The notes under the pieces: model-generated
Databases searched by the model: none
The model's input: only the letters and a program-made list of their open reading frames with translations
Told to the model about the DNA's origin: nothing
DNA from: Bacteroidota bacterium
GTDB taxonomy: Bacteria > Bacteroidota > Bacteroidia > Chitinophagales > LD1
Reading direction: 5' to 3'
NCBI GenBank assembly: GCA_018267365.1
Contig: JAFDYQ010000017.1
Span: 1-64,000, forward strand
Length of the DNA: 64,000 bases
Program-made: the position numbers and the translations under genes
Shown: positions 1 to 64,000 of the stretch, piece by piece
How positions within the stretch are numbered: position 1 is the first letter of the stretch
Layout: each line of letters starts with the position of its first letter

Positions 1-145
1 AAACCATTTTCCATAAACAAGTCGATTTATTGTCAACTTATTTCAGGACGGGACATGATTCTGATATAAGTCACTATCCTAAAGAATAGCAATAAAGATA
101 CAAGCATTCACTGAATAGCTATTCTGATTTTACGAAAATGTATAG

Positions 146-382
146 AAGGTTGCCGCCGATATACATTGCACATCTGACGATGTAGTCTGCGATATGAGTG
201 AAAACTACTGTAAGGTGCTGATGCACCCTGAGCAGGACATCATAGACTATATACTATACAAGGCCAACGGCCATGCCTGCAAAGAAATCAGCAGGCATAT
301 CTATCGCTACACCACTCCCTGGGACCTTGACCATCAGGACCTTTCAGACCATATGACGCTGAGCATAGATGTCAAATTATAG
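146..382 (+). pseudogene. 3' remnant of an EEP-family phosphodiesterase gene
   Basis: The reading frame carries an IIDYILYKANG segment and ends in LSDHMTLSIDVKL. The intact EEP gene at 18778-19668 has MIDYVFVKSNG and ends in LSDHFAVILDVRM, so the fragment matches the C-terminal metal/catalytic end (Asp-Tyr and Ser-Asp-His motifs) of this family. The frame is closed upstream by TAG at 143 and TGA at 125. The first ATG is at 194, leaving only 62 residues, and the N-terminal motifs (TYNI, QE, GDFN) are absent. I infer a decayed or truncated copy rather than a working gene. Positions 1-145 show nothing else recognisable. Confidence 0.6.
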
Positions 383-479
383 GCGCATTCCCGTCTCGGC
401 AAAGGCTAAAAGGCGGTTGCTGAATTTTGCCTGCCATATTCGGAAAAGCATTTAACTTTCCACACGGTCATCCTAAACC

Positions 480-2087
480 ATGGCCGCACAGACCATGTCC
501 GTATTCCGATCTAAGATCAACCGCAACTCCGAGAGCTACCAGCGCAATCTGCTGCAGATGCAGGATAAAATAAAAGAGCTGGAGGGCAAGCAAAAAGAAG
601 CGCTCTTTCAGGGAGAGGCTAAATACCTGGAGCGTACCAAAAAGGCGGGACGCCTGCTGGCCCGCGAGCGCATCGAGCTCTTGCTAGATCAGGATTCGCC
701 GTTTATGGAGCTGCTACCCTTTGCAGGCTGGGGTATGGACGGTTTCGGTACAGGTGGCACCATAGTAGCAGGTATAGGTTTTGTCAGCGGGCGGCTGTGC
801 ATGCTGAATTCTAATATCGGCACCATCAAGGGCGGTGCAGTAGACTATGCAACGCTACAAAAGGGGCTGCGCATAGGTGAGATAGCGCGCGACAATCATC
901 TGCCGATGATCAATATGGTAGAATCTGCCGGCGCCAATCTTCCTGATCAGGCCAAGATATTCAACTATGGGGGTGCCAACTTTCGCGAGATCACGCGCAG
1001 GTCTCAGGCCGGCATTCCTACTATATCTGTGGTTTTTGGCAGCAGTACGGCTGGAGGTGCGTATATACCTGGCATGTCTGACTATGCCATCTTTGTGAAG
1101 GATGAGGCTAAAGTATTTCTCGCCGGCCCACCTCTTGTCCGCATGGCTACCAATGAGATCACAGATGAAGAATCACTAGGTGGTGCCAGGATGCATAGTA
1201 CCATCTCAGGAGTGTCAGACTATATGGCAGAGGATGAAATGGATGCTATACGTCTGGCCCGCGAGATAGTAGCACAGCTACATGAGCCGGAGGAAGTGCA
1301 TAGGCAAAGCGCGAAAGAACCGCTCTACGACAAAGAAGAAATACTAGGTGTGGTCTCTGCAGACGTACGGATCCCATTTGACCAGCGGGAGCTGATAGCC
1401 CGTATCGTAGACGGGTCTGAGTTCTCAGAGTTCAAGCCGCTCTATGGCGCTACATTGATCACAGGCTATGCGCATATAGATGGCTACCGTATCGGCATAC
1501 TGGCCAATAATGGCGTGCTTTTCTCAGAGGCAGCCAATAAAGGTGCACAGTTCATCCAGCTTTGCAATCAGAATGATACACCGTTGCTATTCCTTCAGAA
1601 TATCACCGGCTTTATGGTGGGCAAAAAGTATGAAGAAGAAGGTATCATAAAGAATGGCGCAAAACTGATCAATGCTGTGAGCAATAGCACGGTGCCTGCC
1701 ATCACGATCATCACCGGCGCGAGCTACGGCGCGGGCAACTATGCCATGTGCGGCCGCGCTTACAGTCCACGTTTTCTTTTCACGTATCCTCAGTCGCGCA
1801 TCGCGGTCATGGGGCCTGATCAGCTGGCAGGAGTCATGCAGACCATAGGTCGCGCAGCTGCAGAGAAGTCAGGCATACAGTATGATGAGGAGCAGGGCAA
1901 GCAGATGGCCGGCTACATGGTCAAGGAGGCAGAAAAACAAAGTAACGCCTGGTATGCATCGGGCCAGCTGTGGGACGATGGTGTGATAGACCCGCGTGAC
2001 ACCCGAAACTACCTGAAGCTATGCCTGCAGGTGATACACAGGACCGAGATCAAAGGGGCCGAGGGATTTGGAGTGTTTAGGATGTAG
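480..2087 (+). CDS. Acyl-CoA carboxylase carboxyltransferase (beta) subunit
   Basis: The 535-residue protein is a carboxyltransferase subunit of a biotin-dependent acyl-CoA carboxylase (propionyl-, methylcrotonyl- or geranyl-CoA type). It would transfer carboxyl from carboxybiotin to an acyl-CoA in the cytosol. The two-lobed crotonase-like fold is evident: the N-terminal lobe has ESAGANLPDQA, GSSTAGGAYIPGMSDY and FLAGPPLVRMAT, and the C-terminal lobe has LQNITGFMVGKKYE and GASYGAGNYAMCGRAYSPRF. Length is normal for the family. The biotin carboxylase/BCCP subunit follows at 2603, separated only by the inverted-repeat cassette, so the two were probably one operon. The order of motifs is closest to methylcrotonyl-CoA carboxylase beta, but substrate cannot be fixed from sequence alone. 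Confidence 0.93.
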   Translation: MAAQTMSVFRSKINRNSESYQRNLLQMQDKIKELEGKQKEALFQGEAKYLERTKKAGRLLARERIELLLDQDSPFMELLPFAGWGMDGFGTGGTIVAGIGFVSGRLCMLNSNIGTIKGGAVDYATLQKGLRIGEIARDNHLPMINMVESAGANLPDQAKIFNYGGANFREITRRSQAGIPTISVVFGSSTAGGAYIPGMSDYAIFVKDEAKVFLAGPPLVRMATNEITDEESLGGARMHSTISGVSDYMAEDEMDAIRLAREIVAQLHEPEEVHRQSAKEPLYDKEEILGVVSADVRIPFDQRELIARIVDGSEFSEFKPLYGATLITGYAHIDGYRIGILANNGVLFSEAANKGAQFIQLCNQNDTPLLFLQNITGFMVGKKYEEEGIIKNGAKLINAVSNSTVPAITIITGASYGAGNYAMCGRAYSPRFLFTYPQSRIAVMGPDQLAGVMQTIGRAAAEKSGIQYDEEQGKQMAGYMVKEAEKQSNAWYASGQLWDDGVIDPRDTRNYLKLCLQVIHRTEIKGAEGFGVFRM

Positions 2088-2125
2088 TCAGAACAGTAAT
2101 TCATTTGATTTTTATGATTTATATG
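2087..2125 (+). repeat. Left inverted repeat of the GxxExxY cassette
   Basis: This 39-bp end pairs with 2564-2602 in reverse complement, with 30 of 39 positions identical by direct base-by-base comparison. Conserved blocks are GTC, GAAC, ATTC and TATGATT. The repeat starts on the G of the preceding TAG stop codon. Confidence 0.7.
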
Positions 2126-2142
2126 GGACGACAAATTATTTG

Positions 2143-2553
2143 ATGCCTATGATTAATGAGGATTATAAATATTCTGAGCTAACAGGTAGGATAATAAAAT
2201 CCGCCATGACCGTGCATTCTGAGTTGGGAAATGGGTTTCAGGAAGTGATATATCAGAGAGCTTTGGAGATAGAGTTTCAAAATACTGGTATCTCCTATGC
2301 TCGTGAGTTTGAAATGCCGGTTTTCTTTAAGGGTCATCAAATTGGTACACGAAGGGTTGATTTTTTAGTGGAAGAGGTAATATCAGTTGAGATAAAAGCG
2401 ACTACTGGTTTGACTAATACCAATTTTGCGCAAGCCATAAATTACCTGGAAGCTTATAATCTGGAGGTCGGACTCCTGATAAACTTTGGAGAAAATAGTC
2501 TTGTCTTCAAGAGATTTGCAAACAAGAAATTTAAGGCTCTGATAAAACGATAA
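2143..2553 (+). CDS. GxxExxY protein, PD-(D/E)XK nuclease-like
   Basis: The 136-residue protein carries the signature that names the GxxExxY family, here G31-F-Q-E34-V-I-Y37. It then has Asp73 followed by E83-I-K85, a spacing compatible with the PD-(D/E)XK nuclease motif; the family is placed in that superfamily. No substrate is known for this group. I chose the ATG at 2143. The frame stays open upstream to 2068, but that would overlap the carboxylase gene and translate the left inverted repeat; ATG at 2149 is also possible. The gene is AT-rich with non-optimised codons compared with its GC-balanced neighbours. It is the only gene inside the inverted-repeat cassette, which suggests a role in maintaining or moving that element. 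Confidence 0.8.
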   Translation: MPMINEDYKYSELTGRIIKSAMTVHSELGNGFQEVIYQRALEIEFQNTGISYAREFEMPVFFKGHQIGTRRVDFLVEEVISVEIKATTGLTNTNFAQAINYLEAYNLEVGLLINFGENSLVFKRFANKKFKALIKR

Positions 2554-2563
2554 ATGTATTTAT

Positions 2564-2602
2564 CATAATAATCATATAACTCATAAGAATCACAGTTCGG
2601 AC
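2564..2602 (-). repeat. Right inverted repeat of the GxxExxY cassette
   Basis: This is the reverse-complement partner of 2087-2125 (30 of 39 identical). It ends exactly one base before the ATG at 2603, so it also forms the leader of the downstream carboxylase gene and must carry, or tolerate, that gene's translation start region. Confidence 0.7.
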
Positions 2603-4567
2603 ATGATACATAAACTACTAATAGCCAACCGAGGTGAAATTGCCATACGTGTCATGCGTACTGCGCGCGAGATGGGTATCAGCACTGTAGCAGTATACTC
2701 TGATGCAGATCGCGATGCGCTTTTCGTGCGGACAGCTGATGAGGCCATCTGTATAGGCGGTACCCATGCAGCTGAGAGCTACCTGGTGCAGGACAAGATC
2801 ATTGCTGCAGCCTTGCGTACGGGTGCAGATGCTATCCACCCCGGTTATGGCTTTCTGTCTGAGAATGCTTCCTTCTCACAGCGCTGCACCGATGAAGGGT
2901 TGATATTCGTAGGGCCCTCGGCTGCGGCTATCACCGCTATGGGCTCTAAGATCGGTGCCAAGGAACTGATGAAAAGGGCGGGTGTGCCTGTAGTACCCGG
3001 CTATAATGGCGCAGACCAATCCATAGGCACTTTGCTCAGAGAAGCTGATAAGATAGGCTACCCCATATTGCTAAAGGCATCGGCCGGTGGCGGGGGTAAA
3101 GGTATGCGCATCGTACACAAATCGGATGAACTGGAGGCAGCGATAGAGGGAGCCAGCCGGGAGGCCACAAAAAGTTTCGGTGACGGCAGCCTGCTCATGG
3201 AGAAGTACTTTGCCTCTGCAAAACATATAGAGTTTCAGATCTTCGGAGATAACCATGGCCACTATACTCACTTTTATGACCGGGAGTGCTCTCTGCAGCG
3301 CCGCTATCAGAAGGTAATAGAAGAAAGCCCATCTCCCTCACTGACCGATGAACTGAGAAAACAAATGGGTGATGCTGCCGTAGCTGCGGCACGGTCTATA
3401 GGATACAATAATGCAGGTACGGTAGAGTTCATACTAGACAAGGATGGCAACTTTTACTTTCTGGAGGTCAATACACGGCTCCAGGTAGAGCATCCCGTCA
3501 CTGAGGAGACCACAGGATTGGACCTCGTACGCCTGCAGATAGAGGTGGCCCAGGGTCTGCCACTATCAGTCAGCGCCGATACAGTACAGCAATCCGGCCA
3601 CTCCATAGAGTGCCGCGTTTGCGCTGAGGATCCGGAGAATAATTTCTTTCCGGCCACGGGAGAGATACTATACTGGTATGAGCCGCAGCTACAGGGCATT
3701 CGCTATGATAGTGGAGTAGTGAGTGGTAGCAAGGTGGACGTTTTTTACGACTCGCTGATCTCTAAAGTGATCTCCAGAGGCGCGACACGTACAGAGGCCA
3801 TTCAGCGCATGGTATACGCGCTCGACCATATGGTGGTACTGGGCATTACTACCAACAAGGACTTCCTCAAAGAACTGCTGCTAAACAAATCTTTTGCAGA
3901 TGGCTCCTTTGATACCAAACTGATAGAGAGGGAATATAATGCGTATAGTAAGAAATCTGATCAAAGGAGCCGCCAGGGCTCAGCTATCGCTGCGCTATTA
4001 TATGACTGGCATCACCGCAGAGACGACCAGAGGTTCTCGCAGTCACTCAATGGCTGGCGCAACATCAGCTACCAGCCTCAGGTCTACCAGGTAGAATCTG
4101 CTGGAGATACACTTATATTTTCCTATCACTATTTGGGCGAAAATCGTTTTGAGCTGTATAGTGGTGAAAGCGTGAGTGACCTTTTCCTGGCAGATATCAG
4201 CGACCACAGGGTCAGCTGTGTGATAGATGGCTACAGGCAGTCATATTTCATCGCGAAAAGCGGTGCCGACATATTTGTGCAAAGCGGTGCGTATGGCACC
4301 TTTCGGTTCAAGGAGACCCCACGCTTTCCGGAGCCGGGTGCCGCCCTCGCGCGAGGCGGCTATGCCGCTCCTATGCCGGGAGAGGTGGTCAAAGTACTCG
4401 TACAGCCGGGAGACAAGGTACTGGCGGGCAAAGGCCTGCTGGTCATGAGCTCTATGAAAATGGAAACAACCATAGAGGCACATACTGATGGAGAAGTAGA
4501 GGAGGTCTATGTATCGGACAAGCAATTTGTAGAGGCAGATACTGTCCTGCTGAAGATGAAGGAGTAG
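2603..4567 (+). CDS. Biotin carboxylase/BCCP (alpha) subunit of acyl-CoA carboxylase
   Basis: The 654-residue protein carboxylates its own biotin using ATP and bicarbonate, and supplies the beta subunit at 480-2087. It begins with the biotin carboxylase N-domain (KLLIANRGEIAIRV), then an ATP-grasp domain with the Gly-rich loop KASAGGGGKGM, the active-site stretch EVNTRLQVEHPVTE, and the C-domain IECRVCAEDP. A linker follows, then a biotinyl domain with MSSMKME, where Lys619 is the predicted biotinylation site. This is the usual length and order for methylcrotonyl- or propionyl-CoA carboxylase alpha chains. The start is the ATG directly abutting the inverted-repeat cassette, with no room for a native leader. 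Confidence 0.94.
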   Translation: MIHKLLIANRGEIAIRVMRTAREMGISTVAVYSDADRDALFVRTADEAICIGGTHAAESYLVQDKIIAAALRTGADAIHPGYGFLSENASFSQRCTDEGLIFVGPSAAAITAMGSKIGAKELMKRAGVPVVPGYNGADQSIGTLLREADKIGYPILLKASAGGGGKGMRIVHKSDELEAAIEGASREATKSFGDGSLLMEKYFASAKHIEFQIFGDNHGHYTHFYDRECSLQRRYQKVIEESPSPSLTDELRKQMGDAAVAAARSIGYNNAGTVEFILDKDGNFYFLEVNTRLQVEHPVTEETTGLDLVRLQIEVAQGLPLSVSADTVQQSGHSIECRVCAEDPENNFFPATGEILYWYEPQLQGIRYDSGVVSGSKVDVFYDSLISKVISRGATRTEAIQRMVYALDHMVVLGITTNKDFLKELLLNKSFADGSFDTKLIEREYNAYSKKSDQRSRQGSAIAALLYDWHHRRDDQRFSQSLNGWRNISYQPQVYQVESAGDTLIFSYHYLGENRFELYSGESVSDLFLADISDHRVSCVIDGYRQSYFIAKSGADIFVQSGAYGTFRFKETPRFPEPGAALARGGYAAPMPGEVVKVLVQPGDKVLAGKGLLVMSSMKMETTIEAHTDGEVEEVYVSDKQFVEADTVLLKMKE

Positions 4568-4662
4568 GCCGATAAGACCTTTACTTTCCGCAGTTTCACC
4601 GATAAAATAAAGTTGCCTTTCAGCCTTAGTAATAATATTGACGAAGCATAAAATCAATTGAC

Positions 4663-5106
4663 ATGCGCAAAATAGTTTTCCTGATATTACCTCTGGTGCT
4701 GCTACTAGGTTGCGGCAAAAATCAAAATGATAAAGATGATGCCGTACTGAAAAAGTATATCAGTGATAATGGACTCAACGCGGTGGCAGAACCCAATGGT
4801 CTTTATTATGTAGAGACGCTGGCAGGTACCGGTGGTAGTCCCACTTCGGCTTCCACTGTTACTGTCAACTACACCGGATATTTCACCGACGGGCGCATCT
4901 TTGATCAGTCCAGAGCCGGCTCTCCCGTTCAGTTATCTTTATCCGGTACTATAGGAGGCTGGCAGGAGGGCATCCCGCTCATGAAAAAGGGTGGCAAGGC
5001 TAAACTGCTGATCCCATCAGTATTGGGCTATGGAGCGTATGGCAACGGAACTATACCCGGCAACACTTGCCTGATCTTTGATATTGAGTTGGTCAACTAT
5101 CAATAG
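4663..5106 (+). CDS. FKBP-type peptidyl-prolyl isomerase lipoprotein
   Basis: The 147-residue protein has a lipoprotein signal with lipobox LLLGC (lipid-modified Cys17) and is expected on the periplasmic face of a membrane. The remainder is one FKBP domain: VNYTGYFTDGRIFDQS, a Gly-Trp-Gln-Glu-Gly segment, MKKGGKAKLLIPSVLGYG and a final IFDIELVN strand. Residues that line the FKBP active site (Tyr, Phe-Asp, Trp, Tyr) are recognisable. It would assist prolyl isomerisation of exported proteins. It is monocistronic as far as can be seen, with 95 bp to the upstream carboxylase. Confidence 0.92.
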   Translation: MRKIVFLILPLVLLLGCGKNQNDKDDAVLKKYISDNGLNAVAEPNGLYYVETLAGTGGSPTSASTVTVNYTGYFTDGRIFDQSRAGSPVQLSLSGTIGGWQEGIPLMKKGGKAKLLIPSVLGYGAYGNGTIPGNTCLIFDIELVNYQ

Positions 5107-5315
5107 AATCAGTTACTTCCCTTCTTGGGTTTCCCATTTCAGGCGCTATTTCTACATACAGTTTTCTGTACACATTGCATTGTTTTGCCCAAAGACGAAG
5201 GAATACTTTGCTCACTGTTTTGCAAAGCTCTGTCAGCCAATATTATCGCAGACGCTAATGGTAGTGGCATATCCTTTGGACGCGTTCCTTATTCCAAAAA
5301 TAAAAACTAAACAAC

Positions 5316-6788
5316 ATGGAAAGCAAGGACAAATCCAAAGGCAGCTCAGCCAAGGGCTCCAAAAACTCTTCGACCTCCTCTACAAATTCCGCTAAACAAA
5401 ATTCGAAAACTACCTCCGCTAAAAGCGGCGCTAAAGCAGATCAAACGGATATGATGGGTAGCGCATCCTCCCAGGATACATCTGAGACAAAAGGCTCTTC
5501 ATCCAAGACCCAATCATCGGGCAAAGCATCAAAATCATCGCAAAAATCTCAGGGGCAATCCGGTACCGGAGAGCAGGCCGGGTCTCAATACCAATATGGA
5601 CAGTATAATCAAGGCAGTAGCGGCCAGGGCCAGTACGGTCAGGGCGGCTCATATGGGATGCAAGACCGCCAGAGCCGGGAAAATCAACAAGGCGGCAATC
5701 AGGGCGGCTGGAATCAGCAAGACTACAATGATTATGGTCAGTACGTAGGTCACGGTGGTCAAAACTACCAAGACTCTCAGTATGGCCATCAGCAAGGTCA
5801 ATATAATCAAGGGGGTCGTGGCGGTCAATACAATCAAGGTTGGCAGGGCAATCAAGGCCAATATGGCAACCAAGGTCGGTATGATCAGGGCGGCTGGCAA
5901 AATAGTCAGGGACAGCAGGGCGGACATGGACAGTATGGCCGTAGTGAGTGGAATCAGCAGCAAGGCAATAACTATGGCCAATCCGGCGGCAGTGGTGGTC
6001 GGAATGATCGCAACCGTGGCAGCTACAATGACTACGAGCGTGGCGGCTATAACTCCGGCGACCGCTACTCTGACTATGATCAGCATGGCAATAGAAACAC
6101 CAACCGCTCTCAGCGGGACCAGTGGCAGGGCCAGGGAGGCCGCAGCGACTGGGCCAGGAATGACTATTCCGGCTACAATGATGGGGCCGGCACCTATGGC
6201 TCCCCTGACCAGCAGTCTGGCCGTGGAGACTGGGGCCGCGATCAGTATCGCAATATGGGCTCAGGCGGCCAGTACTCCGGCGGCGGCTACAATGACCGCG
6301 GTGGCAGCTACCGTGGTGAGGGCCAGTCATACTCTCAGAGCGACTATGGTCGCGGTGGAGGACGCTCATCCTACGGCCAGTCTGAAAACTATGGCGGTGG
6401 CAATGGCGGCTACAATAGCCGATACAGTGACCGCTACTGGGACGACAATGAACCATCTAATGGCAACTACGATCGCTCAGGAAACTATAGCCGGTCAAAT
6501 GACTATGACGATCAGTATGACGAATACGGCGATGATCAAAACTATAATGACCGTAACCGCCAGGGCATGGGTGAAGATGAAAACGATCACCGCTATGACA
6601 ACTATGACGAGTACGATGTAGATAGTGAGATAGATGAAGATGCAGATGATATATCTACCTCGCGCTCCAGCCGGGGCATGGGCAGAACGGGATCTGCAGG
6701 ATATGGCTCATCGGCGAGGTCTTCTTCCGGTCGCTCGGCGGGATCTCAGTCCAAAGGCTCTAAGGGCAAGTCTTCATCGCGCAAATAA
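5316..6788 (+). CDS. Prion-like low-complexity protein rich in Gly, Tyr, Gln, Asn and Ser
   Basis: The 490-residue protein has no signal peptide or membrane segment and is presumably cytosolic. I see no Leu, Phe or Cys, and only two Ile and two Val. A Lys/Ser-rich head (about 1-75) is followed by a Gly/Gln/Tyr/Asn tract with repeats such as GQYNQGG and GQYGNQG (about 85-230), and an Arg-Gly/Asp-Tyr tract with RGG and DRGG motifs (about 230-395). Next come an acidic Asp/Tyr tract (about 395-450) and a Ser/Gly/Lys/Arg tail. The layout resembles eukaryotic FUS/EWS-type low-complexity and RGG regions, which can condense with RNA; that comparison is compositional only. No known family is recognised. 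It is monocistronic and ends at a strong terminator, so it is likely a real, separately expressed gene. Confidence 0.8.
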   Translation: MESKDKSKGSSAKGSKNSSTSSTNSAKQNSKTTSAKSGAKADQTDMMGSASSQDTSETKGSSSKTQSSGKASKSSQKSQGQSGTGEQAGSQYQYGQYNQGSSGQGQYGQGGSYGMQDRQSRENQQGGNQGGWNQQDYNDYGQYVGHGGQNYQDSQYGHQQGQYNQGGRGGQYNQGWQGNQGQYGNQGRYDQGGWQNSQGQQGGHGQYGRSEWNQQQGNNYGQSGGSGGRNDRNRGSYNDYERGGYNSGDRYSDYDQHGNRNTNRSQRDQWQGQGGRSDWARNDYSGYNDGAGTYGSPDQQSGRGDWGRDQYRNMGSGGQYSGGGYNDRGGSYRGEGQSYSQSDYGRGGGRSSYGQSENYGGGNGGYNSRYSDRYWDDNEPSNGNYDRSGNYSRSNDYDDQYDEYGDDQNYNDRNRQGMGEDENDHRYDNYDEYDVDSEIDEDADDISTSRSSRGMGRTGSAGYGSSARSSSGRSAGSQSKGSKGKSSSRK

Positions 6789-6811
6789 TTTGCTGCTCAT
6801 TTTGAGGCCAG

Positions 6812-6846
6812 AGGCAGGGTATTTTACCCTGCCTTTTTATTTTTTG
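6812..6846 (+). terminator. Rho-independent terminator of the prion-like gene
   Basis: A perfect 10-bp stem (AGGCAGGGTA at 6812-6821 with its complement at 6825-6834) encloses a 3-base loop and is followed by a run of T residues to 6845. It lies 24 bp after the stop codon at 6788. Confidence 0.9.
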
Positions 6847-6892
6847 CCCCGTTTGGATTAATCTTTATCTTGAGTGAGCTAAAGTTCAGATT

Positions 6893-9313
6893 ATGATAAA
6901 AAGACTACTCTCACCTATTTTGCTCTTATGTCTGTCCGTATTCTCTGTCACTGCAGCCACTCCATGTTCGTCTGCATACAAACAAGTGATCGTCAATATT
7001 ACCCCTGATAATTTCCCTCAGGAAACGCACTGGAGCATACGCAATGATCTCACTAATGCGCTGATAGACTCCGGTACGGTCAATAGTGATACGATATGCA
7101 TAGACTCATCAGCCTGCCTGCGCTTTACGATCTTTGATGCCTATGGTGATGGTATCTGCTGCAACTATGGTAATGGCTCCTATCAGGTGAAACTCAATGG
7201 TGTGGTAGTGGCCAGTGGGGCCAGTTTCGGACACTCGGAGACTACATTCTTCAATTGTCATCCCGGCCATGACTGCAATAATGCTGTAGTGGCTACCAAA
7301 AATGATACAATCACAGCGCCACTGCCCGATACCTGGTATACCTATACACCGGACTCCACCGGTTTGTATAATATATTTACCTGCGGAATGGGCAATACCT
7401 GCGATACCAAGATCTACGTATATGATCACTGCGTGGGACTAGTATATACCAATGACAACCAGGGAACGATCATGTATAATGACGACAACTGCCCCAACTA
7501 TCTCTCGCTAGTCTCCGGTGCCATGCAGGCAGGTCATACTTACTATATCCGTATAGGTCAGTATGATACGAGCTGCGCACACCACTGGATACACTGGCGA
7601 ATCACATTCCAAGGTGCGATCAGGGGCTGCATGGACTCTACTTCGTGCAACTATAATCCACTGGCCACCATTCCTGATACTAACTGCGTCTATCCCCCTA
7701 GTCCGCTATGCCCCGCTCCTGACCTGGCGGTAGATGGCATAGAGCTGAAGCACTCTCTCTATCTCGATACACTCAATGTAGCCAATGGCGACTGCTACGT
7801 GAATGAGGGCTGCCTGGCGGGCTATGGCCACCGGCGACTGATCCGCTTCACCACGCACATCCGCAATATTGGTACCCAGGATTACTATATAGGTGCACCG
7901 GATACAGTGGGCAATCAATTTGTGTGGGACCCATGCCACCAGCACTGGCACTATGTGGGCTATGCAGAGTACTTGCTCTATGATCATAATAATCAGCAGG
8001 TACAGGTAGGTTTCAAAAATGGCTTCTGCGTATTGGATCTCGAGTGTAGCGGTGGCGGTACGGGCAAATTCTCCTGTGCCAATATGGGTATCACTGCAGG
8101 CTGCGGAGACATCTACAGCTCCGGCCTGGCCTGCCAGTGGATAGACGTGACCGCCATAGATACCGGAGACTATACGCTGGTAGTGCGTGTCAACTGGGAC
8201 CGCTCACCGGATAAACTCGGCCACTATGAATCCCGCTATGATAATAACTGGGCGCAGACCTGCCTTCGCCTTTACTATGGAGCCGGCGGCCAGAAGTATT
8301 TTGACACCCTCCCATCCTGCCCGCTGTATGTAGACTGTGCAGGAGACACCTTTGGCAATGCAGTGCTGGACTGTGCGCATGTATGCGGCGGCACAGCTGT
8401 GCGGGGAGATCTCAATACCAATGTGCAACGAGACTCTACTGACCTGGGCCTCTATCTCACAGGTATGACTGCCGAGACACTCGGCCGTACGGACTGCAAT
8501 GACCTCAATGGTGATGGCCACCTCAGCGTGGTAGACGCAGCACGACTCAACGGCTGCCTGCGCAAAACTGACAGCACGCTCACTACGCTGAATAATCCTC
8601 AGAGTTCGCAGCACCTCTGCGAGTTCCCGTATAATGTCTTAAACCCGCTGGACTCAGTAGTCTTTGGCATAGGCAATGTGAACTGGCAGCAGCACTATCT
8701 GGATATAAGTGTCTACAATCCACTCTGCAAACTAATGGGCTACGAACTGAAATTGAGTGGCATCACGGTAGACTCTACCAGTAATCTGGCTATAGGCAAC
8801 TATAATCCCGACATCCGTCACTCGGCATCGGGCCATATACTCGAGCTCAGCGATGAAGATCAGGCATTATTCAAACAGCTGGCTCCGCTCAATTTCCTGA
8901 GGATATATTTCAGCCATATGACAGATAGCACTATCTGCATAGCCAATGTGATAGATGCTGTAAACGAAGACTACCAGCAGGTCCTCAGTCTGAAAAAAGA
9001 TGACTGTGTCACACAGCACAGGCAGGACACCACCGGCGTGGGTGTGCAGGAAGTGCTCAGTGCTGCGGACCTGCGCATCATTCCCAATCCGTCTACCGGC
9101 TCCTTTGAGCTATATACCACGGGCCAGTCCCTATATGGCGCTGCGATACACATTTATGATGCGGTAGGCCGATCTGTCTATGATGATAGGCACTTTGACG
9201 GCTTGACCAATAAAGTGCATTTTGATATGACTGATGAGGCTGCAGGTGTCTACCTGATGCAGATCAATCTGGCTGGTACATCCGTGACCAAACGCTTTGT
9301 GATCAGCCGCTAG
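6893..9313 (+). CDS. T9SS-exported lysyl oxidase-like amine oxidase
   Basis: The 806-residue exported protein has an N-terminal signal peptide, a PPC-like beta domain (about 125-245), and a lysyl oxidase domain (about 275-460). The copper motif CHQHWH gives His349, His351 and His353. Lys375 in VGFKNGFC and Tyr408 in GDIYSSG match the pair that form the lysine tyrosylquinone cofactor in lysyl oxidases, and CQWIDVT follows as in that family. A dockerin/EF-hand-like segment (about 503-550) has two Asp-Leu-Asn loops. The C-terminus (IIPNPSTGSFELY ... KRFVISR) is a type A T9SS sorting domain. The likely role is oxidation of peptidyl or small primary amines, possibly cross-linking extracellular protein. 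Cofactor formation is inferred from conserved residues. Confidence 0.85.
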   Translation: MIKRLLSPILLLCLSVFSVTAATPCSSAYKQVIVNITPDNFPQETHWSIRNDLTNALIDSGTVNSDTICIDSSACLRFTIFDAYGDGICCNYGNGSYQVKLNGVVVASGASFGHSETTFFNCHPGHDCNNAVVATKNDTITAPLPDTWYTYTPDSTGLYNIFTCGMGNTCDTKIYVYDHCVGLVYTNDNQGTIMYNDDNCPNYLSLVSGAMQAGHTYYIRIGQYDTSCAHHWIHWRITFQGAIRGCMDSTSCNYNPLATIPDTNCVYPPSPLCPAPDLAVDGIELKHSLYLDTLNVANGDCYVNEGCLAGYGHRRLIRFTTHIRNIGTQDYYIGAPDTVGNQFVWDPCHQHWHYVGYAEYLLYDHNNQQVQVGFKNGFCVLDLECSGGGTGKFSCANMGITAGCGDIYSSGLACQWIDVTAIDTGDYTLVVRVNWDRSPDKLGHYESRYDNNWAQTCLRLYYGAGGQKYFDTLPSCPLYVDCAGDTFGNAVLDCAHVCGGTAVRGDLNTNVQRDSTDLGLYLTGMTAETLGRTDCNDLNGDGHLSVVDAARLNGCLRKTDSTLTTLNNPQSSQHLCEFPYNVLNPLDSVVFGIGNVNWQQHYLDISVYNPLCKLMGYELKLSGITVDSTSNLAIGNYNPDIRHSASGHILELSDEDQALFKQLAPLNFLRIYFSHMTDSTICIANVIDAVNEDYQQVLSLKKDDCVTQHRQDTTGVGVQEVLSAADLRIIPNPSTGSFELYTTGQSLYGAAIHIYDAVGRSVYDDRHFDGLTNKVHFDMTDEAAGVYLMQINLAGTSVTKRFVISR

Positions 9314-9318
9314 GCTGA

Positions 9319-9489
9319 TCATTTTTCTATCGTGACACTGTGGCTGGCAGAGTCCAGGACCACGCTGGTAGTGTCCTTGACTGGCGGCCCTATGCGGTCG
9401 CCGGGGTCAGGTACACTATACTTGTACACGAAGAGGATCAGAACGATCAGTACGGCCGCTATGATGATGACAGAAGTCTTGTTTTTCAT
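9319..9489 (-). CDS. Small single-pass membrane protein
   Basis: This 56-codon reading frame begins MKNKTSVIIIAAVLIVLILF, a short basic N-terminus followed by one hydrophobic helix (residues 6-22). A polar tail of about 34 residues, rich in Pro, Asp and Ser, ends ...SVTIEK. An in-frame ATG two codons earlier (9495) is an alternative start. It is convergent with the lysyl oxidase gene, with only 5 bp between stops. Function is unknown; similar small anchored proteins are common and hard to assign. Confidence 0.6.
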   Translation of the reverse strand: MKNKTSVIIIAAVLIVLILFVYKYSVPDPGDRIGPPVKDTTSVVLDSASHSVTIEK

Positions 9490-9677
9490 ATCCATGTATA
9501 GGAAAGGTGGTTTTTTCTACGCCTGCAAATAACGGATTTCTACGAATAGCCGGGACCTGATTTTTGGCAGATTGTTTTTAGGTTCTGTGGCCGGCAGTCC
9601 TGCAGCAAATAAATGGTAGGAGGTATGTGTGGCCACCACGTATTCTCACTCTCCTTTCTTTTTAGCATTTTGCAGGA

Positions 9678-10652
9678 ATGAAAAAACTACTGCTCCTCAC
9701 CGCCATAGCCGCCGGACTCAGCGCCTGCGTAGCCTTGCCGAAGGCATACCAGACCAAAGACGAAGTGATAGCTGTAGGTCCCGGCCCGGAGGATATGGTG
9801 GTGGACACTATCACCGGGCAGCCGCGCATACTTATCTCGTGCAACTCCCGCCGGCAGGACCAGCCCTACTATGGCGAGATCAATGCCTATGACCCGGCCA
9901 CTGGTCGGGTCAGTCTGATAAAGCGGCATGAGCCCCGGGAGCTGAAGTTTTATCCGCATGGAGTTGATCTGGTACGGATAGGTGATACATTGATGCTGCT
10001 CGTAGTCAGCAATGCGCCGGATGAGCAGGCTATACTGCGCTACCGTTTGTATAGAGATAGTCTTGTTTTTGTCAATAAGATCACTGATCCGCTCATCGTC
10101 TCTCCCAATGCAGTCACCGGCCTGGCTGATGGCAGCATCCTGATCTCAAATGACATGGGCCGGCTGGGCAACTTCTGGGAGGCGCTGCTCATCCTGAAGC
10201 GAGCCAAAATCGCATACTGGCACTATGGCCACTGCTCCGTAGCTGCGGGCCGATTCTGCTATAGCAATGGCATCACAAACCGGGATGGCAAAGTATACCT
10301 GGCCAGTACGCGGCAGGATAAGATCTTTTCCTTTGACATGAAAGATAGCCTCATGGTCAATAAAAAAGTAGTGAGCAAAATGCATGGCCCGGACAATCTG
10401 CGCTTCACAGGAGACGATCTGCTGGTAGCCTGTCACCTGCGCTTCCTCGACTTTCTCAAGCATCGCAAAGACTCCACACACTTTTCCCCTAGTACCGCCT
10501 ATCAGGTAAATGTAAAAAGCGGAGACAAAAAAGTGGTCTACTATGATGGTGGCGCGCAGGTCAGCACGGCAGCTACTGCCCTGGAGTACGGCGGCTCGCT
10601 CTACCTCGGCGGTGTCTTTGATGCCAAAATAGTACGCAAGAGGCTTCGTTAA
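9678..10652 (+). CDS. Paraoxonase/arylesterase-like beta-propeller lipoprotein
   Basis: The 324-residue protein has a lipobox LSAC (Cys17) and then a six-bladed propeller of the paraoxonase/SMP-30 type. Motifs align in order with the serum paraoxonase calcium and active site: GPEDM (Glu38), FYPHG, SPNAVTG, YSNGI and GPDNLRF, followed by ALEYGGSLYLGGVF near the end. These match the calcium-binding Glu, Asn, Asn and Asp-Asn residues and the active-site His of PON1. It would be an envelope-anchored lactonase or esterase; the substrate cannot be told. The gene stands alone between a minus-strand small membrane protein and a convergent lipoprotein gene. Confidence 0.72.
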   Translation: MKKLLLLTAIAAGLSACVALPKAYQTKDEVIAVGPGPEDMVVDTITGQPRILISCNSRRQDQPYYGEINAYDPATGRVSLIKRHEPRELKFYPHGVDLVRIGDTLMLLVVSNAPDEQAILRYRLYRDSLVFVNKITDPLIVSPNAVTGLADGSILISNDMGRLGNFWEALLILKRAKIAYWHYGHCSVAAGRFCYSNGITNRDGKVYLASTRQDKIFSFDMKDSLMVNKKVVSKMHGPDNLRFTGDDLLVACHLRFLDFLKHRKDSTHFSPSTAYQVNVKSGDKKVVYYDGGAQVSTAATALEYGGSLYLGGVFDAKIVRKRLR

Positions 10653-10680
10653 TAAAAAAGCTGTTGGATTTCCCACAGCC
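10653..10680 (-). terminator. Terminator of the minus-strand lipoprotein gene
   Basis: Read on the minus strand, GCTGTGGG (10679-10672) pairs with the segment at 10667-10660 with one mismatch, and a T6 run follows (complement of A6 at 10654-10659). It directly abuts the stop codon of the convergent plus-strand gene. Confidence 0.7.
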
Positions 10681-10704
10681 TTCACGCAGCAGCCCCCCTT
10701 TCTT

Positions 10705-11427
10705 CTACAGCGTTATATTATAGGTAGTACCATTGATAGTGAGTGTGGCCACGCCACCTCCCAGGAAGGTGATGTCCCCGTTGAATGTATAGCTATTGCC
10801 ATTGCTCACGCTACCCGTCATCACCACCGTGCCTGTGCCGCCGGTGATCTCATAGGTGGTCTTGCTTACAGTGAGGTTAGTCACCGTCACTGTCATGTCT
10901 ACTGTATAGGTATAGCGGTTGCGCACTTTGGAGATATGAGTGCCGGTACGGGTCAGTGTCCCATTGAGCGTATAGGGGTCTGATGTCCTGCCGCTGATAC
11001 CTGTGATCCTCCATTGCCGCTGTCCGCTATTGGTAGAGGAGATACGAGGCGCGTCAAAGTTGCCGGTATAGCTGCCTGTCATAGCCAGGTTCTCAGTACC
11101 GGTGCAGGTCAGCAGGTACTCCCACTGGCCTGTATAGCTCGCGGTGGTGGCTGCTCCATTATAGCTAAATGCTACTGCCGTATCAAAAGCGACACCACAC
11201 TGGAGTGTCTCTGTACCATCAGTCTTATAGGTACCCTGAGCCACAGCATAGCTGGCGGCGGTAGACACCTGCGAGGAGAGTCCGTCTGTACTGCTGCTGA
11301 GAGCTGCGCTCATGGCATCTGAGGCATCGTCTGCTGTGAGTGTAGCAGTGTTGTCTTTTTTGCAGCCGGCCAGCAGGAGTGTGGCGGCTGCCAGAGTGAT
11401 GGTGCAAAGGTTTTTGATCTGATACAT
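10705..11427 (-). CDS. Thr/Ser-rich lipoprotein of unknown function
   Basis: The 240-residue protein has a lipobox LLAGC (Cys22) followed by KKDN, typical of Bacteroidota lipoproteins. The mature part has a short Ala/Ser/Asp-rich linker and then an all-beta, Thr/Gly/Ser-rich region with many alternating TxTxT strands. Two Cys residues (QCGV, LLTC) might pair. No family was recognised. It is followed by its own terminator and has no co-directional neighbour within 150 bp, so it is probably monocistronic. Confidence 0.75.
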   Translation of the reverse strand: MYQIKNLCTITLAAATLLLAGCKKDNTATLTADDASDAMSAALSSSTDGLSSQVSTAASYAVAQGTYKTDGTETLQCGVAFDTAVAFSYNGAATTASYTGQWEYLLTCTGTENLAMTGSYTGNFDAPRISSTNSGQRQWRITGISGRTSDPYTLNGTLTRTGTHISKVRNRYTYTVDMTVTVTNLTVSKTTYEITGGTGTVVMTGSVSNGNSYTFNGDITFLGGGVATLTINGTTYNITL

Positions 11428-11585
11428 ACGATAGTTTTTTAGTAGTGAAACAATGTCGATAGGACATAAAGTTCACAGCACAGTTTAACTATCCGGAGGC
11501 CGGTAAGATCAAAGCAATATAAAACTCTACGTGAGAGCAGTGCTGGTTAGTTTGATCTATAAAAAGCGGCATTTGGTGGCCCCTG

Positions 11586-12077
11586 TCACTCACCAAAGGC
11601 ACCCGCGCCCCATACGCCATAGAAAGAAAGTACACTGGCCAGCATCAGCAGTGCAAAGATCAGGTTCAGATAGCGTCTTTTGAAGTCATCTATGAGGACT
11701 ACTCTATGATCGCTTTTATCTATCATCAGCCGGCAGTGCGTCACTCCCGTGAACGTGTCAGACAGGATCGTATCCCCATAGCGGCATGTGTGCTCCTCGC
11801 CACGGTAGTCATAACGCAGCAGATAGAGGCTGGTAGTCAGTCCATCGTCACTCTTTACTTCATTTTCTTTTTCTACCATGGCTACCACTCTCTCAAATGA
11901 GCGGTGCAGATAGGCCATGTACATTACTTCTACCAGTACCTCGGCCACCACTGCTACCACAGCCACGATATGTAGCCATGCAAACCGCTCCCAGGTGAAA
12001 AGTGAGACCATAGCTGCACCTATCAGTGTCATCCTGATATAGTGAAAGATAGTAAGTGCACGATTGGTCTGCTTCAT
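11586..12077 (-). CDS. Three-helix membrane protein of unknown function
   Basis: The 163-residue protein is numbered from the ATG at 12077 (MKQTNRALTIF). The frame runs upstream to 12149 but would overlap the preceding gene. Hydrophobic segments lie at about 8-30 and 35-58, and near the C-terminus (LNLIFALLMLASVLSFYGVW). A central soluble part of about 75 residues is rich in charged residues (YDYRGEEHTCRYGDTIL). It is the last gene of a three-gene minus-strand cluster with 7 bp to the gene before. No function is assigned. Confidence 0.65.
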   Translation of the reverse strand: MKQTNRALTIFHYIRMTLIGAAMVSLFTWERFAWLHIVAVVAVVAEVLVEVMYMAYLHRSFERVVAMVEKENEVKSDDGLTTSLYLLRYDYRGEEHTCRYGDTILSDTFTGVTHCRLMIDKSDHRVVLIDDFKRRYLNLIFALLMLASVLSFYGVWGAGAFGE

Positions 12078-12084
12078 GGACTGG

Positions 12085-12504
12085 TCAATGCAATTCCTTT
12101 TTGAGCTCTCTGACCTGCTTGGTGCCAAATCGCAGCAGCGGCACACCAAATGCCATCGGTATCACTGTGAGTACAGTAGCGCCGAGCCCGGATAGAAACA
12201 TAGGATCCCTGGCTACCGGTTTATATCCTCTGCGGCCCGTCTCATTCATGGCCACACTCGTCCATAGCAGCGACTGCCCTCCCACAAAGAAGAGAGCTCC
12301 CAGACCTGTGATGGCTCCTCCCGTAGCCTTCATACCTCTGTAGTATTTCAATTCCTGACGGAGTTTCTCCGCATTGCCTTTGTAGTATAGCGAGTCAGTC
12401 GGCGTACCGCCCCGGCTGAGTACACTATGAGCAGGTCCTCCCGCCGCATGTAGCCGGCTGGTGCAGGATATGACCATTACTAATATGCAAACATATTTCA
12501 GCAT
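12085..12504 (-). CDS. Small exported membrane protein of unknown function
   Basis: The 139-residue protein has an N-terminal signal sequence (MLKYVCILVMVISCTSRLHA), a short polar region with KLRQELKYYRGM, then two hydrophobic segments (GAITGLGALFFVGGQSLLW and LSGLGATVLTVIPMAFGVPL) and a basic tail. The two-hairpin layout resembles the exported protein at 17085-17732. It is the middle gene of the minus-strand cluster, 27 bp after the diiron protein gene. Function is unknown. Confidence 0.65.
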   Translation of the reverse strand: MLKYVCILVMVISCTSRLHAAGGPAHSVLSRGGTPTDSLYYKGNAEKLRQELKYYRGMKATGGAITGLGALFFVGGQSLLWTSVAMNETGRRGYKPVARDPMFLSGLGATVLTVIPMAFGVPLLRFGTKQVRELKKELH

Positions 12505-12531
12505 CTCTGCAAAGATAACGAATAAGGTTCT

Positions 12532-13152
12532 CTAAAACTCATCGAGATCTATAGGATTGTAGCTGCGTGATGCCCCCCAGCCAAATACCTTTTCAAACAA
12601 AGGTAGCCAGGCATGGCTGCGTATCTTGCCGAGGAAGAAGACTTCATGCTCTTTCTCCTTTATGCCCATCTCCTCCAGTATATCATCATGGCGGGTGATG
12701 CCCTCTGTATGAAAGAGGTCCCGCATCCTGTAGTATTCATTTACATTTCCGCTCTCCAGCCGCCCGGCAAAGTACATCGGCATAAACCACCCTATCACAT
12801 AGCAGCTCCAGCTGATCAGCTTGCCTATCAGGTAGTATTTCACCTCATACCAGATGGATACAGACACATCGTACTCGTGCATCAGGCCCAGCACCTCTGC
12901 CCGGTGTATCCATTCATCATTTTCTATTTCTTTGATACGGGCTTTGTCCTCGTGGTCGCGGGCCGGCAGGGAGCCGGCGTGACCTTGGTAGGCAAAAGCT
13001 GCAGCTCGCTCAGCCGAGTAGGCCTGGCGCAGCAGGTCGCGGAGTTCATATGGCAGATCCATGAGTAGGTGATCTAGGTTTTCCGGCTGCGAGTTAGTTA
13101 TTTTTTGACCGTTTGCGTCATACGCAGATATTTTTTTCACCTCCTCTATCAA
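12532..13152 (-). CDS. Ferritin-like diiron protein, demethoxyubiquinone hydroxylase-like
   Basis: The 206-residue protein has a four-helix diiron pattern: Glu in SAERAAAFAYQGH, then EIENDEWIHR (ExxH type), a Glu in EYYRM, and EEMGIKEKEHE. The middle segment (YLIGKLISWSCYVIGWFMPMYF) is hydrophobic enough to dip into or cross the membrane, as in Coq7-type hydroxylases. I believe it belongs to the 'demethoxyubiquinone hydroxylase family' group common in Bacteroidota. A role in quinone synthesis is not supported here, since no ubiquinone genes are visible. It heads a three-gene minus-strand cluster. Confidence 0.65.
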   Translation of the reverse strand: MIEEVKKISAYDANGQKITNSQPENLDHLLMDLPYELRDLLRQAYSAERAAAFAYQGHAGSLPARDHEDKARIKEIENDEWIHRAEVLGLMHEYDVSVSIWYEVKYYLIGKLISWSCYVIGWFMPMYFAGRLESGNVNEYYRMRDLFHTEGITRHDDILEEMGIKEKEHEVFFLGKIRSHAWLPLFEKVFGWGASRSYNPIDLDEF

Positions 13153-13256
13153 TAAATTCCCGGCTACTCCGTCTACCTGTATATGGCATCGCTACTGAGG
13201 CGCACGCATGCACGCACAGGCTGCCACATTTTTCAAAATCACAACAACAAAACAAC

Positions 13257-13637
13257 ATGATACGCAGATTCAGATTTCTATTCATACTCGTGCCGGTAGC
13301 CTTTGTGGCCGCGGCCGCCTTTGCCACCATGGGCCTTTGGAATTGGCTCATGCCATCGCTCTTTGGCTTTGGCACCCTCACATTTATCAAGGCTCTCGGA
13401 GTCTTCGCTCTCGTCCGTCTATTATTTGGTGCCCGCGGATGGGGTGGCTGGCACCATCGCAGGCTGGCCTGGGCTACCTATGGAGGCAGGGGCCGCTTCA
13501 ATGACGCAGCGTGGCAGCAGCGCATGCAGGACCGCTGGCAAAATATGAGCCCTGAGCAAAAAGATCGCTTCAGGTCTCGCTGCGGCAGCAGGTTTCACTT
13601 TGAGGAGGCACCTAAGCAGCCCGCCTCCGAGCAATAA
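13257..13637 (+). CDS. Small membrane protein with basic His/Arg/Trp-rich tail
   Basis: The 126-residue protein is numbered from the ATG at 13257; the frame extends to 13113, but that upstream part overlaps the divergent gene and looks non-coding. Two hydrophobic segments (about 6-24 and 33-52) precede a soluble region with GWGGWHHRRLAW, MQDRWQNMSPEQKDRFRSRC and a Pro/Glu tail. The 'MSPEQ..RFR' stretch resembles small envelope proteins of the CpxP/Spy type or anti-sigma-adjacent genes, but the match is weak. A strong terminator follows. Function unknown. Confidence 0.6.
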   Translation: MIRRFRFLFILVPVAFVAAAAFATMGLWNWLMPSLFGFGTLTFIKALGVFALVRLLFGARGWGGWHHRRLAWATYGGRGRFNDAAWQQRMQDRWQNMSPEQKDRFRSRCGSRFHFEEAPKQPASEQ

Positions 13638-13662
13638 ATTTTGGGTTGGTTGACACGATCAA

Positions 13663-13690
13663 AAGCGGCTTTTGCGAGCCGCTTTTTTTA
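13663..13690 (+). terminator. Rho-independent terminator
   Basis: The stem AAGCGGCT (13663-13670) pairs with AGCCGCTT (13677-13684), with a 6-base loop and T7. It is 25 bp after the stop of the small membrane protein gene and separates it from the AsmA-like gene. Confidence 0.9.
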
Positions 13691-13789
13691 TTGCTTCTAT
13701 TTCGGGGTATTTCTTGCCCGCAGGCACCGCAACTTTCTGTACCTCAGCGGGCAGCGCTGCAGTGGCACTGATATTGCACCTGCGCCTGT

Positions 13790-16210
13790 GTGAAAAGGCC
13801 CTTCGCATCATATCTCACTATGCGTCGGCTACTGCTCATCGCTACTATCACAGCGGCGGTGGTAGTAGTTGTTATAGCCTGTGCCTCGCCGGTAGGCAAG
13901 TACATTTTGGAGAGCTATGTCGGTCCTACAGTGCTCGGCAGGCAGGTCAAGACGAGCTGGGTATACGTCAATCCCTTCACAGGGTATGTACACATCAGCG
14001 GGCTGAAGATCTATGAACCCGGCGGAGACAGCCTCACCATCTTGAAAGCCGATGAGCTGAATGTGCATTACAACATCCTGAAAACGCTCACCAAAAATTA
14101 TGAGTTTACAGATGCAGATCTGGTGCGCCCCGTCGGTTGGATCATTCAGGATCACAAGACCTTCAATTTTTCAGACCTGATCATCCACTTTTCACCGAAA
14201 CATCCTAAGCCGCCCGGCCCTAAAGTACGACACCCTGCCCATATCAACGTACTCAACTTTAAGATCACAGACGGAGAATTCCACTACATCGAAAAGTCCA
14301 TCCCGATCAACTATTACATGAAGAATGTCAATATCTCCAGCTCCGGCAAATGGTGGGCTATTGACTCCTTTCATCTGAAGTTTGACATGGAGTCCGGCAG
14401 TGGCACAGGCACTATAAAAGGAGATGGCTATCTTGACCTCTACAAACTGGACTATGGCATAGCGGCAGTGATCAAGAACCTCGACTTGAAGATACTGGAG
14501 CAATACCTGCGCGACCTCGCCAACTATGCCAGCCTCCGCGGTACAGTAGATGCAGATATACGGAGCACGGGCAATTTTAAAGATAAGCTGGCTTTACATG
14601 CGGATGGTCCGATAGATATACATGACTTCCACGTAGGCAAATCTCCCACCTCTGATATTATCGCATTTGAGCGGTTGAGTTTCAGCATACATGACCTGAC
14701 ACCGCGGAGGTATCAGTATTGGTTTGATTCCATCGCTTTGCGGCAGCCATACTTTGTGTATGAGCGGTACGACTATCTGGACAATCTCCGGAATATGTTT
14801 GGCGCAAAGGCTGAAAAGGTAAAGGCGGCACAAGCTGACGAAACAAAATTTAACCTCATCATCGCGATAGGCAAGTATGTGAAAGTGCTGGTCAGGAATT
14901 TTCTCCAAAGCTCCTACCGCCTGGATCATTTCAATGTTTACGATGGCGATCTGAAATATATCGACTACGCGCTCCGCGAGAAATTTTACATAGGAGCTAA
15001 ACACCTGTATACGCACGCTGACTCTGTCTACAAAGACAATAGCCATATCAAAGTCACCATACGCACTGATATCAATCCGCATGGCACTTTCACTGCCAGC
15101 GTAGGTATCAATCCCGGCACCTATCAGGACTATGATCTGCACTACGACCTGCAGCGCCTGCCCGCCGCATTATTCAATCCTTACTTTGTCACATATACAT
15201 CGTATCCTGTAGATCGCGGTATCATAGAGCTGAGCGGCACTACGATCGTACAGCACGATGTAATGCACAGTGATAATCACCTCCTCGTACTGGATACCCG
15301 TGTAGCTGGCCGCATGCGCAAGAGAGACACAAAATGGGAACCCATGCCGCTGATCATAGCACTGCTGCGCAATCCCGGCAATGCTGTGGATGTCAGCTTG
15401 CCTATAGCAGGAGACCTGCACGATCCGCATTTTCAGATATGGCCGCTGGTAGGGCAGATCGTCAGAAATATAGTGATCAAAACACCGTATATACCATATA
15501 TACAGCATACTAAGGATGTAGAGAATGTAGTAGAGAAATCGCTATCACTCAAGTGGGAGCTGCGCCGGTGCGACCTGCTGGACGATCAGGACAAATTCCT
15601 GGAGCATATAGCCGATTTTATGGAGCAGTATCCACAGGCACAGATACAGGTCACATCTACTGTGTATACTGACAAAGAGAAAGAGTACATCTTGCTCTAC
15701 GAAGCTAAAAAACGTTACTTTCTGGATGCACACCACATCTCCGCTGCTGCGTTTTCTGAGGCAGATTCTATCACCGTAGACCGCATGTCCGTGAAGGATT
15801 CCGGCTTTGTCCACTATCTCACAGCGCAACCGGGTGTAGAATTATTGTATTCCGTGCAGGAGAAGGCTACCCATCTCATCAGTCCCAGTCTTATCGATCT
15901 GCGCTATGCGCAGCTTATAGAGGCCCGCAAAGAAAAATTTATGTCGCATTTCAAAAGTAATGGGACGGATAGCAGGATTCATTTCGTGAAAACACGGGAC
16001 ATCATCCCCTTTGATGGATACTCAGTCTACAAGATCGAATACCTGGGCAAAACGCCACCCGAACTCATAAAAGCCTACGACAAACTCGTAGCGCTGAATC
16101 ATGTAGACCCACGCCTGCACTATGTGGCCAAAAGGCGCGCAGTGGCGGGTATGCTGATAGATGAGCAGAAGCTCAAGCGCAATGAACAACCTGCTCAAAA
16201 GAAAAAATAA
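13790..16210 (+). CDS. DUF748-family AsmA-like envelope protein
   Basis: The 806-residue protein has an N-terminal hydrophobic anchor (LLLIATITAAVVVVVIAC) and then a long repeated beta structure of the AsmA/TamB-like kind. The section about 230-290 (LDLKILEQYLRD, RGTVDADIRSTGNF) and the section with RGIIELSGTTIVQHD to VDVSLPIAGDLHDPHFQIWPLV match the DUF748 pattern. The C-terminal ~170 residues are more helical and charged, with an OmpA-like feel (YPQAQIQVTSTVYTDKEKE). AsmA-like proteins span the periplasm and are tied to lipid transport or outer-membrane homeostasis; that role is known for the family, not shown here. A second in-frame ATG at 13820 is equally plausible as start. Confidence 0.75.
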   Translation: MKRPFASYLTMRRLLLIATITAAVVVVVIACASPVGKYILESYVGPTVLGRQVKTSWVYVNPFTGYVHISGLKIYEPGGDSLTILKADELNVHYNILKTLTKNYEFTDADLVRPVGWIIQDHKTFNFSDLIIHFSPKHPKPPGPKVRHPAHINVLNFKITDGEFHYIEKSIPINYYMKNVNISSSGKWWAIDSFHLKFDMESGSGTGTIKGDGYLDLYKLDYGIAAVIKNLDLKILEQYLRDLANYASLRGTVDADIRSTGNFKDKLALHADGPIDIHDFHVGKSPTSDIIAFERLSFSIHDLTPRRYQYWFDSIALRQPYFVYERYDYLDNLRNMFGAKAEKVKAAQADETKFNLIIAIGKYVKVLVRNFLQSSYRLDHFNVYDGDLKYIDYALREKFYIGAKHLYTHADSVYKDNSHIKVTIRTDINPHGTFTASVGINPGTYQDYDLHYDLQRLPAALFNPYFVTYTSYPVDRGIIELSGTTIVQHDVMHSDNHLLVLDTRVAGRMRKRDTKWEPMPLIIALLRNPGNAVDVSLPIAGDLHDPHFQIWPLVGQIVRNIVIKTPYIPYIQHTKDVENVVEKSLSLKWELRRCDLLDDQDKFLEHIADFMEQYPQAQIQVTSTVYTDKEKEYILLYEAKKRYFLDAHHISAAAFSEADSITVDRMSVKDSGFVHYLTAQPGVELLYSVQEKATHLISPSLIDLRYAQLIEARKEKFMSHFKSNGTDSRIHFVKTRDIIPFDGYSVYKIEYLGKTPPELIKAYDKLVALNHVDPRLHYVAKRRAVAGMLIDEQKLKRNEQPAQKKK

Positions 16211-16277
16211 ATAGAACCCCCTCAATTTTCAGGACCGGTACCTCACAGATTTTGTTTCTCTGATTATCTTTAGCCGT

Positions 16278-17081
16278 ATGAAGGTACTTATCATCGGCTT
16301 TGGCAATATGGGCAGGACCTATGCGCGGGGCTTTCTGGCTTCCCGCTTTATCCTGCCCCATGATCTCTATATTCTGGACAAGGTTTCGCAGCACACAGAG
16401 GCGCGGAGTATCCAGGTACCCGAGGACCAGATACATTACACACCGGGAGATTTTGTGACACAGGCAGATATCATCATTATGGCCGTCAAGCCGCAGGACT
16501 TCCCCGCACTGGCAGAGAGTGTCAGGCCGTACATTCGCGAGCATCAGGTGGTGCTTTCCGTCATGGCGGGGGTGCGTATAGCCTCTATAGCTGATAGCAT
16601 GGGCGCTACGAGGATCGTGCGTAGCATGCCCAACCTTCCCGCCCAGGTGGGTATGGGTATGACTGTGTTCACCGCCACACCGCAGATGGATATGAAGGAG
16701 CTTTTTATCGTTCAGAACCTCATCAATACTACCGGCAAATCCCTGCATGTAGAGCGGGAAGAGATGCTCGACGCCGCCACCGCTATCTCCGGCAGTGGAC
16801 CGGCCTACGTCTTTTACTTTATGCAGAGTATGATACAGACAGCAGTGCGCATGGGATTTACCGACTCGGAGGCTGAGCTATTGGTGCAGCAGACTTTTAT
16901 CGGGGCGGTCCACTTGCAGAGCAAGGGTGAGAACACCTGCAGCGAGTGGATACAAAAGGTAGCCAGTCGAGGGGGCACTACCGAGGCGGCATTGAAAGTT
17001 TTTGAGTCTGAGCATACTGCTTCAGGCATACATGATGCCCTCTATGCTGCGCTCAATAGAGCCAAAGAGCTCGGGAACTAA
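16278..17081 (+). CDS. proC: Pyrroline-5-carboxylate reductase
   Basis: The 267-residue protein catalyses the last step of proline synthesis, NAD(P)H-dependent reduction of pyrroline-5-carboxylate, in the cytosol. It opens with a Rossmann motif VLIIGFGNMGRTYARGF, then MAVKPQDFP, SVMAGVRIASI, the MPNLPAQVGMGMT loop and the family signature AISGSGPAYVFYF, and ends with the conserved SRGGTTEAALKVFE segment. Length is typical. It is 68 bp from the AsmA-like gene and ends 3 bp before a convergent gene. I see no other proline biosynthesis gene here. Confidence 0.93.
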   Translation: MKVLIIGFGNMGRTYARGFLASRFILPHDLYILDKVSQHTEARSIQVPEDQIHYTPGDFVTQADIIIMAVKPQDFPALAESVRPYIREHQVVLSVMAGVRIASIADSMGATRIVRSMPNLPAQVGMGMTVFTATPQMDMKELFIVQNLINTTGKSLHVEREEMLDAATAISGSGPAYVFYFMQSMIQTAVRMGFTDSEAELLVQQTFIGAVHLQSKGENTCSEWIQKVASRGGTTEAALKVFESEHTASGIHDALYAALNRAKELGN

Positions 17082-17084
17082 ACA

Positions 17085-17732
17085 TCAGCGTAATTTCTGA
17101 TGTGCCAATGCGAGATTCTTTGCTTTTCCGGCTTTGACAGCGCCTACTATGAGCATAGGTACGCCCGCCACGAGAGAAAGTATCCCTGCAAAACCTACCG
17201 GTCCCACGCTTACTGTGGTCTGAGCACTATAGGCATTTGAAGTAGTGTTCGTCTGTCCGTTTTTAGCTATGCCGAGCGTTAGCATTGCGATACCTGCGCC
17301 CAGCAGGGTACTGCCTACTACCGTGAGCGCTATGCCAGTACGATGTTTACGCAGTGTGGATTTAGGTATCGTAGGGTCAGACCAGTCTACTGTAGGATTG
17401 GCTTCTGCCTCAGCCTGCTTCAGAGAGTCGATCTCTGCATGCCGGGCAGCTTTGCGTGCTTCCCTTTGGGCTTGGCCTGCCGTATCCTTCGGCTCCACTT
17501 TGGTCAGTGCATCGCCCGATCCATCTGCCAGGCGCACAGATGCTACACTTGAGCTACCTATATAGTGCATTTGCCCATCTTGTGTGCGAAACTGGATCTC
17601 AGCCCGGCCCTTCTTTTCCAGTTTGCCGTAGTAGACCGTCCCGTCATTCCATACGAGCGTATCCATACCAGATTGAGCGATAGAGAAAGCTGAGACGAGC
17701 ATTGTCACAGCCAGGAGAAGCGTTTTCATCAA
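17085..17732 (-). CDS. Exported membrane protein with charged central helix
   Basis: The 215-residue protein has a signal peptide ending at FSIAQ, a small beta region (TLVWNDGTVYYGKLEKKG), a charged Ala/Arg/Glu/Lys-rich helix (about 85-115), and two Gly-rich hydrophobic segments separated by a Ser/Thr linker (about 130-152 and 172-200). A second ATG one codon downstream is possible. It is convergent with proC. The beta module looks like those predicting sensitivity to envelope change in small Bacteroidota proteins, but no family was recognised. Confidence 0.65.
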   Translation of the reverse strand: MMKTLLLAVTMLVSAFSIAQSGMDTLVWNDGTVYYGKLEKKGRAEIQFRTQDGQMHYIGSSSVASVRLADGSGDALTKVEPKDTAGQAQREARKAARHAEIDSLKQAEAEANPTVDWSDPTIPKSTLRKHRTGIALTVVGSTLLGAGIAMLTLGIAKNGQTNTTSNAYSAQTTVSVGPVGFAGILSLVAGVPMLIVGAVKAGKAKNLALAHQKLR

Positions 17733-17855
17733 GTGTAATTGTTAATTTAAAAATAGTAGCGCAAAAATAATTTATCCCGGATAGCAAGCAAGTCTCAACC
17801 TGTCACACAGTATTAAAATTATCCTGTATCTTGGTACAGCACCAAATGCTGTAAC

Positions 17856-18743
17856 ATGAAACAAATAATAACCTTGCTTCTTGCCCTCGTCACTACTGCT
17901 GTCATAGCCGAAACCCCAATCGATATTGGCGGCAATCGCGGTTTCCGCGGCATGTACCCGGAGAATAGCATCCATGGATTTGTCCGTGCTGCAAAAATCG
18001 GCGTCAATACCATTCAGATGGATGTAGTCATCAGCAAGGACAATCAGGTCGTAGTGTCACATGAGCTGACCATGGATGATGCCATTTGCTCTACTCCGGA
18101 TGGCAAACCACTGACCGAAGCAGATAAGGGGAAATACAAAATATATCAGATGACTTACGATGAGATCAAAAAGTTTGACTGTGGCCAGAGAGGCAATAGC
18201 CGTTTTACGGATCAGGACAAGGAAGCAGCCACGAAACCGACACTCGGAGAGGCCATAGATGCAATAGAGAAATACACCAAAGAAAATAGCCTGCCACCTG
18301 TCAACTATAACATCCAGATAGTATCCTCCAGGAAAGGTGATGAGGTGATGCATCCTGAGCCACCGGAGTTTGCTAAACTGGTATACGCCGTCGTGCAATC
18401 CAAAGGTGTACTGCCACGTACTATTTTTGCCTCACTGGACCTGCGCATCCTGCAGGAGATACATAAGGCTGATGGCTCAGCCATGACTGGCCTGATGTCA
18501 GAAAAAAGTACAGACGTGCTGGAGACCAACTTAAAAGACCTGCATTTCAATCCTACCTACTACATGCCAAACTTTCTGCTGTGCAATAAGGCGATGATAA
18601 CCAAATGCCACGCCCAGAATGTAAAAGTCATAGCCTGGACTCCCAATGAGATCACTAAAATGACTGCGTTGAAAAATGACGGAGTAGACGGTATCATCAC
18701 AGACTATCCTGATCGTGCTATCAAGGCTCTCCGGCCCAAATAG
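17856..18743 (+). CDS. Glycerophosphodiester phosphodiesterase homologue lacking key catalytic residues
   Basis: The 295-residue protein has a signal peptide (about 1-18) and a GDPD-type TIM barrel. The family's HRG motif reads N27-R28-G, the metal-binding Glu of the 'LExD' motif reads Q54 (IQMD, with Asp56 kept), and the Glu of the 'EIK' strand reads Q154 (NIQIVSS). His69 in VVSHE is retained. Thus one catalytic His and two metal-ligand Glu are replaced by Asn/Gln while the fold and the frame are intact. It is probably a pseudoenzyme that binds but does not cleave, although a changed chemistry is possible. It lies 34 bp before an EEP phosphodiesterase gene, suggesting joint expression. Confidence 0.8.
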   Translation: MKQIITLLLALVTTAVIAETPIDIGGNRGFRGMYPENSIHGFVRAAKIGVNTIQMDVVISKDNQVVVSHELTMDDAICSTPDGKPLTEADKGKYKIYQMTYDEIKKFDCGQRGNSRFTDQDKEAATKPTLGEAIDAIEKYTKENSLPPVNYNIQIVSSRKGDEVMHPEPPEFAKLVYAVVQSKGVLPRTIFASLDLRILQEIHKADGSAMTGLMSEKSTDVLETNLKDLHFNPTYYMPNFLLCNKAMITKCHAQNVKVIAWTPNEITKMTALKNDGVDGIITDYPDRAIKALRPK

Positions 18744-18777
18744 CTAAGTTCTTATCATCCCACAAACAACCCGGATC

Positions 18778-19668
18778 ATGTATAAAAACATACTGCTGAT
18801 ACTATCCATCGTGATTTCTACCGGCCTCTTCGCCACTGGCAAAGATACTACCGGGCCACGTCAGATCAGTATCATGACCTACAATATCAAGCTCCTCCCT
18901 CGCGGCGCTACCTGGATCCACCACCATCCCGTCAAAAGGGCACGGCTGATCCCTGCCAAGGTAGAAGAAGATCATCCCGATGTAGTGGTCTTTCAGGAGG
19001 CCTTTGATGGAATGTCTGTGAGAATATTAAAGCGGGGACTGCGTGATATGTACCCCTACATGGCCGGACAGCACAATAGGCGCGTGGTCAGCTACAAGAG
19101 AGCCGGCGGCGTGCTGATATTCAGTCGCTATCCCATGCAGGAGCTGGAGAGTATCAAATATAGCCAATGCAAAGGGATAGACTGCTATGGTCACAAGGGG
19201 GCTATGCTCGTACAGGTAGATCACCCTGCAGGGCGTATACAGGTGCTGGGCACGCACTTGCAGGCAGGCGGTAGTGCAGACCTCAAGGCCAGCCAGTACA
19301 TAGAGGCAGCCGGCCTGCTGGACCGGCACCAGCAGCAGGGTGTTCCACAGTTTATAGCCGGCGACTTCAATACGCATAAAGACGACACTGTGCTATATAG
19401 CCGTCTCGCTGCAGCTATGAAAGGTGCAGACGGAGATGTGGATGATGAGCTTAAAATACTCGCGGCCCATACACTGAATGACCTACGCCGCAAAAAGAAC
19501 GGGCACAGCAAGAAGCCGAAGAGCATGATAGATTATGTCTTCGTTAAGTCTAATGGCGCACACATCACCTCGCAGCACCGCTATACACGCGAGTACCAGC
19601 AGCCCTGGAGCCGTACCAATAAGGATCTCTCTGATCACTTTGCAGTGATACTGGATGTGAGGATGTGA
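18778..19668 (+). CDS. Exported EEP-family (sphingomyelinase-like) phosphodiesterase
   Basis: The 296-residue protein has a signal peptide and an endonuclease/exonuclease/phosphatase fold with all main motifs: MTYNIK, VFQEAFDG, VLGTHLQAG, IAGDFNTHKD, SMIDYVFVKS and LSDHF. The spacing fits bacterial neutral sphingomyelinase and phospholipase C-like members rather than DNA repair enzymes, and secretion supports an outer-surface lipid or phosphodiester substrate. It is probably co-transcribed with the GDPD homologue upstream. The remnant at 146-382 is a decayed relative. The exact substrate is unknown. Confidence 0.82.
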   Translation: MYKNILLILSIVISTGLFATGKDTTGPRQISIMTYNIKLLPRGATWIHHHPVKRARLIPAKVEEDHPDVVVFQEAFDGMSVRILKRGLRDMYPYMAGQHNRRVVSYKRAGGVLIFSRYPMQELESIKYSQCKGIDCYGHKGAMLVQVDHPAGRIQVLGTHLQAGGSADLKASQYIEAAGLLDRHQQQGVPQFIAGDFNTHKDDTVLYSRLAAAMKGADGDVDDELKILAAHTLNDLRRKKNGHSKKPKSMIDYVFVKSNGAHITSQHRYTREYQQPWSRTNKDLSDHFAVILDVRM

Positions 19669-19675
19669 TATCCTG

Positions 19676-20269
19676 TTATTTCACAGCTACCAGTCGCACT
19701 ATATCGGCCGGGCCCTGATGATAAGCGCCTTCGTCCAGGGTAGTTTGCGTTTCCTCGCAGAGAATGATGCGCATACCTGCGCATAGCTCTCTGAGCAGAT
19801 CGGCTGTCAGTAGCATAGACGCATCCTTTGGCCCGCCGGATGCATTGTGTAGTTGCTTTGGAGTAAAGGCCTCGACTATCAATACCCCACCCTGGCGGAG
19901 CGCCCGGATCACCTCGGCATAGAGATGGCTGCGTACCGCAGGAGGCAGGTGAAAATAGATCAGCGCTGCTGCATCATAGCTATCCGGCGCCCCCGCATAT
20001 ACGGCAGCATCTGCGATAGAGAAATGAATTGTTACACCCTTCTCCGCCGCGAGCCTTAGTGCCTTCTCCCTGCCCTTTTCACTCAGGTCAAAGGCATCTA
20101 CCTGCCATCTCTGCCCAGCTGCATAGACAGCATCTCTCCCCTCTCCGGCTCCGGCCACTAGTAGCCTGCCGGGAGATAGTTCATCCAGCTCTGATTTGAA
20201 AAACTCATTAGGCTCGCGGCCGTACGCATAGTCGTCTGCTCCATATCGCTGTTCCCACATTTCCTTCAT
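19676..20269 (-). CDS. Class I SAM-dependent methyltransferase
   Basis: The 197-residue protein begins MWEQRYGADDYAYGREPNEF, a pattern seen in TehB/thiopurine methyltransferase-like proteins. It has the SAM-binding motif LLVAGAGEGRDAVYAA, acidic loop DAFDLSE, motif II DSYDAAALIYFHLPP and post-motif VLIVEAFTPKQL. It is cytosolic. Members of this group methylate small molecules, including tellurite or thiols; no substrate can be assigned. It is convergent with the EEP gene (7 bp apart) and divergent from the desaturase operon. Confidence 0.82.
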   Translation of the reverse strand: MKEMWEQRYGADDYAYGREPNEFFKSELDELSPGRLLVAGAGEGRDAVYAAGQRWQVDAFDLSEKGREKALRLAAEKGVTIHFSIADAAVYAGAPDSYDAAALIYFHLPPAVRSHLYAEVIRALRQGGVLIVEAFTPKQLHNASGGPKDASMLLTADLLRELCAGMRIILCEETQTTLDEGAYHQGPADIVRLVAVK

Positions 20270-20312
20270 ATGTATGATTTATAATCAAAAATACAGCTTG
20301 CGCATCTATGCT

Positions 20313-20456
20313 TTGTAACATTTATTACAGGCTATTCACCTATATACACACCACGTTTACCGAGCGCCATCTGGTGTGCTATTTCATTGACTGAATCATA
20401 GCCCGCATTGGTTCTATTTCATTTGCATGCAGGCTTACTTATGGCAATGTTTACAT
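20313..20456 (+). promoter_or_regulatory. TGTAA-type half-sites upstream of the desaturase operon
   Basis: TTGTAACA (20313-20320) forms an inverted pair with TTACA (20325-20329). ATGTAAACA is present on the minus strand at 20448-20456, overlapping the first ATG of the desaturase. The same 8- and 9-mers occur as a direct repeat before the metallothionein gene (23024-23054). They are candidate operators for the AraC-type regulator encoded in this operon, though the two sites here are about 130 bp apart. Confidence 0.3.
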
Positions 20457-21753
20457 GGCACAATCCACACATCACAATCACTTTTTATATATGCAGAAAG
20501 ATCACAGGCAGTTCTCCGGCACCTTCGCCGCAGCCGGTTCTCCTCTTTCGCCCGGCAGATTATTTTCCCAGATCACAGGAGGCATCGTATCTATACTGCT
20601 CATGCTACCGGCCCCCTGGATGGGTGCGGTGATAGCTGTAGGCCTCGCCTGGGACCAGCTTTGGCTGCGCATCAGTGAGAGCGCTCCTATACGGCTGATC
20701 GGAGGTGCATTCGGACGCCTGGCTATATGGCTCTCAGCACGCATCATGCGTGAGGAGCGCAATGCTCCCTATCTGCATACACTCATGGGCGTTGGGATCT
20801 GGACACCCGTTCTATTCTGGTCTTGCTTTTTCTGGCAGGTGCTACGCGGCTTTCAGACGCCCTGGTACACACAGCTGGCGGTAGCATTTGCCTACAATGT
20901 ACTGATGATGGGCCCATACTTTCGCTTCTTCTCCAATATCGCTACACTGATCCACAAGGAAGGTCACGACACCCGTGGTCTCTTCAAGAAGCCATATGCC
21001 TGGCTGAATAATGTATTTGGCTGGTGGCTCGGTATTTTTTATGGCCACGTACCTGAAACGTACCCACTCGGTCATCAGCGTATCCACCATAAGTATGACA
21101 ATGGCTATGGCGATGTGACCTGCACCCTGGACCTGGACCGCACCGATCCGCTACAGTGGTTCGTCTATCTGCGTCGCTTTGCACTATACTGGACGGGTAT
21201 TTCCATACTGGCGTACTTTATCAGAAAGAAGCAATGGAAACCCGCCGGCCGTATGGCGCTGGCTATGGCGTGCTACTATGGCATTATCATTTCTTTTATG
21301 ATCGTCAACCCTTGGTTTGGTTTCGCATTTCTCCTGCTGCCACATCTGAGCACGATCATCTACCTCGCGGCTATCAATTATATCTGGCACACCTTCTGCG
21401 ACCCCGCAGATCAGGACAATGCATACATCAACTCCGTCACTATCCTCGATGGACACTACAATGTCTTTAACGAAGACTTCCACGTCACGCATCACCACCA
21501 CCCGCAGATGCACTGGACCAAAATGGCTGACGACTACTATCGCAATGTAGAGAAGTACAAGGCAAATCGTGCTTCAGTATTCCGCGATACTCAGGAGTTT
21601 GAGATGTTCGTCTGGCTCATGATGGGGCGCTATGATCTGCTGGCGGCTCACTACGTAGATCTGACAGGCACCATGAGTGAGGCAGACGTTATCGCTCTGC
21701 TCAAATATCGTATGCAACCGATTGCAGATACGTCATCCTCAGAGGCCGCATGA
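20455..21753 (+). CDS. Membrane fatty acid desaturase
   Basis: The 432-residue integral membrane protein has the three histidine clusters of membrane fatty acid desaturases/hydroxylases: HKEGHD (167-172), HQRIHH (207-212) and HVTHHHH (343-349). Hydrophobic segments lie between the clusters. These coordinate a diiron centre that inserts a double bond or hydroxyl into acyl chains, usually to adjust membrane fluidity. The ATG at 20491 is an alternative start. It is the first gene of an operon: its stop overlaps the START gene start (ATGA). Being in one operon with a metal-type regulator is unusual for a desaturase. Confidence 0.88.
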   Translation: MAQSTHHNHFLYMQKDHRQFSGTFAAAGSPLSPGRLFSQITGGIVSILLMLPAPWMGAVIAVGLAWDQLWLRISESAPIRLIGGAFGRLAIWLSARIMREERNAPYLHTLMGVGIWTPVLFWSCFFWQVLRGFQTPWYTQLAVAFAYNVLMMGPYFRFFSNIATLIHKEGHDTRGLFKKPYAWLNNVFGWWLGIFYGHVPETYPLGHQRIHHKYDNGYGDVTCTLDLDRTDPLQWFVYLRRFALYWTGISILAYFIRKKQWKPAGRMALAMACYYGIIISFMIVNPWFGFAFLLLPHLSTIIYLAAINYIWHTFCDPADQDNAYINSVTILDGHYNVFNEDFHVTHHHHPQMHWTKMADDYYRNVEKYKANRASVFRDTQEFEMFVWLMMGRYDLLAAHYVDLTGTMSEADVIALLKYRMQPIADTSSSEAA

Positions 21754-22382
21754 TAGTCTACTCCATCCGACATTCTTTTGGCATCATATTGTCGGGCATC
21801 ATGCTGCTTATCGCGGCTCCTTCTATCCACGCCGCCGGTGATGACTGGCGCCTGGGTACAGAGAAGAACGGCATCAAAGTCTATACGCGCAAAAGTGACC
21901 AAGGCAAGATGCGCACCTCCCGTGCAGAGATGACACTGCCTATCAGCGTAGAGCAGGTCATAGCATTACTCAATGATTTCAATAGTTATGGAAGTTGGTT
22001 TCCCAGCTGCCGGTCTGCTAAAATACTCAAGCGCATTTCTGACGATGAGTTTCTCGCTATACTCACCTACAAGACCCCATGGCCGCTGCCCGACCTGGAC
22101 TGCGCTGAGCGCATGACCATAGTGCGGCGCAGAGATACGTCTTACATCAATGTAAATTGCGAGCCTGATGCGGCACCACTCACCTCTGCCACACGTATTC
22201 GTCAGATGCACGCCTACTGGAAGCTCATCCCGGTCAAGGACGGCACCTATGTGATAAACGAGTACTATACCGATATGGGCGGCATCATCCCCGCCTGGCT
22301 GGCCAATACCCAAGCGGTAGAGATACCTTTCAATATCTTCTCCGGTGTCCGCCAGCATGTGAGGGAGATCTATGGCCGCTGA
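21750..22382 (+). CDS. START-domain lipid-binding protein
   Basis: The 210-residue protein has an N-terminal signal or anchor (about 8-28) and a START/SRPBCC fold: WRLGTEKNGIKVYTRK, the helical stretch VIALLNDFNSYGSWFP, the strand pair with TYKTPWPLPDLDCAERM, and the C-terminal helix NIFSGVRQHVREIYG. START domains bind lipids or hydrophobic ligands in a deep cavity. The ATGA overlap with the desaturase gene implies translational coupling, so it may present or receive the desaturase's lipid. Being exported, it would work in the envelope. Confidence 0.82.
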   Translation: MIVYSIRHSFGIILSGIMLLIAAPSIHAAGDDWRLGTEKNGIKVYTRKSDQGKMRTSRAEMTLPISVEQVIALLNDFNSYGSWFPSCRSAKILKRISDDEFLAILTYKTPWPLPDLDCAERMTIVRRRDTSYINVNCEPDAAPLTSATRIRQMHAYWKLIPVKDGTYVINEYYTDMGGIIPAWLANTQAVEIPFNIFSGVRQHVREIYGR

Positions 22383-22440
22383 TATTCCACATGTTTCGCT
22401 CAGGATAAAAAGCTATAACTTTACTGCCTCAAAGTCACCA

Positions 22441-23013
22441 ATGCCATCAGCATTGCTCGTCAAAAATATGGTCTGCTCCCGCTGCATCATGACGGTAGAG
22501 GATATCCTCCGCCGCACGGGCATAACCTATGACCGCGTGCTGCTGGGAGAGATACAGCTCCCGCAGCCACTCACTGCTGCGCAGAAAGAAGCGCTGATAC
22601 CACAGCTCCAGGCCGTAGGCTTTGAGCTGATAGATAGCCACAGCACTATACTGATAGAGAAAGCCAAACAACTTATCATCCGCCGCGCCAGGTGCGAAAC
22701 AGATGAAAAGGATACACAGCTCACCCTCTCCCGATATCTGTCCGATCATCTTCATTATGAATATACGCACCTGAGTAGTATGTTCAGCAGTGTGGAGGGC
22801 CGCACCATAGAGCAGTACTATATAGAGCAGCGTATAGAGCGCGCCAAGGAGCTACTGGTCTATGGTCAGATGACACTCTCGGAGATAGCGCAAGAACTGG
22901 GCTACAGTAGCGTGTCGCACCTGTCTGCCCAGTTCAAAAAGATCACGGGTCTCACACCGTCTCACTTTCGCGAGGTAGGTGCCGTCAGACGCCGGTCTTT
23001 GGATCGGCTTTAA
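22441..23013 (+). CDS. AraC-family regulator with N-terminal HMA-like metal domain
   Basis: The 190-residue protein is numbered from ATG 22441; an upstream ATG at 22372 overlaps the START gene and would add 23 residues. The N-terminus (LLVKNMVCSRCIMTVEDIL) has the MxCxxC motif and early beta-alpha pattern of heavy-metal-associated domains. The C-terminal ~90 residues are an AraC double helix-turn-helix: IEQYYIEQRIERAKELL, LSEIAQELGYSSVSHLSAQFKKITGLTPSHFR. HMA-AraC fusions are frequent in Bacteroidota. The gene directly precedes the metallothionein gene, so it is probably a metal-responsive regulator of both. Confidence 0.82.
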   Translation: MPSALLVKNMVCSRCIMTVEDILRRTGITYDRVLLGEIQLPQPLTAAQKEALIPQLQAVGFELIDSHSTILIEKAKQLIIRRARCETDEKDTQLTLSRYLSDHLHYEYTHLSSMFSSVEGRTIEQYYIEQRIERAKELLVYGQMTLSEIAQELGYSSVSHLSAQFKKITGLTPSHFREVGAVRRRSLDRL

Positions 23014-23023
23014 ACCCAAAATC

Positions 23024-23080
23024 TTGTAACACTCTCCCAAAGTAATGTAAACACGCAGGCCCCACGCCGCCGTACCTTTG
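23024..23080 (+). promoter_or_regulatory. Metallothionein promoter with 21-bp spaced direct repeat
   Basis: TACCTTTG (23073-23080) matches the Bacteroidota -7 element TAnnTTTG, 29 bp before the ATG at 23110. Upstream lie TTGTAACAC (23024-23032) and TGTAAACAC (23046-23054), a direct repeat with a 21-bp period (two helical turns), the spacing expected for an AraC-type dimer. No clear -33 TTTG is seen, which fits an activator-dependent promoter. The regulator is likely the HMA-AraC protein encoded just upstream. Confidence 0.5.
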
Positions 23081-23109
23081 TGTCATTAGATCACCACAAA
23101 TCAGAAATA

Positions 23110-23280
23110 ATGAAATCACAAGAAACAGAAGTCAAGACTACCACTGCCACCCGCCACTGCAGCAATCCTAAATGCACCTGCGCAAACTGCCAGTGTGGCG
23201 ACCACTGCAAATGCGGTATCGATGGCAAGGGATGTGCCTGCGAAGACAAATGCAAATGCGAACCGGAATGCAAGTGCTAA
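23110..23280 (+). CDS. Bacterial metallothionein
   Basis: The 56-residue protein has 13 Cys in its C-terminal 41 residues in CxC, CxxC and related spacings (CSNPKCTCANCQCG, HCKCG, GCACEDKCKCEPECKC), one His in the cluster, and a short Thr/Glu-rich N-terminus. This is the pattern of bacterial metallothioneins, which bind Zn, Cd or Cu in thiolate clusters. The start at 23110 is chosen over an ATG at 23080 because the latter lies in the promoter element. It has its own promoter and terminator and sits after the HMA-AraC gene. Confidence 0.85.
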   Translation: MKSQETEVKTTTATRHCSNPKCTCANCQCGDHCKCGIDGKGCACEDKCKCEPECKC

Positions 23281-23297
23281 GAGAAAGTGCGAAAGAG

Positions 23298-23322
23298 AAA
23301 GCCGCCTCGCAAGGGCGGCTTT
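23298..23322 (+). terminator. Terminator after the metallothionein gene
   Basis: A 9-bp perfect stem (AAAGCCGCC at 23298-23306 with GGCGGCTTT at 23314-23322) encloses a 7-base loop. The T run is short (TTTAGTATTCTT), so termination may be partly bidirectional, also serving the convergent thioredoxin-like gene. Confidence 0.75.
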
Positions 23323-23371
23323 AGTATTCTTATTGCTACATCATTCTCAGAGCAGCGGGCTTAGTCCTTGT

Positions 23372-24475
23372 TTATTTACCGCATAGTACACGTAGCCTCT
23401 CTGCCAGCTCCGGCAGGCTCAGGTCGTGTGCTATTATCTTGCCCTCTCGGTCCAGCAGCCAGTTTCGTGGTAGCTCCTGCACATCATACAGCGCAGCACT
23501 CGCCGCCGACCCACCGCGCAGCTCGCAGCTGTGGTGCCAGATCATGCCATCCTTCTGTATAGCCTTGATCCATGCAGCGCGGTCATAGTCCAGAGAGACA
23601 GAGACGATGTCAAAACCTCCCGCATGGTACTTGTCATACAGCGTGCGCACCTCCGGGTTCTCCTGCCTGCAGCGGGCGCAGTACGATGCCCAGAAGTCCA
23701 GCAGCACCACCTTGCCTCTGAGCGGAGCCAGCAGCACGCTGCCGCCGCTGGTGTCGGTACCGGCTATCTCCGGTGCCGGCTGACCTGCAGAGGTGCGCCT
23801 GCAGCGTGCAGCCTCGGTCATAAAGTCACGGGCATATAGCCCTCTCCTCACCTCAGGTGCGAGCGCCTGATAGAGTGATATCAGCGTATCGTAGCCCGGC
23901 GGGTGAAACAGCAGCCATTGCACAAAGTACAGCGAGGCATAGTTGCGGGGTTGAGCTTTGATAGCCCTGCCGATCGTATCCGTCCACCGGCGTAGCTGCC
24001 CTGCCCAGATAGAGTCCGCCCGGTGCAGCGCCACAGCATCACGGCTCGTCACCGCGCGCTCATGAGCATCATCATACGCGCGCGCATAGCTGAAAAAGTC
24101 TCGCTGCTGAGGTAGCAGCCTTTGATAGAGCAGGTCAGAGGCACTCCCCGTCACTACAGTACCGGCATCATCATCCCCCACGAGGCGGATAGAAATATCC
24201 GCATTCTCCAGGTAGAAAGAATGGTTCATAGAGCTACCCGCGTATATAGTCATGCGCACCAGCTCGGGCTCCGGCACCATGCCACTCAGCGCAAAGCTCC
24301 CCGAGCGGATAACTGCAGTGATACTCGTATCATCTCCCGAGGCCAGGCGATAGCTCAGCTCCACAGTGCCGGTATCCCTGCCACTGATCACCCCGCGTAG
24401 CACAAAGCCCCTCCCTTGCCCGCAATATGCAGCCAGCGGCAGCATCAGCCACCACACTAAAACGATCTTTCCCAT
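23372..24475 (-). CDS. TlpA-like thiol-disulfide oxidoreductase with DUF4369 domain
   Basis: The 367-residue exported protein has a short signal peptide, an N-terminal beta domain of the DUF4369 kind (about 23-115), a helical linker, and a C-terminal thioredoxin fold of the TlpA/ResA type from about 235. The redox motif is C266-A-R-C269 in DFWASYCARCRQENP, and the cis-Pro loop appears as VQELPRNWLLD. Periplasmic members of this group reduce or isomerise disulfides in exported proteins or cytochromes. The partner proteins here could be the many Cys-rich secreted proteins of this window, but that is inference. Confidence 0.88.
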   Translation of the reverse strand: MGKIVLVWWLMLPLAAYCGQGRGFVLRGVISGRDTGTVELSYRLASGDDTSITAVIRSGSFALSGMVPEPELVRMTIYAGSSMNHSFYLENADISIRLVGDDDAGTVVTGSASDLLYQRLLPQQRDFFSYARAYDDAHERAVTSRDAVALHRADSIWAGQLRRWTDTIGRAIKAQPRNYASLYFVQWLLFHPPGYDTLISLYQALAPEVRRGLYARDFMTEAARCRRTSAGQPAPEIAGTDTSGGSVLLAPLRGKVVLLDFWASYCARCRQENPEVRTLYDKYHAGGFDIVSVSLDYDRAAWIKAIQKDGMIWHHSCELRGGSAASAALYDVQELPRNWLLDREGKIIAHDLSLPELAERLRVLCGK

Positions 24476-24622
24476 ATAGCCCGATGAAGCTACTGATTAT
24501 TTTGGTGTGGGGAAACGAAAGCATTTCGGGTAGTATACATCCTAATAGCGTCATGTCCGCATCGCTCCAGCAAATAACTCCGACCTGAAAATCATCGGAA
24601 CTAAATTCTTTAAATAGAAAGC

Positions 24623-26140
24623 TTATTCTGACTTGAGATGCGTGAGCGTGTAGAGGTCTTTTCTGCGATCTTTCAGGTTAGTGACGGATCCGTGCAGGTG
24701 CAGCTCTGTGAGCAGGTCCAGGTCTACATCTACTATCAGTACCATTTCAGAGTTGGCAGTGGCCTCTGATTTGATACCATTGGTCGGGAACGGAAAATCT
24801 CCGGGAGTAAAAACTGCCGACTGCGCATACTGTATGTCCATGTTCTTTACCTTGGGCAGATTGCCTACGCTGCCTGCTATGGCTACAAAGCACTCATTCT
24901 CTATCGCTCGCGCCATAGCACAGTGTTTCACCCGTGTGAAGGCATTTTGAGTGTCCGTCAGAAATGGCACAAAGAGTATCTGCATGCCATCATCTGCCAG
25001 TATGCGCCCTAGCTCCGGAAACTCCACGTCATAGCAGATCAGCACGCCTATCTTGCCGCAGTCTGTATCAAATGAGCGCAGCTTATCACCGCCGTTCATA
25101 CCCCAGTAGCGGCGCTCATTAGGCGTGATGTGTAGCTTGTCAAATCGCTCAGAGGTGCCGTTTCTCCGGCAGAGATAGCCTGCGTTGTATAGCTTTTCAT
25201 TCTCTATGATCGGCATACTGCCGGTTATGATATTGACATTGTATCCTACAGCCAGCTCTTTAAATTTCTGATGGATGGGCTCCGTATACTTAGCCAGGTC
25301 ACGTATAGACTCTGCTTCGGTCAGATTATTATTTTCTGCCATCAATGGCGCATTAAAAAGCTCCGGAAACAAGATAAAATCACACTGATACCCCGATACC
25401 GTATCTACAAAAAACTCCATGTGCGCGTACAGTTCCTCCAGATTGCGGTAGGGGCGCATCTGCCACTGTACCAGGCCGAGCTTCACGTTGCTTTTGCGCT
25501 TATAGAGAGGCGGCTGATGAGGTTGATAAAAAATATTATTCCACTCTATGAGTGTGGCGTATTCCTTAGACTCTTCGTCACCGGGCATATAGTTCTTCAT
25601 CACCTTGATCACGTGAAACCCATTGGCCAGCTGAAACGACAGCGTAGGGTCATAGATCTCCTTCGCATTGACCTTCTGGAAATACTCCTTGGGTGACATC
25701 TCATCGCAGTACTTAGAGAAATTTGGTATACGCCCACCCGCTACGATGCGCTGCAGGTTCAGGTTTTCGCAGAGCGCCTTTCGCGCATCATAGAGCCTGC
25801 GCCCCACGCGCATGCCACGGTAGTCCGGATGGACGAATACCTCAATGCCATAAAGCGTTTCCCCCTCCGGATCGTGAGAGTTAAAGGTAAAGTTGTCTGT
25901 GATCTGCCGGTAGGTGTGGCTGTCTCCATACTTATCATAGTCTACTATGATAGAGAGCGCACAGCCGGCTATATGACCGTCTACTACCACACAGAGCTGC
26001 CCCTCCGGAAATATGTCTATCAGCTTTTGTATCTGCGCCTCCCGCCAGTAGGCAGTCTGCCAGTGATTGTAGGCTTTCAGCATGGCATCCTTGAGGCTCG
26101 TATAGTCAGAGAGTTTTAGGTTTCTTATTTCGATATTCAT
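24623..26140 (-). CDS. GNAT acetyltransferase-carbon-nitrogen hydrolase fusion
   Basis: The 505-residue cytosolic protein joins two enzymes. Residues about 1-200 are a GNAT acyltransferase (VDGHIAGCAL, then FVHPDYRGMRVGRRLYDAR, the acetyl-CoA loop). Residues about 222-500 are a nitrilase-superfamily amidase with the Glu-Lys-Cys triad: Glu in FPELFNAP, Lys in KLHITPNERRYWG and Cys369 in LICYDVEFPELG. This two-domain family is widespread in bacteria but its substrate is not established; the order suggests that an acylated amine is made or removed by the linked domains. The gene is monocistronic on the minus strand. Confidence 0.9.
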   Translation of the reverse strand: MNIEIRNLKLSDYTSLKDAMLKAYNHWQTAYWREAQIQKLIDIFPEGQLCVVVDGHIAGCALSIIVDYDKYGDSHTYRQITDNFTFNSHDPEGETLYGIEVFVHPDYRGMRVGRRLYDARKALCENLNLQRIVAGGRIPNFSKYCDEMSPKEYFQKVNAKEIYDPTLSFQLANGFHVIKVMKNYMPGDEESKEYATLIEWNNIFYQPHQPPLYKRKSNVKLGLVQWQMRPYRNLEELYAHMEFFVDTVSGYQCDFILFPELFNAPLMAENNNLTEAESIRDLAKYTEPIHQKFKELAVGYNVNIITGSMPIIENEKLYNAGYLCRRNGTSERFDKLHITPNERRYWGMNGGDKLRSFDTDCGKIGVLICYDVEFPELGRILADDGMQILFVPFLTDTQNAFTRVKHCAMARAIENECFVAIAGSVGNLPKVKNMDIQYAQSAVFTPGDFPFPTNGIKSEATANSEMVLIVDVDLDLLTELHLHGSVTNLKDRRKDLYTLTHLKSE

Positions 26141-26267
26141 ATTCAGTTATAGTTTGTTTTGAAATGTAGCCATTTTAGGTATTCAAAAAGCAGGCCGTCA
26201 GTGCGCTAAGACTCTCAGGCTTATTAGTTCGCCCCTCTTATCAACGCAGCATAAATTCTGGTCAAAT

Positions 26268-27116
26268 TCAGGCAGCCAGCGGCACACTCAGTACCGGTAC
26301 TACTGCCATATTCACCAGTTTCTCGTCATGTTTTTGTTTGAACATAGACAGGAGGCGGTGGTCCTGCTTGGAGGCGATGCTCACCAGTATCGAGGTATCA
26401 TTCTCGCAGTATTGCAGTATCGCATCTACATAGTCTTTCCCGGTTATCTTTCTGCTTTTTATTTTGAGGCCTTGCTCCTCAAAGAACTGCTCCACCTCCA
26501 GTATGTTTTCATCCAGCATGTAATATTTCAGCGGATCGGCCAGTATGCCCAGCAGATGTATCTCAGAGTGATATAGTCTCGCGAAGGCTATAACCTCATA
26601 GGCCTTTTCCATGGTGTATTTATCTTCGCTCACCGGGAAAACGATCTTGCTGATCTCGCTATTCAGCTGGTCCTCGTGTATGGTCAGCACGGGCACCGGT
26701 GAATTATTCACCACGCGGAAAGCATTAGACCCCAACAGTGTATCAGAGAGGCCATTCATCCGGCCCGTGCCCATCACTATCAGGTCGGCCTCAGTGATGT
26801 GTGCTGCCCGGATGATATTATCGTAGATATATCCCTGTGCCGTCTGGTACTCGGCCTCTATGCCGTGTTCATTCAGTATGTCGAGCGTGAGCTGGCGCAG
26901 GTACTCCTTTGAGTTTTTCATCTGCTCAGATATCACATAGGTCAGGTCGGCATAGTTGCCGTCAGGCGCAGCAAAGGTGGGCATCTCCACCACGTTTATC
27001 AGTATCAGTTTTGCCTTGCATTTTTTAGCCAGTGTGATGGCAAAGGAGAGTGCCTTTTCGGAGAGTTTGGTATAGTCCAGCGGGACTAGAATAGTGTTAA
27101 TCGTATACTTCTTCAT
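26268..27116 (-). CDS. Tandem universal stress protein
   Basis: The 282-residue protein is numbered from ATG 27116 (MKKYTINTILVPLDYTK); the ATG at 27140 adds eight unlikely residues. It contains two UspA domains. The first (about 1-145) has VPLDYTKLSEKAL and ends with VMGTGRMNGLSDTLLGSN, a nucleotide-binding type loop. The second (about 150-282) keeps the fold but the loop is poorly conserved, so only the first may bind ATP. Universal stress proteins help survival of energy or redox stress. A Crp/Fnr gene sits immediately upstream, and an Fnr-like palindrome lies in between. Confidence 0.88.
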   Translation of the reverse strand: MKKYTINTILVPLDYTKLSEKALSFAITLAKKCKAKLILINVVEMPTFAAPDGNYADLTYVISEQMKNSKEYLRQLTLDILNEHGIEAEYQTAQGYIYDNIIRAAHITEADLIVMGTGRMNGLSDTLLGSNAFRVVNNSPVPVLTIHEDQLNSEISKIVFPVSEDKYTMEKAYEVIAFARLYHSEIHLLGILADPLKYYMLDENILEVEQFFEEQGLKIKSRKITGKDYVDAILQYCENDTSILVSIASKQDHRLLSMFKQKHDEKLVNMAVVPVLSVPLAA

Positions 27117-27167
27117 GACCTTTGCTTTAGTGCACTGCAAAGGTCAGAAGATCAACGCTTAAAAAAA

Positions 27168-27181
27168 TTGACTTCGGTCAA
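27168..27181 (-). promoter_or_regulatory. Fnr/Crp-type palindrome upstream of the stress protein gene
   Basis: TTGAC-TTCG-GTCAA is a perfect inverted repeat with a 4-base spacer, the same geometry as the Fnr box TTGAT-N4-ATCAA. It is 51 bp before the ATG of the universal stress protein gene and 13 bp after the end of the Crp/Fnr gene, so it is a natural operator for that regulator. Confidence 0.6.
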
Positions 27182-27194
27182 GATTTGGCCGTTT

Positions 27195-27911
27195 TCACCG
27201 CATGATGCCTGATAGGATCAGGAGCGATTCAAAGTTGAGTATGGTAATGCTGCGGCCCTTCACCCGTATCAGGTTCTTCTCCTGAAAGGTACGCAGTGTA
27301 CGCACCAGCGTCTCCGGCGAGGTGCCGATATAGTTGGCCAGGTCTATGCGGCTCAGTCGGATGTCTGACTCCGGCAGGATCGCATTGGGGTGATGGTATT
27401 TTTCATTCAGCAGTAGCAGCGCAAAGGCCAGGCGCTCTTTGATGCCACGCTGCGCAAAGAGGTTGATTCGGTTTACCAGTACCGTAAACTCACTGCTGAG
27501 GCTCGTGAGCAGCATATTAGATAGTGCCACCGAGCGGTGCAGCAGCTCCAGAAAATCCGATGCACTGATGAAGTCCAGTTCGCTATCCTCCATCGCTATC
27601 GCATTCACCGGATGCAGCTCGCGGCTCAGCAGCGGCCGGTAGCCAAAGGCCTCACCCGTAGTATAGATGAAAAGTATCTGCGCGCTGCCGTCATAGTTTA
27701 CCTGCTCTATGCGGATCTTGCCGCTGCGCACCAGGTACATGCCTTTGGGTTTCTCGTGCATGCTGTAGATGATCTGCTTGCGTCGTACACGTATCGTCGT
27801 AGACCGTTCGCGGATATATTGGCGGTCATCGTCAGACAGTTCCTCCAGGTCCAGTACTGCATTGAGCCGGAAACCATCCAGCGCCGACTTTATTTTTTCC
27901 TGCTCTTTCAT
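27195..27911 (-). CDS. Crp/Fnr-family transcription regulator
   Basis: The 238-residue protein has an N-terminal cyclic-nucleotide-binding-like beta roll (RRKQIIYSMHEKPKGMYLVRSGKIRIE, then GEAFGYRPLLS), a dimerisation helix, and a C-terminal winged helix-turn-helix (LSRIDLANYIGTSPETLVRTLRTFQEKNLI). It has no cysteine, so it cannot carry the iron-sulfur cluster of Fnr itself; the ligand may be a nucleotide or haem, or it may need none. It lies directly upstream of the universal stress protein gene and likely controls it through the palindrome in between. Confidence 0.9.
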   Translation of the reverse strand: MKEQEKIKSALDGFRLNAVLDLEELSDDDRQYIRERSTTIRVRRKQIIYSMHEKPKGMYLVRSGKIRIEQVNYDGSAQILFIYTTGEAFGYRPLLSRELHPVNAIAMEDSELDFISASDFLELLHRSVALSNMLLTSLSSEFTVLVNRINLFAQRGIKERLAFALLLLNEKYHHPNAILPESDIRLSRIDLANYIGTSPETLVRTLRTFQEKNLIRVKGRSITILNFESLLILSGIMR

Positions 27912-28067
27912 TGCTATAGGAATGTAGCAAAAAAACAGCTACTTGGGATAAGAGGCAAATAGGGATATTATCGCCACTGACGCTAAACTTAGTTGCCTGC
28001 CGACAGCTGGGCGCCTCTCGTGCTATCATGGATGTAATATGCGCAAGTAGAGGAAATAGGCACGCTA

Positions 28068-31040
28068 CTATTCCTTTATCAGCTTGAAAGCTTGACCAGC
28101 CAGATGCAAAGTGTATATACCTGAAGGATAGGCGCTCAGGGATATCTTCGTCTCTTTACCTTGTACATCACCTTCTATCAAAAGTCTGCCAGTCATATCG
28201 TATATTCTATATGGTTGTTGCAAAGACACTTGATTTGTATAGATTGTCACTAGCCCTGACGTTGGATTAGGATATATCATTAGAGCAGATGATCCTACCA
28301 AATCGGATATCCCAGATGGTTCGGCGATCCTCACAGTACCATCTTTGTTAGCTGCCGCCTTCGTCGAAACCATACTATCCAGTACTTGTAGCGATAGTTT
28401 GCTTTCATCCCATTTTATCACGGCGCTATCACCATCCTGTCCGAGCACATGGTATTTTATATAAAACAATACGGCTGAGTCCTGTACCGATGTCCATCTG
28501 TATCCAGGATCAGTCCAGATGCCCTTGATGTAGCCTACCCCTCCACTAGACGAGCTATATCTCACGCGTACTGTACCAGACAGGGTATCCAAACCCACAA
28601 ATGCAAGTTTCGCCGTATCCCAGGATAGAGCAAACTGCAGTCCGCTTATGTTATCAAAATTATTGGCCCTGACAGGTATGCTGATATCACTGCCTGACGC
28701 AGTGCTGATATCATCCATGTAGAGAGAAGTAGTATCAGACAGGAACGTCGTTTTGCCAATGAGAGGATTCCAGTCACCGCTTACATCGCCGATTTTCACG
28801 CCTATGAAATCCTGCGCACCGATACTGGCCGTAGTACCAGTGGCACCATAGAAACTCCCACGAGGGAAAGCCCATGGAGAAGCAGGATTGCTAAAGACAA
28901 ATGACGAAGGCACATATGACCATGCCTTACCATTACCAAAGGAATTGATATTACCCATCAGCAGATCTTCTACCATCTGCGCATCAGACATGGTCACAGA
29001 TGCAGAGACATCTACATCCGCGGCTATCAGCGCATATGGATTTGTGATCAGATAGGTGCCGACTGCATGCCGCTGTACTAGTATCTCGTCAGCCAGCGTT
29101 ATACCATTGCCATAGATACTATCGTTATCCTTCGCTGCCATTATCGTATCGGCAGTATTTCGTAGCAGGAGCCGGTTATAAGCACCAGTACTATCTGTCA
29201 GCATAGTATCAGAGCCCGCATTGATAGACGTACCATCTACACCTGCCCCACTGCTCCATGTATGCACTCGTCCACTTATACCGATCAGATTAAATCCCTT
29301 AGTACTTACGCATCCTGCGCTGTCAGTCACTCTCAGGGCGTAGCTACCAGGCACCAGACTATCGCGATCTTTGGTCGTGATCCCGCTACCCCAATCGTAA
29401 GTATAAGGCGTAGGTCCGCCAGACACATTCACAGCTATAGTGCCGATGTCTGGTCTACTGCCTAGCCCTGATACTTCACCTGATATCTGCATAGCAGCTA
29501 TCACTGTAAGGTTTATATGCGTACTGACGGCTACAGAGGTAGTGGCACAGGTCGCATTGCTGGTCATAGATACCCATATGCTGTCATTATCACTCAGTGT
29601 GGAGCTGATGTACTGAGAGGAATTTGCGCCTACAGGCTGGCCGTTTTTATACCATTGATATACTGGCGCTGTACCACCAGCTACTGCCGTGGCTCTAAAT
29701 GTGTCGGTCGAAGCTGGACAAAGTATGGTGCGCGAAGCAGATATGGTCACTGATGGCGTCACACTCGCAGTGACATCAACAGGAATGAGTGGATATGCAG
29801 ATACACATCCCGAGTCAGTAGTGTATGTAGCCGTATAATAACCTGTCGATGTCGGCCTGAAAACATTAAAAGATGTTTGCCGTGTGCTCCACTCCCTTAC
29901 CTGGCCGCTATCGGCTACATAGACATGCCCGCTATTGTCAGTACACAGCTGCGTGTCAAAAAGAAACATTTTAGTCTGCCCGGATCCCATCCCATCTCCT
30001 CCGGCTACTACTTCCCCCATCGTAGCTGATGTGCTACCCGGAGGAAATCTCAGAATTCTGCTGTTACCTATATCCGAGCCGTATATGTATCCGGCAGAAT
30101 CAAGCCACACATCCGATACACCTATAAATTGATTCAAAGCCGTGCCAGCTCCGTTGCCGCCAGCTACTATGGTGCCGGCGGTATTTACCAGGCTTCCTTG
30201 CGGAAACTTGATGATACGGTTATTGTTGTAATCGGAGACAAAGAGGTTGCCTCCCCTGTCTATGAAGACACCCGTTGGTTGGTTCAGAAGACTAAGTGAT
30301 GAACCGGCGCTGTAGCCACCGGCCACTATCACACCATTAGTATCTGCGCCGCTATTCGGTGGGAAGCGTATTACACGATTGTTCATCCTGTCGGCCACAT
30401 ATATGAAACCCGCACTATCGAGCGCCACATCCTCAGGGTGGTTTAGCAGGTTCAGTGCAGATAACCCTGAGGTATTTTTCCCAGCTACGGTGACGGCATT
30501 AGAGTCACGTGTGCTGTGTGGTGGAAATCTTTGGATACGGTAGTTAATATTGTCTGCCACATAGGTATACCCGCGACTATCTCTGCAGATACCCTTAGGC
30601 CCGCTCAGCATATTAGGATTACCAGGTAGTGATAGTGTACCCGCACCAGCTATGATAGTGGATGAAGATGTAAAAACACTATCCTGGGGATACCTTCGTA
30701 CACAGTTGTTATAGTTATTTGATGTATACAATGTCTTGTCAGCATCCATCCATAGGCCTGCTATTCCCCAGTCAGGAGTTTGGTATCCTGCTATGGTTTT
30801 GATACTAAAGTTCTGAAACGATGTAGAAACAAGTATAGACGGGCTGCCTGCCTGCCCGCAGTACCACTGTATCGTTTTCACGCCGCTGGGTATGGTCAGT
30901 ACGATCGAATCGCCGCCACTGCATGCACCACCCACGAGTGTCATAGTAGGTGCCGGAGGAGTGGTGCTACACGGTCCTGTAGCGAGCAGCGAGTAATGGA
31001 CAGAGAATAGAATGCAGAAAAGAATAGCAGCGTTTTTCAT
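28068..31040 (-). CDS. T9SS-exported NHL-repeat protein with cohesin- and dockerin-like domains
   Basis: The 990-residue exported protein has a signal peptide and an NHL-type beta-propeller region (about 78-410) with repeats such as VALDSAGFIYVADRMNNRVIRF. An Ig/PKD-like part follows, then an SprB-like repeat (PYTYDWGSGI ... VTDSAGC), and a dockerin-like region (LADEILVQRHAVGT, IAADVDVSASVTMSDAQMVED). A cohesin-like domain (about 785-900, IPVRANNFDNISGLQFAL) precedes the T9SS sorting domain (IYPNPTSGLVTIY). The gene would give a cell-surface or secreted binding protein. The gene is noticeably less GC-rich than its neighbours. Domain limits are approximate. Confidence 0.8.
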   Translation of the reverse strand: MKNAAILFCILFSVHYSLLATGPCSTTPPAPTMTLVGGACSGGDSIVLTIPSGVKTIQWYCGQAGSPSILVSTSFQNFSIKTIAGYQTPDWGIAGLWMDADKTLYTSNNYNNCVRRYPQDSVFTSSSTIIAGAGTLSLPGNPNMLSGPKGICRDSRGYTYVADNINYRIQRFPPHSTRDSNAVTVAGKNTSGLSALNLLNHPEDVALDSAGFIYVADRMNNRVIRFPPNSGADTNGVIVAGGYSAGSSLSLLNQPTGVFIDRGGNLFVSDYNNNRIIKFPQGSLVNTAGTIVAGGNGAGTALNQFIGVSDVWLDSAGYIYGSDIGNSRILRFPPGSTSATMGEVVAGGDGMGSGQTKMFLFDTQLCTDNSGHVYVADSGQVREWSTRQTSFNVFRPTSTGYYTATYTTDSGCVSAYPLIPVDVTASVTPSVTISASRTILCPASTDTFRATAVAGGTAPVYQWYKNGQPVGANSSQYISSTLSDNDSIWVSMTSNATCATTSVAVSTHINLTVIAAMQISGEVSGLGSRPDIGTIAVNVSGGPTPYTYDWGSGITTKDRDSLVPGSYALRVTDSAGCVSTKGFNLIGISGRVHTWSSGAGVDGTSINAGSDTMLTDSTGAYNRLLLRNTADTIMAAKDNDSIYGNGITLADEILVQRHAVGTYLITNPYALIAADVDVSASVTMSDAQMVEDLLMGNINSFGNGKAWSYVPSSFVFSNPASPWAFPRGSFYGATGTTASIGAQDFIGVKIGDVSGDWNPLIGKTTFLSDTTSLYMDDISTASGSDISIPVRANNFDNISGLQFALSWDTAKLAFVGLDTLSGTVRVRYSSSSGGVGYIKGIWTDPGYRWTSVQDSAVLFYIKYHVLGQDGDSAVIKWDESKLSLQVLDSMVSTKAAANKDGTVRIAEPSGISDLVGSSALMIYPNPTSGLVTIYTNQVSLQQPYRIYDMTGRLLIEGDVQGKETKISLSAYPSGIYTLHLAGQAFKLIKE

Positions 31041-31106
31041 ATATATGGCTTCTGGATGCTAAGAAACAAAAATTATTTCACCCGCTCTCCTTACCTCATC
31101 AAAAAA

Positions 31107-31163
31107 AGCTGTTCGTAGTCCGAAGGAGGCCTGCAGGTAGGCGACTACGAACCTTCCACAGCT
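31107..31163 (-). ncRNA. Isolated hairpin with T7 on the minus strand
   Basis: GTTCGTAGTC (31111-31120) is exactly complementary to GACTACGAAC (31143-31152), with a 22-base loop, and the arms AGCT (31107-31110 and 31160-31163) could extend it past a bulge. On the minus strand the stem is followed by T7, giving a terminator-like form. No minus-strand gene lies just upstream, so it could end a small RNA or act as a leader attenuator for the NHL-repeat gene. Confidence 0.35.
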
Positions 31164-31476
31164 AAACTTTAGCCCTAAAAAGCATGTAAGAACATTATAA
31201 TATTAAATCCATTTAAAATTTAAATTTATAACACATACTAAAATAAAACACCCTTACTAGTATCATTTTCAAATAAATAAAAAACATAAAATCTCTCAAT
31301 CATACCCCTCTCCAGTCGAAAAACAACCTCCCACGCCCACCTCACTTGACCACAATATCCCATAAGTAATAATCCCCATCTGACCCTTCACCCCCGCCTT
31401 GTGTAGTCGCCCCCAAAATGCCTATCTTCGCAGCCCGAAAGCCCCTACAAAGTCCAGGTGCCGCATGGCAAAGTCC

Positions 31477-31503
31477 CTCTGTGTCTACTCTGTGATCTCT
31501 GTG
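31477..31503 (+). repeat. Three-copy CTCTGTG repeat
   Basis: CTCTGTG occurs at 31477, 31488 and 31497, spaced 11 and 9 bp apart, ending about 25 bp before the prfC start. It looks like low-complexity intergenic sequence and has no assigned role. Confidence 0.5.
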
Positions 31504-31527
31504 TAGTAAGCTCTTAAACAATGACTC

Positions 31528-33153
31528 ATGACCTTCACTGAAGAACTACATAAGCGCAAGACCTTTGGCATCATAGCCCACCCCGATGCCGGCAAGACGA
31601 CCCTGACCGAGAAGCTCCTGCTCTTTGGCGGAGCCATCCAGACCGCCGGCGCCGTCAAGAGCAATAAGATCAAGAAGGCCACCACCTCCGACTTTATGGA
31701 GATAGAGAAGCAGCGGGGTATCTCCGTGGCTACCTCGGTCATGACCTTCCACTACCGAGACAAGCTGATCAATATCCTCGATACCCCCGGCCACAAGGAC
31801 TTCGCCGAGGACACCTACCGCACCCTCACCGCCGTAGACTCCGTGATCATCGTAGTAGACTCGGTCAAGGGCGTAGAGGAGCAGACCCGCAAACTCATGG
31901 AGGTCTGCGCCATGCGCAAGACGCCGGTCATCGTCTTCGTAAACAAGCTGGACCGCGAGGGCCGCGACCCATTCGACCTGCTGGATGAGGTGGAGAAAGA
32001 GCTACACATCCGCACCCGCCCCCTCACCTGGCCTATCAATCGTGGCAGCCTCTTCAAAGGCGTCTACGACCTCGCCAATAAGAGCCTCAACCTCTTCAAG
32101 GCATCCACCACCCGCGTAGCAGATGACGTAGTAGCCATCAGCGATCTCAATGATCCCTACGTAGACCAGCACTGCGGCAAGACCGATGCAGATAAGCTCC
32201 GCGAGGACGTAGAGATGATAGAGGGGGTCTATGATCCTTTCGATAGAGAGGAGTACCTGAAGGGCAATCTCGCCCCCGTCTTCTTCGGCTCTGCGGTCAA
32301 TAGCTTTGGCATACAGGAGATGCTAGACACCTTCGTAGACATCGCCCCTACGCCACAGGGCCGCGAGAGTGACAAGCGCTTCATAGAGCCGGAGGAGCCC
32401 AAGATGACCGGCTTCATCTTTAAGATCCACGCCAACCTCGACCCCAAGCACCGCGACCGTATCGCCTTCATGCGCATCGTGTCGGGCAAGTTTGAAAGAG
32501 GCAAGTACTATCACCATGTGCGCCTGGAGAAGGACTTCCGCTTCAGCACGCCAGTCACCTTTATGGCATCTGACAAGAACATCGTAGACGAAGCATACCC
32601 CGGTGACGTCGTAGGTCTCTATGACACGGGCAACTTTAAGATAGCTGACGTCCTCACTGAGGGCGAGGACTTCCAGATACGTGGTATACCAGCCTTCTCA
32701 CCGGAGATCTTCAAGGAGCTGATCAATACCGATCCGATGAAGGCCAAGCAACTGGAGAAAGGCATCAGCCAGCTCACAGATGAGGGCGTGGCACAGCTAT
32801 TCACCCAGCAGCCCGGCAATCGTAAGTTTGTAGGCACCGTGGGTGAGCTCCAGTTTGAGGTGATACAGTACCGCCTGCTGCATGAGTATGGCGCCAGCTG
32901 CCGCTTCCAGCCCATCAGCATGACCCGCGCCTGCTGGCTCCGTGCCAAGGACCCGCAGAAGCTCGAAGAGTTCATCCGCTTCAAGCAGACCAGCATCGTG
33001 AATGACAAGGACGGCAACATCGTCTACCTCGCCCCGTCAGACTGGTTCCTCAAGATGGAGCGCGAGAATAACCCTGATATAGAGTTCCACTTCAACTCAG
33101 AGTTCAAGACCGAGCGCAACGACGCGATGGGCTACGTGCCGTATGGCAAATAA
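31528..33153 (+). CDS. prfC: Peptide chain release factor 3
   Basis: The 541-residue GTPase recycles release factors 1 and 2 from the ribosome after termination. It has the translation-factor G-domain: G1 [15 protein letters not shown], switch with [12 protein letters not shown]3 DTPGHKDF, G4 VNKLDREG. These are followed by beta-barrel domains and the RF3-specific C-terminal part ([22 protein letters not shown]). Length matches RF3 (about 530). The gene uses a GC-richer, strongly biased codon set than its neighbours, in keeping with high expression. Its stop overlaps the next gene by 11 bp. Confidence 0.95.
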
Positions 33154-34552
33154 CGGCCACATATCCCAAAGGCCTGCGGGAAGCAAAACCTGGTTTGCCC
33201 TGGGCTTGTTCTGCTTTGCTGCGTTACTTGCATTGGCGGGCATCTTCTTCAAAGAACGCGTCGCCTTTTGCGATACTGCCTATCAAGCCGTATACCTGCT
33301 CATAGAGCAAAAGCCTTGGGTCAATTGGTTTCGCCCCGGCTCTATCATTCCACAGTTCATACCACTAGCTGCTATCTGGCTGCATGCAGATCTCAAGACC
33401 GTCATGATTTTGCATTCGCTCTCGTTCATCTTGTTCTATCTCGCTGTCTATCTCGTATGTTATAGGTATAGCCGGAAGACACTACTATTCTTCCTGGCGC
33501 CGCTATATCTCACCTTGATTACCAATGAGGTCTTCTACTGGCCACAGTCGGAGCTGCAGCAGGGCATGCTGTGGCTTTGCCTCTATGCCGTGCTGCTGTA
33601 TGAGGGTGCTTTTGATAAGTTCTCTCTGGTCGTATGTTCCACCTTGCACTTCCTGTTTCTATTCTGGATACAGTCTTTTCATCCGCTTATCTTTTTCCCT
33701 ATTGTATTGCTGATCATATATTACTACGGCACCTGGCAGTCGCTTTTCTCCCTGCAAAGTATCACCCACATCATAGTAGCGGGAGCCGCTTTTGTGAGCC
33801 GGTTTGTGATAGGGATGCTCAGCCCTTATGAGCGCGGCAAGCTGGACATAGGCAAGGCTATCCGCGAAAACCTGCCGCACTTCATCTCACTGCCATCAGT
33901 ACACGCATTCATACATCATCTCCCTACATACTATGCTGTATATACACTGGTGATGCTCGCTGCTACAGGCTGGCTCCTCTGGCATCGTCAATACTTGAAA
34001 GCATTTGCACTCGTTGCTATCTCTTTCGCCTACTGGGTACTGGTCATGATCAGCAGCCCACCGGATGTGCGCTTCTATACTGAGAATATGTTATTGCCCC
34101 TGGCATTCATAGTTGCCGTTCCTTTGGTAGTAGATATGCTACCTGCTTATCCATTGCGGTATACCGCTACAGCCGCAGCACTCATTATTGCCATGCGGCT
34201 GGCAGGTATCTATGGTGTGCATACAGACTATACGGCCCACTATGCTGCCTATGACCCATATATCGCTATAGCGCGTGACAGGAAACTCAACGGCCTCTTC
34301 GTAGATGAAAAGCTGGTCAATCAGCAGCAGGCCATCATCACATGGGCTTCGGGCTATGAGACCATGCTTACTACGTCACTACAGTCACCTGACTCCTGCC
34401 GTATCATACAGGTAGACCCTAATCCCGATCAGTATGGCTACGCACTGGGTATGGACACCGCAGCCGTGACCTGCTATGGCATATGGGGCAAAACGCAACT
34501 GCCACCCCGCTATTTTAAGCTGCAGGGTGGCAGGTACGAGATCTTGCACTAA
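33143..34552 (+). CDS. Polytopic membrane protein, GT-C-like
   Basis: The 469-residue protein has about ten hydrophobic segments and a soluble C-terminal portion of about 110 residues. Between the first two helices is [18 protein letters not shown], where the Asp is placed like the catalytic Asp of GT-C glycosyltransferases in their first loop; the match is weak. No family is recognised with confidence. It starts inside the last codons of prfC (11-bp overlap), which implies read-through co-expression. Its last 54 bp are repeated 470 bp downstream, after the small membrane protein gene. Confidence 0.7.
34490..34543 (+). repeat. Direct repeat copy 1 (3' end of membrane protein gene)
   Basis: These 54 bp encode the penultimate residues [17 protein letters not shown] of the membrane protein. 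The same sequence recurs at 34960-35013 with 52 of 54 bases identical. Confidence 0.9.
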
Positions 34553-34576
34553 ACCTAAAGTGACGTAGGAAACACG

Positions 34577-34960
34577 ATGTCTACAAAACGCTCACGGGAT
34601 ATCAGATCGGCAGCGTTCCTGACCGGATTCATGCTGATCATGGCCCTTGGCACGATACAGGCTGTATTTCCATGCCTCGAGATCTTCCTTGATATAGATA
34701 TTCACGGAGTGTGGCCGGTCACGCTATCAACCTTAGGTCTTACCATATTCTACCTCTTCCTCGCCAGCATCAATGCGGGCAGCGTCCTTTTTTTTATCTG
34801 GGTGGGCGCAGTGCTACTGTACATGGGGCTACTACTGATCAAATATGGATTTGGCCTGTATGACGCCTTTAGACATAGCTGGGTAGCGGGTACAGCCTTC
34901 CTGACTTTTAGTATTATCCTCACATATCTGGGCTGGCTATGGCGCAGGTATAGACGATAA
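34577..34960 (+). CDS. Four-helix small membrane protein
   Basis: The 127-residue protein has a basic N-terminus (MSTKRSRDIR), four hydrophobic segments (about 11-36, 46-66, 68-89 and 103-121) and a WRRYRR end. Conserved polar residues are few. It follows the membrane protein gene by 24 bp and ends exactly where the second copy of the 54-bp repeat begins. Function is unknown. It may have arrived together with the duplication. Confidence 0.6.
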   Translation: MSTKRSRDIRSAAFLTGFMLIMALGTIQAVFPCLEIFLDIDIHGVWPVTLSTLGLTIFYLFLASINAGSVLFFIWVGAVLLYMGLLLIKYGFGLYDAFRHSWVAGTAFLTFSIILTYLGWLWRRYRR

Positions 34961-35013
34961 AAACGCAACTGCCACCCCGCTATTTCAAGCTGCAGGGTGG
35001 TAGGTACGAGATC
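34960..35013 (+). repeat. Direct repeat copy 2 (orphan gene tail)
   Basis: This copy can still be read as [19 protein letters not shown] followed by TGA, the end of a paralogue of the membrane protein at 33143-34552. It is not attached to any reading frame upstream, so it is a duplicated remnant. Confidence 0.85.
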
Positions 35014-35032
35014 ATTCATTGATCCATTGTGG

Positions 35033-35584
35033 TTATGGCTTCTCCTCCGTCACATTTTGGGCAAGGGTCGCGTCATCAGGTTTATTCTTGAGTTCCCGAT
35101 CCAGGTTGTAGAGCATATCTACATCTGCCTTTTCTCCACCGGCTATCTTGAGCTGATCCAGCAGATCCATAGCCAGCGTTTCTTCTTCTGTTTGCTCTTT
35201 CACAAACCACTGCATGAAGTTCCATGTGGCCCAGTCCTGCTCGTCAAATGAAAGCTTTACTAAGGCATATATAGCGGCAGTATTGTCTACTTCATGCTGA
35301 AATACTTTCTCAAAGCAATCATGAAGGCTCTTGGGATCTGCAGGTGGTGCAGGTATTGCAGTCACAGTTGGTTTGCCACCACGCTTGAGGATGTACTCCA
35401 GGATCTTCATCATGTGGTTGCGCTCCTCATGGGCATGCCGGAAGAGAAAATTGGCGGTACCGCCGTATCCCTCACTGTCGCACCACGCACCATAGGAGAG
35501 GTATATCTGAGCGGCGTGTGCTTCTTTGGTCATTTGATCGTTTAGGGCTGTTTGTATCTTTTGCGAAAGTCTGTTGGTATTCAT
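35033..35584 (-). CDS. ftnA: Ferritin
   Basis: The 183-residue protein is a cytosolic iron-storage ferritin (four-helix bundle, 24-mer in the family). It has the ferroxidase residues in order: the Glu of MTKEAHAAQIYLSY, then HAHEERNHMMKI (EExxH), a Glu in FQHEVDNT, and VKEQTEEET. The C-terminal tail is acidic and Lys/Pro-rich. It is divergent from the YihY/BrkB-like gene, whose longer possible reading frame overlaps its first codons; the region between 35584 and 35675 must serve both. Confidence 0.93.
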   Translation of the reverse strand: MNTNRLSQKIQTALNDQMTKEAHAAQIYLSYGAWCDSEGYGGTANFLFRHAHEERNHMMKILEYILKRGGKPTVTAIPAPPADPKSLHDCFEKVFQHEVDNTAAIYALVKLSFDEQDWATWNFMQWFVKEQTEEETLAMDLLDQLKIAGGEKADVDMLYNLDRELKNKPDDATLAQNVTEEKP

Positions 35585-35674
35585 GAATGGATGTTTTTTT
35601 ACTCCATTGCAAATGCTTTGCCTATAGTGCCGGTTGGCATGCTTTTGACATTCTATCTGCTCAAAAACGTACGC

Positions 35675-36652
35675 ATGGCTACACTTTCCATCGGATCATG
35701 GCGTGACCGTATCACCCACACCTGGGACCACATCAAGGCAGGCTGGGGCAGAATTTTCTCAAAAATGCCTCACTGGATGCAAGGCAGCATTACAGTATTG
35801 CGAAACTCCGTTACGCTCTTCAGCTCTCATGACACACTGGCGCTGGGCTCGGGTCTTTCCTATTTTACCATTTTCTCCATAGCTCCCATGCTCATCATCG
35901 TGATATCGATAGTCGGCTCTATCTATGGTCCCGAGGCAGTGACCGGCGAACTCAAAAATCAACTATCCAGCCTTATGGGTTCCAATACAGCTGAGCAGCT
36001 ACAGAGTATGGTGAAAGCGGCATATAAACCGGGCAAAAACTGGATAGCCACCACAGTATCTATAATCCTGCTACTGACAGGCGCCATAGGTGTCTTTGAC
36101 CATCTGCGCCGCTCTCTCAATATCATCTGGGATGTAAAACCGCAGGCCAAAAAACCCTTTGTGCGGTATCTCATGGATCGGTTGTTTTCATTTGGTATGA
36201 TAGCTAGTATAGCCTTTCTGCTTATTGTATCACTCGCACTGAATGCAGCTCTCTCTGCGCTATCCGGCTACCTGAGTGTCCTTTTGCCGGCTGTATCCAA
36301 GTTTCTGATCCAGGCCGCAGAGATCATTATTTCATTTGCGCTCACCACGCTGTTATTTGCCTTGATATATAAATTTATGTCAGACGTGAGGATGAAGTGG
36401 CGCAATGTATTTTATGGCGCTGTTTTCACAGCGGTTCTCTTTGCTCTGGGCAAATATCTTATTGGTCTCTATATCAGCAAGAGCAGCATTGCCAATACCT
36501 ATGGTGCCGCGAGCAGCGTCATCATAGTATTGCTTTGGGTCAACTATTCCTCCCAGATACTATTTTTCGGAGCTGAGTTTACCCGTGCACTGGCAGACTA
36601 CCGGGGTATCAAAATGGCTGGAGTAGGTGCCCCGCCACCACCCAAGCCATAA
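35675..36652 (+). CDS. YihY/BrkB-family inner-membrane protein
   Basis: The protein of about 325 residues is numbered from ATG 35675; the frame opens at 35552 but that overlaps the ferritin gene, and 35639 is a second option. It has six hydrophobic segments and family motifs: GSGLSYFTIFSIAPMLIIVI, the LTGAIGVFDHLRRSLNIIWDV segment, and a C-terminal AASSVIIVLLWVNYSSQILFFGAEFTRAL. YihY/BrkB proteins are widely conserved and of uncertain function (once misassigned as RNase BN). A Pro-rich tail ends the protein. Confidence 0.85.
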   Translation: MATLSIGSWRDRITHTWDHIKAGWGRIFSKMPHWMQGSITVLRNSVTLFSSHDTLALGSGLSYFTIFSIAPMLIIVISIVGSIYGPEAVTGELKNQLSSLMGSNTAEQLQSMVKAAYKPGKNWIATTVSIILLLTGAIGVFDHLRRSLNIIWDVKPQAKKPFVRYLMDRLFSFGMIASIAFLLIVSLALNAALSALSGYLSVLLPAVSKFLIQAAEIIISFALTTLLFALIYKFMSDVRMKWRNVFYGAVFTAVLFALGKYLIGLYISKSSIANTYGAASSVIIVLLWVNYSSQILFFGAEFTRALADYRGIKMAGVGAPPPPKP

Positions 36653-36671
36653 GATGTAAATACGAGCGATC

Positions 36672-37136
36672 TTATTCCTTGAGTGTGAGCCTGGCTAATT
36701 TGTCCAGGCTCTCGCGCCAGCCTTGCTCCATCGTGGCCATATATTTGACTCCGTCCGGCTTGGCATTGACTACCTGAGATGTGACACTGAGGCGGGTATT
36801 GGTATGGTGACCTGCAAAGGTCACGGTATGAAGGACCTCCAGCAGAGGATGGCCACTCTCGTCCAGTGCATAGGTAGTCATAACGATTCTCTCCGGTGCC
36901 TGCACCTCGTGAAATAATCCTTTGATCTGATGTGTGGTACCATCCGGGGCCTGCATATGTACCAGCATAGCGCCACCCTGCTGCGGGTGTATCTGACAGT
37001 GGGAGTTGATGTAGTCTTTGGGCCCCCACCATCTGCAAAATTTATTGGGGTAGATCCAGTCTTCAAAAAGAACCTGAGGTGTCACTGCAAAATCGCGGGT
37101 GATAGTGACCTCGCGCACTCCATGGGTGTTTGTCAT
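36672..37136 (-). CDS. SRPBCC (AHSA1-like) protein
   Basis: The 154-residue cytosolic protein has the SRPBCC helix-grip fold of the activator-of-Hsp90-like group: VTITRDFAVTPQVLFEDWIYPNK, the FCRWWGPKDY loop, a central LFHEVQAPERIVMTTY strand, TRLSVTSQV, and the C-terminal helix MEQGWRESLDKLARL. Such proteins bind hydrophobic ligands or act on stress in unclear ways. It is convergent with the YihY/BrkB-like gene (19 bp apart). No operon partner is visible. Confidence 0.85.
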   Translation of the reverse strand: MTNTHGVREVTITRDFAVTPQVLFEDWIYPNKFCRWWGPKDYINSHCQIHPQQGGAMLVHMQAPDGTTHQIKGLFHEVQAPERIVMTTYALDESGHPLLEVLHTVTFAGHHTNTRLSVTSQVVNAKPDGVKYMATMEQGWRESLDKLARLTLKE

Positions 37137-37312
37137 TTGTATCGGTTTTTGGTTAATCTAACGTTAGAAGGAAAAATCGTGCCGTCATCCCAAATGCGCA
37201 GATACAACGTATAACTTGTCCGCGAGGAATTCTTTTCGCACTCAGTGTAAAGGCGGCATAAATACGAGTGGTATAGTTTATGATTCTCTGACTAGAGGAA
37301 AACACCGTCACT

Positions 37313-37603
37313 ATGGACTTGATATTTGATGATACAGCACTGCCAGTATTGGAGGCTATGGGATACAAGTACTTTTGCACCCGTGAGGAATGGATGCCCA
37401 ACTCCGGCGAAGATAATTATATCTATTGGGAGCTGGTGCCTTTCACCAGTCAGTATGATGCACTTGATTTCTATTTTGAGTGCTATCAGCTGCAGCAGCG
37501 CTGCCACGTATTTATAGACGGCGATGTGATAGATGAGCTCAGCCGTGGCATCCCAGGCCTGGTGATCCGTATTAAGACAGCCGAAGAAGTTTTTAACTGC
37601 TGA
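37313..37603 (+). CDS. Short protein of unknown function
   Basis: The 96-residue acidic protein (MDLIFDDTALPVLEAMGYKY) has no signal peptide or membrane segment and contains several Tyr, Phe and Cys. It reads as one compact alpha/beta domain. No family was recognised. It is 39 bp upstream of the 47-residue frame at 37643, with which it may be co-transcribed. Confidence 0.55.
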   Translation: MDLIFDDTALPVLEAMGYKYFCTREEWMPNSGEDNYIYWELVPFTSQYDALDFYFECYQLQQRCHVFIDGDVIDELSRGIPGLVIRIKTAEEVFNC

Positions 37604-37642
37604 ATGGCATGCACTTTGACTTACCACTTTAAAACAACTAGT

Positions 37643-37786
37643 ATGAATACGCTGACTAAAAAAGTAAGAAACCTGGATCTGCTCGATCCGTTTGGCTATC
37701 CGGTATATGAAGAGGAATCGACCCTGAAAGGGCAGCAACCATCACCGGCACCGAAACCAAACGATACATCAGGAGGCAAAAAGTAA
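37643..37786 (+). CDS. 47-residue protein of unknown function
   Basis: The frame encodes MNTLTKKVRNLDLLDPFGYP then a Glu-rich stretch and a Pro/Lys/Gly tail ending SGGKK. The start at 37643 is preferred to 37604 because the latter adds residues unlike the rest. It is 7 bp from the convergent transporter gene. The codon use is like its neighbours, but proof of expression is lacking. Confidence 0.4.
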   Translation: MNTLTKKVRNLDLLDPFGYPVYEEESTLKGQQPSPAPKPNDTSGGKK

Positions 37787-37793
37787 AAAAATG

Positions 37794-39152
37794 TCATCGG
37801 CCTTTGAGCGGAGGCTCTTTATAAAAGATATAAACGATAGCTGCAAAGGCGCACAGCCCCGCACCTACCACACCGCTCATACGCAGGCCTAGATCATTAT
37901 CAGGGTCTTTGCCCAGAGTGATCAGCATCGCAAATACGGTGATCCCTGCGGTCTGGCCTATCTTCTGAAAGAAGGCGCGCATTCCGAAAAACATTGCCTC
38001 TTCGTTAGATTTCGCTCGTTCGCGCTCCTCATGAGCGATATCTGCCACTACAGTATTGGGTAGTATCTGCAGGAAAGCATTGGGTATACCAAAGGAGACT
38101 ACTAGCAGAGATGCCTGCAAGATCGGCGGCAGCGGTACATGACCGAGAAAGAATATTTCGCCAAATACTACCGATGCTACAGCAAACGAAGCGATCATCA
38201 TTTTCTTGCGACTGTAGCGAGTACCTATTTTGTTTACTACGCCATAGCATAGCATTGTGATCACTACCATAGCCAGCATAAAGCCTGTACCGAGGCTTTC
38301 ATCCAGTCGTAGCATAGAGCGGATATAGTAGAGCAGACCTGTGCTGATAATAGCGATAGCCATAAAATAGCTCGCATCAGCCATAGCAAAGATCCTGAAA
38401 TTGCGGTTCCTGAGCGCCGCCGTCAAAGATGTGAAGGCACTGCCGGTAGTATGCTGCCTGCTGTGAAACTCCCGCTCCCGGATACCAAATGCAGGTACGG
38501 CCATACATATGGCTGCGATGATGTTTAGCCCTATGATGGCATATTGATACGCTGTGAGCCTATCAGTAGTGATGCCCAGGTGAAGGATGAGCCATACTGC
38601 AGCAGTAGAAGACGCACTGACCATAGCCCCGGCCATAAATCCCACCGACTGGGCGGTAGAAAGATCTACTTTGGTACGGGCGTCATGGCCGAGATCAGCC
38701 AGTAGCGCATTATAGGGTATGGTATAAAGGCCAAAGAAAAAGTAAAAAAGCATCTGCGTGACCGCCAGCCACCAGATATTAGCGGAAGCATCGTGATGAT
38801 AGAGCGGTATGAATACCAGGGCGCAGAATACGCTAAGCGGTACAAATGCCCATCGCATAAACGGAATACGGCGTCCAAGCTTATTTTTGCTCTTATCGCT
38901 GAAATTGGCTATGAGAGGGTCCAGCACCGCATCCAGTCCACGCCCGCTCAGCAGGATGATAGAGATAATATTGACAAAGCCAAACCAAACCGTACCGGGT
39001 ATCAGATCGTGCATGCCCGAGTTGCTAGGCGGTAGGTATATATAGTTGAGCAGTACGGATATGATATTGAGCCCTATGCTCCATCCGAAGCATCCGAGAC
39101 CATAAATGATGAATATCCTGAGGGGGAGTTTGCGCTGCTGCATCTGTATCAA
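37794..39152 (-). CDS. GPH-family cation:sugar symporter (MFS)
   Basis: The 452-residue protein has 12 hydrophobic segments and the signature of the glycoside-pentoside-hexuronide family: SGRGLDAVLDPLIANFSDKSKNKLGRRIPFM in the first loop, with GLYTIPYNALLADL in the fourth helix. Such transporters take up sugars or glycosides with H+ or Na+. The substrate cannot be told. The first ATG (MIQMQQRKLPLR) is used; the next Met is three codons on. It is followed on the same strand by no gene, and the glycosyltransferase gene precedes it by 24 bp, so they may be co-transcribed. Confidence 0.86.
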   Translation of the reverse strand: MIQMQQRKLPLRIFIIYGLGCFGWSIGLNIISVLLNYIYLPPSNSGMHDLIPGTVWFGFVNIISIILLSGRGLDAVLDPLIANFSDKSKNKLGRRIPFMRWAFVPLSVFCALVFIPLYHHDASANIWWLAVTQMLFYFFFGLYTIPYNALLADLGHDARTKVDLSTAQSVGFMAGAMVSASSTAAVWLILHLGITTDRLTAYQYAIIGLNIIAAICMAVPAFGIREREFHSRQHTTGSAFTSLTAALRNRNFRIFAMADASYFMAIAIISTGLLYYIRSMLRLDESLGTGFMLAMVVITMLCYGVVNKIGTRYSRKKMMIASFAVASVVFGEIFFLGHVPLPPILQASLLVVSFGIPNAFLQILPNTVVADIAHEERERAKSNEEAMFFGMRAFFQKIGQTAGITVFAMLITLGKDPDNDLGLRMSGVVGAGLCAFAAIVYIFYKEPPLKGR

Positions 39153-39176
39153 TATACAAAAAAGAAGCCGACATTA

Positions 39177-40658
39177 TTACCTTGCTGCACTTCCAAAATA
39201 AATAAGATGCTTCCCCTGATCTCTGAGCTTCTGCTCATCGGATGGTCCGACAAAGCCATAGGCCGTATGACCACTATAAAACATTACATCTATGTATGAA
39301 TAGTCCTGGCAGTTGATGATCACATTATTATCATTCCATTGAGACTTATTTTGGGCTATCCATTGTGTCTGAGTGATTCTGTCTTTTCTGTAGCCAAAGT
39401 ACCATTGCTCTGGTCTGGGTGCATGAAAATCCAGGAAATGGTCATAGTGAAACAATTGCCACGATACGATGCATATGATGATAATTTGTGTGAAGCGGAA
39501 TACATCTGTCCCGAGCCACGCTCTAAACCAACCCATCATCCGATATAAGGCAAAGGCCATAAATAAAATGAGCATCGGTGATACCATCAGGACATACTCA
39601 TCCATTTTAGTAGCCGCGATAGAAAAAAACAAATAAACCACCGTGCTCATCATCATAAGGACGATCGCAAATCTGTATCGTACTATATCTGCGAGGCAAA
39701 AAGTAAAACCGATAAAAATAAGAACCTGCAAAAGCATATAGTGCTCCTTGAGCAGATCCACGTAGTAGAATGGCCCGCCCTGGTGACCCTCTATCACCTC
39801 CGTGAAATGCCTGCTGTTGTAAGACAGCTCATAAGCAGCCTCAGATGGGAAGGTATGTAGAGTATAGAGCTGCCATGGCAGAAACACCAAAAGGCAAATA
39901 GCGGCGGTGCTCAAAAAAATGGCGATCGTCCTTTTCTGCAGCAGATCTCTCACCATACCCCCATGATATACCAGATAGCCCACAAAAACGAGTGTACCTG
40001 TCAGCCACTTCGTCAGCACAGCACAACCGGCTGCCACTGCAAAAAATACAGCCCATCTAAATTTTTGGTTCTTTTCAAATTTCACCCACGCCCATATGGA
40101 TAGTGTGACATAAAAAACGAAACAAAGACTATTGTGCTCCAGATATCCCAGACCACTATTCATATCCAGGATGGGCTCATAAAAAGACAGTAAAAAGGCG
40201 GCTATATACCCTACATCTCTATTGAAGCAAAGTCTGCCCAGATCATATACCACTGCCACTAATAGTACACCTATCACAATACTAGGCAGACGTACGGCCC
40301 ACAGGTTTGCACCAAAAAGTTTTATAGAGAGCGCCATCTGCCAGAGAAACAAGGGTTGCTTGTGCAGCCAGACATGTGTGTAAAACCAAAAATGCGGATC
40401 AGTAGGCAGATATGGTCTGTCTACCAGGGTAGGCTTGAGCCAGTGGTGGCTCAGATTTAAGGCCACCAGAGCATGAAACTTTTCATCCCAGTTGTTTAGA
40501 AAGGGATCAAGCCCCGCAGACCATACCCGCAGCAGAAGATTTGCCATCAATAAGGCCAGTATAGACATCATCATTCTTCTTCTGAAAAAGAAAAAGCATG
40601 CGATGCCATGTATCAATATGGAGCAGGCCAGCAGCATCGGATTCAGTAGGGTAAACAC
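39177..40658 (-). CDS. GT39-like membrane glycosyltransferase
   Basis: The 493-residue protein has about 11-12 hydrophobic segments with the ArnT/PMT-type first loop: NNWDEKFHALVALNLSHHW, where the Asp-Glu pair is the usual catalytic/metal position, followed by LHKQPLFLWQMALSIKLFG and VRLPSIVIGVLL. A C-terminal soluble domain of about 110 residues follows. Such enzymes use polyprenyl-phosphate sugars to glycosylate lipid A or proteins on the outer face of the inner membrane. It may be cotranscribed with the GPH transporter gene. Confidence 0.82.
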   Translation of the reverse strand: MFTLLNPMLLACSILIHGIACFFFFRRRMMMSILALLMANLLLRVWSAGLDPFLNNWDEKFHALVALNLSHHWLKPTLVDRPYLPTDPHFWFYTHVWLHKQPLFLWQMALSIKLFGANLWAVRLPSIVIGVLLVAVVYDLGRLCFNRDVGYIAAFLLSFYEPILDMNSGLGYLEHNSLCFVFYVTLSIWAWVKFEKNQKFRWAVFFAVAAGCAVLTKWLTGTLVFVGYLVYHGGMVRDLLQKRTIAIFLSTAAICLLVFLPWQLYTLHTFPSEAAYELSYNSRHFTEVIEGHQGGPFYYVDLLKEHYMLLQVLIFIGFTFCLADIVRYRFAIVLMMMSTVVYLFFSIAATKMDEYVLMVSPMLILFMAFALYRMMGWFRAWLGTDVFRFTQIIIICIVSWQLFHYDHFLDFHAPRPEQWYFGYRKDRITQTQWIAQNKSQWNDNNVIINCQDYSYIDVMFYSGHTAYGFVGPSDEQKLRDQGKHLIYFGSAAR

Positions 40659-40717
40659 TACGGCGAAATAACGATTTTATATGTAAAAGTTCCTGCTCCT
40701 TTGATGGCACAAACAAA

Positions 40718-40748
40718 AGGCGCAATTCCCTGTACGGAAACTGCGCCT
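40718..40748 (-). terminator. Terminator of the YceI gene
   Basis: AGGCGCA (40718-40724) pairs with TGCGCCT (40742-40748), and inner bases CCC and GG can extend it. On the minus strand it is followed by TTTTGTTTG. It lies 31 bp after the YceI stop. Confidence 0.65.
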
Positions 40749-40778
40749 CAAACCCAATTCTACTTAACTATTCTTGAC

Positions 40779-41306
40779 TTATGCTTGTTTGATCACTTGT
40801 ACCGTAGCGAGGAGCTTCACCTCATCAGAGACTACTACGCCGCCAGCCTCGGTAGCTGCGTTCCAGGTCAGGCCATATTCGCTGCGGTTCAGCTTGCCTG
40901 TCACCTCAAAGCCTGCCTTGATCTGTCCATATGGATCTTTGGCAGTACCGCCGTATTCTACGGCCAGTTCTACCGGCTTGGTCACTCCGTGCAGCGTCAG
41001 GTTTCCTTTCAGCACATATTCCCTGTCACCTTTTTTGGAGAAGGAGGTGGAGGTAAACTCCAGTTTAGGGTGGTTGGCTATGTCAAAAAAGTCTGCTGAT
41101 TTCAGGTGTGCGTCCCGCTGCGCCTGATTGGTATCTATGCTATCGATGTCTGCAGAGAAGGTGATCTTGGCATCGCTGAAATCGTCAGCATTGCTTTCCG
41201 CGCTACCTTCAAAGGTGCCGAATGCACCTGTCACATTGGTGATCATGAGGTGTTTCACCTTGAAAAGTACTTCTGAGTGTGCCGGGTCTATTGTCCATTT
41301 TGCCAT
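40779..41306 (-). CDS. YceI-family lipid-binding protein
   Basis: The 175-residue protein has the YceI beta-barrel fold: WTIDPAHSEVLFKVKHLMITNV at the N-terminus, then SIDTNQAQRDAHLKSADFFDIANHP, GNLTLHGVTKPVEL, and the closing strand VKLLATVQVIK. Members bind polyprenyl or other long-chain lipids in the barrel. Unlike many relatives it has no signal peptide, so it should be cytosolic. The 190 bp upstream (41307-41496) are very AT-rich and likely hold its promoter; no clear TAnnTTTG was found. Confidence 0.9.
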   Translation of the reverse strand: MAKWTIDPAHSEVLFKVKHLMITNVTGAFGTFEGSAESNADDFSDAKITFSADIDSIDTNQAQRDAHLKSADFFDIANHPKLEFTSTSFSKKGDREYVLKGNLTLHGVTKPVELAVEYGGTAKDPYGQIKAGFEVTGKLNRSEYGLTWNAATEAGGVVVSDEVKLLATVQVIKQA

Positions 41307-41496
41307 GATGTTTGTGTTTTAGATTTTAGTTAATTGCCTTGCAGTAGCTAAAATAAATATAATTACGTGTTTAAACAACTATTTTCAAAATTAAATTACA
41401 CTTTACATTAATTTGGTTAAAACAGGTGTTACTAAATAACTAAATGACAACCTGTTGCATCTATCATCCCACTATACTGCATGATACTACCCACCT

Positions 41497-42006
41497 TTAC
41501 CTGGCATTCCCCATCCGGATATATGAGAACCTCAAGCCGGACCTGCTTATCTCCTCTGCCAGTGCCCGTAGATCTGCCATAAACACTACATTCACTGCTC
41601 TCTCGATTAGTGCGCTCAGAGGGTTTGTGATCATATATACATTCATGGGTCTGACGGCCTGATAGGAGATATAATATCCGGCATTCTCATCCAGCAGCTC
41701 AAAGGTTTCTCCTGGCAGCTCATAGATATATAAGGTGGTTTCGCGCATGGCTGAGCGCCACGCGCTTTCTACTGCCATGATGATACCAGATGTACCCAGA
41801 TAGCGCTCTATGTCTGCTTCCCGCGAGAACGGACCACTTGTATAAACAACGCGGGGGCAATCTCTGGGCGTGAGGTAGAGATGCAGCATTTCCCCAGTGA
41901 TGGCAAATACTACATCACCTGACAGCTGCTCGTACCGCTGCGGAGATGGCCGTGGCTCAAAGCGCTCTATATCAGACTCTTCACTCACGTGAAACAATCG
42001 CGTCAT
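41497..42006 (-). CDS. DUF6886-like protein
   Basis: The 169-residue protein is numbered from ATG 42006 (MTRLFHVSEESDIERFEPR); the longer frame to 42090 overlaps the promoter zone of the divergent peptidase gene. The order LFHVSE..DIERFEPRPSP, LYLTPRDCPRV, MAVESAWRSAM, LYIYELP and the closing FSYIRMGNA fits what I recall of the DUF6886 group. No signal peptide. Function is unknown. It is divergent from the M23 peptidase gene with about 90 bp between starts. Confidence 0.6.
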   Translation of the reverse strand: MTRLFHVSEESDIERFEPRPSPQRYEQLSGDVVFAITGEMLHLYLTPRDCPRVVYTSGPFSREADIERYLGTSGIIMAVESAWRSAMRETTLYIYELPGETFELLDENAGYYISYQAVRPMNVYMITNPLSALIERAVNVVFMADLRALAEEISRSGLRFSYIRMGNAR

Positions 42007-42096
42007 ATCACAGTAACGTATTTGTGTCGAAACAAACGATGGGTTATGCCGTATGAATATACGGCTCCCCTGCCAACCTTTATCAAACACCCCAAA

Positions 42097-43512
42097 ATGA
42101 AGATAGCTGTCACTACCATCTGCGCAGCCATGTGCTTGGCTCTGACCTCTGTAGCCGAGACCCGGCCTACGCTAATCACCCAGCAGTCACCTATCCTTAA
42201 TGACGCTTCTCATCCTTGCATCAGTGATGATATGTATCAAGTCATAGAACAGCGGTGCTCTACCAATATCCATCAGCTCGGCCTGGAGCACCTCGGTAGC
42301 CAGCGCAATAATCCGGTACAACTGGCATGGCCGCTCCGCATAGCAAATGGCCTCAGTGATAATAGCTACTACATCATCTCCGCCTATGTCGACGAGGATC
42401 CTGCATCGGGTACTATCAAAGACTGGAATTGCAGCAACAATACCTATGACACTCATCGCGGCACAGATATTTGTACCTATCCATACCCTTTCTACAAGAT
42501 GGACAACAATCAGGTAGAGGTGATAGCTGCGGCAGCAGGTATAATCGTAGATAAACACGACGGTGAGTTTGACAAGAACTGTGTACACTCCAATGCGCAG
42601 GCCAACTATGTAGTGATAGAACATGCAGATGGCACCATGGCCAACTATTTTCACATGAAGAAAAACTCGCTGACATCAAAGAACGTCGGAGATGCAGTAG
42701 CGGTAGGCGAATACCTGGGCGTAGTGGGCAGCTCAGGCGATGCCAATGGCCCGCACCTTCACTTCGAAGTTCGTACAGCAAATGCTGCCGGCACCTATAA
42801 GGATCCCTTCGCCGGAGGTTGCAATTCATTGAATGCGACATCCTGGTGGGCGAGTCAAAAGCCATATGCAGAGCCGGCTGTGCTAAAAGCACAGATAGGT
42901 GCTATAGATCCTGTCCTGGCCTCATGTCCTAATACTGAAACCCCCAACGAAAGTCCATGCCTGCAGCCAGGCTCTGATGCACGGGTATACGTATTCCTGC
43001 GCGATGAGACACAGGGTATGACTGTCAATATCAAGATCAAGGACACTGCGGGCCACGCTGTATCTGCCTGGTCGCTGACCTCTGCACAGTCTCAGCTGGC
43101 TGCCATATACGGCTGGCAGGAGCAGGCGCCATCCATACAAGGTTCATATACCCTCGAAGCTACCTACAATGGCACCACCTCTATCAGTTCCTTTGAGGTC
43201 ACTACTGCACAGTGCCGTGTGTCATCAGGTGCTACTGGTATATCAGAAGCCGGCAACGATGCCATCCGCGCCTATCCCAATCCCACATCGGGCAAGATCA
43301 ACATCACGGCAGAAGGCCTTAACGCTGGTAGCTATGAGATCACGCTGCGTGATATGCTCAGCCAGGATGTGCTACATGATGCTTGGACCGTATCAGGAGG
43401 GACTTCTGAAAAAGTGATTTCTGTTTCAGGGCTTACAGATGGCATTTATTTTCTCTCTATACAGGGTAACGGTACGACACTCACCCGCAAGATCCAGAAA
43501 GCCACTTTTTAG
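42097..43512 (+). CDS. T9SS-exported M23 metallopeptidase
   Basis: The 471-residue exported protein is numbered from ATG 42097 (MKIAVTTICAAMCLAL); the frame opens at 41989. The signal peptide is followed by an M23 (LytM-like) zinc endopeptidase domain with DTHRGTDICTY (zinc His and Asp) and SSGDANGPHLHFEVR (active HLH). An Ig-like section comes next, and a T9SS sorting domain (AYPNPTSGKINIT ... TRKIQKATF). M23 enzymes cut peptidoglycan cross-bridges or Gly-rich peptides. Export by T9SS suggests an extracellular target such as other cells' walls. It overlaps the convergent sigma-factor gene by 4 bp. Confidence 0.87.
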   Translation: MKIAVTTICAAMCLALTSVAETRPTLITQQSPILNDASHPCISDDMYQVIEQRCSTNIHQLGLEHLGSQRNNPVQLAWPLRIANGLSDNSYYIISAYVDEDPASGTIKDWNCSNNTYDTHRGTDICTYPYPFYKMDNNQVEVIAAAAGIIVDKHDGEFDKNCVHSNAQANYVVIEHADGTMANYFHMKKNSLTSKNVGDAVAVGEYLGVVGSSGDANGPHLHFEVRTANAAGTYKDPFAGGCNSLNATSWWASQKPYAEPAVLKAQIGAIDPVLASCPNTETPNESPCLQPGSDARVYVFLRDETQGMTVNIKIKDTAGHAVSAWSLTSAQSQLAAIYGWQEQAPSIQGSYTLEATYNGTTSISSFEVTTAQCRVSSGATGISEAGNDAIRAYPNPTSGKINITAEGLNAGSYEITLRDMLSQDVLHDAWTVSGGTSEKVISVSGLTDGIYFLSIQGNGTTLTRKIQKATF

Positions 43513-44738
43513 TTTAGAGCATCTAACTTCTGCGTTATCACTTTACGATCGGACCTGGTCACAGCTAGTATGAGGGCTTTCTCCAGATAGACCTTCGCCT
43601 TCACTTTGTCTATACCTATGTATAGCTCGCCCAGCAGCGTGTAGTAGTAGGGATTTGTGGTCAGCTGCAGCTTCTCTGCTTCTGCTATCGCTTCTTCTTT
43701 GCTGCGGGCCTTTGCCAGTGCATAGGTACGATTCAGCGCAGCGACCGGTGAGTACTGTATCTGCAGCAGGATATTATACAGCTGCAGGATATTTTCCCAC
43801 TTCTCCGTGGTATCTTCTTTGATCGTGTGCCAGTAGGCTATGCCGGCCTCTATGTGGTAGCGGGTCAAATGCTCGCCTCGCGCAGCTTCGTTCATATATT
43901 TCACTCCGCTGGCTATCAGCTCCTGATCCCACAGGCGCTCATCCTGGTCAGCATAGAGCACTACATCGCCATCATGATCCAGGCGCGCAGCGAAACGGGA
44001 AGCGTGGAAGCACATCAGGGCCAGCAGCGCGCTGACAGCGGGTAGATCGGTCTGTTCATTTTCCGTCAGCAGCGCAGTCAATCTGATGGCCTCCCTGCAC
44101 AGATCCTCTCGTATCATATCATCGCTGGTCTCCGAATAGTAGCCTTCATTGAAGAGGAGATAGAGCGTAGTCAGCACTGTGTCGAGCCGCTCTCCTATCT
44201 CAGGCGCAGGCGGCAAGTCCTGGCTCATTCCCTCACTACGTAGCCTCTCTTTGGCGCGATGCAGCCGCTTATTGATCGTCTCTTTATTGGATAGCAGCGC
44301 GTGCGCTATCTCATCTATGCCCAGCCCGCATAGTACACGTAGCGCCATGCCTATCTGTGCCTCCTGAGGGATAGCAGGGTGGCAGATAGCAAAGAGCATC
44401 CTGAGCTGACTATCTTTGATATTGCCGGCAGAGAGATCTATCTCATGCTCAGTCGCAGCGGTCTCACCTCGCTGCAGATCAGGACTTATTTTCCTTTGAA
44501 AATTGCTATCCCGTGCTAGATAGTTCTTAGCCTTATTGGCCGCTACGGTATAGAGCCAGGCGGTAGGATTGTCAGGTATACCCCTATACGGCCAGGTCTC
44601 CATAGCAGCGAGGAAGGTCTCTCCTGCTATATCCTCTGCCACCTCGATATGCGCCATACCAAAGCGCCGCGCCAGCACAGATGTGATCCGGCCAAACTCC
44701 GTACGAAATAAATGCGGTATAAGCGCTGACTGATCCAT
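43509..44738 (-). CDS. ECF42-type RNA polymerase sigma factor with C-terminal extension
   Basis: The 409-residue protein has sigma region 2 (AEDIAGETFLAAMETWPYRG, then NPTAWLYTVAANKAKNYL) and region 4 (LRVLCGLGIDEIAHALLSNKETINKRLHRAKERLR). A long C-terminal extension of about 210 residues is TPR-like and includes YLLFNEGYYSE and AALNRTYALAKARSKEEAIAE. This layout is that of ECF42 sigma factors, which lack an anti-sigma factor and are linked to YCII/DGPF proteins. Two such genes (44775 and 45168) lie directly upstream on the same strand with 36-48 bp gaps, matching that group. Confidence 0.9.
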   Translation of the reverse strand: MDQSALIPHLFRTEFGRITSVLARRFGMAHIEVAEDIAGETFLAAMETWPYRGIPDNPTAWLYTVAANKAKNYLARDSNFQRKISPDLQRGETAATEHEIDLSAGNIKDSQLRMLFAICHPAIPQEAQIGMALRVLCGLGIDEIAHALLSNKETINKRLHRAKERLRSEGMSQDLPPAPEIGERLDTVLTTLYLLFNEGYYSETSDDMIREDLCREAIRLTALLTENEQTDLPAVSALLALMCFHASRFAARLDHDGDVVLYADQDERLWDQELIASGVKYMNEAARGEHLTRYHIEAGIAYWHTIKEDTTEKWENILQLYNILLQIQYSPVAALNRTYALAKARSKEEAIAEAEKLQLTTNPYYYTLLGELYIGIDKVKAKVYLEKALILAVTRSDRKVITQKLDALN

Positions 44739-44774
44739 AAAAATAATAGCTCCGGGCTATTGGTTTGCGCTGCT

Positions 44775-45119
44775 CTATTGCATGACTACCTGCTCGCGTA
44801 CCTCTACACTACCGCCCATTTGTAATACAGGGCATCCTCCGGCTAACTCCAGCGCCTCGTCATAGCTTGCAGCTTTTACGAGTGAGTAGCCACCAAGCAC
44901 TTCCTTGATATCAGTGTAGGGCCCATTAGTGACTACATCACCGGAGCGCACCACGCGCCCCGAGGGCTCCAGCCTGCTGCCGCGGCTCACGAGTTGACCT
45001 TTGGCAGCTATGCTCCCTATCCAGTCCATCCATAGTTGCATAGTTTGTGCCGCCTGCTCCTCAGTACGAGCCGGGATGATGGTCATATCCATTCTATATA
45101 GCAATAAGTATTCTTTCAT
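44775..45119 (-). CDS. YCII-related (DGPF) protein, copy 1
   Basis: The 114-residue cytosolic protein begins MKEYLLLYRMDMTIIPARTE and has WMDWIGSIAAKGQLVSRGSRL, the VVTNGPYTDIKEVLGGYSLVK segment that marks the family, and CPVLQMGGSVEVRE near the end. It is related to the next gene upstream. DGPF/YCII proteins are small ferredoxin-fold dimers of unclear role that co-occur with ECF42 sigma factors, and this one sits between its paralogue and the sigma gene. Confidence 0.88.
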   Translation of the reverse strand: MKEYLLLYRMDMTIIPARTEEQAAQTMQLWMDWIGSIAAKGQLVSRGSRLEPSGRVVRSGDVVTNGPYTDIKEVLGGYSLVKAASYDEALELAGGCPVLQMGGSVEVREQVVMQ

Positions 45120-45167
45120 GTTTTAGTTTAGTTTTTGCTAGTTTGATAAAATCTGCATGCCTTTCTC

Positions 45168-45521
45168 TCAATGTACTCCGTCTCTGCTGGCCACGAGCCT
45201 CACCTCTACCGTATTGCCCTCACCCTGCAGCACAGGACAGTTCTTGGCAAAGCCGATCGCCTCCTCCGGTGATTCTGCCTTCACGATCAGATAGCCTCCA
45301 ATGGTCTCTTTGATATCTCCGAAAGGGCCATTGGTCACTACGCCTCCGTGACCGACCACACTGGCATCGTCAAAACGCAAGCCATTGCCCTGCACAAACT
45401 TATTCTGCGCTGCTATGCCCCCGATCCAGTCCATAGTCTGCTTCATCCATATCTGCATCTGCTCCGGAGAGGCTATCTTACTGCCGTCCTGGTGCCGCAT
45501 GATCAATACATACTGTTCCAT
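45168..45521 (-). CDS. YCII-related (DGPF) protein, copy 2
   Basis: The 117-residue paralogue of the preceding entry has MEQYVLIMRHQDGSKI, MDWIGGIAAQNKFVQGNGL, the family stretch VTNGPFGDIKETIGGYLIVKA and CPVLQGEGNTVEVR. It is the first gene of the three-gene unit with the second DGPF gene and the ECF42 sigma gene. It is 88 bp downstream of the P450 gene and is probably transcribed from the short gap between them. Confidence 0.88.
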   Translation of the reverse strand: MEQYVLIMRHQDGSKIASPEQMQIWMKQTMDWIGGIAAQNKFVQGNGLRFDDASVVGHGGVVTNGPFGDIKETIGGYLIVKAESPEEAIGFAKNCPVLQGEGNTVEVRLVASRDGVH

Positions 45522-45609
45522 ACTTGTTGTTTTTACCGGTTATTGAATATCGAATACATAACCATAACAAACAAGCAGGATCGGATTGGACAAGAATGGA
45601 AAAGAATTC

Positions 45610-46977
45610 TTACCGCCTCTCGGCCACCATCTGCACACCATAGCGAGGCCGCAGCGTGACCAGTGGCTCTTGAACCACCTCAAAGCCCTCTTTGAGCCTG
45701 AACTTAAACTTGCGGTACAGGATAATGATGATGATCTGCATCTCCAGCATGGCGAAATTATTGCCGATACAGAACCTCGGGCCACCGCCAAAAGGCATAT
45801 ACACATAGCGATCTATCGCATTACGCTTATCAGGCGCGAAACGCTCCGGCATAAATTTCTCAGGCTGGTCCCAGTACTTCGTGCTATTGTGAAAGTAAAA
45901 GATAGGCACCAGCACATTGGTCTGCGGAGCTATATAGTGACCGCCTATCTCGTCAGCCTCTATAGTGCGCCGGCCTACCATCCACACAGGCGGATGCACG
46001 CGCATACTCTCCTCTATCACCTGCCGAACATACTGAAATTCATTCACCGTCGTGAAATCTATCTTAAGTCCGCTATCCAGTTTCTCATTGATCTCTGCTA
46101 CCATCTTTCGCTCTACCTCCGGATGCTGAGAGAGCAGATACAGGGTCCAGGATAGTGCATTAGAGGAGGTCTCGTTTCCCGCCAGAAAGATGGTCATCAC
46201 CTCATCGCGCAGCTGCTTATTATTCATGCCCACACCTGTCTCCTCATCCTGCGCGTCTATGAGCATAGAGAGCAGATCATCCTTAGACACACCCTCCCGG
46301 CGCCGCTCGTCTATGATCTCATAGATCACCTTATCGAGCAGATCTATGGATTTGCGCGCACGCCTGTTGAATGGCGTAGGTATAGATGCCGGCATCCGTA
46401 TAGGCTGGTGGAGGCGCTCTATAGTGTATTCATTCAGCAGTGTGATCTGCTCACCCACTACCTGGGCCTTGTCCTCGACCCCCTTACTAAAAATGGCCTT
46501 GGAAATAATATCCAGCGTGAGTGCTGTCATCTCAGGCAGTGCGTCAAAAGATTCTCCTTTCTCCGCATAGGCATCTATTCTATCCACCCAGTGCTCTGAG
46601 CGCTCTACCATCATCGCTGTCAGCTCCTCCAGCTTCTTCTTATGAAAGGCGGGCTGTATCAGCTTGCGCTGTTGCTTCCAGAAGTCACCCTCACTCGTGA
46701 GCAGGCCCATACCCAGCAGGGGTTTCAGCGTGTCGTAGGCTATGCTCTTGGTGTAGTTCTTATTATTATCCAGCAGTACATACCGGGCATAGGCCGGATC
46801 AGATACTACCACCCCTTTGTGAAACGGGATAGACAAGCTATAGATAGAACCGTACCCCTCTATGAAACCGCGTATCATGCCTATCGCATCGTCGCGCAGC
46901 ATATTGACATGGCCTACCAGCCAGTGTTTTTCTTTTGGGGTAGGTGGCGCTTTGCGTGTGGCCGCAGCTGTAGACAT
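45610..46977 (-). CDS. Cytochrome P450
   Basis: The 455-residue protein is numbered from ATG 46977 (MSTAAATRKAPPTPKEKH); the frame runs to 47043. It carries the P450 hallmarks: I-helix MTIFLAGNETSSNALSW, ExxR in IEESMRVHPPV, and the haem-binding loop PFGGGPRFCIGNNFA with Cys403 as iron ligand. There is no membrane anchor, so it is soluble. It is a monooxygenase needing a separate ferredoxin or reductase; none is encoded nearby. It sits beside the ECF42 unit, but co-regulation is unproved. The sequence is of the broad CYP102/CYP4-like bacterial fatty-acid or xenobiotic kind, without further assignment. Confidence 0.93.
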   Translation of the reverse strand: MSTAAATRKAPPTPKEKHWLVGHVNMLRDDAIGMIRGFIEGYGSIYSLSIPFHKGVVVSDPAYARYVLLDNNKNYTKSIAYDTLKPLLGMGLLTSEGDFWKQQRKLIQPAFHKKKLEELTAMMVERSEHWVDRIDAYAEKGESFDALPEMTALTLDIISKAIFSKGVEDKAQVVGEQITLLNEYTIERLHQPIRMPASIPTPFNRRARKSIDLLDKVIYEIIDERRREGVSKDDLLSMLIDAQDEETGVGMNNKQLRDEVMTIFLAGNETSSNALSWTLYLLSQHPEVERKMVAEINEKLDSGLKIDFTTVNEFQYVRQVIEESMRVHPPVWMVGRRTIEADEIGGHYIAPQTNVLVPIFYFHNSTKYWDQPEKFMPERFAPDKRNAIDRYVYMPFGGGPRFCIGNNFAMLEMQIIIIILYRKFKFRLKEGFEVVQEPLVTLRPRYGVQMVAERR

Positions 46978-47068
46978 ACATTTTTGTTTATCTATAAAGG
47001 TAGGAAATAGCTCCACTACGCATCTGCACGGATCAAAAATCATTTCAAAACTCCACGAAAAGCGGCTT

Positions 47069-48823
47069 TTATATAGCCAGCGGGAGCTCTATTTTAAATA
47101 TGCATCCGTTCGGCTCATTACCTTCTATCCAGATGCGACCCTTCATGCGCTCTATATTTCTCTTCACCGTAGCGAGGCCGATGCCCGTACCATCTTCCCC
47201 CGTACTATTCTCTATCCGCTGATACATTTTAAAGACATTTTCCCTCTCACTCTCCGGTATACCCACGCCATTATCTGCTATAGACAGGATGCACTTCCCA
47301 TCAGCTTTCAGAAAGGATAGATGCACCACCGGCTGCCTGCTCGCATTGTATTTGATGGCATTGGTCACGATATTTTGTATCACCTGTAGCAGCTGTATAT
47401 CATCTCCCATCACCAGTGGCAGCGGGTCATGCGTGAGTACAGCATTTTTCTCTTGCGCCAGCCTGCTGAGGTTTTGCCCGGCCTGGGCCGCTATACGGCT
47501 CAGGTCTACCGGTCGCAGTGCCACATCCTGGCTCTTGGCAGCACTGAGTATGCGCGTGATCATATCGTCCATTCGCCGCGCACCATCTACAGCAAAGTGC
47601 ATAAACTTCTGCTCATCGTCAGATAGTTTGTCATTCAGCTTCTGCGAGAGGATCGTCATATAGGTAGATATCATGCGCAGCGGCTCGCGCAGGTCATGAG
47701 AGGCCGTACGCGCATATGACTGCAGGTCTGTATTCATGCTCTCCAGCTGGCGCATGTGGCTCTGCATATCCTCGTTGAGCGTGGCGAGTGAGTTTGCCTG
47801 CTCACGCAGCATCTCCTGCTTATGTTGCTCACTCTCTATCATAGCCTTGAGCGTCTGCTCCAGTATGCCCTGGTCTACACTGCCATGGTCCAGTTGCTTC
47901 CAGTAGTGATGCGCGTGCTGGTAGTCTCCGCTCTCTGCGTACAGCTCCTGGTAGAGATAGTTTCTGACTCTATCTGTCAGGTAGCCGGGATACTTCTGCA
48001 CGAGGTCAAATATCTCCTGCATAGCCGCCGCGCCCTCCTCCTTGCGACCCGTACGGAAGTATATGATACAAAGATCATACAGCGGGTGTATTTTTTTGAC
48101 CGGCTGCAGGCCTCTACGGCGTATCTCCAGTGACTGCAGCAGATAGGGTATGGCCTGATCATACTCGCCCATAGAGAGGTATACGTTCCCCATATAGTCG
48201 CGAAATATAGCCCGGTTATCCTCATTGCCCAGCAGCTGCTCATGTGGTTCTATCTCCTTGTATATTTTCAGCGCCTCGGCGGGCCGGGATATCACGAGGC
48301 TTTTGGCTATTGTCATTTTGCAGCGGATCACATCTTTTATATCGTCAGAGTATTCCAGGGCTTTCTGCACATTACCTATAGCGAGTTCTTTCAGTCCCAG
48401 GATCAGTTGCAGCATACCGAGGCTCAGATAGCCCTCCATGAATAGCTGCCTCGGAGCATCAGGCGCAGACTGCAGGTAGTTGAGTCCCTCTTCCGCATAT
48501 TGTATGGCTTTGCGGTAATCCTGGGCGGCCTTGCAGGTGCCGCTTATCATGAAGCACATCTCAGCTTTGCACTCCGCGCTGATCTTATACTCTGCCGCCA
48601 GCCGCTCTGCCAGATCCGCATATTCGTAGGACTTGGCCACATTGCCGAGAGCATTAGTGTAAAAGCGGCCAAGTATCACATATATCCGGAAGATCTGCAG
48701 TGTATCATTCGCAGCCACTGCAGCGCGCAGCAGGCCCTGCCCATACTGCTCCGTAGTAGGGTCATGCTTGGCCATCAGTGCCCTGAGTATATCTACACCT
48801 TTGACTGCCGCAGTGTCTGACAT
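47069..48823 (-). CDS. Soluble TPR sensor histidine kinase
   Basis: The 584-residue protein has an N-terminal array of about six TPR-like helix pairs (about 15-335, e.g. MGEYDQAIPYLLQSLEIRRRG), a coiled coil (about 340-370), a HisKA domain with His376 in SHDLREPLRMI, and an HATPase domain with NIVTNAIKYN, DNGVGIP and GTGIGLATVK. There is no signal peptide or membrane segment, so it senses cytosolic signals, probably through partners bound by the TPRs. No response regulator is adjacent; the cognate partner must be elsewhere. Confidence 0.9.
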   Translation of the reverse strand: MSDTAAVKGVDILRALMAKHDPTTEQYGQGLLRAAVAANDTLQIFRIYVILGRFYTNALGNVAKSYEYADLAERLAAEYKISAECKAEMCFMISGTCKAAQDYRKAIQYAEEGLNYLQSAPDAPRQLFMEGYLSLGMLQLILGLKELAIGNVQKALEYSDDIKDVIRCKMTIAKSLVISRPAEALKIYKEIEPHEQLLGNEDNRAIFRDYMGNVYLSMGEYDQAIPYLLQSLEIRRRGLQPVKKIHPLYDLCIIYFRTGRKEEGAAAMQEIFDLVQKYPGYLTDRVRNYLYQELYAESGDYQHAHHYWKQLDHGSVDQGILEQTLKAMIESEQHKQEMLREQANSLATLNEDMQSHMRQLESMNTDLQSYARTASHDLREPLRMISTYMTILSQKLNDKLSDDEQKFMHFAVDGARRMDDMITRILSAAKSQDVALRPVDLSRIAAQAGQNLSRLAQEKNAVLTHDPLPLVMGDDIQLLQVIQNIVTNAIKYNASRQPVVHLSFLKADGKCILSIADNGVGIPESERENVFKMYQRIENSTGEDGTGIGLATVKRNIERMKGRIWIEGNEPNGCIFKIELPLAI

Positions 48824-48859
48824 AGCTCAAAAATACAGAAATCCTTCACCTCTTGCTAC

Positions 48860-50167
48860 CTAGAAAACCTCATTGAGGTTGGTGGCCAGGCCATTGCTGC
48901 CATGCGTACCAAAGCCATAGTCTATAGAGGAGTTGGACTGTGTATGCTTATTAAACTTGATGCGTAGTCCCACGCCGCCGCCGGGCTGCAGCGCGCCGAA
49001 ATATTTACCAGGATAGTCTGAGAGTGTCTCTATATTGCCAAAGATAACTCCACCCAATAGGCCATTTCGCAAAATATCAAACCGGAACTCAGTCTCAAAG
49101 TATAGCATACTCCGCCCCCGGTAGCGGCCTGCTGCATAGCCGCGACCCGTATTATTGTACGAGTCCCAGCCCACGCTCGGCATATCCAGATAGGGAGACT
49201 TGCCATTCAGTGTGATCCAGGCATAGCCCCAGAATGCAAACACTGCGTACCACTTGTGGGTCACGGGCACATATTGCCGTATGTCTATCACCAGAGAGTT
49301 CCAGTTGCTCGTACTGCCAAATATCTTGTCCCAGGTATTAAACTGGATATTGACATAGTTGCCAGTGATCGGTCGGTTTGCGTTGTCACGTGTGTCGTAG
49401 AGAAAGTTGGCCGAGAAGCCGCTGGACATACTGCTACTCGTGAGACCATAGCGCTGGTAGTCTGATAGCTTACCGTTTGCATTGGCATTATGATCTTTGA
49501 TATTCCACCGGTAGTCCATATTGTAGCCCAGACCTACATAGGTTTTATCATAGACCTGACGGTAGGCCGTACGGTAAAATCGGAAATGCTCGTAGTCTAT
49601 ATTGTCCGCAGCAGAGGGCAGCGAGTTGCTGCTGAGGCCGTAGGTGTAGGTGGGGAAATGAAAGAAGCGGATATCTCCCGGAAACTGCCACTTCTCATCA
49701 CTCGTATAGAAATTGGACAGCGACTGAAAGATGACCTGATTGTACTGCGTATATTGAAACTGATTATTAATGAAGGACAAAGTACCTTTGGGATTCTTCT
49801 TCGTACGAAATGAAATATTAGCCACTCCGATACCTGCAAAACCCGTAGCGATGGCATAGCCCGGATAGGCTATGATGCTGAAAAACGGACCCGTCTCCCC
49901 CTTACGCTCAGTTTTGCGCAGCGGGTCTCGCTTGATACCGAGGGCCACCTTGATCACATCTACCACGTCTAGCTGCGGCACAGGTGTGGGTACGGTATCT
50001 ACGGCCTCCTGGTGCACTACCTGCGCATACGCATCGGGTGTCGCCACGAGGCATAGCCCCAAGGCCAGCATCGTCACCGCTATACTACTGAGGGCCGTTT
50101 CTTTCAGATATAGATATACTCTGTCCAAATCCTTTACTGCCGCACATAAATACAAGGAATAAACCAT
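48860..50167 (-). CDS. Omp85-like outer-membrane beta-barrel protein
   Basis: The 435-residue protein has a long N-terminal signal region (hydrophobic about 28-45, ending AYAQ) and a barrel of alternating strands. Features such as SANFLYDTRDNANRPITGNYV and the C-terminal aromatic residue (NEVF) resemble bacterial surface antigens of the D15/Omp85 group, but POTRA domains are absent. It may be a small transport barrel. Only one Met is at the expected start, so the long leader is unresolved. The gene is 36 bp upstream of, and on the same strand as, the TPR kinase gene. Confidence 0.7.
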   Translation of the reverse strand: MVYSLYLCAAVKDLDRVYLYLKETALSSIAVTMLALGLCLVATPDAYAQVVHQEAVDTVPTPVPQLDVVDVIKVALGIKRDPLRKTERKGETGPFFSIIAYPGYAIATGFAGIGVANISFRTKKNPKGTLSFINNQFQYTQYNQVIFQSLSNFYTSDEKWQFPGDIRFFHFPTYTYGLSSNSLPSAADNIDYEHFRFYRTAYRQVYDKTYVGLGYNMDYRWNIKDHNANANGKLSDYQRYGLTSSSMSSGFSANFLYDTRDNANRPITGNYVNIQFNTWDKIFGSTSNWNSLVIDIRQYVPVTHKWYAVFAFWGYAWITLNGKSPYLDMPSVGWDSYNNTGRGYAAGRYRGRSMLYFETEFRFDILRNGLLGGVIFGNIETLSDYPGKYFGALQPGGGVGLRIKFNKHTQSNSSIDYGFGTHGSNGLATNLNEVF

Positions 50168-50367
50168 ATCAGTGACGCCCCCCTCTGCCCCACACGGGTA
50201 TATGGCCTATCCGGGCCTTTCGTTTACCCGATCCACCACTGTTTAGCTTTCAGACTCGCTTTATTTACAATTAATTACAGATCAAATCTGCTTTGACCGA
50301 ATAAATTCGTTTTATAACCGAGTTTCTGTTTATTGCATCAAAAGCATCGTAATTTCATGGTGACTTT

Positions 50368-51423
50368 ATGCCCCATAGAAGAAGGATATATAGTGTACTG
50401 ATACAAGTGGTCATATGGTCTGTGTTTCTGATTCTGCCTTATGTCAATCTGCCACGGACTGCCACTAGCCCTCACCGCGAGCTGCTGGTCAATAGAGACA
50501 TGCAGCCGCACTGGGAGGAGTATGCATTTTTATACGCCTTCTCTATCAATTTCTGCCTGCTTATATTCTTTTATATCCACGGCCGTTATATCTTCCACCT
50601 CGTACGTACCAGCAGGTACATAGAGTATGTGGCCGCTATTATCCTGTCCTTCTTTACAGTATTCACGGTGACATATCTCTTCCGGGAGGCGATGCAAAAT
50701 TATTGGCAGCTATACGATAGTCCGCTGGAGCTGCGCAACTTCATCCGCGTGGCGCTCTGGTTTTCGGTCATCCTGTTTGCTGCATTTGGTATGGGCATCA
50801 CAGATCTATGGCGAGAGGCAGAGCAGCGTACACGCTCTATAGAGACCGAGCAGCTGCGCACGGAGCTCGCGTTCCTGCATATGCAGATCAACCCGCACTT
50901 TCTCTTCAACTCGCTCAATACAATATACGGTCTCTCCCTCAAAAAATCTGACAACGCGCCCAAGGCTGTGCTGAAACTCTCTCAGCTCATGCGCTATATG
51001 ATCGAAGAAAACGGTCACGACCTGGTGCCGCTGGATCAGGAGATCAACTATCTCAATAACTATATCGAGATACAAAAGATGCGCAGCTCTGCTGCCGTGC
51101 AGGTCACCTTTGAGGTGAGCGGCGATACCAGCACTGCCATGATCGCGCCTATGCTCATGATGCCCTTTGTAGAAAATGCCTTCAAATACGGCATCAGCAA
51201 TAGTGCACCCTCGCCCATAGCGATCACACTCACAGTAGACAGGGATAGTATTATCTTTATCGTGGCCAATAAAAAATTTGACTATCTGGAGCGGCACTCA
51301 TCCGGTATAGGCATAGCCAATGTGCAGCGCCGGCTGGACCTGCTCTATCCCGGCAAGCATGAACTGGATATACGCGACCATACTGACACTTATTCTTTAA
51401 GCTTAAAAATTATGTTATCATGA
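50368..51423 (+). CDS. LytS-type membrane sensor histidine kinase
   Basis: The 351-residue protein has four hydrophobic segments in its N-terminal half (about 9-25, 53-74, 83-105, 127-145) and a His_kinase domain of the LytS type. His177 lies in HMQINPHFLFNSLNTI, and an HATPase-like end carries MLMMPFVENAFKYGI and SGIGIANVQRRLDLLY. It signals to the LytTR regulator that overlaps its stop (ATGA). The 200 bp upstream (50168-50367) holds the divergent start of the barrel gene and no other gene. Confidence 0.93.
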   Translation: MPHRRRIYSVLIQVVIWSVFLILPYVNLPRTATSPHRELLVNRDMQPHWEEYAFLYAFSINFCLLIFFYIHGRYIFHLVRTSRYIEYVAAIILSFFTVFTVTYLFREAMQNYWQLYDSPLELRNFIRVALWFSVILFAAFGMGITDLWREAEQRTRSIETEQLRTELAFLHMQINPHFLFNSLNTIYGLSLKKSDNAPKAVLKLSQLMRYMIEENGHDLVPLDQEINYLNNYIEIQKMRSSAAVQVTFEVSGDTSTAMIAPMLMMPFVENAFKYGISNSAPSPIAITLTVDRDSIIFIVANKKFDYLERHSSGIGIANVQRRLDLLYPGKHELDIRDHTDTYSLSLKIMLS

Positions 51424-52121
51424 TATCATGCGTAGTCATAGACGATGAGCCCGTAGCGCTCGAAGTGATCGAGGAGTTTGTATCCCGCACACCCTCACTG
51501 GAGCTCAAAGGAGCCTTCTCCGATGCATATGCCGGAGCGGAGTTTCTGAAAAACAATAAGGTGCAGCTCCTGTTTCTGGACATACAGATGCCCCGCATCA
51601 CAGGCATCCAGCTGCTGAAGTCGCTCCCTGAGCCGCCGCTGGTCATCTTTACTACGGCCTATAGCAACTATGCCGTGGAGGGTTTTAACCTCAATGCGAT
51701 AGACTTTCTGCTAAAGCCGATAGACTATGATCGCTTCCTCAAGGCGGTAAACAAAGCCGAGGAATACATCAGCTACCGCGAGAGACCCGCAGAGACACAG
51801 GTAGCCGCACCATTTATATTCGTAAAGTCGGACTACCAGATCGTAAAAATAGACGTAGACGACATCACGATGGTAGAAGGTATGGACGACTATGTCAAGA
51901 TCTTTACCAATAAGAAGATGACACTGACCAATATGACCATGAAGGACATCCTGTCCAAACTGCCGGCCAATAAATTTGCCCGCGTGCACAGGTCATATAT
52001 CATATCTCTGCTGCACATAGAGAGCGTACGCAATAAGCGCATCAAAATAGGCGACAAGCAGATCCCGGTGGGCGATAGTTTTGCCGAGAGCTTTTACAAG
52101 ATGCTAGGAGAGAATGGTTGA
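51420..52121 (+). CDS. LytTR-type response regulator
   Basis: The 233-residue protein has a receiver domain (about 1-120) with phosphorylatable Asp54 in LLFLDIQMPR and conserved Thr/Lys (FTTAYSN, LLKPI), and a C-terminal LytTR DNA-binding domain (about 135-233) with DITMVEGMDDYVKIFT and FARVHRSYIISLLHI. It is translationally coupled to the LytS-type kinase by a 4-bp overlap. Targets are unknown. The chromate transporter gene begins 32 bp later and may be in the same transcript. Confidence 0.93.
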   Translation: MISCVVIDDEPVALEVIEEFVSRTPSLELKGAFSDAYAGAEFLKNNKVQLLFLDIQMPRITGIQLLKSLPEPPLVIFTTAYSNYAVEGFNLNAIDFLLKPIDYDRFLKAVNKAEEYISYRERPAETQVAAPFIFVKSDYQIVKIDVDDITMVEGMDDYVKIFTNKKMTLTNMTMKDILSKLPANKFARVHRSYIISLLHIESVRNKRIKIGDKQIPVGDSFAESFYKMLGENG

Positions 52122-52152
52122 TATGGCCGGTATTTGATAGTTTCACGCAGTC

Positions 52153-53346
52153 ATGTCAGATCATCAGCATCCACATAGTCTCAAAGACCTCGTTCTGTAT
52201 TTTATGAAGCTCGGCGCTACGGGCTTTGGCGGTCCTGTGGCCCTGATAGGCTATATGCATCGCGACCTGGTAGCAGAGCAAAAGTGGTACACCGAGGAGG
52301 AATACAAAGAGGCACTCACTCTGGCACAGCTCGCACCGGGCCCGCTGGCCTCGCAGCTGGGCACCTATCTGGCCTACCTGCACTATGGCTACCTGGGCGC
52401 TACGCTGGCCTCGGTGGCTTTCCTTATCCCCTCTTTCACTATGGTAGTGGCGCTGGGTATAGCCTACAAGGTCTTCAACGGGCTGCCATGGATGCAGGCC
52501 GCTTTTTATGGCATAGGCGGAGCGGTGGTCGGCATCATCGGTATCAGTACCTATCGCCTTACGGCCAAGTCTATCGGAGATTTTACACCCGCCTCCATTC
52601 GCAGCAAGTGGCTTTTATGGCTGTTCTTCCTTACTACGTTTATACTCACCTTTATCTCGCAGGCGCAGGTGCTGTGGGTATTTGTAGGAGCCGGGTTGCT
52701 ATATATGTTTCACAAATCTCCTCCCGACTGGTTTGGCCGTAGCGGCACCCGCATCAATGCACTCTGGCTCATAGCCGGCGCCGGCTTCTGGCGCTGGGAT
52801 ACCAAGGTGCTGCGGCAGATGGCGGTCTTCTTTGCCAAGGCGGGCGGCTTCGTCTTTGGCAGCGGGCTCGCCATCATTCCCTTCCTGCATGCCACGGTCA
52901 CTGACTACCACTGGATAAATGAGAAAACCTTTCTGGATGCGGTAGCTGTAGCCATGATCACTCCCGGTCCCGTGCTGATCACAGTGGCTTTTATAGGCTA
53001 TCTCACACAGGGCTTTCCGGGGGCATTGGTATCAGCCTTCTGTGTCTTTCTGCCCACATTTCTCATGACCCTGATCGTAGCGCCTTACTTCAAGCGCATA
53101 GCGCAAAACCGCAGCATAAAGTCCTTTGTAGATGGTATCACTGCTGCAGTGATCGGAGCTATAGCCGGATCTGTGGTACTGATAGGCTTCAAGACTTGTG
53201 TGCCTGACAGGGTGCACATAGACCCTGTGCCGGTGGTCATGGCCATCATCACAGTCCTCTCTCTGCTCTATATCAAAAAAATGCGTGAGCCATACATCAT
53301 ACTGGCAGCCGCAGCAGTCGGTATCCTGGTGCGCTATGTACACTGA
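52153..53346 (+). CDS. chrA: ChrA-family chromate transporter
   Basis: The 397-residue protein has two homologous membrane halves, each beginning with the family glycine motif: FMKLGATGFGGPVALIGYM and FFAKAGGFVFGSGLAIIPFL, followed by LAQLAPGPLASQ and AMITPGPVLITV. This is the long-chain, bidomain ChrA type, which expels chromate and lowers its toxicity; in other bacteria family members also handle sulphate-like anions. It lies 31 bp after the LytTR regulator gene, so it may be regulated by that system, though this is not usual for chromate genes. Confidence 0.9.
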   Translation: MSDHQHPHSLKDLVLYFMKLGATGFGGPVALIGYMHRDLVAEQKWYTEEEYKEALTLAQLAPGPLASQLGTYLAYLHYGYLGATLASVAFLIPSFTMVVALGIAYKVFNGLPWMQAAFYGIGGAVVGIIGISTYRLTAKSIGDFTPASIRSKWLLWLFFLTTFILTFISQAQVLWVFVGAGLLYMFHKSPPDWFGRSGTRINALWLIAGAGFWRWDTKVLRQMAVFFAKAGGFVFGSGLAIIPFLHATVTDYHWINEKTFLDAVAVAMITPGPVLITVAFIGYLTQGFPGALVSAFCVFLPTFLMTLIVAPYFKRIAQNRSIKSFVDGITAAVIGAIAGSVVLIGFKTCVPDRVHIDPVPVVMAIITVLSLLYIKKMREPYIILAAAAVGILVRYVH

Positions 53347-53441
53347 GGTATCAGTCTACTTTTATACAAAAAGTTGCTAAATGAGGTAGATATGAATCTC
53401 AGTCGGTACGGCACATACAGAAATATCATACATTAGCTCAT

Positions 53442-54293
53442 ATGAAAAAACTACTTCTCGCTGCGGCTATGTGCGTGGCGCTGGCAGCTACAGCGCAGGA
53501 TGCGCTCAGCACCTGGACCACACAGCCTGTCACTATAGATGGCCGTGCCGATGAGTGGCCTGCCTTCTTTCGCTTTTATGCGCCGGGTACGAGGTTCCAG
53601 TTTGATGTGATGAATGACAAAGTCAATCTCTACGTCTGCGTGCGCGCTACCGAGATGCAGGCACAGACGCGCCTCATGCACTCAGGTCTCACCCTCTGGT
53701 TTGACCCTGCGGGCAAGAAGAAGCAAAAGGAGGGCCTCTCCTTTCCTGTCAAGCTGGACCACACGGCTGATGAGCTGGCCAGAGGAGAGAATACAGGAAA
53801 ATTTCACTCAGGAGATGGCAGCAGCTCCCTGCACAAGCGGGTAAGCGGACTCAAGGAACGTGTCATGCTCTCGCAGACCGCGATTAAGAATATCAACCTG
53901 CCCGGCATCACAGAGCAGCTGCTGCCACTGACCAATGCCAATGGCCTGAATGTAGCCTATGGCTGGGATAGCATAGATATCCTCTTTGTAGAGTATCAGA
54001 TACCCCTGGCCATTATATTAGGTCATCCCCCTACTGCCGCTGAGTTGCAGAAGCCTCTGGGCCTGGGCATGGATGTAGGCGCCATGGAGACTGCAGAGCA
54101 CCGTGGTGGTGGCAATGGCGGCGCAGGTGCAGGCGGTATGGGCGGCGGCGCAGGTGGTATGGGTGGCAGCCGGGGTATGGGCGGCAGGCCCGGCGGTATG
54201 ACGGGGCAGGGTCAGACTATGTCAGGCCCCTCCTATGATCCTAACGGTGCCGAGCAGAAGACCTGGCTCAAACTGCACCTCGATACCAAGTAA
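53442..54293 (+). CDS. Exported CBM9/DOMON-like protein with Gly/Met-rich tail
   Basis: The 283-residue exported protein has a signal peptide ending in ATAQ and a beta-sandwich section (about 30-110: TIDGRADEWPAFFRFY, DVMNDKVNLYVCVRATE, LTLWFDPAGKKK) that resembles the CBM9-like or DOMON-like sugar- or haem-binding fold. About 40 residues near 220-265 are Gly/Met/Arg-rich (GGNGGAGAGGMGGG), a flexible low-complexity tail, before a short closing strand. The role is unknown. The gene stands alone between ChrA and the giant T9SS gene. Confidence 0.65.
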   Translation: MKKLLLAAAMCVALAATAQDALSTWTTQPVTIDGRADEWPAFFRFYAPGTRFQFDVMNDKVNLYVCVRATEMQAQTRLMHSGLTLWFDPAGKKKQKEGLSFPVKLDHTADELARGENTGKFHSGDGSSSLHKRVSGLKERVMLSQTAIKNINLPGITEQLLPLTNANGLNVAYGWDSIDILFVEYQIPLAIILGHPPTAAELQKPLGLGMDVGAMETAEHRGGGNGGAGAGGMGGGAGGMGGSRGMGGRPGGMTGQGQTMSGPSYDPNGAEQKTWLKLHLDTK

Positions 54294-54490
54294 TTTCTTT
54301 CAGCCTCTTTCGTCCCCTACATTTTTTCAGCAATGAATAAGTGTCAATTACTTGTCCGTCATTGACCTGTTTGAACAAGCAATGGACGTGCAAAATTTCA
54401 GATATACTTATTACATGGCTTGCAACTTATAATTGTACATTCATGTCTTACATTCTGAAAAACTAAATGTTTCACCAAAAATCATAAACC

Positions 54491-57400
54491 GTGAAAATTT
54501 ACCGATTACTCCTGATATTATTTATTGTATCATGTAGCTGGACTACACTACGAGCACAGTGTAGTTTTCAATCACAATTTAGTATCAGTTACAACACTCA
54601 AAATAATTCTAACATAGACACTCTTCGCGCATCTTTAAGCGGATTTGCCACAAGACCAGTATACCATTGGTCGGTAGATGGGACACAGTTGGCAGACTCT
54701 AGCTATTTTGCGCTCGCACAGTTGCTACCAGGCACACGGGTAGTGTGTCTGTGGGTAGTCGATAGCAGTGGCTGCTTTTCTGATGTGTGTGATACAATCA
54801 CCGTACCTAACAATGCCTGCGGCAATCTATCCGTCAGCATTTATGATACGGCCTACTATGGGCATCCTGCCTATCAGACCTATGTATCCGGACCCAATCC
54901 CGGCCACTACACATATAGCTGGAACGATGGTGAGGCTACCTACCTGATCAACCCTGGCGTGGCAGGCCAGACATACTGTGTCACAGTGACAGATACTATC
55001 AGCCACTGTACGGCTTCGGCCTGCCAGACATATTGTACTATGTCTGCCAATGTTAGAGATTCCATCTCGTCGTCTTTCAATCTTTATACAGCATACCCCT
55101 TGAGCGGCACCCCACCCTATCGCTACTATTGGAATGGCAATACCAGTGGGGGTAACTCTTATGCGGTGAGTAATACAGCTACTGTAGCCTACCTTGTGAT
55201 CGTCTCTGCCAATGGCTGTTACTTCATCGATACGCTGACTCCGCACACCTGTCATCTGACCGACACCGTTACCTCCACTCATGATGCTTTCAACCATTAT
55301 GCCTTTGTAGCCAACACTGCCAACGGCACAGCGCCTCTCTCCTACACCTGGACCATCAATGGCTATACCGCTCCCGGCGCACAAAGCAACACGCTATCTG
55401 ATTCTCTCGCTCAGGGTACCTATGTGATCTGCTCTGATGTCAGGGATGCAAATTTTTGCACAGCCCGCAGCTGTGATACTCTAGTGGTCACCGCTCCTTT
55501 GCAGTGCCATCTCACAGCAGATCTCCGTGATACAATGATAGGAGGCGCAGCATATGTCTGGTCCTATGCCCATGACACTACTGCCGGCGCAAATAGCTTC
55601 TCATTCAATTGGTCCTCCGGCCATATCCACCACCTCGACAGCATCATCTCCGGCGTCCACGATTATTGTGTGACCATCACTGATAATATAGGCTGCTCTG
55701 CATCCTCCTGCCTCAACACCTGCACGCTGTCCGGAGCTGCCACCACCACTGCCTCGGGCAACGGCTGGAACCAACAGGCTACAGTGTCCGGGGCAGTAGG
55801 TGCGGTACACTACCATTGGAGTAGTGGAGATACCGTCGCAAATTTCTATACCAGCACCCGCGGTGTGTATCATGTCACTGTCACTGATAGTAGCGGCTGC
55901 TCCATAGTCCTCACAGATACCGCCGGCTCCGCCTGCTACTTCTCCGGTGCGCTATCCGTATACACCAATCTATCGAACCGCGTTGTTCTCCAGGCTTCGG
56001 TCTATAATAATCATGGAACTGTCCACTACCAGTGGTCCGGCGGCAGCCCTGATGGCCATCTGGACACGATTGCCAGCTCCGGCACCTATTGTGTCGTAGC
56101 TACGGATAGTATAGGCTGCGCCGTTACGCTTTGCGATAGCTTTGTCGTAGGCTGCCACCTGGTAGGGAGTGTCACAGATAGCTTCACTGGCAATGCCTAC
56201 ATGCTCACCGCGCATGCAGATAGTGGCAATGCACCATATACTTTCTACTGGGGCGATCCGGGTATACCTAATTCGATCACAGCATTGGCATCTACCAATG
56301 GGCTCCATTGCGTGACTATACGCGATCACAGCGGCTGCTCCACCCAGGCCTGTGACTCTATTTACATCCCTTGCAATTTGACCGTCTCTATCGTGGACTC
56401 AAACTACGGATCCTATCATATCCTCCGTGCGACCAAAGCCGGCGGAGCCCTGACATACTGGCAGCTATATACCTGGACTACACCATCAGGCACGGTACAC
56501 GGATCTACGCTCATAGCCCAGACATCAGGCACCTACTGCGTACAGGTCAGAGATACTAACGGATGTACAGCCTCTACTTGTGATACCGTTCATACCGGCT
56601 GCAACCTCAGCGTAGCTACTACCTATAGCTGGAATAGTTCGGGTGTATACACCTTCACACCGACCAGCATATCTGGCGGCTCGGGCTCATACGGGTATAC
56701 ATGGACACTGGATGGACAGTACATAGGCAGTGGCTATTCTGCTACCTACACCGTACCCGCCGGTATCCACACCGCTTGTCTCTCTGTTTATGACTCCGTG
56801 ACGAATTGTATAGACTCAGCCTGCAATACCTTCCAGTCCAGCGGACCTAACTGCCACTTTGCAGCATCTATCACGCACTCTGTGACCGGCTCAGTGGCCG
56901 TACTCACAGCCCATGCCTCCGGATCGCATGGTCCGCTCACATACTACTGGCCTGCGGGTAGCACGAGCGCCATACTCACTGCCACGCAGTCCGGTACTTA
57001 TTGCGTCACCATCACTGATAGTGCAGGCTGTACCGCTACCGCCTGTGACACCCTCCACCTGAGTAGCTGTAACCTTCACACAACTTACACTTCGACCCAT
57101 ACAGGTAGTGTTTATATATTCACAGGGGCATCCACCGGTGCCCAAGGCCCTGTGACCTATCAGTGGCGTGTAGACGGTGGCACCCTGGCTACCGGCTCTC
57201 CTTATACCGCCACCCTTGCTGCAGGTACTCATTCTGTATGTATGTTTGCGCGTGATTCCCCCCTTTGTCGTGACTCGCTTTGCCAGACGTTCACTGTGAC
57301 GGGGGCCGGCTGCTCTATCGGAGGCTATATCAAGGACTCTGTGGTACACCACACTTTTGTAGGTACATCTCACTACTATGTACCGGTCATAGTCAATGGT

Positions 57401-59227
57401 ACTGCCCCTTATACTTACCATTGGAGCAACGGCAGCACCGGCTCCTATGTATATGCGGGTTTCTGGCAGGCTACCTTCAATGGTACCGTCACAGTGACAG
57501 ATGCCGCAGGCTGCTCTGCGGTCCTGCACATGAATAGCGCTTATGTAGATACCTTCTGCGGCAATGTGTTCAATGACCTCAATGGCAATGGCGTGCAAAA
57601 CGCCGGGGAGAATGGCGTAGCGGGCCAGATCGTCTACCTGTACTCCGGCAGTACAGTGATCGCCACTGCTACTACAGATATCTATGGCCACTACGCCATA
57701 CCTGTACATCCCGGTACTTATACCATACAGTACACAGCAGGCAGCAGCTATGCTGTCACTATACCGCTGGGTACCAGTACCCTGCCCAATCATGCCCAGT
57801 ATGGTCCATTTACCATATCAAGCAATGCCAATAATTACTGCGGTTACAACTTTGGTATACGCAATACCAATGTAACTATCACAGGCTATGTCTATCTCGA
57901 TGCCAATAACAATGGCGTCTTTGACGCAGGTGAGACTCCCGTGGCCAATCAGACCATACATGTCGGTCCTCACTATGCTATTACAAACTCGCTGGGCTTT
58001 TACTCATATATAGGTGCCTCAGGTAGCTATGCTATCACCTACATGCCATCCGGTGTGTACAGCGCATATACCTCCACACCATCCAGCTACTCTGTCAATG
58101 CATCTACGCCGGGTACCGTCTACGGAGGCAATAACTTTGGCCTGCAGCAGACCTCTACCGCCTGCAATATTGCCACGACCATCATCCCTATCACTACCGT
58201 CACTGCCGGCTATCCATCCTGGTACTATGTATATGTATCCAACTATGGTACCAATGTAGCCAATGGCAACATGACCTTCTACTACGACCCGGCTCTGACC
58301 TTTGACCACGCCAGCCCGACCGCAGCTTCCGTCAATGCTGCCGCTCACTCGGCTACATTTGTGTATGCCGGGTTGCAACCGGGCACCTACACCCAGTTCC
58401 TTGTATATTTTATGGCCAATACAAACGTCACTGTAGGTCAGTCTACCTTTGAGATGGCTACCGCTACGGACAACTGTATAGAGAGCAATTTTGCAGACAA
58501 TACAGATACGCTGCATCAGATAGCCACAGGCTCATGGGATCCAAACGCTAAGACTGTGACGCCTGCCGGCGAAGGGACGCAGGGCTTCATCAGGGCTGCT
58601 CAGGAGCTACGCTACACGCTAAACTTCCAGAATACCGGTACCGCACCGGCGGTGAATATCGTACTGCGCGATAGTATACCGGCTGCACTGGATCCTTCTA
58701 CTATCCGCGTGCTGGGCTCGAGCCATCCTGGCTATGTAGTACAGGTAGAGGGCAGGGAGCTGGTCTGTCGCTACTCTCAGATCATGCTGCCTGATAGTTT
58801 TGACAACGAGGCTCAGAGCCATGGCTACTTCAGCTTTGCTATCAGCCCTGCGGCTGGTATAGCAGATGGTACACAGATACAAAATACCGCCTCTATATAC
58901 TTTGACTATAATGATGCCGTAGTGACCAATACCACACTCAACACCATAGACTACACCCTATCTGTGAAAGATGTAGCAGGCGGCGCTACCATTACCGTAC
59001 AGCCTAATCCATTCAGCGATCATACTACCATCCGCGTCACGGGTGCAGATATGCATGACGCTACACTGGATGTCTACAATTCACTCGGTCAGATAGTGGG
59101 CAGTGCCACACCATCGGCAGACGGTGTATTCCCCCTGCAGCGCGGCGGTCTCAGTGCGGGTATCTATAGCTATCATATCCACCAGTCTGGCCGCTCCATA
59201 GGCAGTGGCAAGCTGGTGATAGAATAA
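54491..59227 (+). CDS. Giant T9SS-exported Cys-paired repeat protein
   Basis: The 1578-residue exported protein starts at GTG (the ATG 24 bp upstream meets a stop). After the signal peptide come about 13 modules of some 75-80 residues (about 22-1020), most opening with C[HN]L and ending SGTYCVTITDSAGCTATACD-like, giving several Cys per module. Two SdrD_B-like domains follow (about 1022-1110 with FCGNVFNDLNGNGVQNAGEN; about 1127-1210), then a DUF11/DUF7619-like domain from about 1349 (SWDPNAKTVTP), and a T9SS sorting domain (VQPNPFSDHTTIR). Repeats look like SprB/Ig-like surface modules. It is a likely long surface fibre or adhesin. Confidence 0.8.
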   Translation: MKIYRLLLILFIVSCSWTTLRAQCSFQSQFSISYNTQNNSNIDTLRASLSGFATRPVYHWSVDGTQLADSSYFALAQLLPGTRVVCLWVVDSSGCFSDVCDTITVPNNACGNLSVSIYDTAYYGHPAYQTYVSGPNPGHYTYSWNDGEATYLINPGVAGQTYCVTVTDTISHCTASACQTYCTMSANVRDSISSSFNLYTAYPLSGTPPYRYYWNGNTSGGNSYAVSNTATVAYLVIVSANGCYFIDTLTPHTCHLTDTVTSTHDAFNHYAFVANTANGTAPLSYTWTINGYTAPGAQSNTLSDSLAQGTYVICSDVRDANFCTARSCDTLVVTAPLQCHLTADLRDTMIGGAAYVWSYAHDTTAGANSFSFNWSSGHIHHLDSIISGVHDYCVTITDNIGCSASSCLNTCTLSGAATTTASGNGWNQQATVSGAVGAVHYHWSSGDTVANFYTSTRGVYHVTVTDSSGCSIVLTDTAGSACYFSGALSVYTNLSNRVVLQASVYNNHGTVHYQWSGGSPDGHLDTIASSGTYCVVATDSIGCAVTLCDSFVVGCHLVGSVTDSFTGNAYMLTAHADSGNAPYTFYWGDPGIPNSITALASTNGLHCVTIRDHSGCSTQACDSIYIPCNLTVSIVDSNYGSYHILRATKAGGALTYWQLYTWTTPSGTVHGSTLIAQTSGTYCVQVRDTNGCTASTCDTVHTGCNLSVATTYSWNSSGVYTFTPTSISGGSGSYGYTWTLDGQYIGSGYSATYTVPAGIHTACLSVYDSVTNCIDSACNTFQSSGPNCHFAASITHSVTGSVAVLTAHASGSHGPLTYYWPAGSTSAILTATQSGTYCVTITDSAGCTATACDTLHLSSCNLHTTYTSTHTGSVYIFTGASTGAQGPVTYQWRVDGGTLATGSPYTATLAAGTHSVCMFARDSPLCRDSLCQTFTVTGAGCSIGGYIKDSVVHHTFVGTSHYYVPVIVNGTAPYTYHWSNGSTGSYVYAGFWQATFNGTVTVTDAAGCSAVLHMNSAYVDTFCGNVFNDLNGNGVQNAGENGVAGQIVYLYSGSTVIATATTDIYGHYAIPVHPGTYTIQYTAGSSYAVTIPLGTSTLPNHAQYGPFTISSNANNYCGYNFGIRNTNVTITGYVYLDANNNGVFDAGETPVANQTIHVGPHYAITNSLGFYSYIGASGSYAITYMPSGVYSAYTSTPSSYSVNASTPGTVYGGNNFGLQQTSTACNIATTIIPITTVTAGYPSWYYVYVSNYGTNVANGNMTFYYDPALTFDHASPTAASVNAAAHSATFVYAGLQPGTYTQFLVYFMANTNVTVGQSTFEMATATDNCIESNFADNTDTLHQIATGSWDPNAKTVTPAGEGTQGFIRAAQELRYTLNFQNTGTAPAVNIVLRDSIPAALDPSTIRVLGSSHPGYVVQVEGRELVCRYSQIMLPDSFDNEAQSHGYFSFAISPAAGIADGTQIQNTASIYFDYNDAVVTNTTLNTIDYTLSVKDVAGGATITVQPNPFSDHTTIRVTGADMHDATLDVYNSLGQIVGSATPSADGVFPLQRGGLSAGIYSYHIHQSGRSIGSGKLVIE

Positions 59228-59249
59228 GCATACTCTCTGTGAAAACGCG

Positions 59250-59281
59250 AGGGCGGGCCTTATGTCCCGCCCTTTTTATTT
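59250..59281 (+). terminator. Terminator of the giant T9SS gene
   Basis: GGGCGGG (59251-59257) pairs exactly with CCCGCCC (59266-59272), extended by an A-T pair, with an 8-base loop and a T5 run. It lies 23 bp after the stop. Confidence 0.9.
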
Positions 59282-59336
59282 GTCACCATAGAATATATTT
59301 TGCTGTGCTGCGTCTATATCTGAAATAAACGTATAG

Positions 59337-60167
59337 ATGAAGAAGGTAATACTCATCACGGGTGCCTCATCGGGCATAGGTCTCGCAGCTGCCAGGCTAT
59401 TAGCAAAGGAAGGGCACACCGTCTACGCCGCAGCTCGCCGCGTAGAGCGCATGAAGGAACTGGAGTCAGACGGAGTCAGACTTATAGCCATGGACGTCAC
59501 AGACGATGCCTCCATGATAGGCGGGGTAAAGGCGATCACTGACCGTGAGCAGCGTATAGATGTGCTGGTCAATAATGCCGGCTACGGTAGCTATGGCGCG
59601 CTGGAAGACGTACCTATCAGCGAGGCGAAGTACCAGTTTGAGGTCAATATCTTTGGCCTCGCGCGCCTCACGCAGCTGGTACTGCCACACATGCGGTCGC
59701 AGCGCTCGGGCCGCATCATCAATATCTCCTCCATAGGTGGCCGCATAGGGGAGCCGCATGGCGCCTGGTATCACGCTACCAAGTTTGCTGTAGAGGGGCT
59801 CAGTGATAGCCTGCGCATGGAGCTGAAAGAATTTGGCATAGATGTGATAGTCATACAGCCCGGCGCTATCAAGACAGAGTGGACAGAGATAGCCCGCCAG
59901 CACATGCTCAAAACCTCCGGCGAAACGGCCTACCGTGAGCTGACACAGGCCCATGCCCGCATGTTTGAGAGTGCTGATGACCAGGGTTCTGATCCTATGG
60001 TGATAGCAAAGGTGATCTCCAAGGCTATCAACCGCCGCCATCCGCAGACCCGCTACGCCGCCGGTATGGGAGCCAAACCCATCCTCTTCCTGCGCAGCAT
60101 TCTTTCTGACAAAATGTTTGACAGGCTTGTTCTGTTTGGCATTCGCACACAGGGCAAAGCTAAGTAA
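59337..60167 (+). CDS. SDR-family oxidoreductase
   Basis: The 276-residue cytosolic protein is a classical short-chain dehydrogenase/reductase: N-terminal TGASSGIGLAAARLL nucleotide loop, VNNAGYGSYG, ISSIGG with the catalytic Ser, YHATKFAVEGL (Tyr-Lys pair) and IQPGAIKTEW. The 250-280-residue length is standard. The nearest forms reduce or oxidise a ketone or alcohol group with NAD(P)(H); the substrate is not determinable. It is monocistronic, and its 3' end is convergent with a minus-strand gene. Confidence 0.92.
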   Translation: MKKVILITGASSGIGLAAARLLAKEGHTVYAAARRVERMKELESDGVRLIAMDVTDDASMIGGVKAITDREQRIDVLVNNAGYGSYGALEDVPISEAKYQFEVNIFGLARLTQLVLPHMRSQRSGRIINISSIGGRIGEPHGAWYHATKFAVEGLSDSLRMELKEFGIDVIVIQPGAIKTEWTEIARQHMLKTSGETAYRELTQAHARMFESADDQGSDPMVIAKVISKAINRRHPQTRYAAGMGAKPILFLRSILSDKMFDRLVLFGIRTQGKAK

Positions 60168-60205
60168 CGCTGCCATGAGGGAGGTAGCGCAGTAAAGTCT
60201 GATAA

Positions 60206-61201
60206 CTACTTTACCTTGCCAAGCCGGATATGTTCCATGATTTGTGTTTGCTTCTCCAAAGTCGGTAGATCGCTGCTCATCATGGCGACATGAAAGATCA
60301 GACCCTGATCTCCGTCGGGGTGTATTTTCAACTCCCTGTCTATCATCTTTTCAGTAGTGATATCAAATTGCAGCCACTGGATCTTTTTTCCCAGAAAGGT
60401 ACCATCTACTTTATGGCCATCCTTCTCATTCATATTAAAGTCGAGATACACACTGTGTGGATGGTCACCTATGTATATAAACATATCTGACCAGCCGGCC
60501 TCGCCGAGCGGGCTATAGTGATGGAACCGTATGACCTGAAAATCATATTGCTGGTCTACAGAATAGCTATAGTCCTGCGGCAGGTCTGCTATCATCTGTC
60601 TGTCCATATCTATCAGTGGGATTGTATCCTTATGGGGAGTCAGAGATACCTTGCGCGTACCGGCTGCCAGCGTAGCATATATTCTTTCAGTGAGTTTCCT
60701 GAAGCTCTTTAGTTGAGGGTAGGCGCTGGCATTGATGTATGCTGACACCTGCAGCAGCGTATGGTCTGACGTCCGCACCAGTAGCCTGCCTATGAGTGTC
60801 TGGTCAGATGAGTCTGGCCGCTCCGGGCTGGATAGCACGGCTATCAAACCATCTTTGTCCATTATCTTTTTTGTAGCTACCTGATGAGGCGCATTGGCAG
60901 CCTGTATTTTTGCCAGCATATCATCTCCGGCTACCGTATATATCTCCTGCGCAAAAAATACCAGTCGCATATCACCAGTGTCCATCATGATCCGCGTTTC
61001 CTCATTGATATTAGGATCGGGGGCCATGATATCTACCGGCCTCGCTACATTGCGTGCCCCTGAGGGAAAAGTCAGGAACACTCTTTCGTTTAGTATAGAC
61101 TGCTTATTATCCAGCGGGAGCAGAGAGACGTCTTGCGCCTCAGAGCGTATGGCGGTACAAAAGACCGATAGGGCCATTAGTAGACCGGAGATCGTTTTCA
61201 T
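60206..61201 (-). CDS. Exported protein of unknown function
   Basis: The 331-residue protein has a signal peptide ending SEAQ and an alpha/beta mature part with a repeated 'TFPSGARNVARPVDIM', 'MRLVFFAQEIY' and 'IGRLLVRTSDH' order, that is strands separated by helices. It has no Cys in the mature part. No domain was recognised. The distance of 64 bp to the lipoprotein gene upstream on the same strand hints at co-transcription. It might be periplasmic. Confidence 0.65.
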   Translation of the reverse strand: MKTISGLLMALSVFCTAIRSEAQDVSLLPLDNKQSILNERVFLTFPSGARNVARPVDIMAPDPNINEETRIMMDTGDMRLVFFAQEIYTVAGDDMLAKIQAANAPHQVATKKIMDKDGLIAVLSSPERPDSSDQTLIGRLLVRTSDHTLLQVSAYINASAYPQLKSFRKLTERIYATLAAGTRKVSLTPHKDTIPLIDMDRQMIADLPQDYSYSVDQQYDFQVIRFHHYSPLGEAGWSDMFIYIGDHPHSVYLDFNMNEKDGHKVDGTFLGKKIQWLQFDITTEKMIDRELKIHPDGDQGLIFHVAMMSSDLPTLEKQTQIMEHIRLGKVK

Positions 61202-61265
61202 ACAGAGAGTTTATCACCGGCAAAAATGAGATAAATAATTGATTTGATAGCTGTCGCCTCTTGGA

Positions 61266-62162
61266 TCAGTTACTCGCCGGATCCAGCCTGTAGTTCTTTG
61301 CACCCCAGCTGCCTTTGTGCAGGTACAGGATGGTGGAGTCCGTAGTATGTGCTACGATGCTGTCACTCTCCTCAGATAGCGGTGCAGCCAGGCGGTGGCT
61401 GATGTAGATCGTGTCTGCCCTGCCTGTGGTATCTGACGGATAGTAAAACTCACAGTAGTCTCCGTACCCGCTATCGGTACTGGTCACAGAGCGGTGTATG
61501 ACCTCTGCTTTACCATTGCCGTAGGCCAGTATCAGGTGCCACTGCGGATAGCCACAGGCCGGGTAGCCGGCATTTAGCTCATAGACATGTACATGATCCG
61601 AGAGGCGCACGTGCCCTACCTCTGTCAGATCCATGTCACTGGCCACCGTATCGCGCAGGTCTGCCAGTGCGCCCGCAGCACTTACAAAACGCACAAGCAG
61701 CGGATTGACAGGTACCTCGGTCAGCGTGTCTCTCACGTAGCGCTCATAGCCATAGAGGATCAGATCGGGTCTGCCATCATTATCAAAATCACTCTGTAGA
61801 CCATATCCCAGTGAGGTACCTCTCATATAACCCAGCCTCCCCTGCCACGACACAGGATAAAACTGATGCGTAAAATATCGCCCGAAATCATCTTTGGTCA
61901 CCTCCAGTGGTGTAGCCAGTGGCAGCACAGTATCGAGGTAAAGCCGGCCACCGCGCAGTGTATAGAGAGGTGCAGCGGTATCCAGCACATAGGCTGTATC
62001 TGTCTGCTTGTTACTTCCTTCTCGTTCTACCCATAGTGTCAGGCTATCTACCTGCACCGAATCTGCAAAGTGGTAGGACTGCTCTCCATGGCTACTATGC
62101 CGCGGCTGACAGCCGGATAAAAACAGTGCTACTACCACACCAAAACCAAGGATGTTTTTCAT
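61266..62162 (-). CDS. Lipoprotein with a calcium-loop-like motif
   Basis: The 298-residue protein has a lipobox LSGC (Cys18) and a beta-rich mature domain. LQSDFDNDGRPDLILYGYERYV has the Asp-Asn-Asp spacing of FG-GAP/thrombospondin-3-like calcium loops, and a YPACGYPQW segment follows. No further family was assigned. It may be membrane-anchored on the periplasmic or outer face. It lies 26 bp after the BKACE gene end on the same strand, so the two may be co-transcribed. Confidence 0.65.
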   Translation of the reverse strand: MKNILGFGVVVALFLSGCQPRHSSHGEQSYHFADSVQVDSLTLWVEREGSNKQTDTAYVLDTAAPLYTLRGGRLYLDTVLPLATPLEVTKDDFGRYFTHQFYPVSWQGRLGYMRGTSLGYGLQSDFDNDGRPDLILYGYERYVRDTLTEVPVNPLLVRFVSAAGALADLRDTVASDMDLTEVGHVRLSDHVHVYELNAGYPACGYPQWHLILAYGNGKAEVIHRSVTSTDSGYGDYCEFYYPSDTTGRADTIYISHRLAAPLSEESDSIVAHTTDSTILYLHKGSWGAKNYRLDPASN

Positions 62163-62188
62163 GCTATGAAGATCCGAAATGCACGTGC

Positions 62189-63049
62189 TTAATTCGACAG
62201 CGGCTTATTGAGTATCGCTCTGGCCTCGGATATGCTTGCCACCTCCTTGCCCAGCATCCTTACCAGGCCCGCGGCAGCCTCTATCAGCTCGCCATTGCTC
62301 TTGGCCATTTCTCCTGATGGCAGGTAGAAGTTATCCTCCAGCCCTGCGCGGATATTCCCATCTATGGTGATCGCAGCGGCTATAGCCTGCCATTGCTTGC
62401 GGCCTATGCCTATCACCTGCCAGTTGCTACCCGGCGGTACAGAGCCTGCCTGGTGCAGCAGGTTGCGTGTAGAGATGGGTATGCCGCCCAGTACCCCCAT
62501 CACAAAGCTGAAGAAGTATGGTTTTTGCAAAAGCCCCATATCTATCAGCGGATTTGCATTATTGATATGGCCATTATCAAAGACCTCCATCTCCGGCACA
62601 GTGCCGGCCTCTTTCATTTTCTCCAGATAGAACTTGATATCACCAAATGGATTTTGGAAAACGAAGTCGTGGTAAAACTCCTTTGTCTTAGACGAGTAGA
62701 TACCGTAGTTCATAGAGCCCATATTCAGCGCGGCCATATCAGGCTTCAGCGCTGTGATGTGATGGATACGCTCCTCGCGGCTCAGGCCCACGGCACCGGT
62801 GCTATAGTTGATGATCACATCAGGGCAGAGCTTGCGCACCTCTATGCCTATCTGGCGGTAGGTCTCTATATCATAGGCTGGCAGGCCATCATTCTGGCGT
62901 GCGTGTATGTGCAGGATACTGGCACCCGCATCTACGGCGCGTTTGCCCTCGGCGGCTATTTCCTGTGGTGTGTATGGTATGTACGGACACTGCTCCCTGC
63001 GGGCCAGCACTCCTGTCAGAGATGCTGTGATGATGACTTTATTGGCCAT
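62189..63049 (-). CDS. Beta-keto acid cleavage enzyme (BKACE, Kce-like)
   Basis: The 286-residue protein is numbered from ATG 63049 (MANKVIITASLTG); the frame runs to 63106. It has the zinc motif ILHIHARQ (His47 and His49, matching His46/His48 of 3-keto-5-aminohexanoate cleavage enzyme), then INYSTGAVGLSREERI, PDMAALNMGSMNYG, and GLEDNFYLPSGE with the third metal residue. It condenses acetyl-CoA with a beta-keto acid to give an amide-bond-free cleavage of its substrate; members differ in substrate. No lysine-fermentation genes are visible, so the specific name kce is not warranted. Confidence 0.86.
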   Translation of the reverse strand: MANKVIITASLTGVLARREQCPYIPYTPQEIAAEGKRAVDAGASILHIHARQNDGLPAYDIETYRQIGIEVRKLCPDVIINYSTGAVGLSREERIHHITALKPDMAALNMGSMNYGIYSSKTKEFYHDFVFQNPFGDIKFYLEKMKEAGTVPEMEVFDNGHINNANPLIDMGLLQKPYFFSFVMGVLGGIPISTRNLLHQAGSVPPGSNWQVIGIGRKQWQAIAAAITIDGNIRAGLEDNFYLPSGEMAKSNGELIEAAAGLVRMLGKEVASISEARAILNKPLSN

Positions 63050-63136
63050 GATAGTCTGTGTATTTAGTTGATAGCATGAAAATATAGTTTCCCCGAATAT
63101 CTGCATAGAAGTTCAACCAATGCAGTATAACAGCTA

Positions 63137-63595
63137 TTAAGCTACCATTTCAGCTGTGAGCATTTTGATCCGGCTCAGCTCACTGTTATACTGCACATGT
63201 AGCGAAAACCCGTCAAACAAGTATTTATCCCATGGAGGAATTGAACCATAAAAAATATGCGCTTCGCCTTCTCCGCCACCACTACGGTGAGGCTGGCCGA
63301 GAAGCTTACGCACATCCGTAATGGACATCGAGAAATCAAGTGATAAAGGCAGCAAATCGGAGAAAGCCTTTCTATCTTCAGATTCTTCCGAGAAGAAAAA
63401 GATCGCTTTGCAGACAAGTTCATCTGTGAGCTTTAATTCAATTCCCTTCCCATGGCTGCTAACGGAAAATGAATCTTCATAACCAGACACCTCCATGCCT
63501 ATGAAATAATTCCTGTAGACCTCATTGTGTCGTAGCTCAGAATAGGCTCGACCCAAAAATATCAGGCAATCCTCTGCTGAGAATTCCATGGACAA
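63137..63595 (-). CDS. Small cytosolic protein, possibly immunity-like
   Basis: The 152-residue protein has no signal or membrane segment. Its helix-rich start (MEFSAEDCLIFLGRAYSEL) is followed by DFSMSITDVRKLLGQPHRSGGGEGE and a PPWDKYLFDGFSLHVQY end. The 'VRKLLG.P..SGGG ... W.KY.FD' order reminds me of small proteins found beside polymorphic toxins, but no toxin is visible here and the relation is unproved. The gene is somewhat AT-richer than its neighbours. Confidence 0.5.
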   Translation of the reverse strand: MSMEFSAEDCLIFLGRAYSELRHNEVYRNYFIGMEVSGYEDSFSVSSHGKGIELKLTDELVCKAIFFFSEESEDRKAFSDLLPLSLDFSMSITDVRKLLGQPHRSGGGEGEAHIFYGSIPPWDKYLFDGFSLHVQYNSELSRIKMLTAEMVA

Positions 63596-63597
63596 TA

Positions 63598-64000
63598 CTA
63601 AAAATGGTAATCTATCAGCTCCGCACCAAACCTTCGCTTGGCACCAGCCGGGCCCACATAGTTGTAGCCTTGGTACACCACGCCGATATTGCGCGATACC
63701 TGCAGGTGCTGGCGGATCGTGTCATCGTATTGACGGCGCGTGCGGGAGATATCCCACACCCAGTAGTCCTGCCCTTGCACCTTCACATCCAGCTGATATG
63801 GCAGGACTGTGATGGCATCACTGTCTGTAGTCACCCAGCTATCACCCGCACTGAATGGCAGCTTGATATCAAAGTTGCCCAGCTTGCCCGCCGCAGAGGA
63901 GAAAGCCCACTGCATATCAGACACTGTGAGTGTCCCTGAGTCTATAGCCAGGCCGGTATCTACCACATAGCAGAAGGCACTATAACCGGTACCGCCGGCA
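63598..64000 (-). CDS. Beta-rich protein of unknown function, 5' part outside window
   Basis: The frame is open to the right edge, so the start lies beyond 64000. The visible ~133 residues contain ITVLPYQLDVKVQGQDYWVW and end IGVVYQGYNYVGPAGAKRRF ... YHF. It looks like the C-terminal part of an extracellular or periplasmic protein with many strands. No family was recognised. Its stop is 3 bp before the start of the minus-strand frame at 63595. Confidence 0.6.
   Translation of the reverse strand, partial: AGGTGYSAFCYVVDTGLAIDSGTLTVSDMQWAFSSAAGKLGNFDIKLPFSAGDSWVTTDSDAITVLPYQLDVKVQGQDYWVWDISRTRRQYDDTIRQHLQVSRNIGVVYQGYNYVGPAGAKRRFGAELIDYHF

What the first reader, a model, noticed from the sequence alone, without database searches (positions are those of the whole stretch)
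5316..6788. Bacterial FUS/EWS-like low-complexity protein with RGG and acidic tracts
The 490 residues are almost free of hydrophobic amino acids (no Leu, Phe or Cys). Blocks run Lys/Ser head, Gly-Gln-Tyr-Asn repeats, RGG-like Arg tract, acidic Asp/Tyr tract, basic tail. The compositional match to proteins that form condensates with RNA is striking. It has a clean terminator and no signal peptide.
Basis: partly seen in the sequence, partly recalled or inferred. Interest (0 to 1): 0.78.

Follow-up and report, generated by a model that had tools for sequence, protein, structure and literature searches.

The report
Bacterial prion-like disordered orphan protein
One group of related, uncultured Bacteroidota species carries a free-standing protein with no folded part, built like the sticky disordered regions that form droplets in our own cells and kept by natural selection; its function is untested.

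Summary
Window 5316-6788 (+) encodes a 490-aa protein with no Leu, Phe or Cys, GRAVY -1.91, no hydrophobic stretch and AlphaFold2 mean pLDDT 36.9. It is not a DNA-repeat artefact. Three other genomes of the genus carry it at the same place with the same block order (76-85% identity), and dN/dS is 0.09-0.15 with dS above 1. The last ~100 residues before the basic tail are best conserved (88-95%).

The gene is an orphan. There is no match in Pfam, NCBIfam, PHROGs, PDB, phages or plasmids, nor outside the genus in about 400 genomes each of its order and phylum. A congener lacks it between the same neighbours.

'FUS/EWS-like' holds only as a physical analogy. The core has prion-like composition (14-15% aromatic, about 60% polar), and its Tyr/Trp are spaced more evenly than nearly all shuffles. 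It has no RRM and no zinc finger; [G/S]Y[G/S] is not enriched and RGG hardly so. The recurring unit is QY[G/N]Q.

Best explanation: a cytosolic sticker-and-spacer scaffold that self-associates through Tyr/Trp (and Arg), with basic ends and a conserved acidic block governing binding to nucleic acid or another partner. Condensation and RNA binding are inferred, not shown. Main rival: a hydrophilin-type stress protectant.

The parts
5316..6788 (+). CDS of the 490-aa low-complexity disordered protein
   Evidence: orthologs in G001, G004, G005; dN/dS 0.09-0.15
5316..5585 (+). Residues 1-90: Lys/Ser/Ala-rich basic head, no Tyr (net +7)
5586..5990 (+). Residues 91-225: Gly/Gln/Tyr/Asn sticker block with QY[G/N]Q units; most indels between orthologs fall here and just after
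5991..6425 (+). Residues 226-370: Gly/Tyr plus balanced Arg and Asp (18 R, 17 D/E), not a true RGG tract
6426..6659 (+). Residues 371-448: acidic Asp/Tyr block (net -22), the best conserved part together with residues 361-370
6660..6785 (+). Residues 449-490: basic Ser/Arg/Lys tail (net +10, no acidic residue)
6810..6844 (+). Intrinsic terminator; hairpin and T-tract alignable in G004 and G005
5107..5315 (+). Upstream intergenic region with blocks conserved among the four carriers (promoter/5' leader, not assigned); no Rfam match; not repeated elsewhere in the genome
4663..5106 (+). Flanking gene: FKBP-type prolyl isomerase lipoprotein, marks the syntenic site
6893..9313 (+). Flanking gene: lysyl-oxidase-domain protein with type IX secretion tail, marks the syntenic site

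Best explanation
It is a genus-restricted, cytosolic, fully disordered 'sticker-and-spacer' scaffold protein. About 50 evenly spaced Tyr/Trp residues, helped by Arg, in a Gly/Gln/Asn/Ser background make the chains associate reversibly into a condensed phase. The Lys/Ser head and Ser/Arg/Lys tail supply positive charge for nucleic acid or another polyanion. The strongly conserved acidic Asp/Tyr block competes with or tunes that binding, or docks a partner. It would probably be made under a particular condition (its own conserved leader and terminator) and gather RNA, RNA-binding proteins or other clients. Shown here: real gene, predicted disorder, composition, block order, aromatic patterning, purifying selection, autonomous locus, narrow distribution. 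Inferred: condensation. More weakly inferred: nucleic-acid partner, regulation and clients.
For: Disorder: mean pLDDT 36.9, no residue at 70 or above (single shallow alignment); GRAVY -1.91. Core composition (residues 90-441): 14.8% aromatic, 60% polar, 22% ionizable, against 15-20% aromatic and 60-70% polar with uniformly placed aromatics reported for prion-like low-complexity domains (PMC9748015). Aromatics are more even than 1999 of 2000 shuffles in the window protein, and than at least 1995 of 2000 in each ortholog. Controls Q, G, D, R and S are not, but Asn is also fairly even in the orthologs. The signal persists when the two halves are tested apart, although one half in G001 and G004 is only p 0.09-0.12. 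Tyr is conserved more than other residues (37/45 against 297/445, p 0.02). Aromatic number stays at 49-52 despite indels. dN/dS is 0.09-0.15. The phylum has a precedent: the Bacteroides Rho IDR, with a prion-like subdomain and short conserved charged motifs, drives RNA-dependent condensation (PMC13269538). The host has small RRM proteins with Gly/Tyr-rich tails as possible clients.
Against: No experiment of any kind. Net charge is slightly negative (pI 5.6), and RGG/RG motifs are not clearly enriched, so RNA binding is not specifically indicated. The four orthologs are related, so their pattern statistics are not independent, and part of the evenness comes from repeat-like QY[G/N]Q units. The composition also fits a hydrophilin. 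The gene is not conserved next to any RNA-related gene.
Confidence: 0.5

Rival explanations
1. A hydrophilin/LEA-like stress protectant: an abundant, highly hydrated disordered chain that shields proteins and membranes in drying, freezing or osmotic stress without forming specific condensates.
For: Gly 20.2% and GRAVY -1.91 meet two of the three published criteria. [quoted passage not shown]
Against: Mean Hopp-Woods hydrophilicity is 0.45, not above 1 (the scale used in the paper was not verified). It has eight Trp. Even aromatic spacing and a near-invariant acidic block are not required of a simple protectant. No known LEA or hydrophilin motif.
Confidence: 0.25
2. A nucleoid- or RNA-associated polyelectrolyte whose basic ends bind nucleic acid and whose acidic block regulates release (histone-H1-tail-like), without phase separation.
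For: Basic Lys/Ser head (+7) and Ser/Arg/Lys tail (+10, no acidic residue) flank a conserved acidic block (-22).
Against: The aromatic patterning would be unexplained. Overall charge is negative (pI 5.6).
Confidence: 0.12
3. An extracellular matrix or adhesive polymer, possibly cross-linked through its Lys by the lysyl-oxidase protein encoded next door (elastin-like).
For: The gene lies immediately upstream of a lysyl-oxidase-domain protein with a type IX secretion tail in three genomes (the G001 contig ends before it). Gly/Tyr/Gln repeats resemble structural polymers.
Against: No signal peptide or hydrophobic segment, and the frame closes four codons upstream of ATG. A strong terminator separates the genes. 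G006 keeps the oxidase without the disordered protein.
Confidence: 0.06
4. A spurious or decaying frame made of DNA-level repeat expansion.
For: Low-complexity composition; indels in the QY block.
Against: dN/dS 0.09-0.15 with dS above 1, open frame in four genomes, only two small tandem arrays; antisense frames are not conserved.
Confidence: 0.01

Closest known systems
Prion-like low-complexity domains of FUS and hnRNPA1 (FUS-LCD, A1-LCD)
   Same: Polar Gly/Ser/Gln/Asn background, about 15% Tyr-dominated aromatics, aromatics evenly spaced, disorder, Arg as auxiliary sticker.
   Different: No RRM, zinc finger or enriched RGG/[GS]Y[GS]; carries a conserved acidic block and basic ends; free-standing; no sequence homology detected.
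IDR of transcription terminator Rho of Bacteroides thetaiotaomicron (BtRho)
   Same: Same phylum; prion-like N/Q-rich part plus short charged stretches that are the conserved motifs (PMC13269538).
   Different: There the IDR is a segment of a folded ATPase; here the whole protein is IDR, and Tyr/Gly/Gln-rich rather than K/E- and N/Q-rich.
Hydrophilins / LEA-like proteins
   Same: Gly above 6%, GRAVY below -1, depleted of hydrophobics, Phe and Cys, rich in Gly, Asn, Gln and Tyr.
   Different: Lower mean Hopp-Woods hydrophilicity (0.45); eight Trp; patterned aromatics; no LEA motif.
Small RRM proteins with Gly/Tyr-rich tails of Bacteroidota (present in this genome; same RRM class as Bacteroides RbpB)
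   Same: Tyr/Gly-rich low-complexity sequence in the same cell.
   Different: They have a folded RRM and short tails; the window protein has no folded domain.

Membership tests
FET family (FUS/EWS/TAF15) | RRM domain | tested here: not met
   No Pfam match up to E 10 in any of four orthologs
FET family (FUS/EWS/TAF15) | RanBP2-type zinc finger (Cys) | tested here: not met
   No Cys in the protein; no Pfam match
FET family (FUS/EWS/TAF15) | SYGQ-type repeats ([G/S]Y[G/S] enriched) | tested here: not met
   3-4 found against 5.4-5.9 expected; the enriched unit is QY[G/N]Q
FET family (FUS/EWS/TAF15) | RGG boxes | tested here: inconclusive
   RGG 2-4 against 1.2-1.4 expected; RG at expectation
Prion-like low-complexity domain (physical class) | 60-70% polar, about 15-20% aromatic | tested here: met
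   Core residues 90-441: 60% polar, 14.8% aromatic, at the lower edge
Prion-like low-complexity domain (physical class) | Uniform spacing of aromatics | tested here: met
   Gap CV 0.59 against 0.89 in shuffles, 1 of 2000 as low; similar in orthologs
Prion-like low-complexity domain (physical class) | Intrinsic disorder | tested here: met
   Mean pLDDT 36.9, GRAVY -1.91; prediction only
Prion-like low-complexity domain (physical class) | Phase separation in vitro or in vivo | not testable with these tools
   Needs an experiment
Hydrophilins | Gly above 6% and GRAVY below -1 | tested here: met
   20.2% and -1.91 (criteria from PMC4190154)
Hydrophilins | Mean hydrophilicity above 1 | tested here: not met
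   Hopp-Woods mean 0.45; the scale used by the paper was not verified, and its own hydrophilin pool lies between -0.3 and 1
Hydrophilins | Induction by or protection from water stress | not testable with these tools
   Needs an experiment

The most novel reading that the evidence does not exclude
A lineage-specific bacterial orphan that is a complete, free-standing prion-like condensate scaffold, convergent with eukaryotic FUS-like domains in aromatic patterning, which organises RNA or RNA-binding proteins in an uncultured Bacteroidota genus.
Probability: 0.3. Interest if true: 0.8.

Novelty: new variant of a known kind. Interest (0 to 1): 0.52.

Why it matters
The bacterial condensate driver compared here (BtRho) carries its disordered region on a folded enzyme. 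A whole protein made only of evenly spaced Tyr stickers with charged blocks, preserved by selection over saturated synonymous divergence and apparently confined to one clade of a genus, would show that bacteria can invent and keep free-standing prion-like scaffolds. It would also give a compact natural test of the sticker-and-spacer grammar outside eukaryotes.

Tried and rejected
Homology searches: Pfam, NCBIfam, PHROGs, PDB, phages, plasmids and viral contigs gave nothing. Profile search of 30 family, 398 order and 395 phylum genomes found only the four carriers. A degenerate pattern for DRYWDDNEP found the four carriers plus one two-mismatch hit in G213 that encodes N rather than D, taken as chance. 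The QY[x]QG pattern shows no cluster in G002, G003 or G006 and none in the matches listed for other genera; that list was cut. No paralog in the own genome even at E 10. Antisense ORF 5431-6456 (-) rejected: its open length is not conserved. The upstream region is not a shared regulon element and has no Rfam match. SWFGD-type low-complexity proteins were considered from memory; the motif is absent, and the paper search gave no relevant hits. PLAAC and catGRANULE were not available and their parameters were not reconstructed from memory.

Full report
OBSERVATION. The ORF at 5316-6788 (+) is present as described: 490 aa, no Leu, Phe or Cys, 20% Gly, 16% Ser, 13% Gln, 9% Tyr. Among 140 stop-to-stop frames of at least 100 aa in the window it is the extreme outlier for lack of LIVFMC. 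The terminator is real. There is no signal peptide or membrane segment.

REAL GENE, UNDER SELECTION. They keep the place after the FKBP gene and, where the contig continues, before the lysyl-oxidase gene, and the same block order. Protein identities to the window are 84, 84 and 76%. NG86 dN/dS is 0.09-0.15 with dS 1.1-1.7 between distant pairs; the neighbouring enzymes give 0.03-0.10. Synonymous sites are thus near saturation while the protein is held. Only two small tandem arrays exist at DNA level. Residues 361-460 are 88-95% identical; the indels concentrate in 91-270.

DISTRIBUTION. No relative outside these four: none in 30 family, 398 order and 395 phylum genomes by profile, and none in phages, plasmids, viral contigs, Pfam, NCBIfam, PHROGs or PDB. 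HMMER's bias correction handicaps low-complexity queries, so a diverged analogue could be missed; two degenerate-DNA patterns also found no sign of one. G006, which is further from all four carriers by the carboxylase protein (79-81% against 84-98% among carriers), has FKBP and lysyl oxidase with a TauE/SafE fragment between them and no such gene. A single gain in the carriers' ancestor is the simplest reading; a loss in G006 is not excluded.

ANATOMY AND MECHANISM. AlphaFold2 gives mean pLDDT 36.9 with no structure (four-sequence alignment, so low confidence supports disorder but does not prove it). The core (90-441) is 14.8% aromatic, 60% polar and 22% ionizable. Published prion-like domains are 60-70% polar and 15-20% aromatic, with aromatics uniformly distributed (PMC9748015). 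Here aromatic gaps have CV 0.59 against 0.89 in shuffles (1 of 2000 as low), and 0.54-0.63 in the orthologs; Q, G, D, R and S show no such evenness, Asn a weaker one. Tested by halves, the evenness holds in both halves of G000 and G005 and in the first half of G001 and G004. Tyr is more often conserved than other residues (p 0.02), and aromatic number stays at 49-52 through the indels. This is the grammar expected if Tyr/Trp act as stickers. The basic ends and the conserved acidic block suggest charge-regulated binding, as in BtRho, where short charged motifs control RNA-dependent condensation (PMC13269538). That last step is analogy only.

COMPARISON. As a member of the FET family it fails: no RRM, no zinc finger, no [G/S]Y[G/S] enrichment, RGG inconclusive. 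As something that may work like a FUS or A1 low-complexity domain it passes composition, spacing and predicted disorder. Hydrophilin criteria are met for Gly and GRAVY but not for mean Hopp-Woods hydrophilicity. The host also has three RRM proteins, two with Gly/Tyr tails, which could be clients; no link was tested.

VERDICT. Real, selected, disordered orphan with prion-like sticker patterning. Condensate scaffold is the most likely reading (0.5), hydrophilin the main rival (0.25). Not FUS/EWS by membership.

Noticed in passing
window 6893-9313 (+): Secreted lysyl-oxidase-domain protein (PF01186, E 2e-34) with a type IX secretion tail; relatives occur in parts of the family and order. Bacterial lysyl oxidases are little studied.
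   Followed up: partly
window 2068-2553 (+): PD-(D/E)XK nuclease-superfamily gene (PF13366, GxxExxY type) sits between the two carboxylase subunit genes in G000, G001, G004 and G006; none was detected there in G005.
   Followed up: partly
L059 5249-5623 (-): In G006 a 122-aa TauE/SafE piece (matching only the second half of PF01925) occupies the place between FKBP and lysyl oxidase where the disordered-protein gene lies in the carriers.
   Followed up: partly
L001, L003 (own genome C26, C32): Small RRM proteins with Gly/Tyr-rich low-complexity tails (SYGGGG.. and SRGGYGGGG..), candidate partners of the disordered protein.
   Followed up: partly
window 5140-5315: Blocks of the upstream region (ATTTCTACATACA, GCATTGTTTT, GTGGCATAT.CTTTGGA) are conserved in the four carriers; promoter or leader role unassigned.
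   Followed up: partly
window 13790-16210 (+): 806-aa DUF748 (AsmA-like) protein, strong Pfam match.
   Followed up: no
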